64,000 nt of DNA from Elusimicrobiota bacterium (GTDB lineage: Bacteria; Elusimicrobiota; Elusimicrobia; UBA1565; UBA9628), in NCBI GenBank assembly GCA_016212855.1, contig JACRDP010000002.1:1-64000 (forward strand), read 5' to 3'. The notes beneath the pieces were generated by a model. That model was not told the origin of the DNA, ran no database searches, and saw nothing but the letters and a program-made list of their open reading frames with translations. Positions 1-64,000 of the stretch are shown here, piece after piece. Position numbers and translations under genes: made by a program. The number at the start of each line of letters is the position of its first letter. The stretch's first letter is position 1.

Positions 1-1690
1 GGCGGGTAGGGGAACCAGGTGCCGCTTGAGCCGGCGACGGCCGCGCCGCCGCCGGAGGCGCCGCCGAGGCCGGCGATGTCGAGGGAAGAAGAGCAGGTCG
101 TCTGCGTGAGAGCGATGCGTCCGCCGCCGCCGCCGCCGCCGAACGCCGATCCGGCGAGACCAGGGCCGCCGCCGGCTCGCACCTTCCCGACGCCGGAAAG
201 AGTCCCGGCCGTGAGTTTGATCGTGCCGCCGGCACCGCCTCCGGCGCCCTGGCCGCCGCCTGTCCCCACGCCTCCGGTGGCGCTGACCAGGCCGTTGAGA
301 GCGAGGGTGCCTTGAACGGTGAGAATGACCGCGCCGCCGCCGCCGCCGCCGAGCGCGCCGGCGCCGGCCCCGCCTCCTGAGCCCAAATCAACGGGGTTGA
401 CGAGGCTGTCGTTGGCGGCCCCGCCGAGAGACGTTCCGTCGCTGCCGTTGCCGCCGGCGCCGCCGTGACCGCCTCCACCTCCCGTGCCGACGCTTTGGCC
501 GCCGCCCGGGCCATTGCCCGTCAAACCTCCGGAGTAGCCGAGACCGTCCACCCCGATCGTCGAGCCGGCCTGCACGTCGAAATTGCCCGTGGCGCCGATG
601 TTGACGATGAAGGACCGGGCCGCCCCGTTGGCGGCGTGGGTCAGAAAAGCGCCCGGCTGCAGGTTGACGTTGCCGAGGATGTTCAGGCGGCTGGTCGTCG
701 ACATGAGGATCGTTCCGTTCCTGTTGACCGTCAAGCCTTGCCCCGCGGCGAAGGCGATGGAACTGACCGAGGGGACCAAGGTCGTTCCGGCGGTCACGAC
801 GGCGCCCTGCGCCGTCAAGTTCAGCATGGAACCGTAGATCGTGCCCGTTCCGGAAACGACGGTAAACCCGGCGGCGTTCATCGTCGCGATGGAGATGGTG
901 GAAGCGCCCGAGGAAGTGATGAGGTCGGAAGCGGTGACGATGCTGTCCGCATCGAAGACGAGGCTCGCGTTTTGGATGGTGACGGAGGTGAACGAGAGAG
1001 CGGCGCCCAAGACGCGTGTCGTGGCGCCGGAGACGACGAAGGTGCTGAGGACCAGGAGTTTGTAATCGGCTTGGGCGGGACGCTTGACGGCGATGACGCC
1101 CGCGCCGCCGTTTATGGCGGCGCCGCCGCCGGAAGCTCCGGCGCCGGCGAAGAGGGCGAGGCTTGATGTATCGGCGACGGTGGAGCGCAACGCGATACGT
1201 CCGCCGCCGCCGCCGCCGCCCTTGCAGGCGGCGCCGCACCCTCCATCGAGGCCGTTCCCGCCGTTGACCCGCAGCGTTCCCGAGCCGGACAAGGTGGCCG
1301 CGTTCAGATTGAGCGCGCCGCCGCCGCCTCCGCCCGCGCCCTGGCCGCCGCCGGTCCCGGCGGCGCCGCTGCCGTCGGCCAGCCCGTTCAAGGTCAAAGT
1401 GCCCCCGACATCGAGAAGCAGAATGCCTCCGCCGACGCCTCCTGTCGCGCCAGTGCCGGCTCCGCCTCCCGAGCCCAGGTCGCTGGGGCCGGTGAGGCTA
1501 TCGTAACCGGCTCCGCCTGACGCCAGCCCGTCGCTGCCGCCGCCGCCGCCGCCGCCGTGTCCGCCTCCTCCTCCGGTGGTCGAGAATTGACCTCCGCCGG
1601 AGCCCGAGCCCGCCGCACCGCCCGTTCCGCCCGCGTACCCTTTGCCCGCGACCGAGATCGTCGCCCCTGCCTGCACGTCGAAGTCTCCGA
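1..1690 (-). repeat. Duplicated Gly-rich block in the giant protein
   Basis: Two in-frame copies of a block of about 367 codons. Both begin with FDVQAG (near 1680 and 579) and pass through GGGGGHGG, SDG, DLGSGGGAGxGAxGGxGGG, a GTLxLNGL strand and GTGGGQGAGGG to GGGGGRIAL. The shared DNA ctgcacgtcg lies at 1671 and at 570, an offset of 1101 bp. Runs of GCC/CCG on the plus strand are simply the complement of the Gly codons. The second copy continues beyond the left edge. Confidence 0.8.
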
Positions 1691-4600
1691 CGCTCAGAAT
1701 GCTGAGCGCCATGCTCCTCGTGCCGCCCGCCGGATTGGCCGTATGCGTCAGGAGTCCGCCCGACATCACCGTGCCCGAGCTCAACACCAGCTGCATCGTC
1801 GTCGACTGCTCGAGCGTCGCGCCCTTAAACACCGTCAGCCACCCCGAAGCGGCGACGATCGTCGTCGACACCTTCAATGTGGGGCTGAAAGACCCCGCCG
1901 CGTCTCCCAGAGTCAACCCTGCGAAGGTAATCGCCGGAGAACTCGCCGAAACCGCAACGATGTCATCGCGATCGATCGTCACGAAGTGATGCTCACCGGG
2001 CACGCCCTCCGGGCTCCAGTTGCCCGCCGTATGCCAGTTGAGGTCGCCCGCCGCGTTCGTCCAGTTCTTGGCGCCGTACTCCGCCCAATACACAAGATTA
2101 TTCGGGTCGTTTTCGTAGTACGGGCCCGTTCGAGCGCCCGAGTCGGAACGCATCGTGATGCGCGAGCCGGCGCTGAGGGGGGACCCGTTGACGTTGACCG
2201 CGCTGGTGCCGTCTTCGAAGTTCGCCAAGGTGATGGTCGCCACGAAGGTGCCGCCCGCGAATTGAACGGCCGTGGCGCCGTTCGTCAGGGAGCGGAAATT
2301 GACCGACGTGATGCTCAGCGCGTAGGCGCCCGACATCGTGCTCAGGCTGACGCCGACCGCGGAGCCGGTGAGCGTCACGCTGCCGATCGCGATCGTCCCG
2401 CTGTTGCCGGGGCTCTGCAGATAGCCTGTGCCGACCGGTCCGCCGCGCAAAGTCGACGAGGCGACGGTCAGGCCCTGGCTCCCCTGCGTCAACTGCAGGG
2501 CGACGCCGGCGTTGTTCGTGGCGATGAAGACGTTCGAGTTGAAGACCGTTCCGGTCGAGCCGACCACGTCGGCGGCCGACCAGCCCTGGATGTAGGAGCC
2601 CGACACCACGGTGGCCGAGGCGCCCTCGACGTTCAGCGCGGTCATGCCGGTGCCGCCGCTCGTCATCGTGGACGCGTTTATCTGGTTCAACCCGGGGAAG
2701 AATCCGCTCCAAGTGTAGACGCGCAGCGCCGGACCGGCCGAGTTCGTCATCAAGCTCGAGCGGACCTCATTGCGGTCGCCCGTCACGATCACCGGAGTGT
2801 ACGAGGGGTCACCGCCCGTGAAGCGAGAGTCCTTAACCAGGTTGTCGTCGGAGTCGCCCAGGATCCACAGCGAGCGGCCCGCCAGGTTGCTCGCGACGAT
2901 GCGGTCGAACACGTTGAAGTCGGCGATATCGAGCTCGATCGCGTTCATTGCGGACGCGGAACTCGTGATCGTGCTCTGCGCGATCGTGTTGTAGCCCGAA
3001 TTGCTGTTCAGATTGACCGCGGTGCCGACCGGGTTGGAGATCCAGCAGTCCGAGACCGTGTTCGACGACGCCGAGTTGAAGGACAGCGCCCAGCTCGCCG
3101 AGTCGCCGCTCGTCACGGTGCTGCGCAGCACCTGGTTGCCGCTCGCGTCAGTGTCCAGGTAGATGCCGTCGCTGACGGAGTTGATGTAATAGCCGTCGCG
3201 CAAAGTGTTGTACGCCGACCTGTGCAGATAAGCGGCAGTGTAGGCGGCCGACGTCGCCGCGCTGGTGTTGCGGTTCCAGCTGAAGATATTGGCGTGAGAG
3301 CCTTCTTCGAGCCACATCGCGTCGCCTAGGCGGCCGAGGAGCACGCTGCGCGTCACCGTGTTGCTGCTCGAGCCGGTCAGGTATAAGGTCGGGAGCTCGA
3401 AGCCGCTCGTGTTGATCGTACTCTGGCTGATCGTGTTCCAGGCGGCGCTGGCGATATACACGCCGCGGCCCGCGGGGTTGCTCGCCAGGAACAAGGTGAA
3501 GGTATTGGTCGACGCGCCCTCGAGGTAAGCCGCCGCGAAGACGGCGCTGTTGACCTGGATCGTGCTTTGCGTGATTGATGATAACTCGCCCGTCAGGTAA
3601 AGGCCGTGGGCGTTGACCATCGTGACGCTGCTGTAGGACACCGCGCTGCGGCTCGACAGCTGGATGCCCGCCAGCCACAGCTTGTCGGTCGTGTCGTTGA
3701 TATTGACGCTGCTCAAGATGACTTGCGCGGAGGACGCCCGCACGGCCCAATACATGTCCGTCGTCGGCTTGATATTGATGCCCAGGATGCTGATGCTCGT
3801 GTTGGCGATCTGGAACGCCGCCGTCGAACCGGCGAGCGGGCTCAACACGGGCGCAGAGCTGACGAAGCTCGGATCGGCCATGATCGTGAGCCGGTAGCCG
3901 TTGTTCGTGAAGCCCTGGACCGTCACCTGCTCGCTGTAGGTCTGCGTGTCGCGCACGACGACGCAGGTAGGGCCGAGGAGGTTCTTGGCCAGGGCGTCGA
4001 CCGCGTTCTTGATCGAAGTGTGGTCCTCGGTGCCGTCCTGCTTGACGTTGAGGCCGTAGCTGCAGCCGGCCGGAAGCAGGTCCGGCCAATCAACGAAAGA
4101 GTTGGAGTCGTTCTCGTACAGGGCGCTGCGGCGAGAGCCCTTGGACTGCCGCATCGTGATGCGCGAGCCGGCGCTGAGAGGGGAGCCGTTGACGTTGATC
4201 GAGCTGGTCGAGTCCTCGAAGTTCGCCAGCGTGACCGTCGCCACGAAGGTGCCGCCGAGGAAATGGATCGCCGTCGCGCCGGACGCGAGATTGCGGAAGG
4301 TGATCGAGTCGACGGCAAGGGTGAAGATCGCGCCCTGTGTGGAGAGCTCGACGCCGCGCCCCGCTCCGGAAAAAGTCACGCTGCCGAGGCTCACGACGCC
4401 GATATTGCCCGCGCTCAACGCCAGGCCGCGACCCAGAGCCGGGGCGATCAAGGTGCTCGACGCGATCGTCAGATTGACGTCGCCGCCGGCGAGCGACACG
4501 GCGTCGCCGGCCGTATTCGTCGCCACGAGCACGCTCGAATTGATGACCGTGCCGGTGGAATTCACGATGTACGCGGCCGTCGAACCCTGAATGTACGAGT

Positions 4601-7600
4601 TGGTGATCGTGTTCGTCGCCGAGAACGTCATCTTCAAACCCTGCTCTCCGGCGCCGTTGCTGGTCAAGGTGCTGTAGCTGATCGTGTTGAAATTGCCGTA
4701 GACGAACACGCCCGGGCCGTTCGCGTTTCTCACGAACGAGCGGTCAAGCGTGTTGAAGTTCCCGTTGTCGAGCATGTAGCCGTAGTAAGCGGCCGCCGCG
4801 CTCGTGAACGTGCTCTGGCTGAAGGTGTTGAAGTTGGACGCATTGGAAATATAGGCGCCGCCGCCCGCCGCGCCGCTTATGTACGACTGCGCGACCGTGT
4901 TGTAAAGCGCGGCGTCGAGCAGCAGGCCGACGCGGTTGCTGGCCAGCGCGGACAGAGTGCTGAGGCTGATCGAGTTGTAGTTCGCGCCGGACTCGAGCCC
5001 GACCGCGTTGCCCACGGAGTTCGCGAAGAAGCCTCCGGTCACCGTGTTCGAGGAGGCGCCTTGGAGGAACAGGGCATACCGCGAATTGCCGGCCGACTGG
5101 GCCGAGCTGTAGGAGATCGTCGTCATCGTGCTTCCCGGCAGGTAGAAGGCGTACACCACGTCGACGGTCACGCTGCTGTAGGACACCGCGTTCCAGCTTG
5201 AGAGTTGGACGCCGGCGAACTTGATGAAGCCCCCGGCATCCTGCACGCTGACGCTGCTCATCGTGATGTAGGCGGAGGAGGCGTAGACGCCGTAGTTGAC
5301 AGCGTTCGTCGAGATCACGGTCAGGCGCAGGATGTTCACGCTCGAGTTCTGAATCAGGAAGGCCGCTGTCGAGGCGACCGGGGGATTGACCACCGGAGAG
5401 AATCCGACGTCGGCCATGATCGTGATCGAGGACCCGTTGTTGGTGAAGTTCCTCACTGTCACCTGCTCGGAATACGTCGCTCCGTCTCGGATCACCACGC
5501 ACGAGTGGCCGGTGAGCGTCGTTGGCAGGCCCGCCAGGCCCGCCGTGATGGTCGCGTTGTTCCCCGCGCCCACATAGCTGGTGACCACGCAACCGGCGTA
5601 GGTGGAAGTAGTCCAATCGACGCGTCCGTAAGGATCGCTCTCATTGGCCGCGCCTGCACGCACGCCGGCGGCATCGAGCATGGTCACGCGCTTGGTCGCG
5701 TTCCCGGTCAGGCCCTTGCCGTAGACGTTGACCGCGCACGAGGCGTCGAAGTTCGCCGCGCTGAAGGTCGAGACGAAGGAGGGCCCGCCGTCGAACAGCA
5801 CGGCCGTGGCCCCCGAGGTCAGGTTGGCGAAGGTCAGCGAGGAGACCGACAAGCCGACGCCCGCCTGCTGGGTGCTGATGAACATGCCGTACTTGGCGCC
5901 CGTGATCGTGTTGCTCGAGAAAATGAGTGCGCCCGCATTTCCGGTGCTGAGGTAGATTCCGACGCCGCCGGAAGGAGCCTTCAGCGATGAGCTCGACACC
6001 GTCAGGTTCACCGAGCCGAATTCGAGCTGCAGGGCGCTCCCATTCGTGTTCGTCGCGACGAACACCGTGCCACCGAACACCGTGCTGGTCGAACCCGAGA
6101 CGTAGGCGGCCGTTGAGCCCTGTATATATGAATTCATGACTGTGTTCGCGGAGGAGGCGGCGACACTCAGGGCGTAGTAGCCGGCGGCGACGCTCGTCAT
6201 CGTGCTCAAGCTCAACGAATTGCCGTTCGAGGCGGTCTTGAGAATCACGGTGTTGCCCAGCGAGTTGTAATAGGCTCCGCCTGAGACCGTGTTGGAAGAG
6301 GCGCTGACGAGCAGAAGAGCGGCGCGCAGTGAGTTGGCTGAGGCGATGACGACCGTGCTGCCGTTGACCCGGTTGGAGTTGGCGTTGGGATCGAAGTTGA
6401 TGCCGTTGCCCGAGAGGTTCTGAACGTAGCTGTTGGAGATCGTGTTGGTGCCTGAAGCGGTCACGTACACCGCCGCGAAGTCGACGTTGACAGTGATGGT
6501 GCTGCGCTGGAACAGGTTGCCGTTGGCCTGAGCCTGGACGTAGAGGGCATTATTCGACGGGTTCGAAATCCAGCTGTCCGTGACGGTGTTGGACGATGCT
6601 CCCTGGAAATTGGCCGCGGCCCAAGAGGCGGAGTTGTTGGCGATCGTGCTGAAGCTGATCGTGTTCATGTAAGCGCTGGGCTGGAGATTCAGCGCGACGC
6701 CGGCCGCGCCGCCGATATAGCTGTTCGTGACCGTGTTGGTCGCGGCGGCGTCGAAGTGGAAGGCGCCGAAGCCCGAGGCTTCGTTGCCCGTGATCGTGCT
6801 CAGGCTGATCGTGTTGTAGTTGGAGGCAAAGTCGAATTGGAAGGCGGCGCCGGAGACGTTGCTTGCGTACAAGCCCGTGAAGGAGTTCGACGATGAGCCG
6901 TACATATACACGCCGATCGCCGCAGCGTTGCTCACCGCCGTGGTGCTGTTGGCGATCGTCACGCCCGAGCTTCGGTAGAGATAGAAGCCGGCCGGTCCGG
7001 TCGCGGCCAGCGTCATGCTCGAATTCGACACCGTGACCCAGTTGGTCGTCGTGATCGCGATGCCCGCGCCCCAGATCTTGCCTCCGCCGTCCTGGAGGCT
7101 GATGCTGCTCAGCGTGACGTTTGGCGACGAGATGGACACGCCCGCCTGCAGCGCATTTGTGGGAATGATGTTCAGGCGCAGGATGTTCACGCTCGAGTTC
7201 TGGATCAGGAAAGCCGCCGTCGAGGCGGCGGGGGGCGACACCGTCGGCCGGTAGCCGGCCTGGGCCATGATCGTGATCGACGAGCCGTTGTTGACGAAGT
7301 TGCGCACCGTCACCTGCTCCGGGTAGGTGCCGTTGTCCTTGATCACCACGCAGGAGTGTCCGGTCAGCGGATTGGGCAGGTCGTTGACCGCGGACTGGAT
7401 CGTCGTGAAGGGGCCTGTGCTCAGGCTGACGCTGCGCACGATGGCGCAGCCGGCGGGAGGCTCGTCGGTCAGCGGCCCGATATAGCCCGAAGTCGAGACC
7501 TTCACCTCGTCGAAATAGGCGGAGTGCACGTCGGTGGCGTCGCTGCTGTAGCCGAAGCCCACCGTGACCGTGCTCCATGAGACCGCGTCGGAGAAGTTGA

Positions 7601-9497
7601 TGGTGGGCTTCCAGACCAGGTTACCGTCGAGCCAATATGAGGGATTGACCGCAGCCCCGACGGGAGGAGCGTAGAGCTCGACGGCGTGCCAGGCGTCGGC
7701 CGTGACGGGAATCTCGGTGTTGCTGTAGCCGCCCAAGGAGTCGTAGGCCTCGAAAAGAAGCACCGAGGTACCGCCCGCACTCTTTCGGCCGATGACGCTG
7801 ATGGTCCGGTCGCCGAAGTCGCTGCTGATCGCAGCCAGCGAGTGCTGATCGCCGTTGGCCATCGAGGAGAAGAAACTCGTGGGCAGGTTGATGTAGACAC
7901 GCATAGACAGCTGGGTCTGTCCCGAGGCGAACCGTTTTCGCAGCCGGGCGCTGTAGCCGCCGGCGCTGCTGTCGTTGGCGACAAGCCCATAGCCGCCGCG
8001 GAAGCTCACCGTCGAAATTAGGAGCGTGTTGCCCCCGTCGAGCTGGGTCGTCGCGGCGGGCCAGTCGCCGAGGATCGGATCATTGTCGTCGAGGCCGTCG
8101 TAGGGCCGGTTGAAATCGTCGATAAAAAAGCGGGTCGGCTGGACCTGAACGAAGGTCGCCGTGCTCGTCGCTCCCGGCGCCAGCAAGGTCGAGTCCACGG
8201 TCACCGTCGAGAAGCGGTTGTCGGCCTGCTCGGCGACGGTCAGCAGCACGCCCGTGAAGGAATCGGTCGAAACGACGGCCGTCACGGCGGGACCGGGGCT
8301 CAACGTGTAACGCGAGGGGTCCACGAAGCGTCCGTCGGCCGTGCTCACCGCCATGTCGAAGTAAACTTTGACTCGATTGGCGTCGACGACGGAGGCCGAG
8401 CGCACGGAGGGCGGGTCGATGGGACCGATGTAGGACAAAGTCGAGACGCGAACTTCGTCGAAATAAGCCGAATGCGTCACCGTGGCGTCGGCCATATAAC
8501 CGAGCCCGACGGCGACCTGCTTCCACGAGCCGGCGCCGGAGAAGTTGGCGGGAATTCGTCCCACGAACACGCCGTCGAGCCAGAAGGTGGCGCTCGAGCC
8601 GGCGACCGAGGGCGGGGCGTAGATTTCAACGCTGTGCCAGGCGTCCGGCGTGACCGGGGTCGTTAAGCTCTGGTAGGCATCGTCGCTTCCGTGTGTTTCC
8701 CAGAGCAGGAGGGGATTTCCGCTGCCGTCCTTCAGGGCGATGACGCCGGCATAGCACGCGTTGGTCGGACACAGGTTGGCGGAGAGGACGTCGACGAGAT
8801 CGTGCTGAGTGCCGTTGGCCATCGCCGTAAAGAAGCTGGACGGCAGATAAATATAGGCTCGCAGGTACATCTGAGTCTGAGCCGCGGTGAAGTCCTTGGT
8901 CACGCGCGCCGCCGTGCCCGTCGCCGAGTTGTCCCGCGACTCGAAGCCGTAACCGCCGCGGAAACTCCGCGTCGACACGATCGCGACCGAGTTCCCGGCG
9001 TCGAGCCAACTGTAGGCCAGGCTCCACAGGCCCACGATCGGCGTGTCCGTGTCGTAGATGCCCGCCGCGGCGCGATTGAAGTCGTCGATGAAGAAGGGGT
9101 TCGGATTGGCGCCGGCGAAAGTGGCCGTGGCGCTCGCCGCCGCCAGCGTGTTCGCCGAGATCGCCGTCAGACCGGAGGCCGTCGCCGTGAAGGTGGAGTT
9201 GTTGGTCAGGGCGGCGGCCAGGGTGAGCAAGGTCGCGTTGTTCCCATCCCGGCGTGACGCGGAGTTGATCGTGATCGCCGGGGACAGCGAGAAATTCGCC
9301 GCGCTGTCGGCGCTGGCGTCTACGGGCTCGCTGAAATAAACTTTGACCGTGCCCGAGCTGACAACGCTGGCTCCCACGACCCGCAAGGTCGCCGCCGCCT
9401 CAGCGTTCAGTGGGAGCCCGAATACGAGCAAGGACGCCGCTATTGTGAAGACTTCGCGCGCGCGCGAACTAAATAAGTCCTCTAATAGTGCCCGCAT
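1..9497 (-). CDS. Giant secreted beta-helix/Gly-rich surface protein (5' part of gene, runs off window)
   Basis: One minus-strand frame is open from the ATG at 9497 to the window edge (at least 3,165 codons; the C-terminus lies outside). An in-frame TAG at 9516-9518 with no other start in between fixes the start. Residues 1-34 form a signal peptide (charged n-region, core FTIAASLLVFGLPL, cleavage near AEA). Then come an SbsA-type Ig-like domain (about 37-140), a LamG/concanavalin-like domain opening FFIDDFNRA, and a second Ig-like plus LamG pair. Three tandem right-handed beta-helix cassettes follow, rich in rungs such as NTISLSTI and NTVTNSYI, then Gly-rich segments. It is probably an adhesin or S-layer-like surface protein; the anchor or secretion domain would be in the unseen part. 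I read most of the frame by eye and found no stop. Function is inferred from architecture only. Confidence 0.9.
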   Translation of the reverse strand, partial: MRALLEDLFSSRAREVFTIAASLLVFGLPLNAEAAATLRVVGASVVSSGTVKVYFSEPVDASADSAANFSLSPAITINSASRRDGNNATLLTLAAALTNNSTFTATASGLTAISANTLAAASATATFAGANPNPFFIDDFNRAAAGIYDTDTPIVGLWSLAYSWLDAGNSVAIVSTRSFRGGYGFESRDNSATGTAARVTKDFTAAQTQMYLRAYIYLPSSFFTAMANGTQHDLVDVLSANLCPTNACYAGVIALKDGSGNPLLLWETHGSDDAYQSLTTPVTPDAWHSVEIYAPPSVAGSSATFWLDGVFVGRIPANFSGAGSWKQVAVGLGYMADATVTHSAYFDEVRVSTLSYIGPIDPPSVRSASVVDANRVKVYFDMAVSTADGRFVDPSRYTLSPGPAVTAVVSTDSFTGVLLTVAEQADNRFSTVTVDSTLLAPGATSTATFVQVQPTRFFIDDFNRPYDGLDDNDPILGDWPAATTQLDGGNTLLISTVSFRGGYGLVANDSSAGGYSARLRKRFASGQTQLSMRVYINLPTSFFSSMANGDQHSLAAISSDFGDRTISVIGRKSAGGTSVLLFEAYDSLGGYSNTEIPVTADAWHAVELYAPPVGAAVNPSYWLDGNLVWKPTINFSDAVSWSTVTVGFGYSSDATDVHSAYFDEVKVSTSGYIGPLTDEPPAGCAIVRSVSLSTGPFTTIQSAVNDLPNPLTGHSCVVIKDNGTYPEQVTVRNFVNNGSSITIMAQAGYRPTVSPPAASTAAFLIQNSSVNILRLNIIPTNALQAGVSISSPNVTLSSISLQDGGGKIWGAGIAITTTNWVTVSNSSMTLAATGPAGFYLYRSSGVTIANSTTAVSNAAAIGVYMYGSSSNSFTGLYASNVSGAAFQFDFASNYNTISLSTITGNEASGFGAFHFDAAATNTVTNSYIGGAAGVALNLQPSAYMNTISFSTIANNSASWAAANFQGASSNTVTDSWISNPSNNALYVQAQANGNLFQRSTITVNVDFAAVYVTASGTNTISNSYVQNLSGNGINFDPNANSNRVNGSTVVIASANSLRAALLLVSASSNTVSGGAYYNSLGNTVILKTASNGNSLSLSTMTSVAAGYYALSVAASSANTVMNSYIQGSTAAYVSGSTSTVFGGTVFVATNTNGSALQLEFGSVNLTVSSSSLKAPSGGVGIYLSTGNAGALIFSSNTITGAKYGMFISTQQAGVGLSVSSLTFANLTSGATAVLFDGGPSFVSTFSAANFDASCAVNVYGKGLTGNATKRVTMLDAAGVRAGAANESDPYGRVDWTTSTYAGCVVTSYVGAGNNATITAGLAGLPTTLTGHSCVVIRDGATYSEQVTVRNFTNNGSSITIMADVGFSPVVNPPVASTAAFLIQNSSVNILRLTVISTNAVNYGVYASSAYITMSSVSVQDAGGFIKFAGVQLSSWNAVSYSSVTVDVVYAFYLPGSTMTTISYSSAQSAGNSRYALFLQGASSNTVTGGFFANSVGNAVGLESGANYNSISLSTLSALASNRVGLLLDAALYNTVAQSYISGAAGGGAYISNASNFNTFSQSTFTSAAAAYYGYMLDNGNFNTLDRSFVRNANGPGVFVYGNFNTISYSTLTSNGAGEQGLKMTFSATNTITNSYIQGSTAAYIVNSTGTVINSSVLVATNTAGDAVSLAGGDVNLTIASSTLIAPALGRGLALSAGNIGVVSLGSVTFSGAGRGVELSTQGAIFTLAVDSITFRNLASGATAIHFLGGTFVATVTLANFEDSTSSINVNGSPLSAGSRITMRQSKGSRRSALYENDSNSFVDWPDLLPAGCSYGLNVKQDGTEDHTSIKNAVDALAKNLLGPTCVVVRDTQTYSEQVTVQGFTNNGYRLTIMADPSFVSSAPVLSPLAGSTAAFQIANTSISILGINIKPTTDMYWAVRASSAQVILSSVNINDTTDKLWLAGIQLSSRSAVSYSSVTMVNAHGLYLTGELSSITQSTIQVNSAVFAAAYLEGASTNTFTLFLASNPAGRGVYIASAAWNTISQSTINTSGFELPTLYLTGSSSNTVTRSVLLGRLGDAMWLEEGSHANIFSWNRNTSAATSAAYTAAYLHRSAYNTLRDGYYINSVSDGIYLDTDASGNQVLRSTVTSGDSASWALSFNSASSNTVSDCWISNPVGTAVNLNSNSGYNTIAQSTITSSASAMNAIELDIADFNVFDRIVASNLAGRSLWILGDSDDNLVKDSRFTGGDPSYTPVIVTGDRNEVRSSLMTNSAGPALRVYTWSGFFPGLNQINASTMTSGGTGMTALNVEGASATVVSGSYIQGWSAADVVGSTGTVFNSNVFIATNNAGVALQLTQGSQGLTVASSTLRGGPVGTGYLQSPGNSGTIAIGSVTLTGSAVGVSLSTMSGAYALSITSVNFRSLTNGATAVQFAGGTFVATITLANFEDGTSAVNVNGSPLSAGSRITMRSDSGARTGPYYENDPNNLVYWAEYGAKNWTNAAGDLNWHTAGNWSPEGVPGEHHFVTIDRDDIVAVSASSPAITFAGLTLGDAAGSFSPTLKVSTTIVAASGWLTVFKGATLEQSTTMQLVLSSGTVMSGGLLTHTANPAGGTRSMALSILSVGDFDVQAGATISVAGKGYAGGTGGAAGSGSGGGQFSTTGGGGGHGGGGGGGSDGLASGGAGYDSLTGPSDLGSGGGAGTGATGGVGGGILLLDVGGTLTLNGLADGSGAAGTGGGQGAGGGGGGALNLNAATLSGSGTLRVNGGNGLDGGCGAACKGGGGGGGRIALRSTVADTSSLALFAGAGASGGGAAINGGAGVIAVKRPAQADYKLLVLSTFVVSGATTRVLGAALSFTSVTIQNASLVFDADSIVTASDLITSSGASTISIATMNAAGFTVVSGTGTIYGSMLNLTAQGAVVTAGTTLVPSVSSIAFAAGQGLTVNRNGTILMSTTSRLNILGNVNLQPGAFLTHAANGAARSFIVNIGATGNFDVQAGSTIGVDGLGYSGGLTGNGPGGGQSVGTGGGGGHGGAGGNGSDGTSLGGAANDSLVNPVDLGSGGGAGAGALGGGGGGAVILTVQGTLALNGLVSATGGVGTGGGQGAGGGAGGTIKLTAGTLSGVGKVRAGGGPGLAGSAFGGGGGGGRIALTQTTCSSSLDIAGLGGASGGGAAVAGSSGTWFPYP
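2085..4084 (-). repeat. Beta-helix cassette C of the giant protein
   Basis: Third and most diverged copy: CVVVRD, EQVTVQGF, NNGYRLTIMA, STAAFQIANTSISIL, rungs such as NTISQSTI and NTVSDCWI, and the closing RITMRSDSG...ENDPN...W. A WxxAGNW-type segment then leads into the Gly-rich region. Boundaries are approximate. Confidence 0.75.
4085..5609 (-). repeat. Beta-helix cassette B of the giant protein
   Basis: Second cassette, with the same order of blocks: SCVVIRD, EQVTVRNF, NNGSSITIMA, STAAFLIQNSSVNILRL, rungs such as NTVAQSYI, and the closing RITMRQSKG...ENDSN...W. Its marker is 1536 bp (512 codons) from that of cassette C. It is nearly identical to cassette A in the opening block but divergent in the rung region. 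Confidence 0.8.
5610..7460 (-). repeat. Beta-helix cassette A of the giant protein
   Basis: First of three in-frame cassettes. It opens with a CAIVRSV segment, then LTGHSCVVIKD, EQVTVRNF, NNGSSITIMA and STAAFLIQNSSVNILRL, continues with NTISxSTI-type rungs and closes with an ITMR-like/ND-P-W segment. The marker coding for EQVTVR starts at 7311 here, 1851 bp (617 codons) from the same marker in cassette B. Boundaries are approximate. Confidence 0.8.
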
Positions 9498-9601
9498 CCT
9501 AGGGTGAAATGTACCCTATCCGTGCGAAATTGCTGTGTCCAGGGGACGAATAAACGGCCTTATAATTCAGATCCTATTAGTAGATACTAATTAGGGGGAG
9601 A
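9498..9601 (-). promoter_or_regulatory. AT-rich leader of the giant gene with two inverted repeats
   Basis: This 104-bp gap separates the upstream response regulator from the giant gene. It holds two inverted repeats: CCTATTAGTA at 9573-9582 facing TACTAATTAGG at 9585-9595 (one-base bulge), and TAGGGT at 9500-9505 facing ACCCTA at 9513-9518 directly before the ATG. No convincing -35/-10 pair or Shine-Dalgarno was found. The first repeat could be a terminator-like or regulator-binding stem; this is inference. Confidence 0.45.
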
Positions 9602-10288
9602 TTAGGGTCTGAACAGATAGCCGACGCCGATCACGGTTTCGACGCGGGAGCCGAAGCCGGGGACTTTCTTGCGCACGGTCTCGACGTGCTTGTCGACGGT
9701 GCGCGTGGAGAGTTCGGGCCCGGTGCCCCAGACCTTCTCCAAAATGAGGCCGCGCGTGAGCACCCGGTTGGGATTGCGCAGGAAATAGGTCAGCAGCTTG
9801 AACTCGAGATGGGTGAGCGCGATGTCCTTGTCCTGAAAGGTCGCGCGGTGCTCGTCCGGACATAGGACCAGGTCGCCGTACGCGAGCGTCTCGGCCGCCG
9901 CCGGGGCCTGCGAGGCCGCGCGCCGGACGAGTCCCGCGACGCGCACGAGCAGAAGGTCCAAGTCCATCGGCTTGGCGAGGTACTCGTCGGCGCCCAGGTC
10001 GAAACCCTTGACGATGTCCGCGGTCGAACGCGCCGTCGCCGAGATCGCGATGATGGCCAGATCCTTCGTCGCGGGATTGGCACGCAGGACGCGGATTACT
10101 TCTCTTCCGTCCATGCCGGGCAGCTGCACGTCGATGAGACAAAGGTCGGGTTTTTTCTTGAGCAGCCCGTCGAAGAAACGCCCGGGCGTCGCGTAGCCGG
10201 TCACCTTGTGTCCGGCTTTGCCGAGCACGAGTGCCAGCAGCTCGATGATCTCGGGATCGTCGTCGACGACGGCGATCTGCGCGCTCAC
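9602..10288 (-). CDS. OmpR/PhoB-type response regulator
   Basis: A 228-aa DNA-binding response regulator. The receiver domain has the acidic triad AVVDDD, the phospho-acceptor in LIDVQLPGMDG, the switch residue in AISAT and the conserved Lys in YLAKPMD. The C-terminal winged-helix domain carries LTHLEFKLLTYFLRNPNRVLTR and STRTVDKHVETVRKKV, ending in VIGVGYLFRP. I chose the GTG at 10288 because it overlaps the stop of the upstream receiver gene as GTGA; a frame extension further upstream lies inside that gene and reads as shadow sequence. It should bind DNA on phosphorylation. No kinase is adjacent, and the next gene on the strand is the giant surface protein, a plausible but unproven target. 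Confidence 0.92.
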   Translation of the reverse strand: MSAQIAVVDDDPEIIELLALVLGKAGHKVTGYATPGRFFDGLLKKKPDLCLIDVQLPGMDGREVIRVLRANPATKDLAIIAISATARSTADIVKGFDLGADEYLAKPMDLDLLLVRVAGLVRRAASQAPAAAETLAYGDLVLCPDEHRATFQDKDIALTHLEFKLLTYFLRNPNRVLTRGLILEKVWGTGPELSTRTVDKHVETVRKKVPGFGSRVETVIGVGYLFRP

Positions 10289-10689
10289 TTCCCCGCGGCC
10301 TTGAGGGCGGCACCCACGCGCGAGAGTAGCTCCTCGGTCTCGAACGGCTTGAGCACGTAGTCGGTCGCGCCCGCGTCGAGGCCCGCCGACACGCGCTCGA
10401 GCGCCGAGCGCACGGTGCACATAAGGATCGGGACTTTTTTGCCGGCCTCCATCGCGCGCAGGCGCCGGCACACCTCGATGCCGTCCATGTCGGGGAGATT
10501 GCCGTCGAGCACGACGAGATCGGGACGGCGGTCCTCGAAGAGATGCAGTCCCTCCGCGCCGTCGCCGGCGAGCACGGTGTCGTAGCCGCCGTGCTCGAGC
10601 ACGTGCGCGACGATGACGCGGAAATCGTACTCGTCGTCGACGACGAGCACGAGGGGGCGACGGTCTTCGGAGTTTTCCGGGGAGGCCAA
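10285..10689 (-). CDS. Stand-alone receiver (CheY-like) protein
   Basis: A single receiver domain of 134 aa with no output domain: LVVDDE acidic pocket, VVLDGNLPDMDG phospho-acceptor loop, MCT switch and YVLKPF Lys. It is translationally coupled (GTGA) to the DNA-binding regulator downstream, so the two probably act in one phosphorelay or share a kinase encoded elsewhere. The start is uncertain. The TTG at 10689 lies 8 nt after a possible -10 and gives a normal receiver N-terminus; an in-frame TTG at 10725 would add 12 residues but sits on the -35. Confidence 0.85.
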   Translation of the reverse strand: MASPENSEDRRPLVLVVDDEYDFRVIVAHVLEHGGYDTVLAGDGAEGLHLFEDRRPDLVVLDGNLPDMDGIEVCRRLRAMEAGKKVPILMCTVRSALERVSAGLDAGATDYVLKPFETEELLSRVGAALKAAGK

Positions 10690-10697
10690 GGCATCAA

Positions 10698-10725
10698 TAG
10701 TTACACAGTTGGTTCCTCCCGTCAA
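10698..10725 (-). promoter_or_regulatory. Probable promoter of the response-regulator pair
   Basis: TTGACG (10725-10720), a 16-bp spacer and TAACTA (10703-10698), 8 nt before the TTG at 10689. It lies back-to-back with the promoter at 10746-10774. Confidence 0.45.
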
Positions 10726-10745
10726 GACTCCGTCAAGAAGCCGCC

Positions 10746-10774
10746 TTGAAAATGTAACAGTGGGGACCTATACT
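10746..10774 (+). promoter_or_regulatory. Sigma70-type promoter of the coiled-coil operon, likely leaderless
   Basis: TTGAAA (10746-10751), exactly 17 bp, then TATACT (10769-10774). The ATG at 10784 is only 9 nt beyond the -10 box, so the transcript would have almost no leader. Confidence 0.7.
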
Positions 10775-10783
10775 GGCCTGGTT

Positions 10784-11464
10784 ATGCCGCCACCCGATGA
10801 GCCCGCCGATTGGCTGGGAGACCTGCGTTGGCAGGGCTACCCGCGCCTCGCGCCTATTAAGGACGCCGTTTCCCACGCGGAGTCCGCGCCGCGGGCGTCG
10901 CGCAAAATCTCCGACATCCGCGTCGAGACGCTCGCCTCCGAAAACGAGACCTTGCGCGTCAAGATCGACAACCTGATCGCGTTGACCTCCGAGTTCGAGA
11001 GTCGCCTCGCCGAGGCCGGCTCGTCCTATGAAGGAGCCGCGCTCGAGGCCGAGGCCGCGCGCCGCACCGCCGAGCTCGAGCGCGAGCGCGTCTCCGGCGA
11101 GCTCGCGTCTTTGAAGGCCGAGCTGTCTCGACGTGAAACCCGCGACGGCTCCCGCGACAACGACCTCGCCCTCGAGCGTGAGCGCCGCGCCGACGCGGAA
11201 AAAACCCTGCTCGAGGCCCGCCGCCGCATCGTGGACCTCGAAGCCGAGCTCCTCTCCGCCCGGGGCAAGGCCGCCGAGCTCGCCGGCTCTATCGGCGAAC
11301 TGCGCCGCCAGGCCGACGCCTCGAACGCACGCCTGCTCCAGGCCAAGGCCCTGACCGATTCCGACGTCTCGCTCCTGCGCCAGGAAATGCGAGACTTCCT
11401 AGCCAAGTTCCACCGCATCCAAGACGAACTTCCGTCGCCTAAGCCCCCCGGGGAGACCGCATGA
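10784..11464 (+). CDS. Coiled-coil protein of unknown function
   Basis: 226 aa, soluble, with no signal peptide. After a short N-terminal segment (DWLGDLRWQGYPRLAPIK) almost the whole chain is heptad-rich Glu/Arg/Ala/Leu coiled coil, from about residue 45 to 210. The start was placed at 10784 because a perfect-spacing promoter sits just upstream; the frame is open further upstream but would run through that promoter. It overlaps the next gene as ATGA, so the two are co-translated and may form a mixed coiled-coil assembly. I do not recognise a family. Confidence 0.75.
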   Translation: MPPPDEPADWLGDLRWQGYPRLAPIKDAVSHAESAPRASRKISDIRVETLASENETLRVKIDNLIALTSEFESRLAEAGSSYEGAALEAEAARRTAELERERVSGELASLKAELSRRETRDGSRDNDLALERERRADAEKTLLEARRRIVDLEAELLSARGKAAELAGSIGELRRQADASNARLLQAKALTDSDVSLLRQEMRDFLAKFHRIQDELPSPKPPGETA

Positions 11465-12525
11465 AATATTGGACCTATATGAAGGGAGAAGTACCCGGAA
11501 GCTACGAGCCCGCCGCCTTGGTCGCCCTGCCCGGCTTCTCGATGACGACCTTGGTCTGCCCCGGCGAGGGGGAGATCGCCGAGAAGAACTGGCGTCGCGC
11601 CGGGGAATTCGAAGAGATCGTGCGCGCCATCGAGGCGCATCAGGCCGCGACGCCTCCGTCCGCCCCGCTCGGCGCGCCTCCGACGGACCAGCCGAGCGAG
11701 GTCGACTCGCTCCTCGACACCGCGAGTACGCGTCTTTTTTCGCACGTCGCCGACCTGATGAAGGAACTGGAGACACGCCGCGACGAGAAAGCCCTGATCG
11801 TCTCGCTCCAGCGCCAGATCTCCGTCTTGAAGCAGGAGCTCGCCCAGTCGCGCGAGCAAACGACTCTGCTCGAGATCCGCATGCCACGCCTAGCCGAGCT
11901 CGAGGCGGCTCACCGCAAGGACCTCTCCGCCGTCTCGGCCCTCGAGGCCGAGGTGGACGGCCGCGACGCCCAACTCCGCGAGCTGCACATCCAAGCCGAG
12001 AAGGACCACGCCGCCCTCGACGCCGCCAAGCGCCGCGTCCATGAAACCGACAACGACCTCGGCATCCGCAACCGCCTCGTCGACAAGCTCTCCCACGACC
12101 TCTCGGAAAAAGAGCTCTCTTTGGCCAAGGCCCTCGGAGTCATCCGCCGCCTCGAGGAAGATCTCCACCTTCTTTGCCCGACCGCCGAAATCCTGAAAGC
12201 CCGGCCCTCGGCGGAACTCGCCCAGGCGCCCGCGCCCGTTCGGGCCGCGGCACCGGTCGTTGCGACCGGGCCTTCGGCGCCGCCGCCGCCCGTGGCCAAC
12301 CAGGTTTTATCCGTCCCCGAATTCAAGACGCCCGCCCCTGAGTACACGACCCCGGCGCCCGAAGCCAAGACCCCGTTGCCCGATCTCACCTCCACCTTCA
12401 CCAACGACGACCCTCCGCCGCCTCCTCCCTACCTCGAGCCCAACCGCATGTCCGCCGAAGAGCCCAAAGCTCAGCAGGCGCTTATGGGCTTCCTCCGCAA
12501 AGTCTTCCCCGGCCCCAGCCATTAA
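11461..12525 (+). CDS. GYF_2-like domain, coiled-coil and Pro-rich tail protein
   Basis: 354 aa. Residues 1-58 (KYWTYMKGEVPGSYEP...LPGFSMTTLVCPGEGE...NWRRAGEF) resemble the bacterial GYF_2 fold, usually a peptide- or protein-binding module. Residues about 80-235 are coiled coil. The tail is Pro/Ala-rich with PAPEYTTPAPE-type repeats and a poly-Pro run, ending in a short helix (QQALMGFLRKVF). There is no signal peptide or membrane span. Coupling by ATGA to the preceding coiled-coil gene suggests a shared cytoplasmic scaffold. Function unknown; the domain call rests on pattern resemblance. Confidence 0.8.
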   Translation: MKYWTYMKGEVPGSYEPAALVALPGFSMTTLVCPGEGEIAEKNWRRAGEFEEIVRAIEAHQAATPPSAPLGAPPTDQPSEVDSLLDTASTRLFSHVADLMKELETRRDEKALIVSLQRQISVLKQELAQSREQTTLLEIRMPRLAELEAAHRKDLSAVSALEAEVDGRDAQLRELHIQAEKDHAALDAAKRRVHETDNDLGIRNRLVDKLSHDLSEKELSLAKALGVIRRLEEDLHLLCPTAEILKARPSAELAQAPAPVRAAAPVVATGPSAPPPPVANQVLSVPEFKTPAPEYTTPAPEAKTPLPDLTSTFTNDDPPPPPPYLEPNRMSAEEPKAQQALMGFLRKVFPGPSH

Positions 12526-12545
12526 CTGGCACTCATAGCGTTTGA

Positions 12546-12575
12546 TTGACAGCTTTCATTGCCGCGTGCTATAAT
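12546..12575 (+). promoter_or_regulatory. groESL promoter
   Basis: Consensus TTGACA (12546-12551), 18-bp spacer, TATAAT (12570-12575) preceded by TGC, an extended -10. The last base of the -10 is the first base of the CIRCE operator. Confidence 0.85.
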
Positions 12576-12601
12576 TAGCACTAGGCGATTGAGAGTGCCA
12601 A
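12575..12601 (+). promoter_or_regulatory. CIRCE operator (HrcA site)
   Basis: TTAGCACTA, a 9-bp spacer (12584-12592) and GAGTGCCAA match the CIRCE consensus inverted repeat at 16 of 18 arm positions. It overlaps the -10 box and start of transcription, the usual place for HrcA repression released by heat stress. hrcA itself is not in the window. Confidence 0.9.
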
Positions 12602-12650
12602 AACACTCCGCGCCGGATTTAAGACGTCAAAGACCCGGAGGACACACAAC

Positions 12651-12962
12651 ATGGCCGAAGCGACTCTCTCGAAAGTGAAGATCCAGCCCCTCGGCGACCG
12701 CGTGCTCGTCAAAGCCGTGGAAGCGAGGGAAACCAAGCGCAGCGGGATCATCATCCCCGATTCCGCGAAGGAAAAGCCGCAGGAAGGCGTCGTCGCGGCG
12801 TGCGGCAAGGGCAAGACGACCGAAGACGGCAAGGTCATCGCGCTCGACGTCAAGGTCGGCGACAAGATTCTTTACGGCAAGTACTCGGGCTCCGAGATCA
12901 AGCTCGACGATGAGGAGTATCTCATCATGCACCAGGACGACATCCTCGGAATCCTCAAGTAG
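12651..12962 (+). CDS. groES: Co-chaperonin GroES
   Basis: 103 aa, slightly longer than the usual 95-97 because of an N-terminal extension (MAEATLSKV). It shows the GroES signature [11 protein letters not shown], the mobile loop region [30 protein letters not shown] and [14 protein letters not shown]. It caps GroEL and encloses substrate in the cytoplasm. A good Shine-Dalgarno (GGAGG, 8 nt before the ATG) and a 5' leader carrying CIRCE set it apart from the apparently leaderless genes nearby. Confidence 0.98.
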
Positions 12963-12983
12963 TCCCCCATATATAGGAGATAG

Positions 12984-14621
<1,638 letters not shown>

Positions 14622-14634
14622 TCGGACGCGAATC

Positions 14635-14673
14635 GGCCCCCCGGCTCTTTCGAGCCGGGGGGCCTTCTTTTTT
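14635..14673 (+). terminator. Intrinsic terminator of groESL
   Basis: Perfect 13-bp stem GGCCCCCCGGCTC (14635-14647) / GAGCCGGGGGGCC (14652-14664), a TTTC loop and the T-rich tract TTCTTTTTT. Confidence 0.95.
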
Positions 14674-14681
14674 GCCTATGA

Positions 14682-14723
14682 GTGGGATTTCCCACTTGAC
14701 AATATTCCCACATCTGCTACACT
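14682..14723 (+). promoter_or_regulatory. Toxin-antitoxin promoter with inverted-repeat operator
   Basis: TTGACA (14696-14701), 16 bp, TACACT (14718-14723), with the ATG at 14730 just 6 nt later. GTGGGA (14682-14687) and TCCCAC (14690-14695) form an inverted repeat abutting the -35. A further TCCCAC half-site at 14706-14711 lies in the spacer. This fits autorepression by the antitoxin. Confidence 0.7.
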
Positions 14724-14729
14724 GACTCT

Positions 14730-15029
14730 ATGGCCAACAAAAACGGCGGGGCGACGATGCTGGCGGACGGACACTTCACTTTCCTCGGGGAGGCGCGCAC
14801 GGACTCCAAAAAGCGCGTCGTACTGAAGGGGGAGGTCTCCAAGCACTATATGGCGTACGTCAACGACGCCGGCCAAATCCTCCTTGAGCCGATGTCCTTG
14901 GTCCCGACGCGCGGCTTCAAGTCCCTGAACGCCAAGACGCGGGCGTCGGTTCTGCGCGGCCTCCAGCAGGCGAAAGCGGGCAAAGGCCGCTCGCTGGGCA
15001 GCTTCGCCAAGCACGCCAAGGAAGACTAA
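14730..15029 (+). CDS. Probable antitoxin of a RelE/ParE-type module
   Basis: 99 aa, basic. The central segment KKRVVLKGEVSKHYMAYVNDAGQ then ILLEPM resembles the swapped-hairpin AbrB/MazE-like DNA-binding fold of some antitoxins. The Lys/Arg/Ala-rich C-terminus could wrap the toxin. It lies 5 nt upstream of a RelE/ParE-like toxin and behind a promoter with an inverted-repeat operator, the classic self-regulating layout. Predicted leaderless start: the ATG is 6 nt after the -10. The fold assignment is tentative; the pairing is well supported. Confidence 0.75.
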   Translation: MANKNGGATMLADGHFTFLGEARTDSKKRVVLKGEVSKHYMAYVNDAGQILLEPMSLVPTRGFKSLNAKTRASVLRGLQQAKAGKGRSLGSFAKHAKED

Positions 15030-15034
15030 GGCGC

Positions 15035-15331
15035 TTGTCCTTCCGCCTTCTTTTCCAGCCGGAAGCGGAGGGACAACTCACGGCACTGATCGATTCTCCG
15101 GGACTGGCCGCCCGGCTCAAAGCCGTCCGCAAATGTCTTGGATATCTGGAAACCAATCCTCGCCACACCGGGCTCAACACTCACAAGTACGAAGGAATCC
15201 GCGGTCCACGCGGGGAAGACATCTTCGAGGCTTACGCGCAGAACAAGACGCCCGGGGCCTATCGCGTATTTTGGTTTTACGGGCCCCTGCGCAACGAAAT
15301 CACGATCCTTGCGATCACGCCTCATCCATAA
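15035..15331 (+). CDS. RelE/ParE-superfamily toxin
   Basis: 98 aa with a TTG start 5 nt after the antitoxin stop. Typical order for this family: N-terminal strand FRLLFQPEA, helix LAARLKAVRKCLGYLETNP, LNTHKYEG, then the terminal sheet AYRVFWFYGP...ITILAITPHP. Members of the superfamily are mRNA interferases or gyrase poisons; which applies here cannot be told. The length is normal and the frame intact, so it is probably functional. Co-transcribed with the antitoxin. Confidence 0.85.
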   Translation: MSFRLLFQPEAEGQLTALIDSPGLAARLKAVRKCLGYLETNPRHTGLNTHKYEGIRGPRGEDIFEAYAQNKTPGAYRVFWFYGPLRNEITILAITPHP

Positions 15332-15370
15332 TGTTAAGATGGGCCGTCGCTTCATTTTAGGAGGCCCTTC

Positions 15371-15760
15371 ATGACCCGCACCACTTCCGCCCCGAACAAG
15401 ACGCTCGCCATCTCCGCCGCCGACTACTTCGCCGCCAAGCTCGCCTACGAAATGACCCCGTACTCGCTCAACGCCGCGCTCGAGAAGAAGCTGCCCGGCC
15501 TGTTCGTGCTCGACGTCCGCTCGACCGAGGATTTCGCCAAGGGCCACATCCCGACCGCGACGAACATCCCGCTCGCCGACCTCCCGGGCAAGCTCGGCGC
15601 GCTCCCGAAGGACAAGACCATCATCACCTGCTGCGGCAACATCACCTGCGCGCTCGCCCCGAAGGCCGCTCTCGTGCTCGCCGAGAAGGGCTTCACGGTC
15701 AAGGAGCTGTTCGGCGGCTTCGCCACGTACCAGGAGAAGGGCTTCCCGGTTCAGAAGTAA
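15371..15760 (+). CDS. Rhodanese-domain protein 1
   Basis: 129 aa, single rhodanese domain: LFVLDVRSTEDFAKGHIPTA, then the active loop CGNITC, whose first Cys aligns with the sulfur-carrying Cys of rhodaneses, and KELFGGFATYQEKGFPV. About 35 residues precede the domain and are conserved in the paralogue 120 bp downstream. It probably transfers or relays sulfane sulfur in the cytoplasm. A -10-like TAAGAT with TG extension lies at 15335-15340, and a strong AGGAGG sits 6 nt before the ATG. A terminator follows. Confidence 0.88.
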   Translation: MTRTTSAPNKTLAISAADYFAAKLAYEMTPYSLNAALEKKLPGLFVLDVRSTEDFAKGHIPTATNIPLADLPGKLGALPKDKTIITCCGNITCALAPKAALVLAEKGFTVKELFGGFATYQEKGFPVQK

Positions 15761-15782
15761 CTCTCCCCAGGGGAGAGTCGTT

Positions 15783-15815
15783 AAAGGCGCCTCCGAACGG
15801 AGGCGCCTTTTTTTA
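15783..15815 (+). terminator. Intrinsic terminator after rhodanese 1
   Basis: Stem GGCGCCTCCG / CGGAGGCGCC (15786-15795, 15798-15807) with an AA loop and a T7 tract. A smaller palindrome, CTCTCCCC-A-GGGGAGAG, precedes it at about 15761-15777. Confidence 0.93.
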
Positions 15816-15881
15816 TCTGGATTTGGCGCGGATTTGAAGTCGCGGGGCTATCCTGTCGCTATCAACCGACAGGGAGGGCCT

Positions 15882-16313
15882 ATGAAAGCACACGCTTCGC
15901 ACAAGACTCACCGGGCGCCCAAGGCCGTGAGCGCCGCCGTCGAGTACTTCAGCCGCAGGCTCGAGTTCGAGATCGGGCCCTACGCCCTGAAGGAGATCCT
16001 GGACGAATCCCCGGACGACGTCTGCCTCATCGACGTGCGCAGCCCCGAGGAGTTTCACGACGGACATATCCCCGGTGCGCGCAACATTCCGCTCGAGGGG
16101 CTCGTGGCGCAGTACGCGACCTTGCCGCGCGAAAAGGAGATCGTGACCTACTGCGGGGACATCACCTGTCCGCTGTCGTTGAAGGCCGCGCTCGAACTGG
16201 CGCAGAAAGGCCTGCGGGTCAAGCACCTGTTCGGCGGGATCGCGGAATGGAACCGGAGGGGATTTCCGCTGAAAACGACCTTGGACAACGAGGAAGGCGG
16301 CCCGATGGAGTGA
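15882..16313 (+). CDS. Rhodanese-domain protein 2
   Basis: 143 aa from the ATG at 15882, which has a GGGAGGG Shine-Dalgarno. An in-frame TTG 16 codons upstream lacks one. It is a paralogue of the preceding gene: YFSRRLEFEIGPYAL, VCLIDVRSPEEFHDGHIPGA, active loop CGDITC, KHLFGGIAEWNRRGFPL. Both copies keep the unusual second Cys in the loop (CG-N/D-ITC), so a persulfide or disulfide relay is possible. The two genes are separated by a terminator and are probably expressed independently. The stop codon abuts the convergent gene's stop with no gap. Confidence 0.88.
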   Translation: MKAHASHKTHRAPKAVSAAVEYFSRRLEFEIGPYALKEILDESPDDVCLIDVRSPEEFHDGHIPGARNIPLEGLVAQYATLPREKEIVTYCGDITCPLSLKAALELAQKGLRVKHLFGGIAEWNRRGFPLKTTLDNEEGGPME

Positions 16314-16916
16314 TTACAGCCCTTCTTTGTGGACCTGAATCCACTTGACCGGGTTGTTCCACACCACCGGGGCCGGGGGGACGTAACCGAGGCGCTCCTG
16401 GCGCCCGGACCGGGCCGGCTGGACGATCTCGACCTGGCCGCTGGTCATCGTCATGTTGCCGTCGAAGCTCGTCAAAGCGTGGAACTGCTGCGGGCCCGGC
16501 TGGCCGCCCGCGATGGCCTGGCCCAAGGAGCCGCCGGAGGAAGGACCGGAGGAGCCGGACCCGTCCGAAGAGACCGCCGCGGCGTTCGCGGTCAGGTCCG
16601 AACCTGCGAAGGGAAGCGGGCTCGACTGGCGCAGTTCGACCGGGGCGGGCTCCGCGGCCGGAGTGACGACCGCGCGGCGCTCGGACGAGGCGAACATCCG
16701 GCCGGCGTTGGCGGACAGGACCCCGCCGGCGGCGGTCCGGGGCGCGCCCGTCAGCGCCAGCATGGTCGAGCCCAGGGCCAGCGCCGCGGCGGCGAACATC
16801 GCGAAGCCGCGGGGCGTGCCGGTGGAAACCTCGGGCGCGGCGCCCGCGACGGCCAAAACGCTGACGCGGGGTCTCGCGGTCGGGTGGGGCGTGTAGGCGA
16901 GAGGCTCGGCGTCCAT
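16314..16916 (-). CDS. Single-span membrane protein of unknown function
   Basis: 200 aa. A cytoplasmic N-terminal segment of about 35 residues is followed by one hydrophobic span (FAMFAAAALALGSTMLALTG). The remainder is a low-complexity Ala/Ser/Gly/Pro region ending in a basic-aromatic tail (VVWNNPVKWIQVHKEGL). No family recognised. The ATG at 16916 was chosen because a TATACT box ends 6 nt upstream, predicting a leaderless mRNA; a TTG two codons earlier lies in that gap. Composition suggests an exported linker-rich protein. Confidence 0.7.
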   Translation of the reverse strand: MDAEPLAYTPHPTARPRVSVLAVAGAAPEVSTGTPRGFAMFAAAALALGSTMLALTGAPRTAAGGVLSANAGRMFASSERRAVVTPAAEPAPVELRQSSPLPFAGSDLTANAAAVSSDGSGSSGPSSGGSLGQAIAGGQPGPQQFHALTSFDGNMTMTSGQVEIVQPARSGRQERLGYVPPAPVVWNNPVKWIQVHKEGL

Positions 16917-16922
16917 GACCAA

Positions 16923-16928
16923 AGTATA
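16923..16928 (-). promoter_or_regulatory. -10 box of the unknown membrane protein gene
   Basis: GCTATACT context, 6 nt before the ATG. No good -35. Confidence 0.5.
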
Positions 16929-17118
16929 GCCCCGGACCCCGGAATCCTCATTTCGGGAGCCCTAAATTACGGTAAGAGGGGATATAAAGATCGGTAAAGC
17001 CGAAAAGCCCCCGGACGGGGACGTTCTCCGTCGAGGACGTGCCCATAATCCAGATGTCCAAAGAACGCCTCAAAATAGGCCTTTCGGCCCATTTCGTGTT
17101 TTTTCGCTCTCGGAGTGT

Positions 17119-17126
17119 GCTATAAT
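17119..17126 (+). promoter_or_regulatory. Extended -10 of yggS
   Basis: GCTATAAT preceded by TG (an extended -10). An ATG lies 2 nt and an in-frame GTG 11 nt downstream; the former would fall at or before the start of transcription. The roughly 190 bp upstream (16929-17118) hold no gene I can support. Confidence 0.55.
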
Positions 17127-17137
17127 GAATGGGTTCG

Positions 17138-17818
17138 GTGTTCATTGACAACCTAGAAAAAATCCGCTACCGCATGACCGCGGCGGCCGCACGGACGAAC
17201 CGTGACGGCAGGCCGATCGAGTTGGTAGTGGTGACCAAATACGCGGCCCTGACGGATGTAAGGGAAGCATTGTCGTCCGGCCTGGTCCAGGAGGTCGGTG
17301 AAAACCGCGTACAGGACGCCGAGAAGAAGAAGCTGGAGCTCGGCGAGCTCGCGGGGAAGGTCCGGTGGCGCCTCATCGGACATCTGCAGACGAACAAGGC
17401 GAAGAAGGCGGTCGAGGTCTTCGACGCGGTCGATTCGGTCGACAGCGAGAAGGTCGCGGCGGCGCTCAACGCGGCGTGGACGCGAGATGGGAAGCTCCCG
17501 GTTCTGATCCAGGTGAAGCTGACCCAGAAGGACACCCAGGCGGGCTGCGCCCCGGAAGAACTTCCGGGACTCATCGAGGCGGTGCGCAAGCTCCCGAACC
17601 TCGAGTTGGACGGCCTGATGGGTATAGCGCCCCAGGACGCGGCAAGGCCTTCGTTCCGGAAGCTCAAAGAGCTGCGGGACAAGCACCTGCCCGATGGAAA
17701 GCTGTCGATGGGCATGAGCGGAGACTTCGAGGTCGCGATCGAGGAAGGCTCCGACATGGTCCGCATCGGCACACAAATTTTTGCACCCGAGTCCGACATC
17801 AATGGAGGCCCTGCATGA
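17138..17818 (+). CDS. yggS: PLP homeostasis protein YggS/PLPBP
   Basis: 226 aa from the GTG at 17138 (an ATG three codons earlier is too close to the -10 to be transcribed). Family motifs: VVVTKY (the PLP-binding Lys), GENRVQDAEKK, WRLIGHLQTNKAKKAV, and the terminal SMGMSGDFEVAIEEGSDMVR. YggS-type proteins bind pyridoxal phosphate without known catalysis and keep PLP and amino-acid pools balanced. It overlaps the DUF167 gene as ATGA, the widespread yggS-yggT/yggU neighbourhood. Confidence 0.95.
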   Translation: MFIDNLEKIRYRMTAAAARTNRDGRPIELVVVTKYAALTDVREALSSGLVQEVGENRVQDAEKKKLELGELAGKVRWRLIGHLQTNKAKKAVEVFDAVDSVDSEKVAAALNAAWTRDGKLPVLIQVKLTQKDTQAGCAPEELPGLIEAVRKLPNLELDGLMGIAPQDAARPSFRKLKELRDKHLPDGKLSMGMSGDFEVAIEEGSDMVRIGTQIFAPESDINGGPA

Positions 17819-18078
17819 TCGTGAAAGTGCGCGTCATCCCTAACGCCGCGGACAACGAAGTGGTCAGCCGCATCGGTAGCGTGCTGAGGGTCAAGGTCGC
17901 CGCCCCGGCGGTCGACGAGAAGGCTAATGCCGCGCTGAAGAACTACCTCGCTGAATTCTTCGAGGTGTCCGGCAAGCGCGTCAGCATCCTTCGCGGCGCC
18001 AACGGCCGAGAGAAGACGGTGGAGATCGTAGGCAAGACCGAGGAGCAGCTCAAGCGGGTAATGGACAGCATCCCCTAA
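17815..18078 (+). CDS. DUF167 (YggU) family protein
   Basis: 87 aa. The chain shows the compact DUF167 pattern: VRVIPNAADNEVV, LRVKVAAPAVDEKANAALKNYLA and RVSILRGANGREKTVEI. Proteins of this family are small cytoplasmic alpha/beta folds of unknown role, commonly next to yggS as here. The start is set by the ATGA overlap with yggS. A long imperfect hairpin follows and probably ends the transcript. Confidence 0.9.
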   Translation: MIVKVRVIPNAADNEVVSRIGSVLRVKVAAPAVDEKANAALKNYLAEFFEVSGKRVSILRGANGREKTVEIVGKTEEQLKRVMDSIP

Positions 18079-18103
18079 GAGAGCCGCGAAACGGAGTCAA
18101 GAT

Positions 18104-18150
18104 CGAGGGCGAACAAGGTTTCTGGAACCTTGCTCGCCCTCGTCTCGTTT
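18104..18150 (+). terminator. Probable terminator after yggS-DUF167
   Basis: A 19-nt arm 18104-18122 pairs with 18124-18142 (two mismatches), followed by TCTCGTTT. A strong stem but a weak T tract. Confidence 0.65.
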
Positions 18151-18161
18151 ATAGGAAAAGA

Positions 18162-18167
18162 TATAAT
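18162..18167 (+). promoter_or_regulatory. -10 box of the mtnA operon
   Basis: TATAAT, 12 nt before the mtnA ATG, giving a leader of only about 5 nt. No clear -35. Confidence 0.5.
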
Positions 18168-18179
18168 CCCTCGCCCTCT

Positions 18180-19214
18180 ATGAAGAAGCGCGCGCTGCAC
18201 GAAGACCCGATCAAGCACATCGCCTGGAAGGGGGACCGCCTCGTGGTCCTCGATCAGCGCTGGCTGCCGCGCTCGGTGAAATTCGTGACATGTAAAACGG
18301 CCACGCAGGTCGCAAAGGCCACCACGGACATGGTTCTTCGCGGCGCGCCGCTCATCGGCTGCGCTGCCGCCTACGGAATGGCCCTCGCGGCACGCCGGAA
18401 CAAGCTCAAGGACGTTGTGGCCGCCGAACCGGTTCTCCGCCGGGCTCGCCCGACGGCTGTCAACCTGATGCACGCCCTCGATCATATGCTGGCCGTGGCG
18501 AAGTCCGGCCCCGAGAAGACTTTGTCCAGGCGCATGGCCGCCGCCGCCGTCCAATACTTCGAGCACGATTTGGGCTACAACGCCGCCATGGCCAAATTGG
18601 GCGCGGCGCTATTGAAAAAGAATTCTAATGTGATGACTCACTGCAACGCCGGCGCGCTGGCGACGGCCGGCATCGGCACGGCCGTGGGGATGATCCGCCA
18701 GGGCTGGCTCACCGGCAAGGTGAAGCACGTTTATCCCTGCGAAACCCGGCCCTACCTGCAGGGAGCCCGGCTGACTTTGTGGGAGCTCATGGAAGCGGGC
18801 ATCCCCGCGACTTTGATCACCGACAACATGGCCGCGCACTTGATGAAGACGCGCAAGATCGACGCGGTGATCGTGGGCAGCGACCGCATCGCCGCCAACG
18901 CCGACGTGTGCAACAAGATCGGCACCTACGGCCTGGCGATTTTGGCCAAGCACCACGGCATTCCCTTTTACGTCGTCGCCCCGAGCACGACGGTGGACCT
19001 GGGCACCGCCCACGGCGACCGGATTCCTATCGAGGAGCGCTCGATCCAAGAAGTCGTCGAGATCTTCGGGTCTAAAATCGCGCCGAAAGGCGCCAAGGCC
19101 CACCATTTCGGCTTCGACGTCACGCCGCACGCCCTCGTCACCGCCATCGTCACGGAAAAAGGCGTCGTTTCGCCCGCCAACGGGGCCAATCTAAGGAAGG
19201 TCTTGAACAACTAA
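18180..19214 (+). CDS. mtnA: S-methyl-5-thioribose-1-phosphate isomerase
   Basis: 344 aa, normal length. It belongs to the eIF-2B-like isomerase fold: RGAPLIGCAAAYGMALA (substrate phosphate loop), THCNAGALAT with the catalytic Cys, ETRPYLQGARLT, and the catalytic Asp in IVGSDRIAANADVCNKIGT. It converts methylthioribose-1-phosphate to methylthioribulose-1-phosphate in methionine salvage. No other salvage enzyme is in the window. First gene of a five-gene run whose spacings are 3 nt, 7 nt and two overlaps. Confidence 0.95.
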   Translation: MKKRALHEDPIKHIAWKGDRLVVLDQRWLPRSVKFVTCKTATQVAKATTDMVLRGAPLIGCAAAYGMALAARRNKLKDVVAAEPVLRRARPTAVNLMHALDHMLAVAKSGPEKTLSRRMAAAAVQYFEHDLGYNAAMAKLGAALLKKNSNVMTHCNAGALATAGIGTAVGMIRQGWLTGKVKHVYPCETRPYLQGARLTLWELMEAGIPATLITDNMAAHLMKTRKIDAVIVGSDRIAANADVCNKIGTYGLAILAKHHGIPFYVVAPSTTVDLGTAHGDRIPIEERSIQEVVEIFGSKIAPKGAKAHHFGFDVTPHALVTAIVTEKGVVSPANGANLRKVLNN

Positions 19215-19217
19215 CTC

Positions 19218-20678
19218 ATGCCCATTAAACCGAAGCCGGTGCGCCCGAAGCTCACGAAGATCCTGGCCACGCTCGGGCCCATCTCGGCCAAGCCGGCGAT
19301 GATGCTCGACCTGCTCGCCGCCGGCGTGGACGCGTTCCGGCTCAACTGCTCGCACGCCACCATGGCCGAGCTCGACAAGAACATGGCCCTCATCCGCTCC
19401 GCCTCGCGCCTGAGCCGGCGCGCCTGCTCGGTCGTGATGGACCTGCAGGGGCCCCGCCTGCGCGTGGGGCGCCTGCGCAACGGCGAGCCCATCGAACTCA
19501 AGAAGGGCGCGCGCACGCGCATCAGCACCGCCGACATTCCCGGGACGGCCGAAGAATTCTCGACGAGCTTCAAGAAGCTGCCGCAGACCGTGAAAAAGGA
19601 CATGGAAATCCGTCTCGACGACGGCTCCATCGTCCTGCGCGCGCTCAAGACCGGCGCCTCCTGGGTGGACTGCGAAGTCGTCATCGGCGGCCGCCTGAAG
19701 GAGCACAAGGGCATCAACCTCCCCGGCGCCGACATCGACCTGCCCGCGCTGACGACGAAGGACCTTAAGGACCTCGACACCGGCCTCAAGGTCGGCATCG
19801 ACCACGTCGCCCTGTCGTTCGTGCGCTCGCCCGACGACATCGTCCGGGCGCGCAAGATCATCTCGAAGGCCGGCGCGCCGACGCGCATCATCGCCAAGAT
19901 CGAGCACCCGCAGGCGCTTGACCGCATCGATGACATTCTGGACGCCGCCGACGGCATCATGATCGCGCGCGGCGACCTGGCCGTGGAGCTCTCGGCCGCC
20001 GAGGTGCCCGCCCTGCAGAAGATGCTCGTGCGCCGCGCCAACGACGCCGGCAAGCTCTCCATCGTGGCGACGCAGATGCTCGAGAGCATGATCAACCACG
20101 CCCAGCCCACGCGCGCCGAGGCCAGCGACGTCGCCAACGCGATCTACGACGGCGCCGACGTGGTCATGCTGTCGGGCGAGTCCGCGGTCGGGCTCTATCC
20201 CGTGGAGACCGTCACGGTCATGGCGGACATCATCCGCCGCGCCGAGGCTTCGAATTTCCGGTACCGCATGATCCCGCACGGCCTGCTCGACTCGCCGGAG
20301 ACCGGCTTCTCGCACGCGCTCGCGCGCGCGACGCACGACGCCTGCGACGTGACCGGAGCGAAGGCGGTGATCGTCTATACGATGACGGGCTGGTCGGCGC
20401 GCATCATGTCGAAGTACCGGCCCTACGCGCCGATCGTCGCGATGACCCCGCTCAAGGGCACCTACAACCAGCTCGCGCTGTACTGGGGCATCACGCCCAT
20501 GATCTGCCCCCTCGGCAAGACCACCGACGAGATGCTCGGCTACGGCGAGCGCATCCTGCTCAAGAACGGCGTGGTCAAGCAGGGCGAGACGACCATGGTG
20601 ACCGCCGGCGGCACGGCGAAGCACAAGGCCTCGAACATGCTCAAGATTCACGTCGTCGGGTCGCTCACCTACCGCTGA
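19218..20678 (+). CDS. pyk: Pyruvate kinase
   Basis: 486 aa, full length, with A, B and C domains. Motifs: TKILATLGPIS, DLQGPRLRVG, VALSFVRSPDDI, catalytic IIAKIEHPQAL, metal site MIARGDLAVEL, TQMLESM and DGADVVMLSGESAVG. Unusual: the substrate loop reads FRLNCSHATM where most family members have N-x-SHG, and ARGDLAVE where G usually follows DL. It catalyses PEP + ADP to pyruvate + ATP. In the same operon as mtnA and cutA without obvious pathway logic. Confidence 0.95.
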   Translation: MPIKPKPVRPKLTKILATLGPISAKPAMMLDLLAAGVDAFRLNCSHATMAELDKNMALIRSASRLSRRACSVVMDLQGPRLRVGRLRNGEPIELKKGARTRISTADIPGTAEEFSTSFKKLPQTVKKDMEIRLDDGSIVLRALKTGASWVDCEVVIGGRLKEHKGINLPGADIDLPALTTKDLKDLDTGLKVGIDHVALSFVRSPDDIVRARKIISKAGAPTRIIAKIEHPQALDRIDDILDAADGIMIARGDLAVELSAAEVPALQKMLVRRANDAGKLSIVATQMLESMINHAQPTRAEASDVANAIYDGADVVMLSGESAVGLYPVETVTVMADIIRRAEASNFRYRMIPHGLLDSPETGFSHALARATHDACDVTGAKAVIVYTMTGWSARIMSKYRPYAPIVAMTPLKGTYNQLALYWGITPMICPLGKTTDEMLGYGERILLKNGVVKQGETTMVTAGGTAKHKASNMLKIHVVGSLTYR

Positions 20679-20685
20679 GCCCGCG

Positions 20686-21048
20686 ATGGCCGCGTTTCGC
20701 GTCGTCCTGATCACGGCACCGCGCGGCAAGAAAGCGGACGCGCTGGCCAAGGCGCTCGTCTCGGAACGCCTCGCCGCCTGCGTCAACGTGATCCCCGGGG
20801 TCGTCTCCCATTACCGCTGGAAGGGGCGGATGCGCCGCGACGGGGAAAGTCTGCTGATCGCGAAGACCTCCACCGCCAAATTTCCGGAGCTCAAACGCTG
20901 GATCGCCGCGAATCATCCGTACGCGACGCCCGAGTTGCTGTCGCTGAAAGTAGCCGAGGGCGCGAAGTCCTACCTGGATTGGCTTGGTGAAGAGCTTGAA
21001 ACTATCCCCAACACTTCCAACGTTGGAAACGCGGCGGATAACTCTTGA
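20686..21048 (+). CDS. cutA: CutA1 divalent-ion tolerance protein
   Basis: 120 aa. CutA1 motifs in order: LVSERLAACVNVIPGVVSHY, RWKGRM...ESLLIAKT, NHPYATPELLSLKVAEG and YLDWL. A trimeric ferredoxin-like fold linked to copper and other metal tolerance in some bacteria; its exact role is unresolved. It ends with a polar tail of about 15 residues. Its stop overlaps the next gene's TTG start as TTGA. Confidence 0.94.
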   Translation: MAAFRVVLITAPRGKKADALAKALVSERLAACVNVIPGVVSHYRWKGRMRRDGESLLIAKTSTAKFPELKRWIAANHPYATPELLSLKVAEGAKSYLDWLGEELETIPNTSNVGNAADNS

Positions 21049-21728
21049 CCGTGCCCGTGCACCCCGAATACCGCCCGAAGTTGCTCAGCTCTCGGGAAGT
21101 GGTTCCCGGCGTGCGCCTGTTCCGTTTCGAAGCTTGGCCCGGCTTCACGTTCCTCCCGGGCCAGTTCCTGATGTTCCATTTCGCGGACGACCCTAAGACT
21201 TGGCGCGCCTACTCGGTCTGCAGCGACACGGCTGACTCGTCGTCGTTTGAGGTCGCTATCGGAATGGTCGGCGCGTTTTCAGATCGCCTCGGAGCGTTGA
21301 AGCCCGGCGAGGAGAAGGAACTGATCGTCCGCGGCCCGTTCGGCAAATGGACGTGGAGCGGAGAAGGACACGCGGTGCTGATCGCGGGTGGCACCGGCGT
21401 CACGCCGTTTCGAGCGATGGCGCTTCTCGGGAAGGGCAAGAAGACGATCTTCTACTCGTCGAAGAACAAGGCCGACCGTCTGTTCGGCGACGAGCACGCG
21501 GCGTGGGCGATGCGCGGCGCTACGGTGCACGCGCGCGCGACGCGCGAAGGCGAAAGCCGCTGGACCGCCGCGGAAATCGTCTCCGCGACCGATGATTCTT
21601 CGGCCGTTTTTTTCATCTGCGGCCCCAAGGCCCTCGTCGAGGACATGAAGTCCGGGCTCGCCGCCGCGGGCGTCGATGCGGAGAAGATCCGCACCGAGAA
21701 GTGGGGCGACTACACGGATCTCTTTTGA
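21045..21728 (+). CDS. FAD-dependent ferredoxin-NADP-reductase-like oxidoreductase
   Basis: 227 aa. FNR-type beta-barrel with flavin motif WRAYSVCSD (the RxYS signature), then the NAD(P) domain with LIAGGTGVTPFRAM and FFICGPKALVEDM. There is no [2Fe-2S] or globin domain, so it is a stand-alone reductase whose electron partner is unknown. The TTG at 21045 overlaps the cutA stop (TTGA); a GTG two codons later is an alternative. The 3' end overlaps maf the same way. Confidence 0.88.
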   Translation: MTVPVHPEYRPKLLSSREVVPGVRLFRFEAWPGFTFLPGQFLMFHFADDPKTWRAYSVCSDTADSSSFEVAIGMVGAFSDRLGALKPGEEKELIVRGPFGKWTWSGEGHAVLIAGGTGVTPFRAMALLGKGKKTIFYSSKNKADRLFGDEHAAWAMRGATVHARATREGESRWTAAEIVSATDDSSAVFFICGPKALVEDMKSGLAAAGVDAEKIRTEKWGDYTDLF

Positions 21729-22282
21729 AAATCATACTCGCCTCGGCCTCGCCTCGTCGCCGCGCGATCCTGCGCGCGGCCGGGGTGAGCTTCACCGTCG
21801 ATCCGAGCGGGGTCGACGAGAATATTCCCGAACGCGATCCCCGGCGGCTCGTCGTGAAGCTCGCGCGCCTCAAGGCGCTCGACGTGGCGAAGCGGCATCC
21901 CGGGCGGCTCGTGCTCGGCGCCGACACGATCGTGGTCTGCCAAGGACGCATCCTGGGCAAGCCCAGGAATCTGAAGGACGCGGTGCGTATGATCACCTTG
22001 CAGGCCGGGCGGTGGCAGCGCGTGTACACGGGCACGGCGCTCGTGGACGGCGGACGGGTGTACACCGAGCTCGCCGTGTCGAAGGTGAAGGCGCGGCGGC
22101 TCGACGAAGCTCGCCTACGCAGCCTCGCGGGCAAGCACATGGACAAGGCCGGCGGCTACGCGGTGCAGGACCGGAAGGATCCGCTCGTCGAGCGAATCGT
22201 GGGCGACCGCGACAACGTCGTGGGCCTGCCGATGCGCTCGGTCAGGCTTCTTCTGTCGCGAGCGTCGCGACCGGCAAGGTGA
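21725..22282 (+). CDS. maf: Maf-type nucleotide pyrophosphatase
   Basis: 185 aa from the TTG at 21725, which overlaps the upstream stop as TTGA and gives the canonical N-terminus KIILASASPRR. A longer in-frame extension lies inside the upstream gene. Other motifs: LGADTIVVCQGRILGKP, YTGTALV, DKAGGYAVQD and GDRDNVVGLP. It hydrolyses non-canonical or dTTP/UTP nucleotides, a house-cleaning role. The last 41 bp overlap tail-to-tail with the convergent histidine kinase gene. Confidence 0.94.
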   Translation: MKIILASASPRRRAILRAAGVSFTVDPSGVDENIPERDPRRLVVKLARLKALDVAKRHPGRLVLGADTIVVCQGRILGKPRNLKDAVRMITLQAGRWQRVYTGTALVDGGRVYTELAVSKVKARRLDEARLRSLAGKHMDKAGGYAVQDRKDPLVERIVGDRDNVVGLPMRSVRLLLSRASRPAR

Positions 22283-23651
22283 AGTAGAAGCGCGCGCCCT
22301 TGGGCGCGGCGTCGCCGATGCCGATCGTGCCGCCGTGGCGCGCGATGACCTTGTCGCACAGCGCCAGCCCCAGCCCCACGTTGCCCACGTGGCGCTTGAC
22401 GTCTTTCTGGAAGAATTTGAGGAAGATGTGCTCGCGCGCCTCGGGGGGGATGCCCGGTCCCGAGTCGCTGACCTCGACGAGGACGGAGCCGTTCTCGCGC
22501 CGCACGCCGATCGCGATCCGCCCGCCCGAGGGCGTGTGCTCGACCGCGTTGTGCACGAGGTTGTCGAGCACTCGGCGCAGGAGGACGGAGTCTCCCATGA
22601 CGGGCGGAATGCCGTGCTCGGGCGCGGCGATGTCCAAGAACTGCTTGCGGTCTTTGACGATGAGGCCGAAATCCTTCGCGCAGGCGTGAGCGAGCGCCGA
22701 TAAATCGGTCATCTCTTGCTGGAGCGCCGAGGACTCCTCCATCTTGGCCAGCTGCAACACGTCCTCGACCATGCGCTGCAGGCGCGCGGTGGACATCTCG
22801 AGCAGCTCGAAGGTGCGGTTGTGCTCGCGCTTGCCGGACTTGGTGGCCATGTCGGCGAGCAAAGTGATGCCCGAGCGGATCACCGTCATCGGGGTCTTGA
22901 GATCGTGGACGAGCATCGCGGCGAGCTCGCGCTTCTCGGTCTCGAGCGCCAGGCGGCGGCGGGTCTCGGCCCTGAGGCTCAGGCCCATGCGGTTGAACGC
23001 CGCGACGAGGCGGGAGAGCTCGTCGCCGCCGTCGTCGCCGCCCAGCCGCCGAAACTTCTGCGGATCGGCGGCGATCGCCTCGATGCGGCCGACGAGGCGC
23101 TCCAGGCGTTCGCCCGCGAAGAGGCCGATGAGCCAGGCGATCAAGGTGATCGCCAAAAAGCTCATGACGCCGGCCTGGACGCCGCGCGCGCCGATCTCGT
23201 CGAGGCGCTTCTCGAGGGCGTCGGTGCGCAGGCCGACCTGCACCACGCCCCGGCCGCGCTGACCGAGCTCGACGTCGCCCTCGATGTCGTAAATCCCGTC
23301 GTCGACGTCGCGCAGCGCGCGCCCGGGGCGGGCCTCGCGGGCCGTCAGCTTCGGGTCGTCCGAGCGGCCGACGAGGCGCTTGCCCTTGCGGTCGCGCACC
23401 ACGATGGTCGCGATGCGCGCCTGCACGACGAGGTCCTCGAGCGCTTTGCCGAGCTCAGCGAGCCGTCCCTGGCGCGCCTCCGACCGCACGAGAGACTGCA
23501 CGGCGGTCAACGTCACTTTGCCGAGCCGTTCGGTCTGATGGGTCGCCTCCTCGCGCGAGGAACGCACCCCCAACAGGACGAGGCCGCCGACGACGAGACC
23601 GCCGGAGACGGCGAAGACGAGGGCGAGGCGATAGCTGAGGCCGAGTCGCAT
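22242..23651 (-). CDS. Membrane sensor histidine kinase
   Basis: 469 aa. A first TM span (about 8-28) and a second (about 158-178) flank a periplasmic sensor of about 125 residues. A HAMP-like linker follows (GDELSRLVAAFNRM), then the DHp helix with MLVHDLKTPMTVI (phospho-accepting His249) and the ATPase domain (LDNLVHNAVEHT N-box, DSGPGIPPE G1, GNVGLGLALCDKVI G2). No response-regulator gene is adjacent; the two regulators at 9602-10689 are possible but distant partners. Its 5' end faces the kinase-like gene at 23705 across 53 bp. Confidence 0.93.
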   Translation of the reverse strand: MRLGLSYRLALVFAVSGGLVVGGLVLLGVRSSREEATHQTERLGKVTLTAVQSLVRSEARQGRLAELGKALEDLVVQARIATIVVRDRKGKRLVGRSDDPKLTAREARPGRALRDVDDGIYDIEGDVELGQRGRGVVQVGLRTDALEKRLDEIGARGVQAGVMSFLAITLIAWLIGLFAGERLERLVGRIEAIAADPQKFRRLGGDDGGDELSRLVAAFNRMGLSLRAETRRRLALETEKRELAAMLVHDLKTPMTVIRSGITLLADMATKSGKREHNRTFELLEMSTARLQRMVEDVLQLAKMEESSALQQEMTDLSALAHACAKDFGLIVKDRKQFLDIAAPEHGIPPVMGDSVLLRRVLDNLVHNAVEHTPSGGRIAIGVRRENGSVLVEVSDSGPGIPPEAREHIFLKFFQKDVKRHVGNVGLGLALCDKVIARHGGTIGIGDAAPKGARFYFTLPVATLATEEA

Positions 23652-23689
23652 ATATGGAGGTAAGTCTGGTTGATTCTACGATTTTCGGC

Positions 23690-23695
23690 TATACT
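23690..23695 (+). promoter_or_regulatory. -10 box of the kinase-like operon
   Basis: TATACT in GCTATACT context, 9 nt before the ATG at 23705. No clear -35. Confidence 0.5.
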
Positions 23696-23704
23696 TGGCG
23701 CGCG

Positions 23705-24958
23705 ATGACACCCGCGTTGTGGGCGCTGCGCGCCGTCAATCTTTTGCTCGTGCTGGCCGCCGCCTGGCTCGGCACGCGCGGCAAGGCCGTCACGGTGATT
23801 TTGCCCGCCCTCGCCGCCGCGATCCTCTGCGCCGCGGACGCCGCCTGCGTCTTCTCCGGCCGCCCGGCCGAGCCCAAGGCCCGCGCCGCGGCGTCGGCGG
23901 GCTTCGCCGTGGCGGACATCATGCTCGTGGCCTGGACATCTCAATGGTCCGGACAGTGGGCGGGTGTTCCCGACCTGGGAGTGCTTATTCCGGCGATCCT
24001 CATCGCCCTCGAGTTCGGCCCGGTCGCGGGCGGCGCGGCGGCGGCCGCTCCCGCCGCCTTCACCGTCTTTCTCGTCGCGACGCTCGGTCCGAACCCCGGC
24101 CACGCGCCGGTTCTCGCTTTGCGGGGCGCTCTCTTCGCGCTGGCCCCCGTCGCGGCCGGCGCGGCGCTCGGGCCCGCGCGGGCGCGCTCCGCGGCCGCCG
24201 CGCGCGCCACCTTGGCGCGCCTGCGCGCGGCCCAGGTGGGGGAATACCTTTCCTTCGCGCTGTTTCAACTGCGCGACTACGCGATCACGATCTCCTCGGT
24301 CTCCGAGGCGATCGCCCTTAGCCCCAACGACGCCAAGACGGGCGAGCGCGTGGAAAGGCTGCGCAAAGCCGCGGGCGAGCTCGGCGTGAAGCTGTCGCGC
24401 GTGCTCGGCGATCAGTCGGCCCTGACGACCGCGCGCCCGCCGACGGCGGTTTCGGTGGATTTGACGGCCTTGGTCAACGGCTGCGTTCAAGAGTGCCGGG
24501 AGGCCTTCGCGCCGGACGGCGTGAGCGTGGCGGTCCGCGTCCAGAACACGCCGCCCCCGATCAGCTCCGACCGCCGCTCCATCGAGCTCGCTCTTCTCGC
24601 CGTGCTGCAAAACTCACTCGAGGCCTGCGCCGCGCGCGGCTCCGGCGCGGTGACCGTTCTCCTGCGCAGCGAAGGACCCAACGCGGAGATCGAGATCACC
24701 GACGACGGCGGCGGCGTCTCCGAGACCGACAAGGTCACCTTGTTCGAACCCTTCCTCTCCGCCCGCCGCGCGTCTCACGGGCTCGGCCTGGGGCTGTCCA
24801 TGTCGCGGCGCTTTCTCGAGCGCATCGGCGGCGGCCTGCGCGTGAAGAGCAAGGGCGGCTACACGGCCGCCTTGCTCGTCGTGCCGCTCCAGCGTGAATT
24901 GCCCAAGATCCGCCTCGAGGACTCGACCTGGGCCGGCCGGCGGGCGGAGCACTCATGA
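23705..24958 (+). CDS. Histidine-kinase-like membrane ATPase lacking the phospho-accepting His
   Basis: 417 aa. About six N-terminal hydrophobic spans (residues 5-160) precede a dimerisation-like helix and a clear HATPase_c domain: LQNSLEAC (N-box), DDGGGVSE (G1), HGLGLGLSMSRRFLE (G2). Where a kinase has H-E-L-R-x-P-L, this protein reads FALFQLRDYAITISS, with no His. It may therefore act as an ATP-dependent sensor, a phosphatase or a partner of another kinase. The start at 23705 follows a -10 box by 9 nt. It overlaps the Yip1-like gene as ATGA. Confidence 0.85.
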   Translation: MTPALWALRAVNLLLVLAAAWLGTRGKAVTVILPALAAAILCAADAACVFSGRPAEPKARAAASAGFAVADIMLVAWTSQWSGQWAGVPDLGVLIPAILIALEFGPVAGGAAAAAPAAFTVFLVATLGPNPGHAPVLALRGALFALAPVAAGAALGPARARSAAAARATLARLRAAQVGEYLSFALFQLRDYAITISSVSEAIALSPNDAKTGERVERLRKAAGELGVKLSRVLGDQSALTTARPPTAVSVDLTALVNGCVQECREAFAPDGVSVAVRVQNTPPPISSDRRSIELALLAVLQNSLEACAARGSGAVTVLLRSEGPNAEIEITDDGGGVSETDKVTLFEPFLSARRASHGLGLGLSMSRRFLERIGGGLRVKSKGGYTAALLVVPLQRELPKIRLEDSTWAGRRAEHS

Positions 24959-26073
24959 GCGAACCCGAGGTCAAAAAAGAAGCGCCGGCGCCCGTCGCGC
25001 CCGCGTTCGGCGAGCTGTTCGAGCTTTCGTTCGCGGGGCTCGTCAACGCCCCGAGCGCCTTCTTCAAGCTCGACCAGCGCCCCACCGCGGCTCCGTCGGC
25101 GTCCTTTTTTGTCGCGATGTCCTGGGGAGCGATCTTCTTCGCGCTGAACCTCGTCCACGTGATCATCGCCAAGCCGGGCGCGCTCGCCGTCTATCCCGCC
25201 TGGCAGCTGGGCGCCGTCGTGGCCTGCGGCTTCGGCGCATGGATCGGCGTGTTCTTCCTCGGCGGAAGCTTCCTGTACGGCCTGGGACGCACGCTCGGCG
25301 CCTCCGGGGACTTCGACCGCGGCCTCGTCGCCGCCGCGCTCGTCCTCGCCGCCGCGCCGCTGCAGGCGCTGTGCGGCTGGATGCCCGCGCTCTGGTTCCT
25401 TCCGACCGTGCTGGCCGCCTGGATCGCCGCCTGCGCCCTCACCGGCCTGTTCAAGACCGAGGCCTGGACCGCGCGCGGGCTCTGCGCTTTGCTCGCCGGC
25501 GGCGCGCTCGGTCTCCAGTACGCCGCGACCCTCGCCGTCGAGCGCTACGCCGGAGCGGCCCTCGCCGCGGCGTCGGCGGGGCCTTCTCCGGCCGAGCTCG
25601 CGGATATTCAGAAGCAGCTCATGCAGATCCAGACGATCGCCGAGGCTCCCGTCACGACGGGTTCGACCGCGGCTCCCGGGGCGTCGAGCCTCGACCTGCT
25701 CCGCGGCCCCGGCGAGTCCGCCCAAGCCCGGCCGCCGACCGAGGCCGAGCAGCGCCGCCTGCTCGCGGATATGACCGCGCAAGGCGACGCCATGAACAAG
25801 AGCGTCCTCGCGATGCTCGATTCGATGGCTCCGATGCTGAACAGCCCCGCGATCACGAAGAACATGAGCCCGCAGCAGAAGGCGGATTTCGCCGAGCTCA
25901 ATAAATTGATCTCCGAGCTCAAGAACGGCATCGCGACGAACGCGACGTCGACTCCGGAGCAGCGGCAGAAGGACATGACCCGCGTCCAGAATCTGATGAT
26001 GCGCATGCTCAGCGGCGTTCAGATGCCGCCGATTCCCGCCGCGCCCGCCGCTCCTCCGGAGAAGAAGAAATGA
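24955..26073 (+). CDS. Yip1-like membrane protein with helical C-terminal domain
   Basis: 372 aa. The N-terminal half resembles the Yip1 domain: FELSFAGLVNAPSAFFKLDQ followed by about five hydrophobic spans (residues 52-205). The C-terminal half is Ala/Gln/Met-rich, mostly helical and possibly coiled coil, ending in a Pro/Lys tail. Coupled by ATGA on both sides, to the kinase-like ATPase and the SDR. Function unknown; the family call rests on the characteristic opening and span pattern. Confidence 0.7.
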   Translation: MSEPEVKKEAPAPVAPAFGELFELSFAGLVNAPSAFFKLDQRPTAAPSASFFVAMSWGAIFFALNLVHVIIAKPGALAVYPAWQLGAVVACGFGAWIGVFFLGGSFLYGLGRTLGASGDFDRGLVAAALVLAAAPLQALCGWMPALWFLPTVLAAWIAACALTGLFKTEAWTARGLCALLAGGALGLQYAATLAVERYAGAALAAASAGPSPAELADIQKQLMQIQTIAEAPVTTGSTAAPGASSLDLLRGPGESAQARPPTEAEQRRLLADMTAQGDAMNKSVLAMLDSMAPMLNSPAITKNMSPQQKADFAELNKLISELKNGIATNATSTPEQRQKDMTRVQNLMMRMLSGVQMPPIPAAPAAPPEKKK

Positions 26074-26804
26074 CGCTCACGGGGAAGGTCGTCCTCGTCA
26101 CCGGCTCCGCGCGCCGCGTCGGTCGCGTGATCGCGCTCGCCTTCGCCGCGCAGGGCGCGCGCCTCGCCGTCCACTACAACACGTCGGCGGGCGAGGCCCG
26201 CAAGCTCGTCGCCGGCATCAAGACCCTCTCCGGCGCCGACGCGGAGGTGTTTCGCGCCAACCTCCTCGATCCGGCCGCGCCGAAAAAACTCGCCGACGCG
26301 GTCGCCAAGCGATTCGGCGCGATCGACGTGCTGGTCAACTCCGCCTCGCTGTACGAGCGCGAGTCCTTCCGCGACGCCGATCCTGCGGTCTGGGACCGGC
26401 AGATGGCCGTCAACGCGCGCGCGCCGTTCTTCCTGGCCCAGGCCTGCGCGCCGTGGCTGGCCAAGTCCGGAGACGGCAGCGTGATCAACGTCGCGGACTG
26501 GTCCGCGCACCGCCCGTACGTCGATTGGGCCTCGTACTGCGCGTCGAAGGCGGCCCTGCTGTCCGTCAACAAGACCTTGGCCAAGGCGTTGGCGCCCGGC
26601 GTGCGCGTCAACGCCGTCCTGCCCGGCCCCGTGCTCTCGCCCGAAAAAATGGGAGAGGCCGAGAAGCGCCGCATCGCCGACGCCACCTTGCTCAAACGCC
26701 TCGGCACGCCCGAGGCCGTCGCGCGCGCCTGCGTGTTCCTCGCCGGAGCGGACTACACGACTGGAGCGGAGCTCTCCGTCGACGGCGGCCGGCTCATCGC
26801 CTAG
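26070..26804 (+). CDS. SDR oxidoreductase, pteridine-reductase-like
   Basis: 244 aa short-chain dehydrogenase. The cofactor loop is TGSARRVGR, the TGxxRRxG form typical of pteridine reductases (FolM/PTR1), with an Arg favouring NADPH. LVNSAS, the catalytic Ser in VADWSAHRP, YCASK (Tyr and Lys) and RVNAVLPGPVLSP follow. It likely reduces dihydropteridines or a similar ketone. Two other pterin genes (folB, queD-like) occur at 32407-33386, which mildly supports the substrate guess. It ends 6 bp from the convergent DUF2892 gene. Confidence 0.88.
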   Translation: MTLTGKVVLVTGSARRVGRVIALAFAAQGARLAVHYNTSAGEARKLVAGIKTLSGADAEVFRANLLDPAAPKKLADAVAKRFGAIDVLVNSASLYERESFRDADPAVWDRQMAVNARAPFFLAQACAPWLAKSGDGSVINVADWSAHRPYVDWASYCASKAALLSVNKTLAKALAPGVRVNAVLPGPVLSPEKMGEAEKRRIADATLLKRLGTPEAVARACVFLAGADYTTGAELSVDGGRLIA

Positions 26805-26810
26805 ACGCTC

Positions 26811-27007
26811 CTAGGCGTCCGTCGGGCCGCCCAGTCCGGTCTTCCTGAGAATGTCCTCCATCAAACACCATCGCGTGAACGCCGACTGAAGCAGGTTGGC
26901 CCCGACGAAGGCCGTCAGCCATAGTAAGCGCGGGCTCACGAAGATCGCAAGAAGCAGACTCGCGAGAATCATCGCGCCGGCGATCGCGCGAATCCTGTAG
27001 TGAAGGT

Positions 27008-27011
<4 letters not shown>
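26811..27011 (-). CDS. DUF2892 (YgaP-like) small membrane protein
   Basis: 66 aa with two TM helices: RIRAIAGAMILASLLLAIF and LLWLTAFVGANLLQSAF, then the typical tail WCLMEDILRKTGL. The DUF2892 pattern is N-x-x-x-R-I-I-R-x-x-A-G. The start at 27011 overlaps the RND pump stop as ATGA. A longer in-frame extension lies inside the pump gene and is shadow sequence. Last gene of the sigma/efflux operon; role unknown. Confidence 0.82.
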
Positions 27012-30177
<3,166 letters not shown>

Positions 30178-30181
<4 letters not shown>

Positions 30182-31512
30182 CGCGCGGCCTCCAGGCTGC
30201 GGGTTAATTCGGCGACGGCCGGAGCGTCGAGCCGGCCTTGCGCGGCGCGCAGCGCGGCCCAGTCCGAGCGCAGACGCGCCTGCGTCTCCAGGCGCGCGTC
30301 CGCCGCGCGCGCCACGGCTTCCTCGGCGCGCAGGACCTCCATCACGCTTTGCCGGCCCTCGCGATAGAGGGGAAGAATCTGCTCCAGGGACCGGCGCGCC
30401 CTCGCCGAGGATTCGTCCAGAGCCGAAACGACGACCGTCAGCCCGCGCAAGCCGGCGGCTCGGGCGAGGACCTCGCCGCGCACCGCGTCGACGAGGCCTT
30501 CGCGGGACGCGGAGGCGGCGTCTTCGTCCGCCCGCGCGCGTTGGCGCCGGGAGAAGTACGCCGGATCGCCGAAGGGAAGAGCCGCACGCACGCCGATCAC
30601 GCGCGCCGCCGCCGCGGAGCCGAACCCGCCCGCGGCGGTCTGCACCGCCGCGAAGGCGTCCACCGTCGGCAGGAGGCTTTGAGCGGCCGCCTCCCGGCGC
30701 AGGCCCGCCGCGCGGCGGCGCACGCCCGCCGAACGCAGGTCGTCGCGGGAGTCCAGCGCCGCCGCGACCAAGGCCTCGTCGTCCTCAAGCGACGGCGTCC
30801 ACGGAGCGAGGTCGCCGGAGGGCTCTGGCGCGGCGGAGCCGACGAGCACGCCCAGCTCCGCGCCCCGCGCCGCGCCTTCCGCCGCGGTCCGGGCCCGCCA
30901 GGCCTTCAGCCCCGACAGGATGGCCAAGGCCGCCTCGTGATCGCTTCCCAGCACCAGCCCCTGTTTTTTCAGGCGCTCCGCGCTCGACACCTCGGCCTCG
31001 GAGGAGGCGATGCGGGCGTCCAGCTCGGCCAGAAGCGCGCGCGCCTTGAGCGTCCCCAGAAACGCCTCGGCCGTGCGCAGACGGACGGCCTGCGCCGCTG
31101 AGCCGCCGGCCGCCGCCGCGTCCTCGCCCGCGAGAGCGGCGTAGCGGCGCGCCCGGCTGAGCTCGAAGCCCGTGAACAACGGCATGCCCAGCTCCAGGCT
31201 CCCGCGCACGGCCGTCCGGTAGCCGGGGCGGTTGAGCGTGTCGGGGTTGAAATCGGCCCGCGTCACCCGGCGCTCCTGGAGCAGCTCGCCGAAGGAAAAC
31301 AACGGATCGTCGCTGCGCAGCGCGGAGGCGCGGGCGCTCAGGCGCGGCAAGCGGGAATACGACGCCTCGCGGCCGGCGGCCTCGGCCTGGCGGGACCGAG
31401 CCCGGGCCTCGCCTAAAGCGGGGGAACGCGACACGGCCGCCTCCACCGCGGCGTTCAGGTCCGCCGCGGCGGCGGAGGTCGAGAGAAGAAGGGCGGAGAT
31501 TATTCGGATCAT
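30178..31512 (-). CDS. TolC-family outer-membrane channel
   Basis: 444 aa with a Sec signal (MIRIISALLLSTSAAAAD). Two internally similar halves of long Ala/Arg/Glu-rich helices are typical of outer-membrane efflux proteins. GSLELGMPLFTGFELSRAR and VIGVRAALPFGD are the usual paired strand segments, and PLYREGRQSVMEVLRAEE the C-terminal signature. It would form the outer-membrane exit duct for the RND pump downstream (ATGA overlap). AGAGG lies 8 nt before the ATG, and 66 bp separate it from the anti-sigma gene. Confidence 0.93.
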
Positions 31513-31578
31513 GGCGTTTACCTCTGCTCTTTGGATGCCGGATCCGGGGAAAGGATTCGCGCCTTTCGGGCGGACGGG

Positions 31579-31821
31579 CTAAAGGGTACGGCGCAGAGCG
31601 GCCGACAGCCTTTTCCGGGCCTTCGCGGAAGGACCGGTCGCGCTCATTGAGGAACGCAACGATTCGACCGTCCGGCGCAGGCCGCGCAGGAGGTCCGCGC
31701 ACGGCAAGCAGCCGCGGCGATGGGCGGAGAGCACGCGCCGCAGCGCGGGCGACAGTTCGCCGTCGAGCTCGCCGCACAGCAGCGCCACACGGCGGCGGCA
31801 GGTGAGCCTCTCGAGCTTCAT
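31579..31821 (-). CDS. Zinc-finger anti-sigma factor (short, soluble)
   Basis: 80 aa. The motif HRRGCLPC (His34, Cys38, Cys41) is the HxxxCxxC zinc site of ZAS-type anti-sigma factors, preceded by the helix LCGELDGELSPALRRVLSA. There is no transmembrane segment, so it would sense a cytoplasmic cue rather than an envelope one. Coupled by ATGA to the ECF sigma gene it probably inhibits, and just upstream of tolC-RND. Confidence 0.85.
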   Translation of the reverse strand: MKLERLTCRRRVALLCGELDGELSPALRRVLSAHRRGCLPCADLLRGLRRTVESLRSSMSATGPSAKARKRLSAALRRTL

Positions 31822-32399
31822 CGCGTCTCCCGGGCGAACTCGTCGCGCAGGAACAGCCGGCCGCGGTGCAGGCGCGACTTGACCGCCGCGACGCTGAGCC
31901 CCAAAGCCTTCGCGGTCTTCCCGGCGCTCAGCCCCTCGACGTCGCGCAAGGTCAGCACCAGACGGTAGTCCACCGGAAGCTTCGCCAGGGCTCTAGACAC
32001 CTGCAGGGCGAGCTCCTTCTTGCGCGCGCCTTCCTCCGGCGTCGGCTCGCCGTCGGGATACTGCCGGCCGGAGCCCTCGTGATCGTGGTCGTGGGGCCGG
32101 TCGAGCAGGGGAACGAAGGGTTCGCGGGACTTCTTGCGGTAGCGCATGAAGCACAGATTGGAAGCGATGCGGTATAGCCAGGTCCCCAGATCGGAGTCCG
32201 CGCGGAAGCCGCGCATCTTCTTGAACGCAGTGAGGAACGTCTCCTGGTACACGTCTTCGGCGTCCGAGGGCAGTCCCGCGCACACGCTCTTGGCCAGACG
32301 GAAAATGCGGTCCTCGTAACGAGTGATCAGGCGGCCGAAAGCCTCGGGATCACCCGAGGCGCTGAGCTTGATCAAGCGCCGTTCGTCCGCAGAAGCCAC
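31818..32399 (-). CDS. ECF-type RNA polymerase sigma factor
   Basis: 193 aa. Region 2: FGRLITRYEDRIFRLAKSVC, DAEDVYQETFLTAFKKM and LGTWLYRIASNLCFMRYRK. Region 4: LPVDYRLVLTLRDVEGLSAGKTAKALGLS and VKSRLHRGR. A His/Asp-rich linker (PHDHDHEG) between the regions is unusual and might bind metal. The GTG start lies 7 bp after the queD stop. It probably drives its own operon (anti-sigma, TolC, RND, DUF2892) in response to the signal sensed by the anti-sigma. Confidence 0.94.
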   Translation of the reverse strand: MASADERRLIKLSASGDPEAFGRLITRYEDRIFRLAKSVCAGLPSDAEDVYQETFLTAFKKMRGFRADSDLGTWLYRIASNLCFMRYRKKSREPFVPLLDRPHDHDHEGSGRQYPDGEPTPEEGARKKELALQVSRALAKLPVDYRLVLTLRDVEGLSAGKTAKALGLSVAAVKSRLHRGRLFLRDEFARETR

Positions 32400-32406
32400 T
32401 GAAAGG

Positions 32407-33033
32407 CTACCGGCGGGTCTTGGCGCGCCCGCGGTAGTCCGCCGCGATCTGGACCTCGGGTTTGACCGCCTTGAAGCGGGCGCCCGACACGAGCTTGTCC
32501 CACATCTTCGGGTCGTTCCACTCGTCCTTGACCGCCGGCGACCAGACCACGCGCTTGAGGTCGATCTCGCCCATGCCCGCGTCGTAGGCGTCCTGGCGGA
32601 AGCACTGGGCGTAGCCGGTTTCGGTCTCGTGCAGGATGACGGAGTGCACGCGCGCGGTCTCGTCCCCGTTGACCTTATCGGTCTGATCGAGCAGGGCCTG
32701 CACGGCGACGAAGATCACCCGGGTCAACTGCTCGGCCGTCGGCGAGACGGGAAACTGGACCCAGCGCTTGGAGTTCTCCTTGATGGCCTTCTGGTAGGCG
32801 GGCAACTCTTGCTCCCAAAACAGGGCGGCGTGGTCGAAACCGTCCAGCAAGTCTTTGACGGTCCCTTTGAGCAGACCGAAATCGTAGACCATCTGGCCGC
32901 CGTCGAGCTTGTCGGCGGTCAGGAACAGTTCCACGCGGAAGCTGTGACCGTGGACCGAGTACTTGCAGCGGTCGGAAGAGCAGTTGCGCACGATGTGGGA
33001 CGCTTCGAATTTATAGAGCTTGCGAATGATCAT
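32407..33033 (-). CDS. 6-pyruvoyl/6-carboxy-tetrahydropterin synthase family enzyme
   Basis: 208 aa, far longer than typical QueD (about 120). Zinc-site His residues are seen in FEASH and SVHGHSF. A CxxxHGH arrangement (CKYSVHGH) supplies the catalytic Cys, and DFGLLKGTVKDLLDGFDHAALF holds the catalytic Asp/His. The extra length is an insertion (about 95-125) and a C-terminal extension. The start at 33033 overlaps the folB stop as ATGA. Role in folate, queuosine or another pterin cannot be decided, since queC/queE are absent from the window. Confidence 0.9.
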   Translation of the reverse strand: MIIRKLYKFEASHIVRNCSSDRCKYSVHGHSFRVELFLTADKLDGGQMVYDFGLLKGTVKDLLDGFDHAALFWEQELPAYQKAIKENSKRWVQFPVSPTAEQLTRVIFVAVQALLDQTDKVNGDETARVHSVILHETETGYAQCFRQDAYDAGMGEIDLKRVVWSPAVKDEWNDPKMWDKLVSGARFKAVKPEVQIAADYRGRAKTRR

Positions 33034-33386
33034 TTCGTCCTCCGGATCTCGACGACGACCTCTCGAGTCTTGGGCATGACGGCGGGCGTCTTGTGGACGC
33101 GAATCGTGACGGCGGGCACGGCGAACTTGGCGAGCACGGCGGCGGCCAGCCTCTCGGCCAACGTCTCCACGAGCGCGCGCTCCCCGGCTTCCGCCGTCGC
33201 GATTAACAGCTTCTCGAGCGCCCAGTAATCGGCCGCCAGTCGGAAGTCGTCCTTGGCGGCGGCAGGGCGGACATCCGTCTCCAGCCCCGCGTCGACCAAA
33301 ATCTTCTGACGCCGGGCGCGCTCGGAGGCGGGCACGCCCACCTTCACGCGGCACTCGACGCCGTTGAGCCAGACCATGTCGGCCAT
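33030..33386 (-). CDS. folB: Dihydroneopterin aldolase family protein
   Basis: 118 aa. The FolB fold is seen in VWLNGVECRVKVGVPASERARRQ-type opening, LAADYWALEKLLIATAEAG, ALVETLAERLAAAVL and VRVHKTPAVMPKT. It produces 6-hydroxymethyl-dihydropterin in folate synthesis, or epimerises related pterins. Coupled to the queD-like gene. A GCTAGACT box ends 7 nt before its ATG, predicting a leaderless message. Confidence 0.92.
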   Translation of the reverse strand: MADMVWLNGVECRVKVGVPASERARRQKILVDAGLETDVRPAAAKDDFRLAADYWALEKLLIATAEAGERALVETLAERLAAAVLAKFAVPAVTIRVHKTPAVMPKTREVVVEIRRTK

Positions 33387-33393
33387 CGCTCAT

Positions 33394-33399
33394 AGTCTA
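33394..33399 (-). promoter_or_regulatory. -10 box of folB
   Basis: TAGACT in GCTAGACT context, 7 nt before the ATG at 33386. The -35 position falls inside the hairpin element 33409-33482. Confidence 0.45.
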
Positions 33400-33408
33400 G
33401 CAAAGGAC

Positions 33409-33482
33409 GGTGCCTGGCCGTTCGTAGTTGCAAAGTCATGGAGAATGCTCGCGAATCTTGCAACTACGAACGGCCAGGCACC
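33409..33482. repeat. Intergenic hairpin element 1 (25-bp perfect stem)
   Basis: Perfect inverted repeat: arm 33409-33433 beginning GGTGCCTGGCCGTTCG, 24-nt loop, arm 33458-33482 ending in the complement. It fills the divergent folB/trxB promoter region. The terminal signature GGTGCCTGGC resembles the ends of the hairpins at 51731 and 59197, while the inner stem is unrelated. Confidence 0.9.
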
Positions 33483-33504
33483 AAGGCCGGGGAGGGGTCG
33501 AAAT

Positions 33505-33512
33505 GTTATAAT
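33505..33512 (+). promoter_or_regulatory. Extended -10 of the trxB operon, leaderless
   Basis: TGTTATAAT (TATAAT at 33507-33512), 6 nt before the trxB ATG at 33519. No -35 match, as the hairpin element ends at 33482. Confidence 0.6.
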
Positions 33513-33518
33513 CGGCGT

Positions 33519-34454
33519 ATGTCCGAATCGCGAAAAATCGTCATCATCGGGTCGGGTTCCGCGGCCTATACCGCGGCGATCTACGCCGCCCGCGCTAACA
33601 TGGATCCCCTCGTTTTCGGGGGCGTTTCCATGGGCGGGCAGCTCATGATTACTTCAGATGTCGAAAACTTCCCCGGTTTCGCCGAGCCCATCTCCGGCCC
33701 CGAGCTCATGGAGCGCATGGAGAAGCAGGTGCGCCGCCTGGGGGTCAAGATCGTCAACGAGTACGTGACCAAGGTGGACCTCAAGAACGGCAGCCCGTTC
33801 TACGTCGAGACCAGCGAGGGAACCTCGGCCTCGGCTCAGGCCCTGATCATCGCCACCGGCGCCAACGCCAAGTGGCTCGGCATCGAGAGCGAGAAGCGCC
33901 TGATGGGCCACGGCGTCTCAGCCTGCGCGACCTGCGACGGCTTCTTCTTCAAGAATAAAGAGGTCGTCGTCGTCGGCGGCGGCGACACCGCCATGGAGGA
34001 AGCCAACTTCCTCACCAAGTTCGCCACCAAGGTCACCTTGGTTCATCGCCGCGACACCTTCCGCGCCTCGAAGATCATGCTCGACCGCGCGAAAAAGAAC
34101 CCCAAGATCGCGTGGGTTGTCGATTCCGCCGTCGAGGAAATCCTCGGCAACGGCCACGTCGACGGCGTGAAGCTCAAAAATCTCAAGACCGGCGCCGTCA
34201 CCGAGATGAAGACGGGCGGCGTGTTCATGGCCATCGGCCATCAGCCGACCACCGCCTTCCTGGGCGGCCAGCTCAAGACCGACGAGAACGGCTACGTCGT
34301 GGCCGACGACCGCACGCGCACCTCGGTGTCGGGCGTGTTCGCCGCGGGCGACGTCATGGACCACCGCTACCGTCAGGCGATCACCGCCGCCGGCAACGGC
34401 TGCAAGGCCGCGCTCGAGGCCGAGCGCTGGCTCGCGGACAAAGGCACTCACTGA
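33519..34454 (+). CDS. trxB: Thioredoxin reductase
   Basis: 311 aa. FAD motif IIGSGSAAYTAAIYAARA, redox pair Cys136/Cys139 in SACATCDG, NADPH motif VVVVGGGDTAMEEA followed by HRRDTFRA, and the second FAD site GVFAAGDVMD. The start is the ATG at 33519, immediately after the -10 box; the frame extends upstream through the hairpin element and is not coding there. It reduces thioredoxin with NADPH in the cytoplasm. lipA follows 2 nt after the stop, placing it at the head of the lipoate/2-oxoacid dehydrogenase operon. Confidence 0.96.
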   Translation: MSESRKIVIIGSGSAAYTAAIYAARANMDPLVFGGVSMGGQLMITSDVENFPGFAEPISGPELMERMEKQVRRLGVKIVNEYVTKVDLKNGSPFYVETSEGTSASAQALIIATGANAKWLGIESEKRLMGHGVSACATCDGFFFKNKEVVVVGGGDTAMEEANFLTKFATKVTLVHRRDTFRASKIMLDRAKKNPKIAWVVDSAVEEILGNGHVDGVKLKNLKTGAVTEMKTGGVFMAIGHQPTTAFLGGQLKTDENGYVVADDRTRTSVSGVFAAGDVMDHRYRQAITAAGNGCKAALEAERWLADKGTH

Positions 34455-34456
34455 TC

Positions 34457-35356
34457 ATGGGCCCCGTCGCGGAACGCCAAAAGCTTCCGCCCTGGCTCAA
34501 GGTCAAGCTGCCGACAGGCCCGAACGTCGCACGCCTCAAGGAAGCCTCGCGCTCGCGGGGCCTGTCCACCGTCTGCGAAGAAGCCCGCTGCCCGAACCTG
34601 GCCGAGTGCTGGGGCGGGGGGACGGCGACCTTCATGGTCATGGGCGATACGTGTACGCGTGGTTGCCGATTCTGTTCCGTTGCCACGGCGGCGCGCCCTT
34701 CCCTTCCTGATCAGCAAGAACCGACCAAGCTCGCGTTGACGTTGAAAGAAATGGCCGTCGAGTACGCCGTGCTCACCACGGTTTGCCGCGATGACATGCC
34801 CGATCAGGGCGCGTCTCATCTCGCCGCCTGCATCCGTGAGGTCAAGAAGACCTGCCCGGGCATGAAGCTCGAGATGCTGCTTCAGGATTTTCGGGGCGAC
34901 ACGAAGCTGCTCGAAACGGTTCTCGAAGCCGGGGCCGACGTGATCGCTCATAACGTCGAGTGCGTGGAGCGATTGACGGATAAAGTTCGTGACGCCAAGG
35001 CCGGCTACCGCCAGTCGCTCGACATCCTGGCGCACGTGAAGAAGTACCTGCCCAAAACTCCGACGAAGTCTTCGATCATGCTCGGACTCGGAGAAACGGA
35101 AGGGGAACTCGTTCAGAGCTTTAAGGACCTCAGATCAGTGGGGGTCGATATATTGACGCTCGGCCAATACCTGAGGCCGACGGGATCGCGTCATCATCTC
35201 ATGGTTGAACAGTTCGTTCATCCCGACGATTTCAACAGATACGGAGAGATCGCAAAACAGCACGGCTTTAAATACGTAGCCTCCGGGCCTTTCGTGCGCT
35301 CCTCGTATCGGGCGGCCGAGCTCTTCATCAAGGGATATCTCGCTCATGCCTCTTAA
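34457..35356 (+). CDS. lipA: Lipoyl synthase
   Basis: 299 aa radical-SAM enzyme. Auxiliary [4Fe-4S] ligands Cys40, Cys45, Cys51 (STVCEEARCPNLAEC). SAM cluster Cys66, Cys70, Cys73 (CTRGCRFC). The C-terminal RSSYRA Ser coordinates the auxiliary cluster. It inserts two sulfurs into octanoyl-protein. The start at 34457 is the first ATG after the trxB stop. It overlaps pdhA by 11 nt. With lipB downstream, the operon supplies the cofactor for its own E2 subunit. Confidence 0.97.
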   Translation: MGPVAERQKLPPWLKVKLPTGPNVARLKEASRSRGLSTVCEEARCPNLAECWGGGTATFMVMGDTCTRGCRFCSVATAARPSLPDQQEPTKLALTLKEMAVEYAVLTTVCRDDMPDQGASHLAACIREVKKTCPGMKLEMLLQDFRGDTKLLETVLEAGADVIAHNVECVERLTDKVRDAKAGYRQSLDILAHVKKYLPKTPTKSSIMLGLGETEGELVQSFKDLRSVGVDILTLGQYLRPTGSRHHLMVEQFVHPDDFNRYGEIAKQHGFKYVASGPFVRSSYRAAELFIKGYLAHAS

Positions 35357-36473
35357 AACGATCGCCTCTCTCGACGTTAAGCGTCTAGAGATTCTTGACG
35401 TCAACGGAAATGTCGACAAGGCCTTGATGCCGAAGGTTAACGACAAGACTCTGTTGGAAATGTACCGCCTGATGTTCCAAATCCGTCGTTTTGACGAGCG
35501 CGCCATCCTGCTCCAACGCTCGGGACGCCTCGGCACCTACCCGATGATCACCGGCCAGGAGGCCACGCAATGCGTGCCGCCTCTGGCGCTCAAGCCTTCG
35601 GACTGGGTCGTGCCCACCTACCGCGGCGGCGGCGTGTACTTCGCGCGCGGCATGCAAATGCGTTACGGCCTGCTGTACTGGGCCGGCGACGACCGCGGCA
35701 CCCGCTTTCCCGACGGCAGCAACGACATGATCTTCTCGATCCCGGTCGGCACGCACCTGACCCAGGTCGCGGGCCTCGCCTGGGGCCAGAAGCTCAAGGG
35801 CAAGGGCGCCGTCGCCGTCACGTACTGCGGCGACGGCACCTCTTCGAAGGGCGACCTGCACGAGGCGCTGACCTTCGCCGGCCAGTTCAAGCTTCCCGCG
35901 ATCTACATCATCGAGAACAACGGCTGGGCGATCTCGGTTCCGCGCAAGCGGCAGTCCGCCTCGCAGACGCTCGCGCAGAAGGCCTGGGGCTACGGTGTCG
36001 AGGGCATTCAGGTCGACGGCAACGACGCGCTCGCCGTCTATAAGGCGACGACCGACGCCGTCGAACGGGCCCGCAAGGGCGGCGGACCGACCTTGATCGA
36101 ATGCGAGACGTACCGCATGTCGCACCACACGACCGCCGACGACGCGACGCGCTACCGCGATTCGAAAGAGGTCGAGGCCTGGGCCAAGCGCGATCCGATC
36201 TCCCGCTTCAAACTTTTCCTGACCGCCAGGAAGCTCTGGGACACGAAGAAGGAAAAGGCGCTCGAAGCAGAGACGAAGAAGTGGATCGACGGGGAAGTGA
36301 AGGCCTACGAGGAATTCCCGGCCCCGAATCCGCTTGATATGTTCGCCAACAACTACGAAACCGCGCCGCGCGCTTTGATCGAGCAGCGCGCCGAGCTCGA
36401 GGAGCTATTAAAGTTTAAAGGGGGCGCGCGAGTTCTGATGTCGCTCCCGCCGACCGAAGGAAGGTTCCCGTGA
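35346..36473 (+). CDS. pdhA: 2-oxoacid dehydrogenase E1 alpha subunit (pyruvate type likely)
   Basis: 375 aa. Thiamine-diphosphate motif GDG (162-164) to NN (191-192) in GDGTSSKGDLHEALTFAG...ENN. Phosphorylation-loop-like YRMSHHTTADDATRYR. The long N-terminal arm and overall form are shared by pyruvate and branched-chain E1 alpha, so the substrate is not certain. It forms an alpha2beta2 E1 with the next gene. Overlap with pdhB is GTGA. Confidence 0.92.
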   Translation: MPLKTIASLDVKRLEILDVNGNVDKALMPKVNDKTLLEMYRLMFQIRRFDERAILLQRSGRLGTYPMITGQEATQCVPPLALKPSDWVVPTYRGGGVYFARGMQMRYGLLYWAGDDRGTRFPDGSNDMIFSIPVGTHLTQVAGLAWGQKLKGKGAVAVTYCGDGTSSKGDLHEALTFAGQFKLPAIYIIENNGWAISVPRKRQSASQTLAQKAWGYGVEGIQVDGNDALAVYKATTDAVERARKGGGPTLIECETYRMSHHTTADDATRYRDSKEVEAWAKRDPISRFKLFLTARKLWDTKKEKALEAETKKWIDGEVKAYEEFPAPNPLDMFANNYETAPRALIEQRAELEELLKFKGGARVLMSLPPTEGRFP

Positions 36474-37480
36474 GAGTGAAGACCGCCGCTCCGGCGAAAA
36501 CCCGGACTCTCAACCTGGTGCAGGCCGTCAACGAAGCCCTCGACGTCGCGATGGATGCCGACAAGCGCGTCATGATCCTCGGCGAGGACGTGGGCCGCAA
36601 CGGCGGCGTGTTCCGCGCGACCGAAGGTCTATGGAAGAAGTACGGCGAAGAGCGCGTCGTGGACACCCCGCTGGCTGAGATCGGCATCATGGGCTCCGCG
36701 ATCGGCCTCGCGATCACGGGCTATAAGCCCGTGGCCGAAATCCAATTCGACGGCTTCATGCCCTCCGTCTTCGATCAGGTCGTCTGCCATCTGGGCCGCA
36801 TCCGCTCGCGTTCGCGCGGCAAGATGTCGGTTCCGCTCGTCCTGCGCGCGCCGCACGGCGGCCTGATCCATGCGCCCGAGCATCACAGCGAGAGTCCCGA
36901 GGCGTATTTCTGCCACACGCCCGGCATCAAGGTCGTGATCCCCTCGACTCCCTACGACGCGAAAGGCCTGCTTCTGGCGGCCATCGAGTCTCCCGATCCC
37001 GTGGTCTTCTTCGAGCCCAAGCTTCTCTACCGTTCGGCCAAGGGCGAGGTTCCCGCTGGTCACTACACCGTCGAGATCGGCAAGGCGCGCCTCGTCAAAG
37101 AGGGCAAGGACCTCACCATCCTGACCTGGGGTGCGATGACCGTCGCCTGCGAGAAGGCCGCCGAGCGCTTAGAGAAGGAAGACGGCGTGTCGATCGAAAT
37201 TCTCGACCTGCGCACGCTCGCCCCGCTCGACCTGGACGCGATCCTGGCATCGACCGGCAAGACCGGACGCTGCGTGATCGCCCACGAGGCGCCGAACTCC
37301 GGCTCCTGGGCCGCCGAGCTGTCCGCCTTGATCGCCGAACGCAATCTTTTGCGCCTGCACGCCCCCGTCGCCCGCGTCGGCGGCTGGGACATCCGCATGC
37401 CTCTGTTCCGTCTCGAGCAGTACTACATCCCCGACGCCGACCGAGTCCTCATGGCCGCGCGTAAGACGCTCAATTTCTGA
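36470..37480 (+). CDS. pdhB: 2-oxoacid dehydrogenase E1 beta subunit
   Basis: 336 aa from a GTG start overlapping the pdhA stop. Motifs: VMILGEDVGRNGGVFRATEGL, PLAEIGIMGSAIGLAITGYKPVAEIQF, RAPHGGLIHAPEHHSESPEAYF and EAPNSGSWAAEL. It carries the other half of the ThDP site and the conserved His of the heterotetrameric E1. An unusual AT-rich gap of 176 bp follows before pdhC. Confidence 0.94.
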   Translation: MRVKTAAPAKTRTLNLVQAVNEALDVAMDADKRVMILGEDVGRNGGVFRATEGLWKKYGEERVVDTPLAEIGIMGSAIGLAITGYKPVAEIQFDGFMPSVFDQVVCHLGRIRSRSRGKMSVPLVLRAPHGGLIHAPEHHSESPEAYFCHTPGIKVVIPSTPYDAKGLLLAAIESPDPVVFFEPKLLYRSAKGEVPAGHYTVEIGKARLVKEGKDLTILTWGAMTVACEKAAERLEKEDGVSIEILDLRTLAPLDLDAILASTGKTGRCVIAHEAPNSGSWAAELSALIAERNLLRLHAPVARVGGWDIRMPLFRLEQYYIPDADRVLMAARKTLNF

Positions 37481-37656
37481 TGCAGACAAGACTCAAGCAC
37501 ATCGTCTATGCGCCGAAATCCTGCGTTTTCGCTAAAATCTTTCATATATTTAAAGCGCAATTCACTGTCGGCGCCGACAGCGAATAAACATTATTTTTAC
37601 TCAATAAATTTATTGTTTTCGCAGGCGAATCAGTGATTAGGCAGCCGAGAGGAATC
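37481..37656 (+). promoter_or_regulatory. AT-rich leader between pdhB and pdhC with palindromes
   Basis: Bases 37531-37620 are about 31% GC (28 of 90 counted) in a high-GC region. They contain GCTAAAAT (37531-37538), matching the local -10 pattern; the 16-bp palindrome CTGTCGGCGCCGACAG (37565-37580) followed by TTATTTTT; and the 14-bp palindrome CAATAAATTTATTG (37602-37615). Likely an internal promoter with a structured leader or attenuator controlling E2-E3-lipB. Confidence 0.5.
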
Positions 37657-39402
37657 ATGAACTTCGAATTCAATCTGCCGGACATCGGTGAAGGACTCGT
37701 CGAAGGCGAGATAGTGAAGTGGTTCGTGAAGGTGGGCGACGTCGTCGCCGAGCACCAACCGCTCGCCGCCGTGCTGACCGACAAGGCCGAGGTGGAGATC
37801 CCGTCACCCAAAGCGGGAAAGATCGTGAAGCTGTTCGGTAAACCCGGCGAGAAGATCAAGGTGCACGGCCCGCTCGCGACGATCGAGGTCGCCGGCGGCT
37901 CGTCGGCGGCCGCGCCCGCCAAGGCGGCTAAGTCCGAATCAGCCGCGCCGAAGGCTCCTCCGGCCAAGTCCGCGACCGCTGTCGCCGAGCGCCCCGCCCC
38001 TTCCGCCGGAGGCTACGTCTTCAAACTCCCCGACATCGGCGAAGGCCTCGCCGAAGGCGAATTAGTGAAGTGGTATGTGAAGGAAGGGGAGAAGGTGACG
38101 GAGCATCAGCCGATCGCGGCCGTATTGACGGATAAGGCCGAGGTGGAAATCCCGTCGCCGAAATCGGGCGTCATTGCGAAGCTTCACGCGAAACCCGGTC
38201 AAAAGGTCGCCGTTCACGGTCCGTTGGTTACATTTTCCGGCGTAGCCGGAGCTCCTTCAAAGGATTCCCAATCCGTTGCCGTTCACGCCGAAGGCGAAAA
38301 GGCCGGCGCGGCGCAAGCCGCGCCCCGGCCGTCGCGAGCGTCCACCGAAGTTTTGGCCACTCCTATGGTCCGGAAGATGGCGAAGGACCGCGGCATCGAT
38401 ATCGGCACCATCCCGGGAACGGGCCCCGACGGCCGAGTGCTGGAGAAGGACCTCGCCACAAGAGGCTCCGCCGCCGCGCCTTCGCGCGGCTCCTTCAATA
38501 ATTCCGGCGCCAACGCGACCTCAGCCGTCAAAACTCTGGCCGACCAGCTCGGCGTGAACCTCGCGTCGATTTCGGGCACCGGCCCCGGCGGGCGCATCTC
38601 AGAGACGGACGTCCGCGCCGTCGCTCCCAAGGCCGCTCCCGCCGCCGCGGCTCCCGCGGCCGCCGCGTCTTACGCCTCCGGCTACCCGCCCGTCGCGATC
38701 GCCCGCCAGAACGGCGACACCACGCTGCCGTTCACCGGCATCCGCCGCAAGATCGCCGAGAAGATGCAGCAAAGCCGCCGCACCGTCGCGCACGTCACGC
38801 ACGTGGACGAATGCGACATGACGGCGGTGCTCGCCCTGCGCGAGAAGCTCAAGCCCCAAGCGGCCAAGAAGGGGATCAAACTCACCTTCCTGCCCTTCAT
38901 CATCCGCGCGCTGTCCAAGGCCCTCGCCGAGTTCCCGGCCTTCAACTCGTCGCTCGACGAGGTCGCCGGGGAGATCGTCATCAAGCGCCGCCACAACGTC
39001 GGCATCGCCGTGGCCGCGCCGCAGGGCCTCGTCGTGCCGAACGTCAAGAACGCGCAGGACAAGGACATCTGGGCGCTCGCGACCGAAGTCTCGGCCTTGG
39101 CCGAGAAGGTGCGCGCCAAGACGATCGAGGTCGCGGCCCTCCAGGACGGCACCGTGACGATCACGAATATCGGGCCGATCGGCGGGTTGTTCGCCACGCC
39201 CATCGTCAATCACCCCGAGGTCGCGATCCTCGGACTGATGAAGCTCGCCAAGCGCCCCGTCGTGCGCGACGGGAAGGTCGTCGTGCGCGACTTGATGAAC
39301 CTGTGCTTGTCGTTCGATCACCGCGTCGTGGACGGCGCGGACGCGGCGAGCTTCACGAACACGATCATCAAGCATCTCGAAAATCCGCAAACTTTGATTT
39401 AG
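37657..39402 (+). CDS. pdhC: 2-oxoacid dehydrogenase E2 (dihydrolipoyl acyltransferase), two lipoyl and two binding domains
   Basis: 581 aa from the ATG at 37657 (GAGAGG upstream). Lipoyl domain 1 (about 1-77, Lys43 in TDKAEVEIP), Ala/Pro linker, lipoyl domain 2 (about 124-200, Lys160). Two consecutive peripheral-subunit-binding-like domains follow: about 234-270 (TPMVRKMAKDRGIDI...GTGPDGRV) and about 289-325 (AVKTLADQLGVNL...GTGPGGRI). The catalytic domain (about 350-581) has H555 and D559 in DHRVVDGADA. E2 proteins normally have one binding domain. It forms the core of the complex; lpdA follows 7 nt later. Confidence 0.95.
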   Translation: MNFEFNLPDIGEGLVEGEIVKWFVKVGDVVAEHQPLAAVLTDKAEVEIPSPKAGKIVKLFGKPGEKIKVHGPLATIEVAGGSSAAAPAKAAKSESAAPKAPPAKSATAVAERPAPSAGGYVFKLPDIGEGLAEGELVKWYVKEGEKVTEHQPIAAVLTDKAEVEIPSPKSGVIAKLHAKPGQKVAVHGPLVTFSGVAGAPSKDSQSVAVHAEGEKAGAAQAAPRPSRASTEVLATPMVRKMAKDRGIDIGTIPGTGPDGRVLEKDLATRGSAAAPSRGSFNNSGANATSAVKTLADQLGVNLASISGTGPGGRISETDVRAVAPKAAPAAAAPAAAASYASGYPPVAIARQNGDTTLPFTGIRRKIAEKMQQSRRTVAHVTHVDECDMTAVLALREKLKPQAAKKGIKLTFLPFIIRALSKALAEFPAFNSSLDEVAGEIVIKRRHNVGIAVAAPQGLVVPNVKNAQDKDIWALATEVSALAEKVRAKTIEVAALQDGTVTITNIGPIGGLFATPIVNHPEVAILGLMKLAKRPVVRDGKVVVRDLMNLCLSFDHRVVDGADAASFTNTIIKHLENPQTLI

Positions 39403-39409
39403 AGGGAAC

Positions 39410-40834
39410 ATGGCTATCCAAACGGACGTTTTCATCGTCGGCGGCGGCCCCGGCGGCTACGTCGCCGCCATCAAGGCCGGACAATTGGGAAAGAAAGTTC
39501 TGGTGGTGGATCGCGACAAGCTCGGCGGCGAGTGCCTGAACTACGGCTGCATTCCCTCGAAGGCGCTGATCGCCGCCGCGGGCCACGCCTATAAATCGAA
39601 GAAGGCCAAGGAGGCCGGCTTCGACGACCCGAAGCACCAGCTCGACTGGACCAAGGTCGTCGCCTGGAAGGACCAGATGATCGGCGGCTTCGTGAAGAAC
39701 ATCGGCGTGCTCGTCAAAGGCAACAAGGGCGAACACATCCAAGGCTCGGCGGTGTTCACGACCCGCAACTCCGCGGTCGTCACGCAAGCCGACGGGTCGA
39801 CCGAGACCGTGGAGTTCAAACACGCGATCATCGCGACCGGCTCCGAGATCGTCTCCTTGCCCGGCTTCGCCATCGACGGCAAGGATATCCTGGGTTCTAA
39901 AGAGGCGTTGGACGAGAAAAAGCCCCCGGAGGGCCTCGTCGTGGTCGGCGGCGGCGTGATCGGCCTCGAGATCGGCACCTTCTTCGCCAAGCTCGGCACG
40001 AAGGTCACGGTCGTCGAGTTCACCGACTCGCTGCTGCCCGTCATCGAGAAGGACATGGTCATGCCCGTCTCGCGCAACCTGACCAAGCTCGGCGTCGACG
40101 TGATGCTGCAGTCGAAGGCCAAGTCCTGGTCCAAGAAAGGGAAGCGCCTCGAGGTCATCGCCGAGACGCCGGACGGAGATAAGAAGATCGCCTGTGACAA
40201 AATCCTGATGGCCGTCGGGCGCAAGCCGCGCTCATCCGGTCTCGGCCTGGACAAGATCGGCGTCGAACTCGACAAGCGCGGGCATATCGTCGTGGACACC
40301 GAGAACCTGTCTTCCCTCGACAACATCTACGCGATCGGCGACGTCGTCGGCCAGCCGTATCTCGCCCACAAGGCGAGCCGCGAAGGCATTTTGGCCGCGC
40401 AGTCGATCGCGGGCGAGCCGCTCGAGGCGAGGGGCCAGGTGCCCTGGGCCGTCTTCACCGATCCCGAGATCTCCTGGGTCGGCATGACCGACGCCGAGGC
40501 GAAGGCCTCGGGCTACACGACGATCGTCGGCAAGTTCCCGTTCGCGGCGTCCGGCCGCGCGATGGCCGTGCGCGAGACCGACGGCTTCTGCAAGGTCGTC
40601 GCGGACAAGAAGACGCACAAAATACTCGGCGCCGGCTTCGTCGGCACGAACGCGTCGGACCTGATCGGCGAGGCGTGCCTCGCGGTCTCCGTCGGCGTGA
40701 CGCTCGAGCAGGTCGCGCAGACGATCCATCCGCACCCGACGTTGACCGAGACCTTCGCCGAGGCCTGCGAGGGCGCGCTGGGCCATCCCGTGCACCTGCT
40801 CCAGATTAAGCGCGAGGCGCCGGTCTTCAGCTGA
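39410..40834 (+). CDS. lpdA: Dihydrolipoyl dehydrogenase (E3)
   Basis: 474 aa. FAD motif IVGGGPGGYVAAI, redox disulfide Cys42/Cys47 in GGECLNYGCIPSKAL, NAD motif VVVGGGVIGLEIG, FAD site IYAIGDVVGQPYLAHKAS and the C-terminal catalytic HPHPTLTE. It reoxidises dihydrolipoyl-E2 and passes electrons to NAD+. AGAGGG lies just before the ATG. Full length, with lipB 4 nt downstream. Confidence 0.97.
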   Translation: MAIQTDVFIVGGGPGGYVAAIKAGQLGKKVLVVDRDKLGGECLNYGCIPSKALIAAAGHAYKSKKAKEAGFDDPKHQLDWTKVVAWKDQMIGGFVKNIGVLVKGNKGEHIQGSAVFTTRNSAVVTQADGSTETVEFKHAIIATGSEIVSLPGFAIDGKDILGSKEALDEKKPPEGLVVVGGGVIGLEIGTFFAKLGTKVTVVEFTDSLLPVIEKDMVMPVSRNLTKLGVDVMLQSKAKSWSKKGKRLEVIAETPDGDKKIACDKILMAVGRKPRSSGLGLDKIGVELDKRGHIVVDTENLSSLDNIYAIGDVVGQPYLAHKASREGILAAQSIAGEPLEARGQVPWAVFTDPEISWVGMTDAEAKASGYTTIVGKFPFAASGRAMAVRETDGFCKVVADKKTHKILGAGFVGTNASDLIGEACLAVSVGVTLEQVAQTIHPHPTLTETFAEACEGALGHPVHLLQIKREAPVFS

Positions 40835-40838
40835 ACCG

Positions 40839-41462
40839 ATGCTCGTCCGCGACCTCGGCCTCAAGGAGTACGAAGAGGTCTGGAAGCTCCAGCGCAAGCT
40901 CGTGTTCGAACGCGCCGAAGACAAAATTCCGGACACGGTGCTTCTGTGCCAGCACCCGCCCGTCTACACGATCGGGCGGTCGTCCAAGCAGGCGGCGCCT
41001 GAGGCCCTGCCCTATCCCGTCCACAAGATCGAGCGGGGAGGAGACCTCACCTGGCACGGCCCGGGACAACTCGTGGGCTACCCGATCTTCGATCTGCGCG
41101 GGTTGGGGCTTAAGCCGCGCTCGTACCTGTCCGCGCTGGAGGCGGTGCTGACCGAAGCGATCGCGCCGTTCGGCGTGAAGGCGACAACCGTGAAGGGCTT
41201 CACCGGCCTATGGGTCGGCAAGAAAAAGCTCGCGTCCATCGGAGTGGCCGTCAAAGGCGGGATCGCCTACCATGGTTTCGCGCTCAACATGAACAACACG
41301 CTCGCCCCGTTCCGTCTCATCCACCCGTGCAAGCTCGAGTCGGACACGATGACCACGATGGCCAAGGTCCTCGGCGCGCACGTGGACGAACACGCTCTGA
41401 CCAAGGCCGTCGGCCAGGCCATGCTGCATTACTTCGCCCGTCTGTCTCCCTTGGAGGGATAA
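40839..41462 (+). CDS. lipB: Lipoyl(octanoyl) transferase
   Basis: 207 aa. Signature RGGDLTWHGPGQLVGYPI, catalytic Lys130 in KKLASIG and acyl-accepting Cys164 in IHPCKL, followed by the LESDTMTTMAK region. It moves octanoate from ACP to the E2 lipoyl lysines, after which LipA adds sulfur. Its stop overlaps the next ATG by one base (TAATG). Confidence 0.96.
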   Translation: MLVRDLGLKEYEEVWKLQRKLVFERAEDKIPDTVLLCQHPPVYTIGRSSKQAAPEALPYPVHKIERGGDLTWHGPGQLVGYPIFDLRGLGLKPRSYLSALEAVLTEAIAPFGVKATTVKGFTGLWVGKKKLASIGVAVKGGIAYHGFALNMNNTLAPFRLIHPCKLESDTMTTMAKVLGAHVDEHALTKAVGQAMLHYFARLSPLEG

Positions 41463-42643
41463 TGAACCGCCTTCTGCTCGCGCTCCCGCTGCTGGCCGCA
41501 TCCGCCCGCGCGGAGTTCTCGGTGCCCGGCTTCGAACTCGTTTATTCCTATCCGGTCGAGACGACCCTGGCCGAGAACGACCTGAGCCTGGCGCAGGACG
41601 TGTGGCCTAAGATGTTCGACGCTGCGAAGACGTCGATCGACGTCGAACAGTTCTACATCACGCCCTCGACCGGCGAGCCGCTCGAGGCCTCGCTGAAGTC
41701 GCTGGAACGAGCCGCCAAGCGCGGCGTCAAGATCCGATTCATTTTGGAGAAAAAGTTCGAGAAGAACTCGCTCGACGGCATCGCGCGGCTCAAAGCCATC
41801 CCCGGCCTCGACCTGCGCATCCTCGAATGGTCCAAGATCAACGGCGACGGCATCATCCACGCGAAGTTCTTCATCGTCGACGGCGCTCAGGCCTACGTGG
41901 GCTCCCAGAACTTCGACTGGCGCGCGCTCAAGCACATCCACGAGACCGGACTGCGCGTCAGCGACCCCGTCATCGCCAAGAACGTCCAGCGCGTGTTCGA
42001 TCACGACTGGGCGCTGACCGAGGACCCGGGCAACCTCAAGCTCGACGAGCAGCGCGACCCGACCTTCGAGCGCGGAGGCCGCGCCTATCTCGTGGCGAGC
42101 CCGTGGCGCCGCAACCCGTCGGGCGTGGGGGACTCGCAATCGGAACTCGTGACCTTGATCAGCGAGGCGACCTCGACCGTCTCCATCCAGCTGCTCGACT
42201 ACAACCCCACGACCTTCGGCCGCCCCAAGCGCTGGTACGGCCCCATCGACTCCGCCCTTCGCGACGCCGCAGTGCGCGGCGTGAAAGTCAGGCTGCTCGT
42301 CTCTCATTGGAACACGGATGAGCCGGCGATCAGCCACCTCAAGAGTCTGTCCTTGGTGCCGGGCGTCGAGGTCCGGATCATCACCGTGCCGGAGGCCAAG
42401 CAGGGGACGATTCCCTTCGCCCGCACCGCGCACTCCAAATATATGACCGCCGACGGCATGGTCGCCTGGGTCGGGACCAGCAACTGGGCGGGGGGCTACC
42501 TCGACCAGAGCCGCAACCTCGAGCTCGTGGTCAAGGACGCGGCCCTGGCCGCCCGCCTGGCCGCGATGCACGAGCATCTGTGGACCTCGGCCTACTCGGC
42601 CCCGCTCGAGGTACTTAAGGCCTATTCCAAGCCGCGGCGCTAA
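41462..42643 (+). CDS. Secreted phospholipase D-family protein
   Basis: 393 aa with a Sec signal (LLLALPLLAASARA, cleavage before EFSVPG). Two complete HKD motifs: His133/Lys135/Asp140 in HAKFFIVD...GSQNFDWRA, and His324/Lys326/Asp331 in HSKYMTADG...GTSNWAGGY. The layout is like PLD3/PLD4 and poxvirus K4-type proteins. It probably acts outside the cytoplasm on phosphodiesters (lipid or nucleic acid); substrate unknown. GGAGGG precedes the ATG. Its position at the end of the lipoylation operon has no obvious metabolic reason. Confidence 0.92.
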   Translation: MNRLLLALPLLAASARAEFSVPGFELVYSYPVETTLAENDLSLAQDVWPKMFDAAKTSIDVEQFYITPSTGEPLEASLKSLERAAKRGVKIRFILEKKFEKNSLDGIARLKAIPGLDLRILEWSKINGDGIIHAKFFIVDGAQAYVGSQNFDWRALKHIHETGLRVSDPVIAKNVQRVFDHDWALTEDPGNLKLDEQRDPTFERGGRAYLVASPWRRNPSGVGDSQSELVTLISEATSTVSIQLLDYNPTTFGRPKRWYGPIDSALRDAAVRGVKVRLLVSHWNTDEPAISHLKSLSLVPGVEVRIITVPEAKQGTIPFARTAHSKYMTADGMVAWVGTSNWAGGYLDQSRNLELVVKDAALAARLAAMHEHLWTSAYSAPLEVLKAYSKPRR

Positions 42644-42648
42644 GCCGC

Positions 42649-42654
42649 TACAAT
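42649..42654 (+). promoter_or_regulatory. -10 box of the GlpT-like transporter, leaderless
   Basis: TACAAT in GCTACAAT context, 7 nt before the ATG at 42662. No strong -35. Confidence 0.5.
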
Positions 42655-42661
42655 ACCCTCT

Positions 42662-43990
42662 ATGAGCTCCTCCTCGTCTTCCCACGGTCCCGCCCCCGTC
42701 CATTCCTCCGATTACCGGCGCCGCCGGTTCATGAACTGGTTCCCGCTCGGCCTGACTTACGCGACCTTCTACATGGGCCGCTACAACCTCAACGTGGCCT
42801 CGACGGAGATCATGTCCCGCTTCGCGCTGAGCAAGGCTCAGTTCGGCACGATCGCGACCGCCGGCTTCTGGACCTACGCGCTCGCCGTCATGTTCAACGG
42901 CCCGCTCACCGACCGCTTCGGCGGGCGCCGCGCGATATTGATCGCCGCGGCCGGCACGGCGGCGATGAACCTGATCATCGGCCTGCTCTTCCTCAACGGC
43001 TGGCAGACGAAGATCGTCGTCGGCATGTCCTTGCTGTACGCCGTCAACCAGTACTTCCAGTCCTTCGGCGCCCTCTCCGTCGTCAAAGTCAATTCCACCT
43101 GGTTTCACGTGCGCGAGCGAGGCGTGTTCGGCGGCATTTTCGGCATTATGATCAGCTCCGGCTACTTCCTCGCGATGACCGTCGGCGGCTGGATCCTGTC
43201 TTACATGAGCTGGTACATGGTGTTCATCATCCCTTCGGCCGCCGTCGCGACGATGTTCGTAGTCGACTATTACATGATCGCCGACACGCCCAAGAAGGCC
43301 GGCCACTCCGACTTCGACACGGGCGACGCCACGAGCCAGCACGCCGACAAGGACAAACCCATCGATCTCGCCTACCTGATCACGCACGTCTTCAAGAATA
43401 AGGTCATCTTGACCTTGACCGCCGCCGAATTCTGCACCGGCTTCGTGCGCCAAGGCCTTCTTCTGTGGTTCGTGCCCTTCCTCAAAGAAGTACACGGCGT
43501 CACGCACGGGTCGTCCCTGTTCTCGGTCGCGACGACCGGCATCACGGTCGGCGGCATCTGCGGCGGACTGATGTGCGGCTTTCTCTCGGACAAGGTGTTC
43601 CAGAGCCGCCGCCCGCCGGTCGCGTTTATATTTTATCTCGGCCAAATCGTGAGCTTGTTCGCTCTCGGCCAAACGAAGGATCCGGCGATCGCCTCGTTCC
43701 TGATCGGTTTTTCGTGCATGTGGATCTTCGGCGTGCACGGCATGCTCTCCGGCACCGCGTCGATGGACTTCGGCGGCACGAAGGCCGCTGCGACCGTCAC
43801 CGGTCTCCTCGACGGCATTCAATACGTCGCCTCGGGGCTGACCGGCATCTTTCTCGGCTCGATCCTGGACAAGCACGGCTGGGGCGTCTGGACCTACATG
43901 ATCATGCCCTTCTGCGCGATCGGCGCGATTCTGATGACCACGCTGTGGAACGCCACGCCCAAGAACACGAAGGTCGTCGTCAAGGCGTGA
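42662..43990 (+). CDS. MFS organophosphate antiporter, GlpT/UhpT-like
   Basis: 442 aa with 12 predicted spans. The N-terminus is a Ser-rich stretch, then the family signature WFPLGLTYATFYMGRYNLNV, then GPLTDRFGGRRAI in the loop 2-3 position. Members swap inorganic phosphate for glycerol-3-phosphate or hexose-phosphate across the inner membrane. A glycerol kinase at 60038 is compatible with glycerol-3-phosphate, but the substrate is not proven. The stop overlaps the HAD gene (GTGA), which might dephosphorylate the imported compound. Confidence 0.9.
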   Translation: MSSSSSSHGPAPVHSSDYRRRRFMNWFPLGLTYATFYMGRYNLNVASTEIMSRFALSKAQFGTIATAGFWTYALAVMFNGPLTDRFGGRRAILIAAAGTAAMNLIIGLLFLNGWQTKIVVGMSLLYAVNQYFQSFGALSVVKVNSTWFHVRERGVFGGIFGIMISSGYFLAMTVGGWILSYMSWYMVFIIPSAAVATMFVVDYYMIADTPKKAGHSDFDTGDATSQHADKDKPIDLAYLITHVFKNKVILTLTAAEFCTGFVRQGLLLWFVPFLKEVHGVTHGSSLFSVATTGITVGGICGGLMCGFLSDKVFQSRRPPVAFIFYLGQIVSLFALGQTKDPAIASFLIGFSCMWIFGVHGMLSGTASMDFGGTKAAATVTGLLDGIQYVASGLTGIFLGSILDKHGWGVWTYMIMPFCAIGAILMTTLWNATPKNTKVVVKA

Positions 43991-44691
43991 CGCAGAAGGC
44001 CCTGCTCGACGCGCTTCTCGACGACGTATCCGCCCATCCGGGCGCGATCGTCGTCTTCGACCTCGACGACACGTTGTTCTCGACGGCCGATCGACACCTG
44101 CGAATTCTGGAGGAATTCGCGGCGGCCATTCAGACGCAGGACGCGCGCGCCGCCGGCGTCCTGCGCGGCATATCCCGCGAGCAACTGATGTACTCGGTCG
44201 CCGACACCGCGAAAGCCCACGGCCTCGACGAGAAGCTCGCCAAGGATCTGCGCGGCTTCTGGTTCGCGCGCTTTTTCAAGAATCCGTACCTGCTCGAGGA
44301 CTCGATCATCCCCGGCGGCCCCGAGTACGCCGCCGAAGTGATCGCGCGCGGCGGACGCTCGTTCTACATGACCGGCCGCGACGAGGGCATGCGCGAAGGC
44401 ACCGAGGCGTCTCTGCTTCGCCACAAATTCCCCGAGCCCGACGGCAAGAAAGCCGCGCTCGTGCTCAAGCCGCGCTTCGACGAGCCCGACTTCGAGTTCA
44501 AGGTGGAGGCGCTGCGCCGGATCGGCGAGCAGGGGCCGGTCGTCGGCTCTTTCGAGAACGAGCCGAAGCACGTGAATCTGTTCATCGAGCGCTTTCCGAA
44601 GGGCAAACACTTCCTGCTCGACACCAAGCACTCGGGGCGGCCCGTCACGCCGCACTCCGCGACGCTTCACATCAAAGATTTTCGGCGCTGA
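43987..44691 (+). CDS. HAD-superfamily phosphatase
   Basis: 234 aa from the GTG at 43987 overlapping the transporter stop. HAD motif I is FDLDDTLFS (Asp25, Asp27), motif II SFYMTGRDEG, and the motif III/IV area KVEALRRIG...SFENEP. A helical cap lies between motifs I and II. The longer frame upstream is inside the transporter gene. Substrate unknown; the coupling to an organophosphate transporter suggests a sugar- or glycerol-phosphate. Confidence 0.85.
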   Translation: MTQKALLDALLDDVSAHPGAIVVFDLDDTLFSTADRHLRILEEFAAAIQTQDARAAGVLRGISREQLMYSVADTAKAHGLDEKLAKDLRGFWFARFFKNPYLLEDSIIPGGPEYAAEVIARGGRSFYMTGRDEGMREGTEASLLRHKFPEPDGKKAALVLKPRFDEPDFEFKVEALRRIGEQGPVVGSFENEPKHVNLFIERFPKGKHFLLDTKHSGRPVTPHSATLHIKDFRR

Positions 44692-44708
44692 TCTATCTGA
44701 ATAGACAT

Positions 44709-44730
44709 TCACTCGTCCCGGGACGAGTGA
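44709..44730. repeat. 22-bp perfect palindrome between convergent genes
   Basis: Symmetric without any spacer around CCCGGG, arms ending TCACTCG/CGAGTGA. No T tract on either side, so a terminator role is weak; a dimeric protein site is as likely. Confidence 0.7.
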
Positions 44731-44752
44731 TTATCGATAGTAGCGTCGGCGT

Positions 44753-45862
44753 CTACGCTGCGGGCAGGCGCTCCGCGAGAAAACGAAGCGCGTTGCCGCC
44801 CATCGCCGCCGCAATGTCCGCTTCGGCCATGCCGCTCTCGAGCAAAGCCTGCGTGACGAGCGGAATTCCCGTCGCGTCGAACGGCACGGGAACCGCGCCG
44901 TCGAAATCCGAGCCGAGCGCGACGCGGGCGATTCCCGCAGTTTCGGCCACGATGCGGATCGAACGCGCGATCGCCGCCGCGTCGCGGCCTCCGGTCGCGG
45001 TCTTCCAGTAACCCACGCCGGCAAGGCCGCCCTTGGCGGCGAGTTTCTTGAGCTGGGCGTCCGTCAGGTTGCGCGGGTTGTCGCACGCCGAGCAGGCGCC
45101 GGTATGAGAGACAAGCGGCGGCGTCCGGCACTCGGCCAACACGTCGTCGAATAAACGGGGCGAGGAATGCGCCAGGTCGATGATGATCCCGAGGTCCTCC
45201 ATGCGCCGCAGAACGGAGCGGCCGAAGTCCGTGAGGCCGCCCTTGTCTTGACCGGAGGCCGAGCCGCCGAGGTCGTTGTCCTGGAAATGCGTGAGGCCGA
45301 TCATGCGCACGCCGGCGGCGAACAGCACATCGACGTTCTCGACGCGGCCTTCGAGGCACTGGGCGCCCTCGATCGAGAGAAGGGCCGCCGTGGTTCCGGG
45401 CGCTCGCTTCTCGACGTGCGCGGCCAGATCCCCGCGCGTCAGGATCCGCTTCAGACGGCCCTCCGAGCGCGCGCAGGCGTCCTCGAGCGCCCGCGCCTGA
45501 TGCAGGGCCCGCTCGAGACGGCTCGACCACGTCTTGCGCGGCCAGCCGCAGGCGATCGCGAGCGCCGTGATCACGTCGGGGGCGCTCGTCGCGTTCCAAT
45601 GGATGTTGATGCCCAGGGGCGCCTGGGTCACGGTGGAGAACACCTGCAGCGCCACGCCGCCCTCGATGAGCCGGGGGACGTCCACGTGGCCGTAGGAGTT
45701 GCGCTTAAGAAGGTCGCGGCTCCACATCAGCGGGTCGGCGTGGAGATCGATGACGGTCAAGCGCCGATGCAGCGCCGAGGCGGCTTCGCAGGCCGGGTAC
45801 GGTCCCGGCGAGCGGGTCGCGTTGGCCAGGCTTTCGAGAAAGGCCGGCAGCGGTCGCGCCAT
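44753..45862 (-). CDS. Membrane dipeptidase (peptidase M19 family)
   Basis: 369 aa. Zinc-site residues are all present: His41 and Asp43 in DLHADPLMW, Glu164 in SIEGAQ, His231 in DLAHSS and His252 in VSHTG, then the Asp in LGSDFDGA. No signal peptide is visible, so it is probably cytoplasmic, cleaving dipeptides or related amides. Its ATG overlaps the small basic gene's stop by one base. Last gene of the minus-strand operon starting with the aldehyde dehydrogenase. Confidence 0.92.
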   Translation of the reverse strand: MARPLPAFLESLANATRSPGPYPACEAASALHRRLTVIDLHADPLMWSRDLLKRNSYGHVDVPRLIEGGVALQVFSTVTQAPLGINIHWNATSAPDVITALAIACGWPRKTWSSRLERALHQARALEDACARSEGRLKRILTRGDLAAHVEKRAPGTTAALLSIEGAQCLEGRVENVDVLFAAGVRMIGLTHFQDNDLGGSASGQDKGGLTDFGRSVLRRMEDLGIIIDLAHSSPRLFDDVLAECRTPPLVSHTGACSACDNPRNLTDAQLKKLAAKGGLAGVGYWKTATGGRDAAAIARSIRIVAETAGIARVALGSDFDGAVPVPFDATGIPLVTQALLESGMAEADIAAAMGGNALRFLAERLPAA

Positions 45863-46086
45863 CAGCGGCCGAACAGATCCGCGATGAATTTCTTCTTATT
45901 GGGCACGGCGTGGTACGCGGCGACCTTGTCGAGCCTCGCGGCCATCGTAATGTACGTGCCGGCGTCGAAGTAGACGCCGTGCTTGTGCAGGACGCTCATG
46001 ACCCGCGCCTGGTCCTTTTTCAGCAATTCGAACAACGTCGGCAGTCTTTTACGGCCGGCTACGCGGCCGTGCTTTCTTTTCGCCAT
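45862..46086 (-). CDS. Small basic protein, unknown
   Basis: 74 aa, Lys/Arg-rich (MAKRKHGRVAGRKR at the start), predicted helical, no membrane span or Cys. Its start lies within the last 28 bp of the broken 3-hydroxyacyl-CoA dehydrogenase gene and its stop touches the dipeptidase start (TGATG). Overlaps at both ends support a real coupled gene; the composition suggests nucleic-acid binding. No family recognised. Confidence 0.6.
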   Translation of the reverse strand: MAKRKHGRVAGRKRLPTLFELLKKDQARVMSVLHKHGVYFDAGTYITMAARLDKVAAYHAVPNKKKFIADLFGR

Positions 46087-47135
46087 TCGAAGGGTCCTTT
46101 GGGGAAATTCATCGCCAGCTTGATCGCGATATCCACGTCAGATTGAACGGCCGTCCCTTCAGATACGACCAATTCGGCTTCTTCAATTAAAGCCGTGCGC
46201 ATCCGAGTCCAGAGTTCGCTGCCGTTAAAAGCCGTTCCGCTCGCCAGTAGCCGTACCGCATCCGGGTTCACCGCCGTTATCTTCCCGTCCTGATACAGGT
46301 AGAACCCCTTGCCCGCCTTGCGCCCCGTCGCGCCCTTAAGCACCAGCTGCTTCTGAATCTCCGGCGGCTTGAATCTCTCCGGGCGCCCGAGCGCTCCGTA
46401 AATCGCCCCTGTGATCGCGAAATTGGTGTCGAGTCCGATCAGGTCCATGAGCTCGAACGGCCCCATCGGAACGCCGCCGAGGCTCCGGCAGGCGTCATCG
46501 ACGGCTGCGTAGCTCGTCTGCGAGCAGACGAGGCGCTGCGCCGTGACGTAATATGGCCGCATGACCCGGTTGACGATGAATCCCGGCACGTCCTTCACGT
46601 CGACGGGGCTCCGGCGCAGGCCCATGAGCAGAAACTCCCACGCGGCCTGGAACGCCTACGGCGCGGTGTCGCCGGTGCGGATCACCTCGACGAGCTTCAT
46701 GGCGACGGGAGGATTGAAGAAGTGGACGCCGAGCGTCCGCTCCTTGCCGCTGGCGCGCGCCATAATGTCCTTGACCGAGAGAGACGAGGTGTTCGTCGCG
46801 AGCAAGGCGTCGGGGCAGATCGCCGACAGCTTCTCGAACAGGTCCTGCTTGAGCGCGAGCAGTTCGGGCGCGGCCTCGATCACCAGGTCCGCGCCGGTCA
46901 GGTCCGAGATGTCCGCGATGGCGGAGACCGAATGATAGGCGCGCTCGGCCTGCTGCGTCGACAGCTTCCCTTTGAGCACGGCCGAGTCGAACGACTTCTT
47001 GAGCTTCGCGGGCAAAGCCGCGAGCGCCGCGGGCATCGGATCGTGGACTTTGACCGAGAAGCCGGACTGCGCGCACAGCTGGGCGATGCCCGCGCCCATG
47101 GTGCCCGCGCCGACGATCGCCACGCGCTGGATCAT
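46059..47135 (-). pseudogene. 3-hydroxyacyl-CoA dehydrogenase interrupted by one in-frame TAG
   Basis: The reading frame from the ATG at 47135 gives VAIVGAGTMGAGIAQLCAQ (NAD fold), ATNTSSLSV, GVHFFNPP and VEVIRTGDTAP, then a TAG at 46656-46658. The same frame then continues without other lesions: AFQAAWEFL, VDVKDVPGFIVNRVMRP, GPFELMDLIGLD and GRKAGKGFYLYQ, to the stop at 46059. Apart from that codon the 358-residue protein looks complete, so this is a recent nonsense change, a sequencing error or read-through. By family comparison the stop replaces the residue that is usually Glu in the T-S-D-E-T segment, a GAG-to-TAG single change. Co-operonic with crotonases. Confidence 0.85.
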
Positions 47136-47797
47136 GGCTTGGACAGCGTACCCGAGCGCCACGCCTCGATGGGCAGCGCCACGCAGCCGAACAGCGGGAT
47201 GGCGGTCGTGAAGAAGCCGGCGAGCACGAAACCCGGAGCCAGCTGCTTGGCCAGGTACACGCAGGCCTCTTGAAAGAGCCAAAGCCCGATGAAAAGGCGC
47301 AGGAGCCAGCCGGCGTTGGCCGCGACCGATCGCGCCCCGAGCTTCAGGGCTCCCCACGCGCCGGAGGCGTCGCTCCGGCGCAGCAGCGCGAACGTCGACA
47401 CGCCGCACAGCGCGAAGGCGACGATCTTGCCCGCGCCGAGCACCAGCGAGATGATCGCCATCGAGTACGATTGGGTCTGCTCGGCGTGCAGAACCCAATA
47501 CACGAGCGGCGTCGTGAGTAGTCCGAACACGAGGAGCAGCGGATACGGCAGAAGGAAGAGCTTCCAGGCGTCCGCCAGCCGGGCGGGCTTGACGCTCCAG
47601 CCGTCCCCGAGCCACAGCTCCGCGAACAGCGCCGTCACGGCCGAGGTCAGCGCCGCGAGCAGAAGCATCCGGATCACGACGGAGCCTCCGTCGAATATGC
47701 TCGCGACGTTCTGCGCGAGCAGGCCGAGCAGGGGCGGCGCGAGCAGCCAGGGCCGCTTCAGCGCACGGTCGCGGACCTCGGTGAGGAGCTTGCCCAC
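47132..47797 (-). CDS. Multi-span membrane protein, unknown
   Basis: 221 aa from the GTG at 47797, which shares a base with the upstream stop (TAGTG). Five or six hydrophobic segments, e.g. VVIRMLLLAALTSAVTALFA, LLPYPLLLVFGLLTTPLVYW and LVLGAGKIVAFALCGVSTFALL, with short basic loops. Overlap with the dehydrogenase gene is ATGA. No family recognised. Its place inside a CoA-ester operon suggests transport or envelope tethering, but that is inference. Confidence 0.75.
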   Translation of the reverse strand: MGKLLTEVRDRALKRPWLLAPPLLGLLAQNVASIFDGGSVVIRMLLLAALTSAVTALFAELWLGDGWSVKPARLADAWKLFLLPYPLLLVFGLLTTPLVYWVLHAEQTQSYSMAIISLVLGAGKIVAFALCGVSTFALLRRSDASGAWGALKLGARSVAANAGWLLRLFIGLWLFQEACVYLAKQLAPGFVLAGFFTTAIPLFGCVALPIEAWRSGTLSKP

Positions 47798-48624
47798 TAG
47801 CCCGGGATAAACGGCTCTTCCGACATCTTGGCCGCGACCGGGGTCCACGCCGGAACCTTCAGTTTGAACTTGGAGGCCTTGTCCTTGATGTCGGCGGCGA
47901 ACGCCTGCCTGACTTCGTCGTTGTCGCGTTTCTTGAGGCCGTACTTGCGGTAGATCGCGTTCTTCGGCGAGTTGGCCCGGCCGAAGATGTTCATCGTGCG
48001 CGGATACCACTTGTCGAACGCCGTCTGGAGCGCGTCGTGCGTCTTGTCGTCGGCCGAGAGCCGCTTCGCCCACTGGTCGCCGTGCGCCATGTGCATCTCC
48101 TCTTCCTTGAAGATGCCCTCCATGCCCTCGCACCACGGTTTGTACGAGCAGTCGAGCGAGTCCTCGAGCTGGTGGCCCGCGCCGCGGTCCATGCAGAAAT
48201 TGAACATGATGAAGTCCGACCACGTCTCGATCGGGTAGTAGAAGATGTTGACGCGCTTGTCTTCCGCGGCGCGCAAGGTGCCGATGTCGTCGGCGTCAAC
48301 GCGCAGATTGAAGTTGTGCGTCCGGTAGTACTCGTCGACGTCCACGCCCATGCCCTTGAGCAGGCGGTACATGACCGTCGCATGGCGGACCTCGTCCTTG
48401 ACGATTTGCGCCACGACGAGCGTCTCGTTGATGTCCGGAGCCTGCTGAATCCACGGCACGTAGCCGAACGCGCCGGCCAGCTCGGAGTCGGCCTGCATCG
48501 ACATCAGATTGGTGAGGTGCTCGCGGTATTCGTCGCTCATCTCGTCGAGGCGTTCGATCTTCTGGCCTTTGGCGATTTTGGCCAGGAGCTTCTCTTCGCG
48601 GATGCGATTGGGTTCGAGAGTCAT
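47797..48624 (-). CDS. PaaA/PaaC-like ferritin-fold diiron protein
   Basis: 275 aa, all-helical. Two diiron half-sites: Glu48 then E78-V-R-H81 (QIVKDEVRHATVMY), and E175-E-M-H178 (GIFKEEEMHMAHG). The region QADSELAGAFGYVPWIQQAP resembles PaaA of the phenylacetyl-CoA epoxidase. Neighbouring PaaG-like and PaaF-like crotonases support an aromatic or acyl-CoA oxygenation role. No PaaB, PaaC, PaaD or the reductase PaaE is nearby, so it may be a divergent stand-alone oxygenase. Confidence 0.8.
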   Translation of the reverse strand: MTLEPNRIREEKLLAKIAKGQKIERLDEMSDEYREHLTNLMSMQADSELAGAFGYVPWIQQAPDINETLVVAQIVKDEVRHATVMYRLLKGMGVDVDEYYRTHNFNLRVDADDIGTLRAAEDKRVNIFYYPIETWSDFIMFNFCMDRGAGHQLEDSLDCSYKPWCEGMEGIFKEEEMHMAHGDQWAKRLSADDKTHDALQTAFDKWYPRTMNIFGRANSPKNAIYRKYGLKKRDNDEVRQAFAADIKDKASKFKLKVPAWTPVAAKMSEEPFIPG

Positions 48625-48625
48625 C

Positions 48626-49435
48626 TCATTCTCCTATGAACTTGGGCGGCCTTTTTTCGAGAAAAGCGGTGACGCCTTCGGCGTGATCCTTCGTGCGGCC
48701 GAGAATCTCCTGCAGCTGGGCCTCGTACTCCATCTGCTGGTCGAGAGAGGCGGCCTCGAGCGACTTGTTGACCGCGCGCTTGGTGAGCGCGAGCGCGAGC
48801 GGCGGCATCTTGACGAGCTCGGCGGCGAAGGCCTGCGCCTCGGCGAGCACGGACTCCGTCGGCACGACCTTGTTGACCCAGCCCCAGGCCAGGGCTTGAT
48901 CGGAGGTCACCGGCTTGGCCAGCCAGGCGTGTTCCAACGCCTTTGAATAGCCCGCGAACCGCGGCAGGTAATAGGTCATGCCCGAGTCCGGGACAAGGCC
49001 GACGCGCACGAAGGCGTTGAGAAACGTCGCCTTCTCGGCGCAGACCTTGAGGTCGGTCGCGAGGATGATGGAGGCGCCGGCGCCGGCGGCGAGGCCGTTG
49101 ATCGCGCCGATCACGGGTTTCTCGAGACGGCGGATCTGCGCCACGAGCGGGTTGAAGTGGTCGCGGAGCTCGTCGCCGAGCGAGAACGACTTGACCGCCT
49201 GGCGCTTCTTGAGGTCGCCGAGGTCGGCGCCCGCGCAGAACGCGCGGCCCGAGGCGGTCAGAATCACGGCCTTGATCGTCTTGTCGCTTTCGGCCTTCTT
49301 CAGCGAATCGCGGATGCCCTTCATCATGCCCATGGTCAGGGCGTTGAGAACGTCGGGGCGGTTCAACGTGAGCGTGAGGACTCCGTCTTTCACGTCGATC
49401 AAAAGCTCTTGGGTCGCGGTTTCGGTCCTATTCAT
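48626..49435 (-). CDS. Crotonase-family enzyme, PaaG-like isomerase
   Basis: 269 aa. Crotonase oxyanion loops ASGRAFCAGADLGDL and AINGLAAGAGASIILATD. The second acid position reads VPDSGMTYYLPR, an Asp as in PaaG-type isomerases rather than the Glu of hydratases. So ring-opening isomerisation or double-bond shifting is more likely than hydration. It overlaps the other crotonase as ATGA, and the PaaA-like gene starts 1 nt after its stop. Confidence 0.88.
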   Translation of the reverse strand: MNRTETATQELLIDVKDGVLTLTLNRPDVLNALTMGMMKGIRDSLKKAESDKTIKAVILTASGRAFCAGADLGDLKKRQAVKSFSLGDELRDHFNPLVAQIRRLEKPVIGAINGLAAGAGASIILATDLKVCAEKATFLNAFVRVGLVPDSGMTYYLPRFAGYSKALEHAWLAKPVTSDQALAWGWVNKVVPTESVLAEAQAFAAELVKMPPLALALTKRAVNKSLEAASLDQQMEYEAQLQEILGRTKDHAEGVTAFLEKRPPKFIGE

Positions 49436-50208
49436 TTTCCGGTCCAGACGGCTTTGCGCTTCTCGGCGAAGGCTTTCATGCCTTCTTTTTGATCCTGCGT
49501 GTCGAAAAGACCGTAGAAAGCTCGGCGTTCCGCGGCGAGACCGTCCTTGAGACCCCGGTCGACGGCCGCGTTCACGGCGGCCTTGGCGGCCTGGACGGCG
49601 AGCGGCGGCTGCTCGGCGATGAGCTTCGCGAGCTTAATCGCCTCGCTCAAATAATTTTCGACCGGCACCATGCGATTGACGAGCCCGCGCTCGAGCGCCT
49701 CGCGCGCGCCGAGGCGGCGGCCGGTCAGATTCATTTCCATGGACACGGCCTTGCCGACGGCCTTCGTCAGTCTCTGCGTGCCGCCCGCGCCGGGCATCAC
49801 GCCGATCAAGACCTCGGGCTGTCCGAAAACGGCCGTCTCCGAGGCCACGATCATATCGCAGGCCATCGCGAGCTCACAGCCGCCCCCGAGCGCGAAGCCC
49901 GACACGGCCGCGATGAGCGGTTTTTTTAACGACCCGATCTTGTCCCAGTTCGAGAGATTGCGGCTCAACATTTTCTCGGCGCCTTCGGCGCCGTCAATAT
50001 TTTTCATCTCAGAAATATCTGCGCCTGCGGCGAACGACTTGGGGAGACCTGCCAGGACCATGCAACGAATCTCAGGGTCTCGGTCGAAACCTCCCAGCGC
50101 TTCGGAGACCGCGTCCATGACCGCGATGGACAGCGCGTTCAGCGACTGGGGCCTGTTGAGCGTGACGATCCCAACCTTTCCGTCGGTCTCGACGAGGACT
50201 TCGGACAT
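49432..50208 (-). CDS. Enoyl-CoA hydratase (PaaF-like)
   Basis: 258 aa from the ATG at 50208, which overlaps the aldehyde dehydrogenase stop by one base (TGATG). Both oxyanion-hole loops are present (PKSFAAGADISEM; SGFALGGGCELAMACD). Both catalytic Glu are present: one in GGGCELAMACD, one in PEVLIGVMPGAGGTQRL. It adds water to a 2-enoyl-CoA. A more upstream start would lie in the dehydrogenase gene. Confidence 0.93.
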   Translation of the reverse strand: MSEVLVETDGKVGIVTLNRPQSLNALSIAVMDAVSEALGGFDRDPEIRCMVLAGLPKSFAAGADISEMKNIDGAEGAEKMLSRNLSNWDKIGSLKKPLIAAVSGFALGGGCELAMACDMIVASETAVFGQPEVLIGVMPGAGGTQRLTKAVGKAVSMEMNLTGRRLGAREALERGLVNRMVPVENYLSEAIKLAKLIAEQPPLAVQAAKAAVNAAVDRGLKDGLAAERRAFYGLFDTQDQKEGMKAFAEKRKAVWTGK

Positions 50209-51713
50209 CAGTTCAGATCGACCCATACCGATTTCAACGACGTGTAGTTCTCGAGTGCCCACTGCCCCTTCTCGCGGCCGTAGCCGCTTTGCTTGACGCC
50301 GCCCCACGGCGCGGCCGCGTCGACGAACTGATAGCAGTTGATCCACACCGTGCCGGCCTTCAGGCGCGCGGCCGTCTGGTGCGCCTTCTTCACATCCTTG
50401 GTCCAGACGGCGGCGACGAGGCCGTAGTCGGTGTCGTTGGCGCGGGTCATGACCTCGTCGACGGTGTCGAAGGGGAAGACGGAGACGACCGGTCCGAAGA
50501 TCTCCTCGCGGGCGATCTTCATACTATCCTTCACGCCGCCGAACACGGTCGGTTGGACGAAGTAGCCGGGACCCGCGACCGAAGAGCCGCCCGCCAGCAG
50601 GTTCGCGCCTTCGGCTTTGCCGGACTCAATGAAGGACATGACGCGGTCGCGCTGCTGCGCGGACACAAGCGGACCCATCGCCATCTTGGGATCGAGCGGG
50701 TTGCCCTGCTTGATCGTTTTCGCCTTGGCCGCGAGAGCCTCGAGAAGTTTGTCGTGAGCGGAGCGTTCGATGAACACGCGCGAGCCGGAGGAGCAGGTCT
50801 GGCCCTGGTTGTAAAAGATGCCCATGAACATGCCGCGCGCCGCGGCCTCCATGTCGGCGTCGGCGAACACGATATTGGGGGACTTGCCGCCCAGTTCCAT
50901 CGTGACTCGCTTCATGTTGCCGGCGGAGGCCTTCACGACCTCGCGTCCCGTCGCCGTCGAACCGGTGAAGGTGACCTTGTCGATGCCCATGTGCGCGGCG
51001 ATCGCGTGGCCGGCGGTCTTGCCGTAGCCCGGAACCACGTTCACCACGCCCGGAGGCACCCCGGCCTCGAGCAGGAGCTCGCCGAGCCAGAGCGCGGACA
51101 AGGGCGTCTGCTCGGCCGGCTTGAGGATGATCGCGTTGCCGCAAGCCAAAGCCGGAGCGAGGCGCTCGGCGGCCATCAGCAGGGGGAAGTTCCACGGAAT
51201 GATCGCTCCGACCACGCCGACGGGCTCGCGCACGGTATAGTGGAGAAATTTGGCCCCGGGATAATACGGCACCGAGACGGGCGTCGTCTCGCCGTGAAGC
51301 TTGGTCGGCCAGCCGCCGTAATAGCGGAACAAAGCGGCCGAGAGGGGCAGATCGCCGCTCTTCGCTTCGCGGATCGGCTTGCCGTTGTCGAGCGTCTCGA
51401 GCTGGGCGAAAGCCTCGGCGCGCGCCTCGATGAGGTCGGCGACTTTATGGAGTATTTTCTCGCGATCGGCGGGGGACAGCTTGGACCACGGCCCCTCGAG
51501 CGCCTTGCGCGCGGAGACGACGGCCCGGTCCACATCGGCGGACTCGGCCTCGGAGACGACGCCGAGCGTCTCGCCCGTGGCCGGATTGAGGGTCGTGAAG
51601 GTCTTGCCCGAGGCGGCTTCGACGGGCTGGCCGTCGATGAGGAGCTTGTGCAGCTTGCGCGACAGGAATTCCTTCAAAAGGGGGTGAACTTCGGGAAGGG
51701 TGGCGGCGGTCAT
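50208..51713 (-). CDS. NAD(P)-dependent aldehyde dehydrogenase
   Basis: 501 aa, full length. NAD site GAIIPWNFPLLM and KVTFTGSTATGREV, general base Glu273 in MELGGKSP, nucleophile Cys307 in NQGQTCSSGSR, and the C-terminal PWGGVKQSGYGREKG. It oxidises an aldehyde to the acid. As first gene of an operon with crotonases and a PaaA-like oxygenase, phenylacetaldehyde or a similar substrate is plausible but unproven. A clear GGAGG precedes the ATG; the upstream gap contains hairpin element 2. Confidence 0.95.
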   Translation of the reverse strand: MTAATLPEVHPLLKEFLSRKLHKLLIDGQPVEAASGKTFTTLNPATGETLGVVSEAESADVDRAVVSARKALEGPWSKLSPADREKILHKVADLIEARAEAFAQLETLDNGKPIREAKSGDLPLSAALFRYYGGWPTKLHGETTPVSVPYYPGAKFLHYTVREPVGVVGAIIPWNFPLLMAAERLAPALACGNAIILKPAEQTPLSALWLGELLLEAGVPPGVVNVVPGYGKTAGHAIAAHMGIDKVTFTGSTATGREVVKASAGNMKRVTMELGGKSPNIVFADADMEAAARGMFMGIFYNQGQTCSSGSRVFIERSAHDKLLEALAAKAKTIKQGNPLDPKMAMGPLVSAQQRDRVMSFIESGKAEGANLLAGGSSVAGPGYFVQPTVFGGVKDSMKIAREEIFGPVVSVFPFDTVDEVMTRANDTDYGLVAAVWTKDVKKAHQTAARLKAGTVWINCYQFVDAAAPWGGVKQSGYGREKGQWALENYTSLKSVWVDLN

Positions 51714-51730
51714 TCGTCCTCCGTTTTTTC

Positions 51731-51804
51731 GGTGTCAGGCTTTCGGTTTTAACTTTTCGCAAGTCGGGCGGGCTGGTAAAAGTTAAAACCGAAAGCCTGA
51801 CACC
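51731..51804. repeat. Intergenic hairpin element 2 (27-bp perfect stem)
   Basis: Arm 51731-51757 begins GGTGTCAGGCTTTCGG and matches the complement of 51778-51804 exactly, with a 20-nt loop. The AT-rich inner stem contrasts with the high-GC surroundings. It sits between the divergent aldehyde dehydrogenase and adenylate cyclase genes. Confidence 0.9.
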
Positions 51805-51863
51805 TTGCAATCTCGTCGTACGGCTTCCTTAATTCAATCAAATTCAGGGGCGGTCGCGCTCAC

Positions 51864-51892
51864 TTGACGGGGGCCGCCGTGCGGGCTATGCT
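51864..51892 (+). promoter_or_regulatory. Sigma70-type promoter of the cyclase gene, leaderless
   Basis: TTGACG (51864-51869), exactly 17 bp, TATGCT (51887-51892) in GCTATGCT context. The ATG at 51900 is 7 nt further. Confidence 0.7.
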
Positions 51893-51899
51893 TGCGACC

Positions 51900-53660
51900 A
51901 TGCACGACTCGACGTCCGGCATGGTCCACCGCGCCATGGACCGGGAATGCAGGCGCAACGCCAAGCGCCTGAGCACCATCCGCCTTATCTGCGTATCCGC
52001 CGTCCTCGCCGTCGCCGCCTGGCTGGGGCTGGGACGCGGCGTGAGCAACTGGCTGGCGCCCCTGCCCCTGTTCGCCGTGTACGCGGGGGCGAGCGCGGGC
52101 CTGGCCCTGGCCGCCTGGCGGCGTCCCGCGCTGTATCGCCTGGCCGGCCTGGGGCTGCTCCTGCTCGACGTGCCGATGGCCTACTGGATTCAGAGCTCCT
52201 CGATGGCCGTCTCGGAGGCCCCGGCCGGCACGGCGTGCTTCGCCTTGGGACTGTTTTGCCTCTTCACCTTGCTCGCGGCCTTGACGCTCGATCGCCGCCT
52301 GGCCGTCGGGGTCGCTTTGGCCGGCGCCGTTCTCGAGATCGCGCTGCTGCGCCAGGCCGGCGTTCCGGGCGGCGCTCAAATCGCGGCCCTGGTCGTCCTC
52401 GGCGGCGCGGGCACGGCGGCCTGGCATCTCGTTTCGCGGGTGCGCGTGCTGGTCGCCGCCGTCTCGCACGAGGGCATGAAGCTCGAGAGGCTCAGCCGCC
52501 ACTTCAGTTCCGCGGTGGCCGAGAAGCTGCTCAGCGGCGGCGAGGAGACGGCGAAGGCCTGCGAGGCGACCATCCTGTTCTCGGACATACGCGATTTCAC
52601 GGCGCTGTCCGAGAAGCTGGCGCCGGAGAAGGTCGTCTCCATGCTCAATGAATACCACGAGCGGATGGTGGAGACCATCTTCAAGCACAACGGCACGCTC
52701 GACAAATTCATCGGCGACGGCCTCATGGCCTATTTCGGCGCGCCGCTGGCCGACGCGCGCCACCCGTTCAACGCCGTGGCCTGCGCTCTGGAGATGGTCC
52801 AAGAGCTGGCCGCCGTCAACGAGGCCCGGTCCGGCCGAGGCGAACCGGTCCTGCGCATCGGCATCGGCGTGCACACCGGACCCGTCGTGGTGGGAAATAT
52901 CGGCTCGCCCACCCGGCGCCTCGAGTTCACCGCCATCGGCGACGCGGTGAACCTCGCGTCGCGCATCGAGGGGCTGACCAAGCAGCACGGCGTCGTCACC
53001 TTGATCTCGAAAACCACGCGCGATCTCGCCGGAGACGAATTCGGCTGGACCGAGGCCGAACCGGTGATCGTGAAGGGAAAGAGCGAGCCCGTGCGCACCT
53101 TCATCCCGCGCGTCCTGCCGGCCCTGCTCCTTTTCGCCGCGCTGGGAGCGAGCGCGGAGACCTCGTGCCTGTCGCGCGTCGCCGCGCAGATTTCAGCCTT
53201 ACGATCCTCTTTTCCCAGACTCGACGGCCTCAACCTCGTCCTCGAGCCCTTCGAGTCCGGCGAGGACTTCTTTCAGGCCCGCCCGCGCTCGTTCTGGCGC
53301 GACCCGCGGGACCGCGTCTACGCGGTGCGGGTCAATACCAAGCTCTGCGGCGATCCGCCGCCGCCGGAGGCCGAAAAAGCGATCCTCGCCCACGAGCTCG
53401 CGCACATCGACGCGTTCTCGACGATGGGACGACGAGGACTGCTGGGCCTCGGCTGGCGCTACGCCGTCGCGCCCGCGAGCAAGCGGATTTCGGACTTCGA
53501 GAAGGACGCCGACCGCGCGGTGATCAAGCTCGGCTTCGCCGAGGGTCTCGCGCGCTACCGCGAGTGGCTGTATCCGCGGGTCTCCGTGAAGACCGCGGCT
53601 CGCAAGAAGCTCCTCTATCTGACCCCCGACGAGCTGCGGCGCGCGGCGGCCGTCAAATAA
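51900..53660 (+). CDS. Membrane adenylate cyclase fused to a C-terminal HExxH metallopeptidase-like domain
   Basis: 586 aa. About six hydrophobic spans (28-190) precede a class III cyclase domain. Metal-binding Asp residues are in FSDIRDF (227-233), Lys269 in LDKFIGDGLM is the adenine-selecting residue, and TAIGDAVNLASRIE (around Asp348) holds the Thr/Asn/Arg set expected of adenylate cyclases. After FIPRVLP a further hydrophobic stretch (LLLFAALGASAE, about 399-421) looks exactly like a signal peptide. It leads to a domain with ILAHELAHIDAF (HExxH at 498-502). The protease-like part would be periplasmic. An internal GTG at 53091 could start a separate secreted form. Confidence 0.88.
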   Translation: MHDSTSGMVHRAMDRECRRNAKRLSTIRLICVSAVLAVAAWLGLGRGVSNWLAPLPLFAVYAGASAGLALAAWRRPALYRLAGLGLLLLDVPMAYWIQSSSMAVSEAPAGTACFALGLFCLFTLLAALTLDRRLAVGVALAGAVLEIALLRQAGVPGGAQIAALVVLGGAGTAAWHLVSRVRVLVAAVSHEGMKLERLSRHFSSAVAEKLLSGGEETAKACEATILFSDIRDFTALSEKLAPEKVVSMLNEYHERMVETIFKHNGTLDKFIGDGLMAYFGAPLADARHPFNAVACALEMVQELAAVNEARSGRGEPVLRIGIGVHTGPVVVGNIGSPTRRLEFTAIGDAVNLASRIEGLTKQHGVVTLISKTTRDLAGDEFGWTEAEPVIVKGKSEPVRTFIPRVLPALLLFAALGASAETSCLSRVAAQISALRSSFPRLDGLNLVLEPFESGEDFFQARPRSFWRDPRDRVYAVRVNTKLCGDPPPPEAEKAILAHELAHIDAFSTMGRRGLLGLGWRYAVAPASKRISDFEKDADRAVIKLGFAEGLARYREWLYPRVSVKTAARKKLLYLTPDELRRAAAVK

Positions 53661-53662
53661 TC

Positions 53663-53668
53663 TAAACT
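53663..53668 (+). promoter_or_regulatory. -10 box of the thioesterase gene
   Basis: TAAACT, 6 nt before the ATG at 53675. No -35 visible. Confidence 0.4.
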
Positions 53669-53674
53669 GGGTCG

Positions 53675-54163
53675 ATGAGCCCGAAGACCCCGGCCCCCTG
53701 GCCCCTGCCGGACTGGGAAGCCGTCCAGCCGTTCCCGTTCGCCACCGCGCGCGGCGCGTTCGCGGGCATGACCGGCACCGAGGGGCGCATCGTCCTCAAA
53801 TACTACCGCCGCCACGACGGCTCTTTGGTCGCGACCGCGCAGTTCGGCAAGCACAGCGAGGGCGCGCCCGGTCTCGTCCACGGCGGCGCGATCCTGACCG
53901 CGCTCGACGAGGCGCTCGGCGCGGCGGCCTGGCTCATGGAGCGCCCGGTGATGACCGCGCGCCTGACGACCGAGTTCCGCCGGGGCGTGCCGCTGGGGGC
54001 GACCATGCTCGTGGAGACCCGCTTCATCCGCGAGCGCCACCGCCTCGTCCTTCTCGAGGGAACCATGACCGGGACCGACGGTCAGGTTTACGCCTACGCC
54101 GACGGGCGGTTCATGGTCCTGGCCGAAGCGGACCAAAAGCGCATTCTGGGCCGAGCGGCCTAA
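53675..54163 (+). CDS. PaaI-type hotdog-fold thioesterase
   Basis: 162 aa. The hotdog signature is GLVHGGAILTALDEALGAAAW, followed by strands TARLTTEFRRGVPLGATMLV and RLVLLEGTMTG. The HGG(A)..D/E arrangement is that of acyl-CoA thioesterases of the 4HBT/PaaI group. Substrate unknown. It may serve the CoA-ester operon on the other strand. It ends 18 bp before the aminotransferase gene, which has its own -10 box. Confidence 0.88.
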   Translation: MSPKTPAPWPLPDWEAVQPFPFATARGAFAGMTGTEGRIVLKYYRRHDGSLVATAQFGKHSEGAPGLVHGGAILTALDEALGAAAWLMERPVMTARLTTEFRRGVPLGATMLVETRFIRERHRLVLLEGTMTGTDGQVYAYADGRFMVLAEADQKRILGRAA

Positions 54164-54169
54164 AAAAGC

Positions 54170-54175
54170 TAAAAT
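54170..54175 (+). promoter_or_regulatory. -10 box of the aminotransferase operon
   Basis: TAAAAT in GCTAAAAT context, 6 nt before the ATG at 54182. Confidence 0.45.
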
Positions 54176-54181
54176 CGGCTC

Positions 54182-55345
54182 ATGCGCCTGGCTCAAAGCT
54201 TTTCGCGCCTGGGCACCGAGACCGCCTTCGAGGTCTTGGCCCGCGCCCGCGCCCTGGAGGCCAAGGGCCGTAAAATCGTCCATCTCGAGATCGGCGAGCC
54301 CGATTTCGACACGCCTAAAAACATCCGCGACGCCGGCAAGAAGGCCATCGACGCGGGCTACACCCACTACGGGCCGTCCGCCGGGCTGCCGGAGGCGCGC
54401 AAGGCCGTCGCCGAGTATGTCTCCAAGACGCGGGGGATAACGGTCAAGCCCGAGGAAACCATCCTCGTCCCCGGCGGCAAGCCCGTCATTTTTTTCACTC
54501 TTCTCGCTTTGATCGAGCCCGGCGACGAGGTGATCTACCCGAACCCCGGCTTCCCGATCTACGAGTCGATGATCAATTTCGCGGGAGGCAAGGCCGTGCC
54601 GCTGCCGATCCGCGAGAGCCTCGACTGGGATTTTGACCCGGCGGAGTTCGAGAAGCTCCTCACGCCCAAAACCAAGCTCGTCATCCTCAATTCTCCCGCC
54701 AACCCGACCGGCGGCGTGATGACCCCGGCGACGATGGAGCGCGTCGCGCGGGCCCTGGCGAAGTTTCCCGACGCGATGATCCTGTCCGACGAGATCTACT
54801 CCCGCATCGTCTACAAGGGCGAGCACCGCTCGATCCTGTCCTTGCCCGGCATGAAGGAGCGGACGATCCTGCTCGACGGGTTCTCGAAGACCTGGGCGAT
54901 GACCGGCTGGCGCCTGGGCTACGGCGTGGGACCCAAGTGGCTCATCGACGCGATGGCCAAACTCTCCACAAACGACCACAGCTGCGTGGCCTCCTTCTCC
55001 CAGATCGCGGCGATCGAAGCGCTGACCGGGCCGCAGACCTCGGTGACATCCATGGTCAAGGAGTTCAAGAAGCGCCGCGACGTCATCGTCAAAGGCCTGA
55101 ACGCCCTGCCCGGCGTGACCTGCAAGACTCCCAACGCCGCCTTCTACGTGTTTCCGAACATCACGGGCACCGGGCGGCAGTCCAAGGCCCTGGCCGACGC
55201 GCTGCTCAACGACGCGGGCGTCGCCTGCCTGCCCGGCACGTCCTTCGGCGCGCTGGGCGAGGGCTACCTCCGTTTTTCCTACGCGAACTCCGTCGAGAAC
55301 ATCGAGAAAGCGCTCGCCGCGATGAAGAAGGTCCTGTCCCAGTGA
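54182..55345 (+). CDS. Class I/II PLP-dependent aminotransferase
   Basis: 387 aa. Motifs: HLEIGEPDFDTP, HYGPSAGLPEAR, NSPANPTGGVM, LSDEIYSRIVY, the PLP Lys236 in DGFSKTWAMTGWRLGY, and YLRFSYANSVENI with the carboxylate-binding Arg. Similar to AspC-subgroup aspartate/alanine aminotransferases; amino-donor specificity cannot be read from the sequence. Head of a four-gene coupled run (GTGA into the ABC exporter). Confidence 0.93.
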   Translation: MRLAQSFSRLGTETAFEVLARARALEAKGRKIVHLEIGEPDFDTPKNIRDAGKKAIDAGYTHYGPSAGLPEARKAVAEYVSKTRGITVKPEETILVPGGKPVIFFTLLALIEPGDEVIYPNPGFPIYESMINFAGGKAVPLPIRESLDWDFDPAEFEKLLTPKTKLVILNSPANPTGGVMTPATMERVARALAKFPDAMILSDEIYSRIVYKGEHRSILSLPGMKERTILLDGFSKTWAMTGWRLGYGVGPKWLIDAMAKLSTNDHSCVASFSQIAAIEALTGPQTSVTSMVKEFKKRRDVIVKGLNALPGVTCKTPNAAFYVFPNITGTGRQSKALADALLNDAGVACLPGTSFGALGEGYLRFSYANSVENIEKALAAMKKVLSQ

Positions 55346-57090
55346 ACGCGGACAAGCGCTCGCTGAAGCGCCTCCTCTCCTACGTCCGCCCCTACCGCCT
55401 GCGCCTGCTCCAGGCGACGGCCGTGATGATCATCGTCGCGGCGCTCAACGGCGCGCTGGTCAAGGTCCTCGGTCCGATCACCAACAGCCTGTTCGTCGAC
55501 ACCGACGCCGAGCGCCTGAAGCAAGTGGCGCTGATGATCCCGGTGATCTTCTTCCTCAAGCTCGTGTTTCAGTACACGCAGTCCTATCTGATGTCCTGGC
55601 TCGGCCAAAAGATCACGCAGGAAATCCGCGAGGACCTGTTCACCCACCTGCACGCGCTGTCGATGGACTTCTTCTGGAAGTCGAAAGGCGGAGAGGTCCT
55701 CGCCAAGCTCACCAACGACATGAACAACCTGCAGTCCGCGCTGCAGTTCGTCCCGCTCTACGCCATCCGCGACTCGCTGACCATCATCGTCGTCCTCGCC
55801 GTGATGATCATGACCAATCCCAAGTTCGCCTTGGTCGCGTTGATCGCGATCCCGATGGCCGGCGGAGTCCTCGGCATTCTCGGCCGCAAGCTGCGCGCCG
55901 CCGGCCGCCGCGGCAACGAGGTCATGGGCGAGATCTACCACCGTTTCCAGGAAAGCCTGCAGGGCATGCTGGTCGTGAAGTCCTTCAACTACGAGAAGGG
56001 CGCGATCGCGAAGTTCCGCGTGGAGAACGACGAATTTTTCCACCAGATGATGCGCTACTTCCGCGCGACCGCCCTGTCGGGGCCGCTGATGGAGTTTCTG
56101 GGCTCGCTGATCATGGCCGCGATCGTCTGGCTCGGCGGACGCGCGATCGGCGCCGGGGAGATGACGGCCTCTCAGTTCGCCGTTTTCCTCGGCTCCTTCT
56201 TCATGGCCTACGGCCCGATCAAGAATCTGGCGCAGATGAACTCGACATTACAGTTAGGGTTAGCCGCGGCCGAACGCATCTTCTCGATCCTCGACGAAAA
56301 TCCTTCCGTCGTCGAGCCGCTCCATCCGTTGCCGTTTCCGTCGCTGACCAAGGGGATCGTCTTCGAAAAGGTCTCATTCCGTTATCCGTCCCGCGAATTG
56401 TGGGCTCTCAAGGACGTTTCCATGACGATCAAGCCCGGTGAGATCGTCGCTTTGGCCGGTCCGTCCGGCTCCGGCAAGACGACCTTCGTCCATCTGCTCC
56501 TGCGCCTCTTCGACCCGACCGAGGGCCGCATCACCATCGACGGCGTGGACCTCAAGGACATGTCCTCGCACGACCTGCGCGCGCGCCTCGGCCTCGTGTC
56601 CCAGGAGACCATCCTCTTCAACGACACCGTGTTCGGCAACGTCGCCGTCGGCCGCGAGGGCGCGTCGCGCGACGACGTCCAGAAGGCGCTCGCCGTCGCC
56701 GACGCGAGCGACTTCATCGGCGCGATGAAGCAGGGCCTCGACACGCCGCTCGGCGACCGCGGCGCGCAGCTCTCCGGCGGCCAGCGCCAGCGCCTCGCGA
56801 TCGCGCGCGCGGTGCTCAAGGACCCGAAGCTGCTCATTCTGGATGAGGCGACCTCGAACCTCGACGCGGGCAGCGAGCGCGCCGTGCAGAACGCGATGGA
56901 GCGCCTGTATCCGGGGCGCACCGTCGTCATGATCGCGCACCGCCTCTCCACCGTGCAGAAGGCCGACCGCATCGTCGTGATGCGCCATGGCAAGATCGAG
57001 GAAACGGGCACGCACGGCGAACTGCTCGCCAAAAACGGCGTGTACGCGACGCTCACCCGCTATCAGCAGCTCGAAGCTCCGGAAAGCTGA
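55342..57090 (+). CDS. ABC exporter, MsbA/lipid-A-flippase-like half transporter
   Basis: 582 aa from a GTG overlapping the aminotransferase stop. Six-span exporter domain (about 10-310) with the MsbA-like coupling segment SYLMSWLGQKITQEIREDLF. ATPase: Walker A at 373 (GPSGSGKTT), Q-loop LVSQETILFND, signature LSGGQRQRLAIARA, Walker B LLILDEATSNLDAG and H-loop MIAHRLSTVQ. It works as a homodimer, exporting a lipid or other hydrophobic substrate. TGATG overlap with the next gene. Confidence 0.93.
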   Translation: MNADKRSLKRLLSYVRPYRLRLLQATAVMIIVAALNGALVKVLGPITNSLFVDTDAERLKQVALMIPVIFFLKLVFQYTQSYLMSWLGQKITQEIREDLFTHLHALSMDFFWKSKGGEVLAKLTNDMNNLQSALQFVPLYAIRDSLTIIVVLAVMIMTNPKFALVALIAIPMAGGVLGILGRKLRAAGRRGNEVMGEIYHRFQESLQGMLVVKSFNYEKGAIAKFRVENDEFFHQMMRYFRATALSGPLMEFLGSLIMAAIVWLGGRAIGAGEMTASQFAVFLGSFFMAYGPIKNLAQMNSTLQLGLAAAERIFSILDENPSVVEPLHPLPFPSLTKGIVFEKVSFRYPSRELWALKDVSMTIKPGEIVALAGPSGSGKTTFVHLLLRLFDPTEGRITIDGVDLKDMSSHDLRARLGLVSQETILFNDTVFGNVAVGREGASRDDVQKALAVADASDFIGAMKQGLDTPLGDRGAQLSGGQRQRLAIARAVLKDPKLLILDEATSNLDAGSERAVQNAMERLYPGRTVVMIAHRLSTVQKADRIVVMRHGKIEETGTHGELLAKNGVYATLTRYQQLEAPES

Positions 57091-58541
57091 TGCTCGTCGT
57101 CCTCCTTCTCCTGTTCGGGTCGATCGCGTGGCTCGTCTGGATCGTCAGCCGGGCCTCGTTCGCGGCGACGGAGACGGAAGGCTCCGGCTGGCGCGACCTG
57201 TGGACCTTGGACGGCGACGTCGATCGCGGCCGCTACCTGCTCCTGGGCTTCTCTTTGATGGCGGTGAAGTACAACCTCGAACGCCTCGTCGCCGGCATGA
57301 TGTTCAAACGCTCCTGGTCGGTGTTCGCGCATTATCTGCACGCCCCGGACCTCGACTTCAACAAGTACAAGGGCAACGACGCCAGTCTCTATTCGTTGAT
57401 GATCCTGATGTCCTTCCCGTTCATTTGGACGGGACTGGCCCTCACCCTGCGCCGGCTGCGCTCCTGCGGCCTTCCCTCCTGGCTCGTGATCCTGTTCTTC
57501 GTTCCGATCCTCAATTTGTTCTTTTTTCTCGCGATGGCCTCGCTGCCTCCGGCCGCCGCGGCCTCCGACTCCGCCCGCTTTTTCGACCGCCTGATCCCGC
57601 GGTCGGATGTCGGCAACGCCGCGCTCACGACCGGCCTCGGCGGCGCGCTCGTCCTTCTCATGGCGCAGTTCTCCACGGCCCTGCTCAAGGGCTACGGTTG
57701 GGGCCTGTTCATCGGGCTTCCCTTCGTGCTCGGCCTGATCTCCTCTTTGCTCTACGGCCACCACAAGCGGCGCACGCTCGGCGAATGCGTCGCGGTCGCC
57801 ATGCTGTCGACGACCTTCGCGGGCGTCGTGATCCTCGCCGCCGCCGTCGAAGGGGTGATCTGCCTCGCGATGGCCGCTCCCTTGGGCTACGCCCTCGCGC
57901 TTATGGGCGCTTTATTCGGCTATCTCATTCAAAGCCGGTCCCGCGGCGAACACGCGGCCGCCATGCTCGTCCTGGTTTGCGGCGTGCCCCTGCTCATGGG
58001 CGCCGAGGAATTCGCGGCCGAGCGCGACGCCGTCCTTCCCGTCCGCACCATGATCGAGGTGGACGCGCCGCCCGCCGCGGTCTGGAGGAACGTCGTCACT
58101 TTTTCCGAGCTTCCGGCGCCGACGCATCCCATCTTCAAGCTCGGCTTCGCCTATCCCGTGCGAGCGACCATCGCGGGGCGCGGCGTCGGCGCCGTGCGCC
58201 GTTGCGAGTTCACCACCGGCGCCTTCGTCGAACCGATTACGGTCTGGGACGAGCCTAAACTCCTCATGTTCACCGTGACGAGCCAGCCCGCGCCGATGAA
58301 GGAGTCGAGCTGGTATCCCGATCTGCACCCCGCGCATCTCGACGGATTCCTCGTCTCGGAGGGAGGCCAATTCCAACTCGAGGCCCTGCCCGGAAACCGC
58401 ACGCGCCTGACCGGCACGACCTGGTACCGTCATGAGATCCGGCCCTCCTGGTACTGGCGGCCGTTCTCGGACGCGATCATTCACCGGATTCACGAGCGCG
58501 TGCTCGCGCACGTGAAGGCGCTGTCGGAGGCCAAGGCATGA
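57090..58541 (+). CDS. DUF805-SRPBCC fusion membrane protein
   Basis: 483 aa. The N-terminal part has a DUF805-type segment (GRYLLLGFSLMAVKYNLERL ... LTLRRLRSCGLPSWLV). Additional spans reach about residue 310. The C-terminal third (MIEVDAPPAAVWRNVVTFSEL ... VLAHVKALSEA) is a START/SRPBCC polyketide-cyclase-like lipid- or ligand-binding fold. The ligand domain would sit on one face of the membrane. Overlaps the ABC exporter and a HAD gene, so a role in handling the exported compound is conceivable. Confidence 0.8.
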   Translation: MLVVLLLLFGSIAWLVWIVSRASFAATETEGSGWRDLWTLDGDVDRGRYLLLGFSLMAVKYNLERLVAGMMFKRSWSVFAHYLHAPDLDFNKYKGNDASLYSLMILMSFPFIWTGLALTLRRLRSCGLPSWLVILFFVPILNLFFFLAMASLPPAAAASDSARFFDRLIPRSDVGNAALTTGLGGALVLLMAQFSTALLKGYGWGLFIGLPFVLGLISSLLYGHHKRRTLGECVAVAMLSTTFAGVVILAAAVEGVICLAMAAPLGYALALMGALFGYLIQSRSRGEHAAAMLVLVCGVPLLMGAEEFAAERDAVLPVRTMIEVDAPPAAVWRNVVTFSELPAPTHPIFKLGFAYPVRATIAGRGVGAVRRCEFTTGAFVEPITVWDEPKLLMFTVTSQPAPMKESSWYPDLHPAHLDGFLVSEGGQFQLEALPGNRTRLTGTTWYRHEIRPSWYWRPFSDAIIHRIHERVLAHVKALSEAKA

Positions 58542-59194
58542 GGGCCGTCATCTTCGACATGGACGGCGTCATCGTCAACAGCGAGGCGCAGTGGAAGTCG
58601 CTCGAGGCCGCGTACTTCCGCGAGCTCGCGCCGTCCTGGACGACGGCGCACGACGAGCGCGCCGTCGGCCTCGGCGTCGAGGACCTGCACCGCTTCCTCG
58701 TCAAAGAATTCGACATCGAGCTCAGCAAGCGCGACTTCCTCGACCACTGCGACCTCACGGCGAGGAAGGTCTACGAGCAAAACGTGGACTGCGCCGAGGG
58801 CTTTCTCGACCTCGCGCGCGAGCTCAAGCACAAGGGTGTGGCGACCGCGATCGCCTCCTCGTCGCCCGCGCACTGGATCAAGATGGTCGTGGACCGCTTC
58901 GCGCTGACGCCCCTGCTCGACACGATCGTCTCCGCCGACGACGTCGGGGGGCAGACAAAGCCCCTTCCCGACATCTACCTCGAAGCCGCGTCACGGCTGA
59001 AGATTCCCACGGTGGAATGCCTCGCGATCGAAGACAGCTCCATCGGCGTCCTCGCCGCCAAGCGCGCGGGCATGAAGATCGCCGCCTACCGCAACGGCAC
59101 CAACGACGCGCAGGACCTATCCATCGCGGATTTCGAGCTCGGCGGCTTCTCCGGCCTGAGCGTCGAGAAGCTCGCCGCCCATCTGCGCCGATAG
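58538..59194 (+). CDS. HAD-IA hydrolase, beta-phosphoglucomutase-like
   Basis: 218 aa. Motif I FDMDGVIVNSE (nucleophile and acid Asp), motif II AIASSSPAHWI, motif III Lys in GQTKPLPDIYLEAASRL, motif IV AIEDSSIGVLAAKRAGM. The cap is helical, as in phosphoglucomutase/phosphatase subgroup members. Substrate unknown. ATGA overlap with the preceding gene. Last gene of the run, followed by hairpin element 3 and a terminator. Confidence 0.9.
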   Translation: MRAVIFDMDGVIVNSEAQWKSLEAAYFRELAPSWTTAHDERAVGLGVEDLHRFLVKEFDIELSKRDFLDHCDLTARKVYEQNVDCAEGFLDLARELKHKGVATAIASSSPAHWIKMVVDRFALTPLLDTIVSADDVGGQTKPLPDIYLEAASRLKIPTVECLAIEDSSIGVLAAKRAGMKIAAYRNGTNDAQDLSIADFELGGFSGLSVEKLAAHLRR

Positions 59195-59196
59195 CC

Positions 59197-59249
59197 GGGG
59201 TCTGACCTCCCGGTGTTGCATAGTTAGCGACATCGGGAGGTCAGACCCC
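59197..59249. repeat. Intergenic hairpin element 3
   Basis: Perfect 16-bp arms 59197-59212 (GGGGTCTGACCTCCCG) and 59234-59249. The stem extends inward to 59219/59227 with two G-T pairs, leaving a 7-nt loop. The terminal GGGGTCTGAC resembles the ends of the elements at 33409 and 51731. Confidence 0.85.
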
Positions 59250-59256
59250 AAAATAG

Positions 59257-59296
59257 GAAGGCCGGCGCCGCGTGTAGCGGCGCCGGCCTTCTTCTA
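59257..59296. terminator. Bidirectional terminator between convergent genes
   Basis: 15-bp stem 59257-59271 / 59277-59291 (GAAGGCCGGCGCCGC and complement), 5-nt loop, T-rich on the right (TTCTAGTTT) and A-rich on the left. It serves the HAD gene and the lipoprotein gene. Confidence 0.8.
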
Positions 59297-59312
59297 GTTT
59301 AAGGCTTAGAGG

Positions 59313-59954
59313 CTAGTCGAACTTCAGGTTCTCGACGCCGATCTCCTGAAGCCGGCTGAAGTCGCCGTGGCGGCCGTGCGGTCCGCGCGGGTAGTCGCCG
59401 CGGGGGAAGTTCGGCTCGCGGCGGCAGAACTGCGTGCGGCGGTACTCGTTGCAGCGGTTCGCCGTGCGGGACGCGAAGGAGCCGAGGTCGGCTCCAGACG
59501 TGGACTTGAAGCCCACGGTCCAGTTCTCGTCGCAAGGCTCGTAGCTGATCTCGACGAGGCACTCCTGCGAGCCCTGGTTTTCCCAGGTCGTGTAGCGCTC
59601 GACCCCGCCGGTGATGGCGTAGGCGCGGGCGCTCGTCATGTCCACGGGCTGGCCGATCTCGGCGCCCTTCAGCGTGAAGTTGCCGGACTCGTAGCCCTTG
59701 GAGACGGCGGCCTCGAGCTCGACGTCGGCGCGACCGTTCTGCTTGACGATGATCGCGATCGACTTGTCGCTGGAGCCCTTCTTGAACGTGATGTCGGCGC
59801 GGCCGGCGACGAGGGTCGCGGCGCCCGCTTTTCCGTTCAGGGGGATGCCGGCGGTGCCGGCGGTCAGTACGATCTGTCCGGAACGCGTTTCCTTGAAATC
59901 GCATCCGGCGACGACGAGCAGCAGTGCGGCGAGGGGAAGGTATCGGCGGGTCAT
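59313..59954 (-). CDS. Lipoprotein of unknown function
   Basis: 213 aa. Signal and lipobox MTRRYLPLAALLLVVAGC, so it is lipidated at Cys18. The mature part has beta-rich segments (LVAGRADITFKKGSSDK, SIAIIVKQNGRADVEL) and four later Cys residues that may form disulfides. A basic, Pro/Gly/Arg-rich stretch (PRGDYPRGPHGRHGDFSR) lies near the end. No family recognised. It is monocistronic: own -10 box 6 nt before the ATG and a shared terminator. Confidence 0.85.
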   Translation of the reverse strand: MTRRYLPLAALLLVVAGCDFKETRSGQIVLTAGTAGIPLNGKAGAATLVAGRADITFKKGSSDKSIAIIVKQNGRADVELEAAVSKGYESGNFTLKGAEIGQPVDMTSARAYAITGGVERYTTWENQGSQECLVEISYEPCDENWTVGFKSTSGADLGSFASRTANRCNEYRRTQFCRREPNFPRGDYPRGPHGRHGDFSRLQEIGVENLKFD

Positions 59955-59960
59955 GCGGTT

Positions 59961-59966
59961 ATTCTA
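59961..59966 (-). promoter_or_regulatory. -10 box of the lipoprotein gene, leaderless
   Basis: TAGAAT in GCTAGAAT context, 6 nt before the ATG at 59954. Confidence 0.5.
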
Positions 59967-60037
59967 GCACGAGGAAAAAACGGCGGCGAAAGAATTTGGG
60001 CCTAAAGGGCAGATATTTTTGGGCCCCTCTCTAGGCC

Positions 60038-61513
60038 CTATCCGAGCGCGACTTCGCGGCTGAGGCGTTGCGTCGATTCAACGAAGCACGTCCACTCGGT
60101 ACGCCGCCTCGCACGAGTCTCTTCGTCGGATTTCGGGGCGAAGACCTTCTCGATCTTCGCGTCGGCCATCTCTTCCGGCGAGGGCAGGCCGGCGGCCTTG
60201 GCGGCGAGGATCGCGGCGCCGAGCGCGGTGGCTTCGACTTCCTTGCGGCGCTCGAGCGTGGCGCCCAGCGCGTCGGCCTGAAAGGACATCATCGCGTCCG
60301 CGCGGGACAGGCCGCCCGCGATGCGCGCCGATTCGACCGGCGAGCCTGACGCCGTCATCACGGCGGCGGCGTCGGCCAGGAGCATGCACAGCCCCTCGGC
60401 CGTCGCGCGCACGAGATCGTGCTTCGTCGTCTGTGAATCGAGCCCGAAGAAGGCGGTCTTCGTCTTGTAGTCCCAACGCGGCGCGCCGAGGCCGCCGATG
60501 GCGGGGAGCATGAGCACACGGCGCTTGGATTTTTTGAAGGCCTCGTCGATCGCCTTGGTCTCCTTCATAAGGCCCAGGTTGTCGCGCAGCCATTCGAAGG
60601 AAGTTCCGGCCGCGTGGACCGTGCCCTCGAGATAGAAGCCGCGCAAATCGCCGAATGATGCGGCCGCCGAAGCCAGCAGTCCCGGCGCGCGTTCGGCCGT
60701 CTGACCCGTATGGCGCAGAAGGAAAGCGCCGGTGCCGTAGTTCGCCACGGCGGCGCCTTCCTTCGAAGCGCCCAGACCGATGGCCGCCGACTGCTGGTCG
60801 CCGACCGTGGCCAACAACGGAATTTTCCGGCCCTTCCGCTCGATGACGCCCCATTCTCCGGCGGAGGAGCGAATCGAGGGCAGAAGGTCGGCCGAAAGCC
60901 CGAACAACGCCAGCAAACCGGGGTCCCAGGTTTGCGAATCGAGATTCATCAGCAAGGTGCGCTGAGCGCACGTCGGATCGGCGGCGACGACGGCGCCCTT
61001 GGTCAGGCGCGCGGCGAGGAAGGTCGAGACCGGCGCGCACAGCAGGCGTCCGGCGTCGGCCAAGGCCCGCACCTTCGGCTCGCGGTCGAGGAACCAGCGG
61101 ATCTTCGGCGCCGAGTAATACGGCGTCGCGTACAGTCCCGACAGTCCGTGGATTTCACCCTGTCTTTCCTGCAGGGGCCCCACGAACTCGGCGGCGCGTC
61201 CGTCCATCCAGGACGGCGCGGCGGCGACGGGCTTGAAAGTGCCCTTCTCGCAGAAGACGATGGTCGAACGCTGGACTGCGAGGCCGGCGGCCAGCACCCG
61301 GTCCTTCGGACCGAGTTTCGATAACACCGCGTCGAGCGAGGCCTCGAGCGTCTTCGCCAGCTCGAGCGGATCGTGCTCGGCCCAGCCGGCCTTGGGGCGC
61401 TTGGTGCGCACGGGGCGCTGAGCCAGCGCGACGATGCGGCCCTTGAGGTCGAAGAGGACGGCGCGCGAGGAGGAGGAGCCTTGGTCGAGCGCGAGGAGGA
61501 GATCGCGGCTCAT
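60038..61513 (-). CDS. glpK: FGGY-family kinase, probable glycerol kinase
   Basis: 491 aa. FGGY fold: LALDQGSSSSRAVLFD, AVQRSTIVF (NQRET position in classical GlpK), SWMDGRAAEF, SGLYATPYYSAPKIRWFLD, GDQQSAAIG, NYGTGAFLLRHTG and GGLSRADAMMSFQAD. Most glycerol-kinase positions fit, but VQRST and SWMDGR deviate from NQRET and WQDRR, so another polyol is possible. It phosphorylates glycerol for uptake and metabolism, and the GlpT-like transporter at 42662 is a possible partner. Overlaps the nuclease gene as ATGA. Confidence 0.8.
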   Translation of the reverse strand: MSRDLLLALDQGSSSSRAVLFDLKGRIVALAQRPVRTKRPKAGWAEHDPLELAKTLEASLDAVLSKLGPKDRVLAAGLAVQRSTIVFCEKGTFKPVAAAPSWMDGRAAEFVGPLQERQGEIHGLSGLYATPYYSAPKIRWFLDREPKVRALADAGRLLCAPVSTFLAARLTKGAVVAADPTCAQRTLLMNLDSQTWDPGLLALFGLSADLLPSIRSSAGEWGVIERKGRKIPLLATVGDQQSAAIGLGASKEGAAVANYGTGAFLLRHTGQTAERAPGLLASAAASFGDLRGFYLEGTVHAAGTSFEWLRDNLGLMKETKAIDEAFKKSKRRVLMLPAIGGLGAPRWDYKTKTAFFGLDSQTTKHDLVRATAEGLCMLLADAAAVMTASGSPVESARIAGGLSRADAMMSFQADALGATLERRKEVEATALGAAILAAKAAGLPSPEEMADAKIEKVFAPKSDEETRARRRTEWTCFVESTQRLSREVALG

Positions 61514-62649
61514 AATTTCTTGAGCTTCAGCTCGGGAGACTCGACGCGTTCGCCGAGCTCGGTCAGGCGCGCGCGAAGGTCCTTGTCGAGGGACGCTCCT
61601 TCAAGGAGCTTATTGACGAGCGGGGCGGAAGGGGCGAGCACCTGGTCGAAGAGGCCCGCCGTCTTGAGGATCTCGAGGACCTTCTTCTTGTCCATGAACT
61701 CCCACTTCACCGCGGGCGAGAGCGAGACCTCGAATTTTTCGCCGAAGGCGCGGGCGTAGTTCTTCTTCTTAAGCGCCGCGGCGAGCGCCGCGCCGGCGGC
61801 CTCGGCCTCCTTCTTCGCCGATTCGATCTTCGCCGTCGCCGCGCCGTACGCGTCCACGAGCGCGGCGAGCTCGGGCTCGCCGGCGGGCTTGGCCGGCGTC
61901 TCGGGCATGCCGGCGTACTGGTCCTTGAAGATCGGGCAGATCGGCTTGTAGTCGCACCACCGGCAGACCGAGTCCATCGGCTTGGGATCTAACTTGTCCT
62001 TCGTGATCGCCTCGGCGGTATTCACGATACGAGCCGTGAGTTCCTTTACAAGCGGCGCGCCGCGGCGGACGGTGCGATGCTCCTTCAAAGTCGGGAGGTG
62101 GTAGAAGATCAGCTCGCCGACTTCCTCGCCCAACTGCTTCTCGCAGGCGAACTGGTACATCGTGAGCTGCGCGTCGATGTCGAGCCGGCCCGCCGCGAGC
62201 TTCTTGCCGGTCTTGTAGTCGAGGATCGAGAGCCGGCCGTCGGGGAGTTTGTCGATGCGGTCGACCTTGCCGGTCAGCGGGATGCCCTCGTGCTCGAAAG
62301 CGAAGTTGTACTCGACCGAGAACGGCACGTGGTAGGACTTCGCGTGCTTGTCATAAAAGCGCGTCAGGATCTGCCGGCCTTCCTCGAAGTACTCGGCCTC
62401 CTGGCTTTCGTCGCGGTAGCCGGGCTTCACCCAGATCTCGCGGTAGTGCTTGAGCAGGGCCTCGAGGCTCGGGGCGACCGGCTCCGTTTTACTGTAAAAG
62501 TACTCGAGCGCGAGATGGACGCTCTGGCCGAAGGAGAAGAAGTGGCGCGGCTTCTCCGGAATCTTATCGACGTACTTGAACTTGTACTTCTGGGGGCACT
62601 CGTTGTAGAGCGAGATGGACGAATGCGAGAGGGGGCGGGGGAGTTTCAT
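61510..62649 (-). CDS. RecB/AddB-like PD-(D/E)XK nuclease with Fe-S cysteines
   Basis: 379 aa. SISLYNECPQKYKF opening with Cys18. The nuclease core has Asp130 (TGKVDRIDKL) and D144-Y-K146 (LSILDYKTGK), then QLTMYQFACEK. Cys229, Cys232 and Cys238 (VCRWCDYKPICPIF) complete a four-Cys [4Fe-4S] site as in AddB and Cas4. The C-terminal 140 residues are a helical extension of unknown role. There are no helicase motifs and no CRISPR genes nearby, so it is a stand-alone exonuclease-like protein, perhaps for repair. Confidence 0.9.
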   Translation of the reverse strand: MKLPRPLSHSSISLYNECPQKYKFKYVDKIPEKPRHFFSFGQSVHLALEYFYSKTEPVAPSLEALLKHYREIWVKPGYRDESQEAEYFEEGRQILTRFYDKHAKSYHVPFSVEYNFAFEHEGIPLTGKVDRIDKLPDGRLSILDYKTGKKLAAGRLDIDAQLTMYQFACEKQLGEEVGELIFYHLPTLKEHRTVRRGAPLVKELTARIVNTAEAITKDKLDPKPMDSVCRWCDYKPICPIFKDQYAGMPETPAKPAGEPELAALVDAYGAATAKIESAKKEAEAAGAALAAALKKKNYARAFGEKFEVSLSPAVKWEFMDKKKVLEILKTAGLFDQVLAPSAPLVNKLLEGASLDKDLRARLTELGERVESPELKLKKL

Positions 62650-62664
62650 CGTCGACGGAAAGGC

Positions 62665-63462
62665 CTAGTCTATTTTACCAAACCGGAGCAGCTCCGTGTT
62701 CGGGTTCTCATAGCCGGGGCCCGCGACCGAGGTCTTCACCCTGCCGACGCCGGGGCAGTAGTAGTCGTACTTCCAGGAACGCCGATTCGCGGCCTCGCGC
62801 TCGCGCATCTTCACGCAGCCGTAGAAGGTTCCGGCCTTGACCGTCACCGCCGCGGAGGAGGAGGCGACGAGGTACTCGACCGAGATCTTGCCGCGTTTGA
62901 CGGTCCAGGTCATGGCCTCGTTGTACGGATAGCGCAGTATGGGTTCACGGCCCTCTTTATCAATTCGCCACACCGACCAGTCGGCCTTCTCGTAGCGTTC
63001 GCTCTTGAGCAGAATGCGTTTGTCGCCCGCGAACAGCCCCGACTGGATCGTACCCGAGGAAACCATCGCCTCGGACTCCTGGCGCATCGCCCGGCCGCCG
63101 CTGGCGCTGTCGACGTAGACCCAGGTGCGGCCGGGATCGGTCGGGAAATAGTCGGGACACTTTAAAAGGCCGAGCTTGGCGCGGGTCACGCAGGCCGGCT
63201 GCTTCGGGAAGTCGCGCGCCGCGGCCTCGTAATGCGTCCGCGCCTCTTCGCAGCGACCGAAGGTGGCGCGATAGAGCTCGGCCGCGCGCAGGCGCACCTC
63301 GCACGAGCGCGGATCCTTCGGGCGCGAGGCGAGGAATTTTTCGTAGTGACGCACCGCCTGCACCGGACGGCGAGCGTCCTCTTGGATCGTGCCCGAGAGA
63401 AAGTGATAGGTGTCGCAGCCTGCGAGCAGGAGAGCCGCGGCGGCGAGGGCGAAGGATCTCAC
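62665..63462 (-). CDS. Lipoprotein with TPR-like N-terminal region
   Basis: 265 aa from a GTG overlapping the upstream stop (GTGA). Lipobox LLLAGC (lipidation at Cys16). The next roughly 90 residues contain two TPR-like helical pairs (AVRHYEKFLASRPKD; ARTHYEAAARDFPK). The C-terminal half is a beta-rich domain (GRTWVYVDSASGG ... YNEAMTWTVKRG ... KYDYYCPGVGRVKTSVAGPGYE). The final part resembles uncharacterised envelope proteins ending in a PGVG segment. Function unknown. Confidence 0.8.
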   Translation of the reverse strand: MRSFALAAAALLLAGCDTYHFLSGTIQEDARRPVQAVRHYEKFLASRPKDPRSCEVRLRAAELYRATFGRCEEARTHYEAAARDFPKQPACVTRAKLGLLKCPDYFPTDPGRTWVYVDSASGGRAMRQESEAMVSSGTIQSGLFAGDKRILLKSERYEKADWSVWRIDKEGREPILRYPYNEAMTWTVKRGKISVEYLVASSSAAVTVKAGTFYGCVKMREREAANRRSWKYDYYCPGVGRVKTSVAGPGYENPNTELLRFGKID

Positions 63463-63989
63463 GAGCGAGAGTATGCCACTTTCAGGCGGCGGACCAGAAT
63501 GGGAACGAGGATCATCGCGCCGAGCACGATCAGCATGGTCGTGTTCGGGTCTTTGAAGTATTGATTGAGGCGCAAGGTCGTGAAGGCGATGACGGCGTAG
63601 TAGATCATGTCGCCGGCGATCGCGATCGCCCAGCCCGCGACGAAGCCGTGGCCCGCCGCCATGGCCGCCGCGCGGCCGGTCATCGGGTCCACGCCGAAGG
63701 CGATCAGGATCAAGGTGAAGGGCCCCGCGCCGACGCCGCCGTACAGGGCCGCCGTCTTGTCCATCGTCGCCTTCATGACGGCGGCGACTTTGGCGACGAA
63801 CTCGACGCGCTTGCCGATATAGACGAGCAGGCGCAGGACCGGCTCGAAGAGGAAGGCGAGGATCACGTCCGAGACGAAGTACAGAAACGCGGTGACGGGC
63901 CAGGCGAGCGCGTATTGGCGCGCGAGCAGGACGCCGGCGGGAATGCCGCCGCCGACGGGAATCAGGAAAAGCATCAGCACCGCGAGCAT
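63459..63989 (-). CDS. Small multi-span membrane protein
   Basis: 176 aa, four to five hydrophobic spans: VLMLFLIPVGGGIPAGVLLA, PVTAFLYFVSDVILAFLF, FTLILIAFGVDPMTGRAAAM, AIAIAGDMIYYAVIAF and TTMLIVLGAMILVPILV. The GxGxxP and repeated Gly-rich half-helices recall the small multidrug-export/DedA-like pattern, but I cannot assign a family. An upstream TAAAAT (64000-63995) ends 5 nt before the ATG, so the start looks complete. Coupled by GTGA to the lipoprotein gene. Confidence 0.7.
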   Translation of the reverse strand: MLAVLMLFLIPVGGGIPAGVLLARQYALAWPVTAFLYFVSDVILAFLFEPVLRLLVYIGKRVEFVAKVAAVMKATMDKTAALYGGVGAGPFTLILIAFGVDPMTGRAAAMAAGHGFVAGWAIAIAGDMIYYAVIAFTTLRLNQYFKDPNTTMLIVLGAMILVPILVRRLKVAYSRS

Positions 63990-64000
63990 GGGAGATTTTA

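Follow-up and report, generated by a model that had tools for sequence, protein, structure and literature searches.

An adenylate cyclase joined in frame to a secreted gluzincin-like peptidase: a probable lineage-specific gene fusion in one Elusimicrobiota genome

We report one open frame of 586 codons (51900-53657, forward strand, its stop codon ending at 53660) in the window, i.e. the 64,000-nucleotide stretch of Elusimicrobiota DNA analysed here, which combines a class III adenylate cyclase, a further hydrophobic segment and a domain with a HELAH motif. This composition had been described in a sequence-only reading and is borne out by the open reading frame, by Pfam and by hydropathy. We consider it probable that the frame represents a real, lineage-specific gene fusion, in which a cyclase gene was joined to the gene of a secreted gluzincin-like peptidase; the event itself looks recent and of an ordinary kind, a lone gene fusion and not a known type of sensor. 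It was seen in one draft genome (2.5 Mb, 30 contigs, about 73% complete by estimate), in which it lies on one contig (C27), and a second fused genome was not found. The search for orthologues with the same domain order, which that reading had proposed, returned the cyclase-peptidase fusion in the window only among 340 genomes of the phylum, a count in which one weak hit (G222) lies in a long frame viewed in part.

Table 1. Features of the fused frame and of the region preceding it (positions in the window).
Feature	Position	Strand	Basis
Palindrome to the left of the cyclase; perfect arms of 27 nt separated by 20 nt	51731..51804	.	Repeat search
Sigma-70-like promoter (TTGACG-17-TATGCT); 7 nt separate its end from the ATG	51864..51892	+	9/12 consensus matches
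Class III adenylate cyclase part with six spans, residues 1-404	51900..53111	+	PF00211, hydropathy, alignment with solved cyclases
Possible nested start: GTG in frame at residue 398	53091..53093	+	Frame position
Former signal peptide VLPALLLFAALGASA, residues 405-419, with ASA|E cleavage-like site; where the G011 orthologue begins	53112..53156	+	Alignment, hydropathy
Gluzincin-like domain, residues 420-586, with H498, E499, H502 and proposed ligand E534, D538	53157..53657	+	Alignment, weak Pfam

The cyclase half matches PF00211 over residues 222-397 with an E-value of 1.6e-27 and 96.8 bits against a curated cut-off of 21.9, and the hydropathy windows, overlapping ones being grouped by hand, place six N-terminal spans at about residues 27-179, ahead of the catalytic domain. 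The closest solved class III domain is 2w01 (4.2e-37), with 6fht, 3r5g (CyaB) and 1wc0 also among the best, and D229, K269, D273, T344, N351 and R355 align with the solved cyclases. We take D229 and D273 to be the two metal aspartates, K269 and T344 to serve the substrate and N351 and R355 to belong to the active site. The cyclase half is predicted to make cAMP.

The close relatives of this half are encoded as separate cyclase genes. A class-wide search gave a match at E 1e-50 or better in at least 13 of 235 genomes, the window's genome included, with at most seven first-look candidates scored per genome. Seven of the 12 other matching genomes hold close orthologues with 55-73% identity (G015, G017, G029, G037, G025, G044 and G035), all with a C-terminus and all stopping 4-16 residues past the end of the match at residue 401 or 403; the N-terminus is absent from the match in G035, which begins at a contig end, and in G044, which matches from residue 131. 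The remaining five cyclases are more distant and likewise retain the C-terminus, three ending 4 residues past the match and two having longer tails (75 and 81 residues) that showed no HExxH by eye. A partial match in G013 (residues 2-154, at a contig end) does not include the C-terminus and was excluded from the count.

For the peptidase half, a residue check confirmed the HELAH motif at residues 498-502 as first read, and it is invariant in the alignment of the window member with its relatives (3/3). FEKDAD occupies residues 533-538, with E534 and D538 invariant in the same three sequences, providing a conserved candidate for the third zinc ligand that the sequence-only reading had left to be found, which is probably E534. 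The best Pfam E-values among the three members scanned were 0.019 for M48, 0.13 for SprT-like and 0.17 for M56, the sole Pfam peptidase hit of the window member being SprT-like with 12.5 bits, under the cut-off of 25.6, and NCBIfam gave no match for the peptidase. Because the Pfam hits are weak and NCBIfam has none, we name the domain gluzincin-like and not a member of M48, M56 or SprT. Membership in any of these three was considered and rejected, none of the listed Pfam scores passing a family cut-off. A PDB profile search returned one chance-level hit (E 0.68).

The profile of the three relatives matches at least five of the 340 phylum genomes, the window's included, with at most nine first-look candidates scored per genome. 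In G011 the peptidase, the closest one to the window's, is a stand-alone open reading frame of 189 amino acids with 68% identity, a GTG start and a signal-peptide-like beginning; the more distant G013 protein (38% identity) adjoins an upstream open reading frame read by eye as M23-like, and G005 carries a truncated remnant with a frame change. No cyclase match was found near the peptidase in G005, G011 and G013 (stretches of 5.8 to 11 kb, E 1e-5). In viral contigs 51 stretches fit a pattern, none of which was confirmed as a relative, and plasmids and phages gave no match. In G222 (L050) the profile finds a weak relative, containing GHELAH, within a 6402-codon open frame, 1143 codons of which were viewed. 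The relatives thus outline a small family of secreted gluzincin-like proteins in one Elusimicrobiota genus, without a convincing match in Pfam or NCBIfam, and in our judgement this small unnamed peptidase family is a more lasting point of interest than the fusion.

At the junction, the cyclase ends in VKGKSEPVRTFIPR, followed directly by GTC codon 405, to which the GTG start of the G011 peptidase corresponds by eye; the exact matching codon is uncertain because MAFFT sets the length gap inside the first G011 residues. Hydropathy places a seventh hydrophobic span at residues 397-424, in agreement with the segment noted before at about 399-421. We scanned all one-base changes around this point. 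Within codons 397-415 no substitution creates a stop, and all 57 one-base deletions and all 228 insertions shift the stop to codon 541 or 589. Over codons 380-425, 14 substitutions create stops, at codons 380-396 and 416-425, those at 416-425 landing in the peptidase signal peptide or just behind it, and 104 of 138 deletions and 539 of 552 insertions push the stop far down, the remainder stopping within 380-423. The underlying run of 18 codons free of near-stop codons was spotted post hoc, the only two such windows of the frame being the junction itself, and near-stops are rare there anyway, the codons being hydrophobic and GC-rich. Given that one-base changes in codons 397-415 never yield a stop close by, we regard a sequencing slip as unlikely, and a single slip at the junction would not restore two normal genes. 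The sequence-only reading had named two things that together would undo the fusion, i.e. separate genes in relatives and a sequencing frameshift or missing stop: the halves are indeed separate in relatives, whereas the scan lends the frameshift or missed stop no support. An insertion or deletion appears to have joined the two genes.

Third-position GC reaches 0.87 in the peptidase part when counted in the coding frame, compared with 0.69 and 0.50 in the remaining frames, so that the tail looks coding; the cyclase and the junction have 0.91 and 0.83. Pairwise NG86 comparison of the peptidase half with the stand-alone G011 protein gave dN 0.259 and dS 1.117, and that of the cyclase half with the separate G015 orthologue dN 0.237 and dS 0.81, values which fit purifying selection on both halves and, being pairwise, cannot place the constraint after the fusion. 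The full-length fold predicted from the single sequence had a mean pLDDT of 39.4, too low for a usable model.

The neighbouring thioesterase was found in 15 of 19 genomes of the genus, the window's included; its surroundings were read in all 14 others, leaving out another G012 match situated at the end of a contig. Thirteen of these 15, the window's among them, also have an aldehyde dehydrogenase (ALDH) next to the thioesterase; in the stretches examined for G004 and G012 no ALDH was found. The slot between the two genes holds a cyclase in the window alone (1/13), the peptidase in two genomes (the window's and G011, in which it sits between the reverse-strand ALDH and the thioesterase as in the window), plus the G005 remnant, and in five (G003, G005, G009, G013 and G016) related membrane proteins of a kind that carries a PilS-like six-span domain, the Pfam match having been made on the G005 protein only. 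As the occupants differ among the 13 genomes, genes come and go in this slot. In G005 (L051:1436-2884) the gene of the PilS-like six-span protein runs into the truncated, frame-changed peptidase remnant in the same slot; BLASTP found no relation between the six-span cyclase part and this membrane protein (E 0.29). Elsewhere in the window, the reverse strand carries at 47797-51713 a PaaA_PaaC-family protein (under the NCBIfam PaaA cut-off), two frames read by eye as enoyl-CoA hydratase-like and an aldehyde dehydrogenase, which together may form a cluster for the breakdown of aromatic acids.

We propose that a stand-alone six-span class III cyclase gene arrived just ahead of the small secreted peptidase gene; no other cyclase orthologue was seen at the ALDH-thioesterase locus, so that the route of insertion is putative, which weakens the proposal. 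The cyclase would then have lost its stop and the peptidase its GTG start, now the inner GTC; of this, the sequence itself shows the open frame and the loss of the start, whereas the direction of change is inferred. One mRNA would presumably give one chain, in which the cyclase domain would stay cytosolic, the former signal peptide would act as the seventh span and the zinc domain would lie in the periplasm. Six plus one spans fit the topology of the sequence-only reading, and its placement of the cyclase inside and the HExxH domain outside is what hydropathy would predict. If the chain is then cut at ASA|E, as it may be, the peptidase would be set free and what remains would be an ordinary cyclase. 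Zinc binding and both enzyme activities are likewise predicted. Both halves occur alone in relatives, which makes independent function the default, and the two activities most likely work independently.

A single promoter-like site was found in 51600-54300 versus a mean of 0.1 in shuffles, located before the cyclase, so that the peptidase probably depends on the cyclase transcript. As this promoter ends so close to the ATG, the cyclase-peptidase mRNA may be leaderless. By eye, -10-like boxes also lie just before the GTG of the G011 peptidase and before the G005 membrane protein, which makes leaderless transcripts likely here. In window frames of at least 200 codons, many of which are not genes, a TANNNT box lies 5-8 nt upstream of 8 of 402 early in-frame starts versus 6 of 874 late ones. 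The class Elusimicrobia is listed with a CCUCC-type anti-Shine-Dalgarno in the passages of PMC10783764 covered here, and these passages do not name it as leaderless. Rfam had no match in 51000-54500.

The palindromic element left of the cyclase looks like a small non-autonomous repeat. The last 16 nt of its arm recur at nine places of the genome, of which eight have both arms. Elsewhere in the genus G018 has one copy of this arm end (one mismatch), and the other 17 genomes searched have none; compared by eye, copies vary in their arms with pairing preserved. A further copy (G000:C6:9730-9806) lies about 250 bases past the point where the cyclase domain of a different cyclase gene ends. A Y1 transposase, considered as the mover, was not found in this incomplete genome.

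Two further readings accept the frame as it stands. The internal GTG at 53091, which is indeed in frame as the sequence-only reading had stated, might also start the secreted peptidase alone, with a 22-residue signal peptide (398-419), beside the long fusion. Two arginines, a hydrophobic core and an AxA site follow it, AAGGGAAAG lies upstream, G011 encodes the peptidase alone and the anti-Shine-Dalgarno type given for Elusimicrobia in the part of PMC10783764 covered makes such internal starts possible in the phylum. However, both the purine stretch upstream and the GTG itself belong to the codons for the VKGK..PV end, which is much alike in the cyclase orthologues, and since they encode this common end they need no second reason; the spacing from AAGGGA to GTG is long (12 nt) and no promoter-like site lies just before 53091. 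We therefore regard a nested product as unlikely, if worth keeping in mind. Less likely still is a device working as one chain, in which either the state or substrate of the peptidase alters the cyclase by way of span seven, or the peptidase is anchored in the membrane by the cyclase. Such a device would be compatible with the predicted topology, anchors of six spans may serve cyclases as receptors according to the part of PMC4821796 covered, and in G005 the membrane protein gene continues into what is left of this peptidase in the same slot; against this, the domain order was seen in one of the 340 phylum genomes searched for the peptidase, the G005 membrane part is unrelated by BLASTP to that of the window, and the G005 case looks like decay because its peptidase is truncated and frame-shifted. 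The link of cAMP to periplasmic proteolysis or sensing that had been suggested is thus possible, yet without comparative support, and we hold it improbable that the protein is a seven-span enzyme in which cutting by signal peptidase or peptide binding outside changes cAMP inside; if such coupling were true, it would be a new route feeding periplasmic proteolysis into cAMP signalling.

That an assembly or consensus error joined two genes we consider very unlikely. The genome is a draft and the parts are separate in relatives, but the ALDH/thioesterase locus is common to 13 genomes and the G011 peptidase lies at the same place, so that two wrong joins would be needed, the cyclase lying inside the shared locus with the peptidase placed as in G011. 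The absence of any one-base change in codons 397-415 yielding a nearby stop and the similar third-position GC across cyclase, junction and peptidase also speak against it.

As a lone, lineage-specific event, the fusion offers a clear snapshot of how the signal peptide of a secreted protein can become an inner membrane span once another gene is placed in front of it. A search of open-licence papers by title and start of abstract returned nothing on point for cyclase-metalloprotease fusions or Elusimicrobia cyclases; beyond that, it yielded general cyclase papers and nothing about this family. Six-span class III cyclases (PF00211) follow the Rv1625c-like design, and the window protein likewise has six N-terminal spans and then one catalytic domain with class III motifs; unlike these, it adds a seventh span and an HExxH domain after the catalytic domain. 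Gluzincins typically combine HExxH with a later E in an ExxxD context, an arrangement that the window domain shares with M48, M56 and SprT-like peptidases, whereas it differs from them in scoring weak E-values only and in comprising about 167 residues after the signal peptide. In LipJ (lipase/adenylate cyclase) and the TOMM kinase/cyclase, as in the window, a class III cyclase domain is joined to another enzyme, but the window matches them through the cyclase region alone and far under the NCBIfam cut-offs, and both the partner and the order differ.
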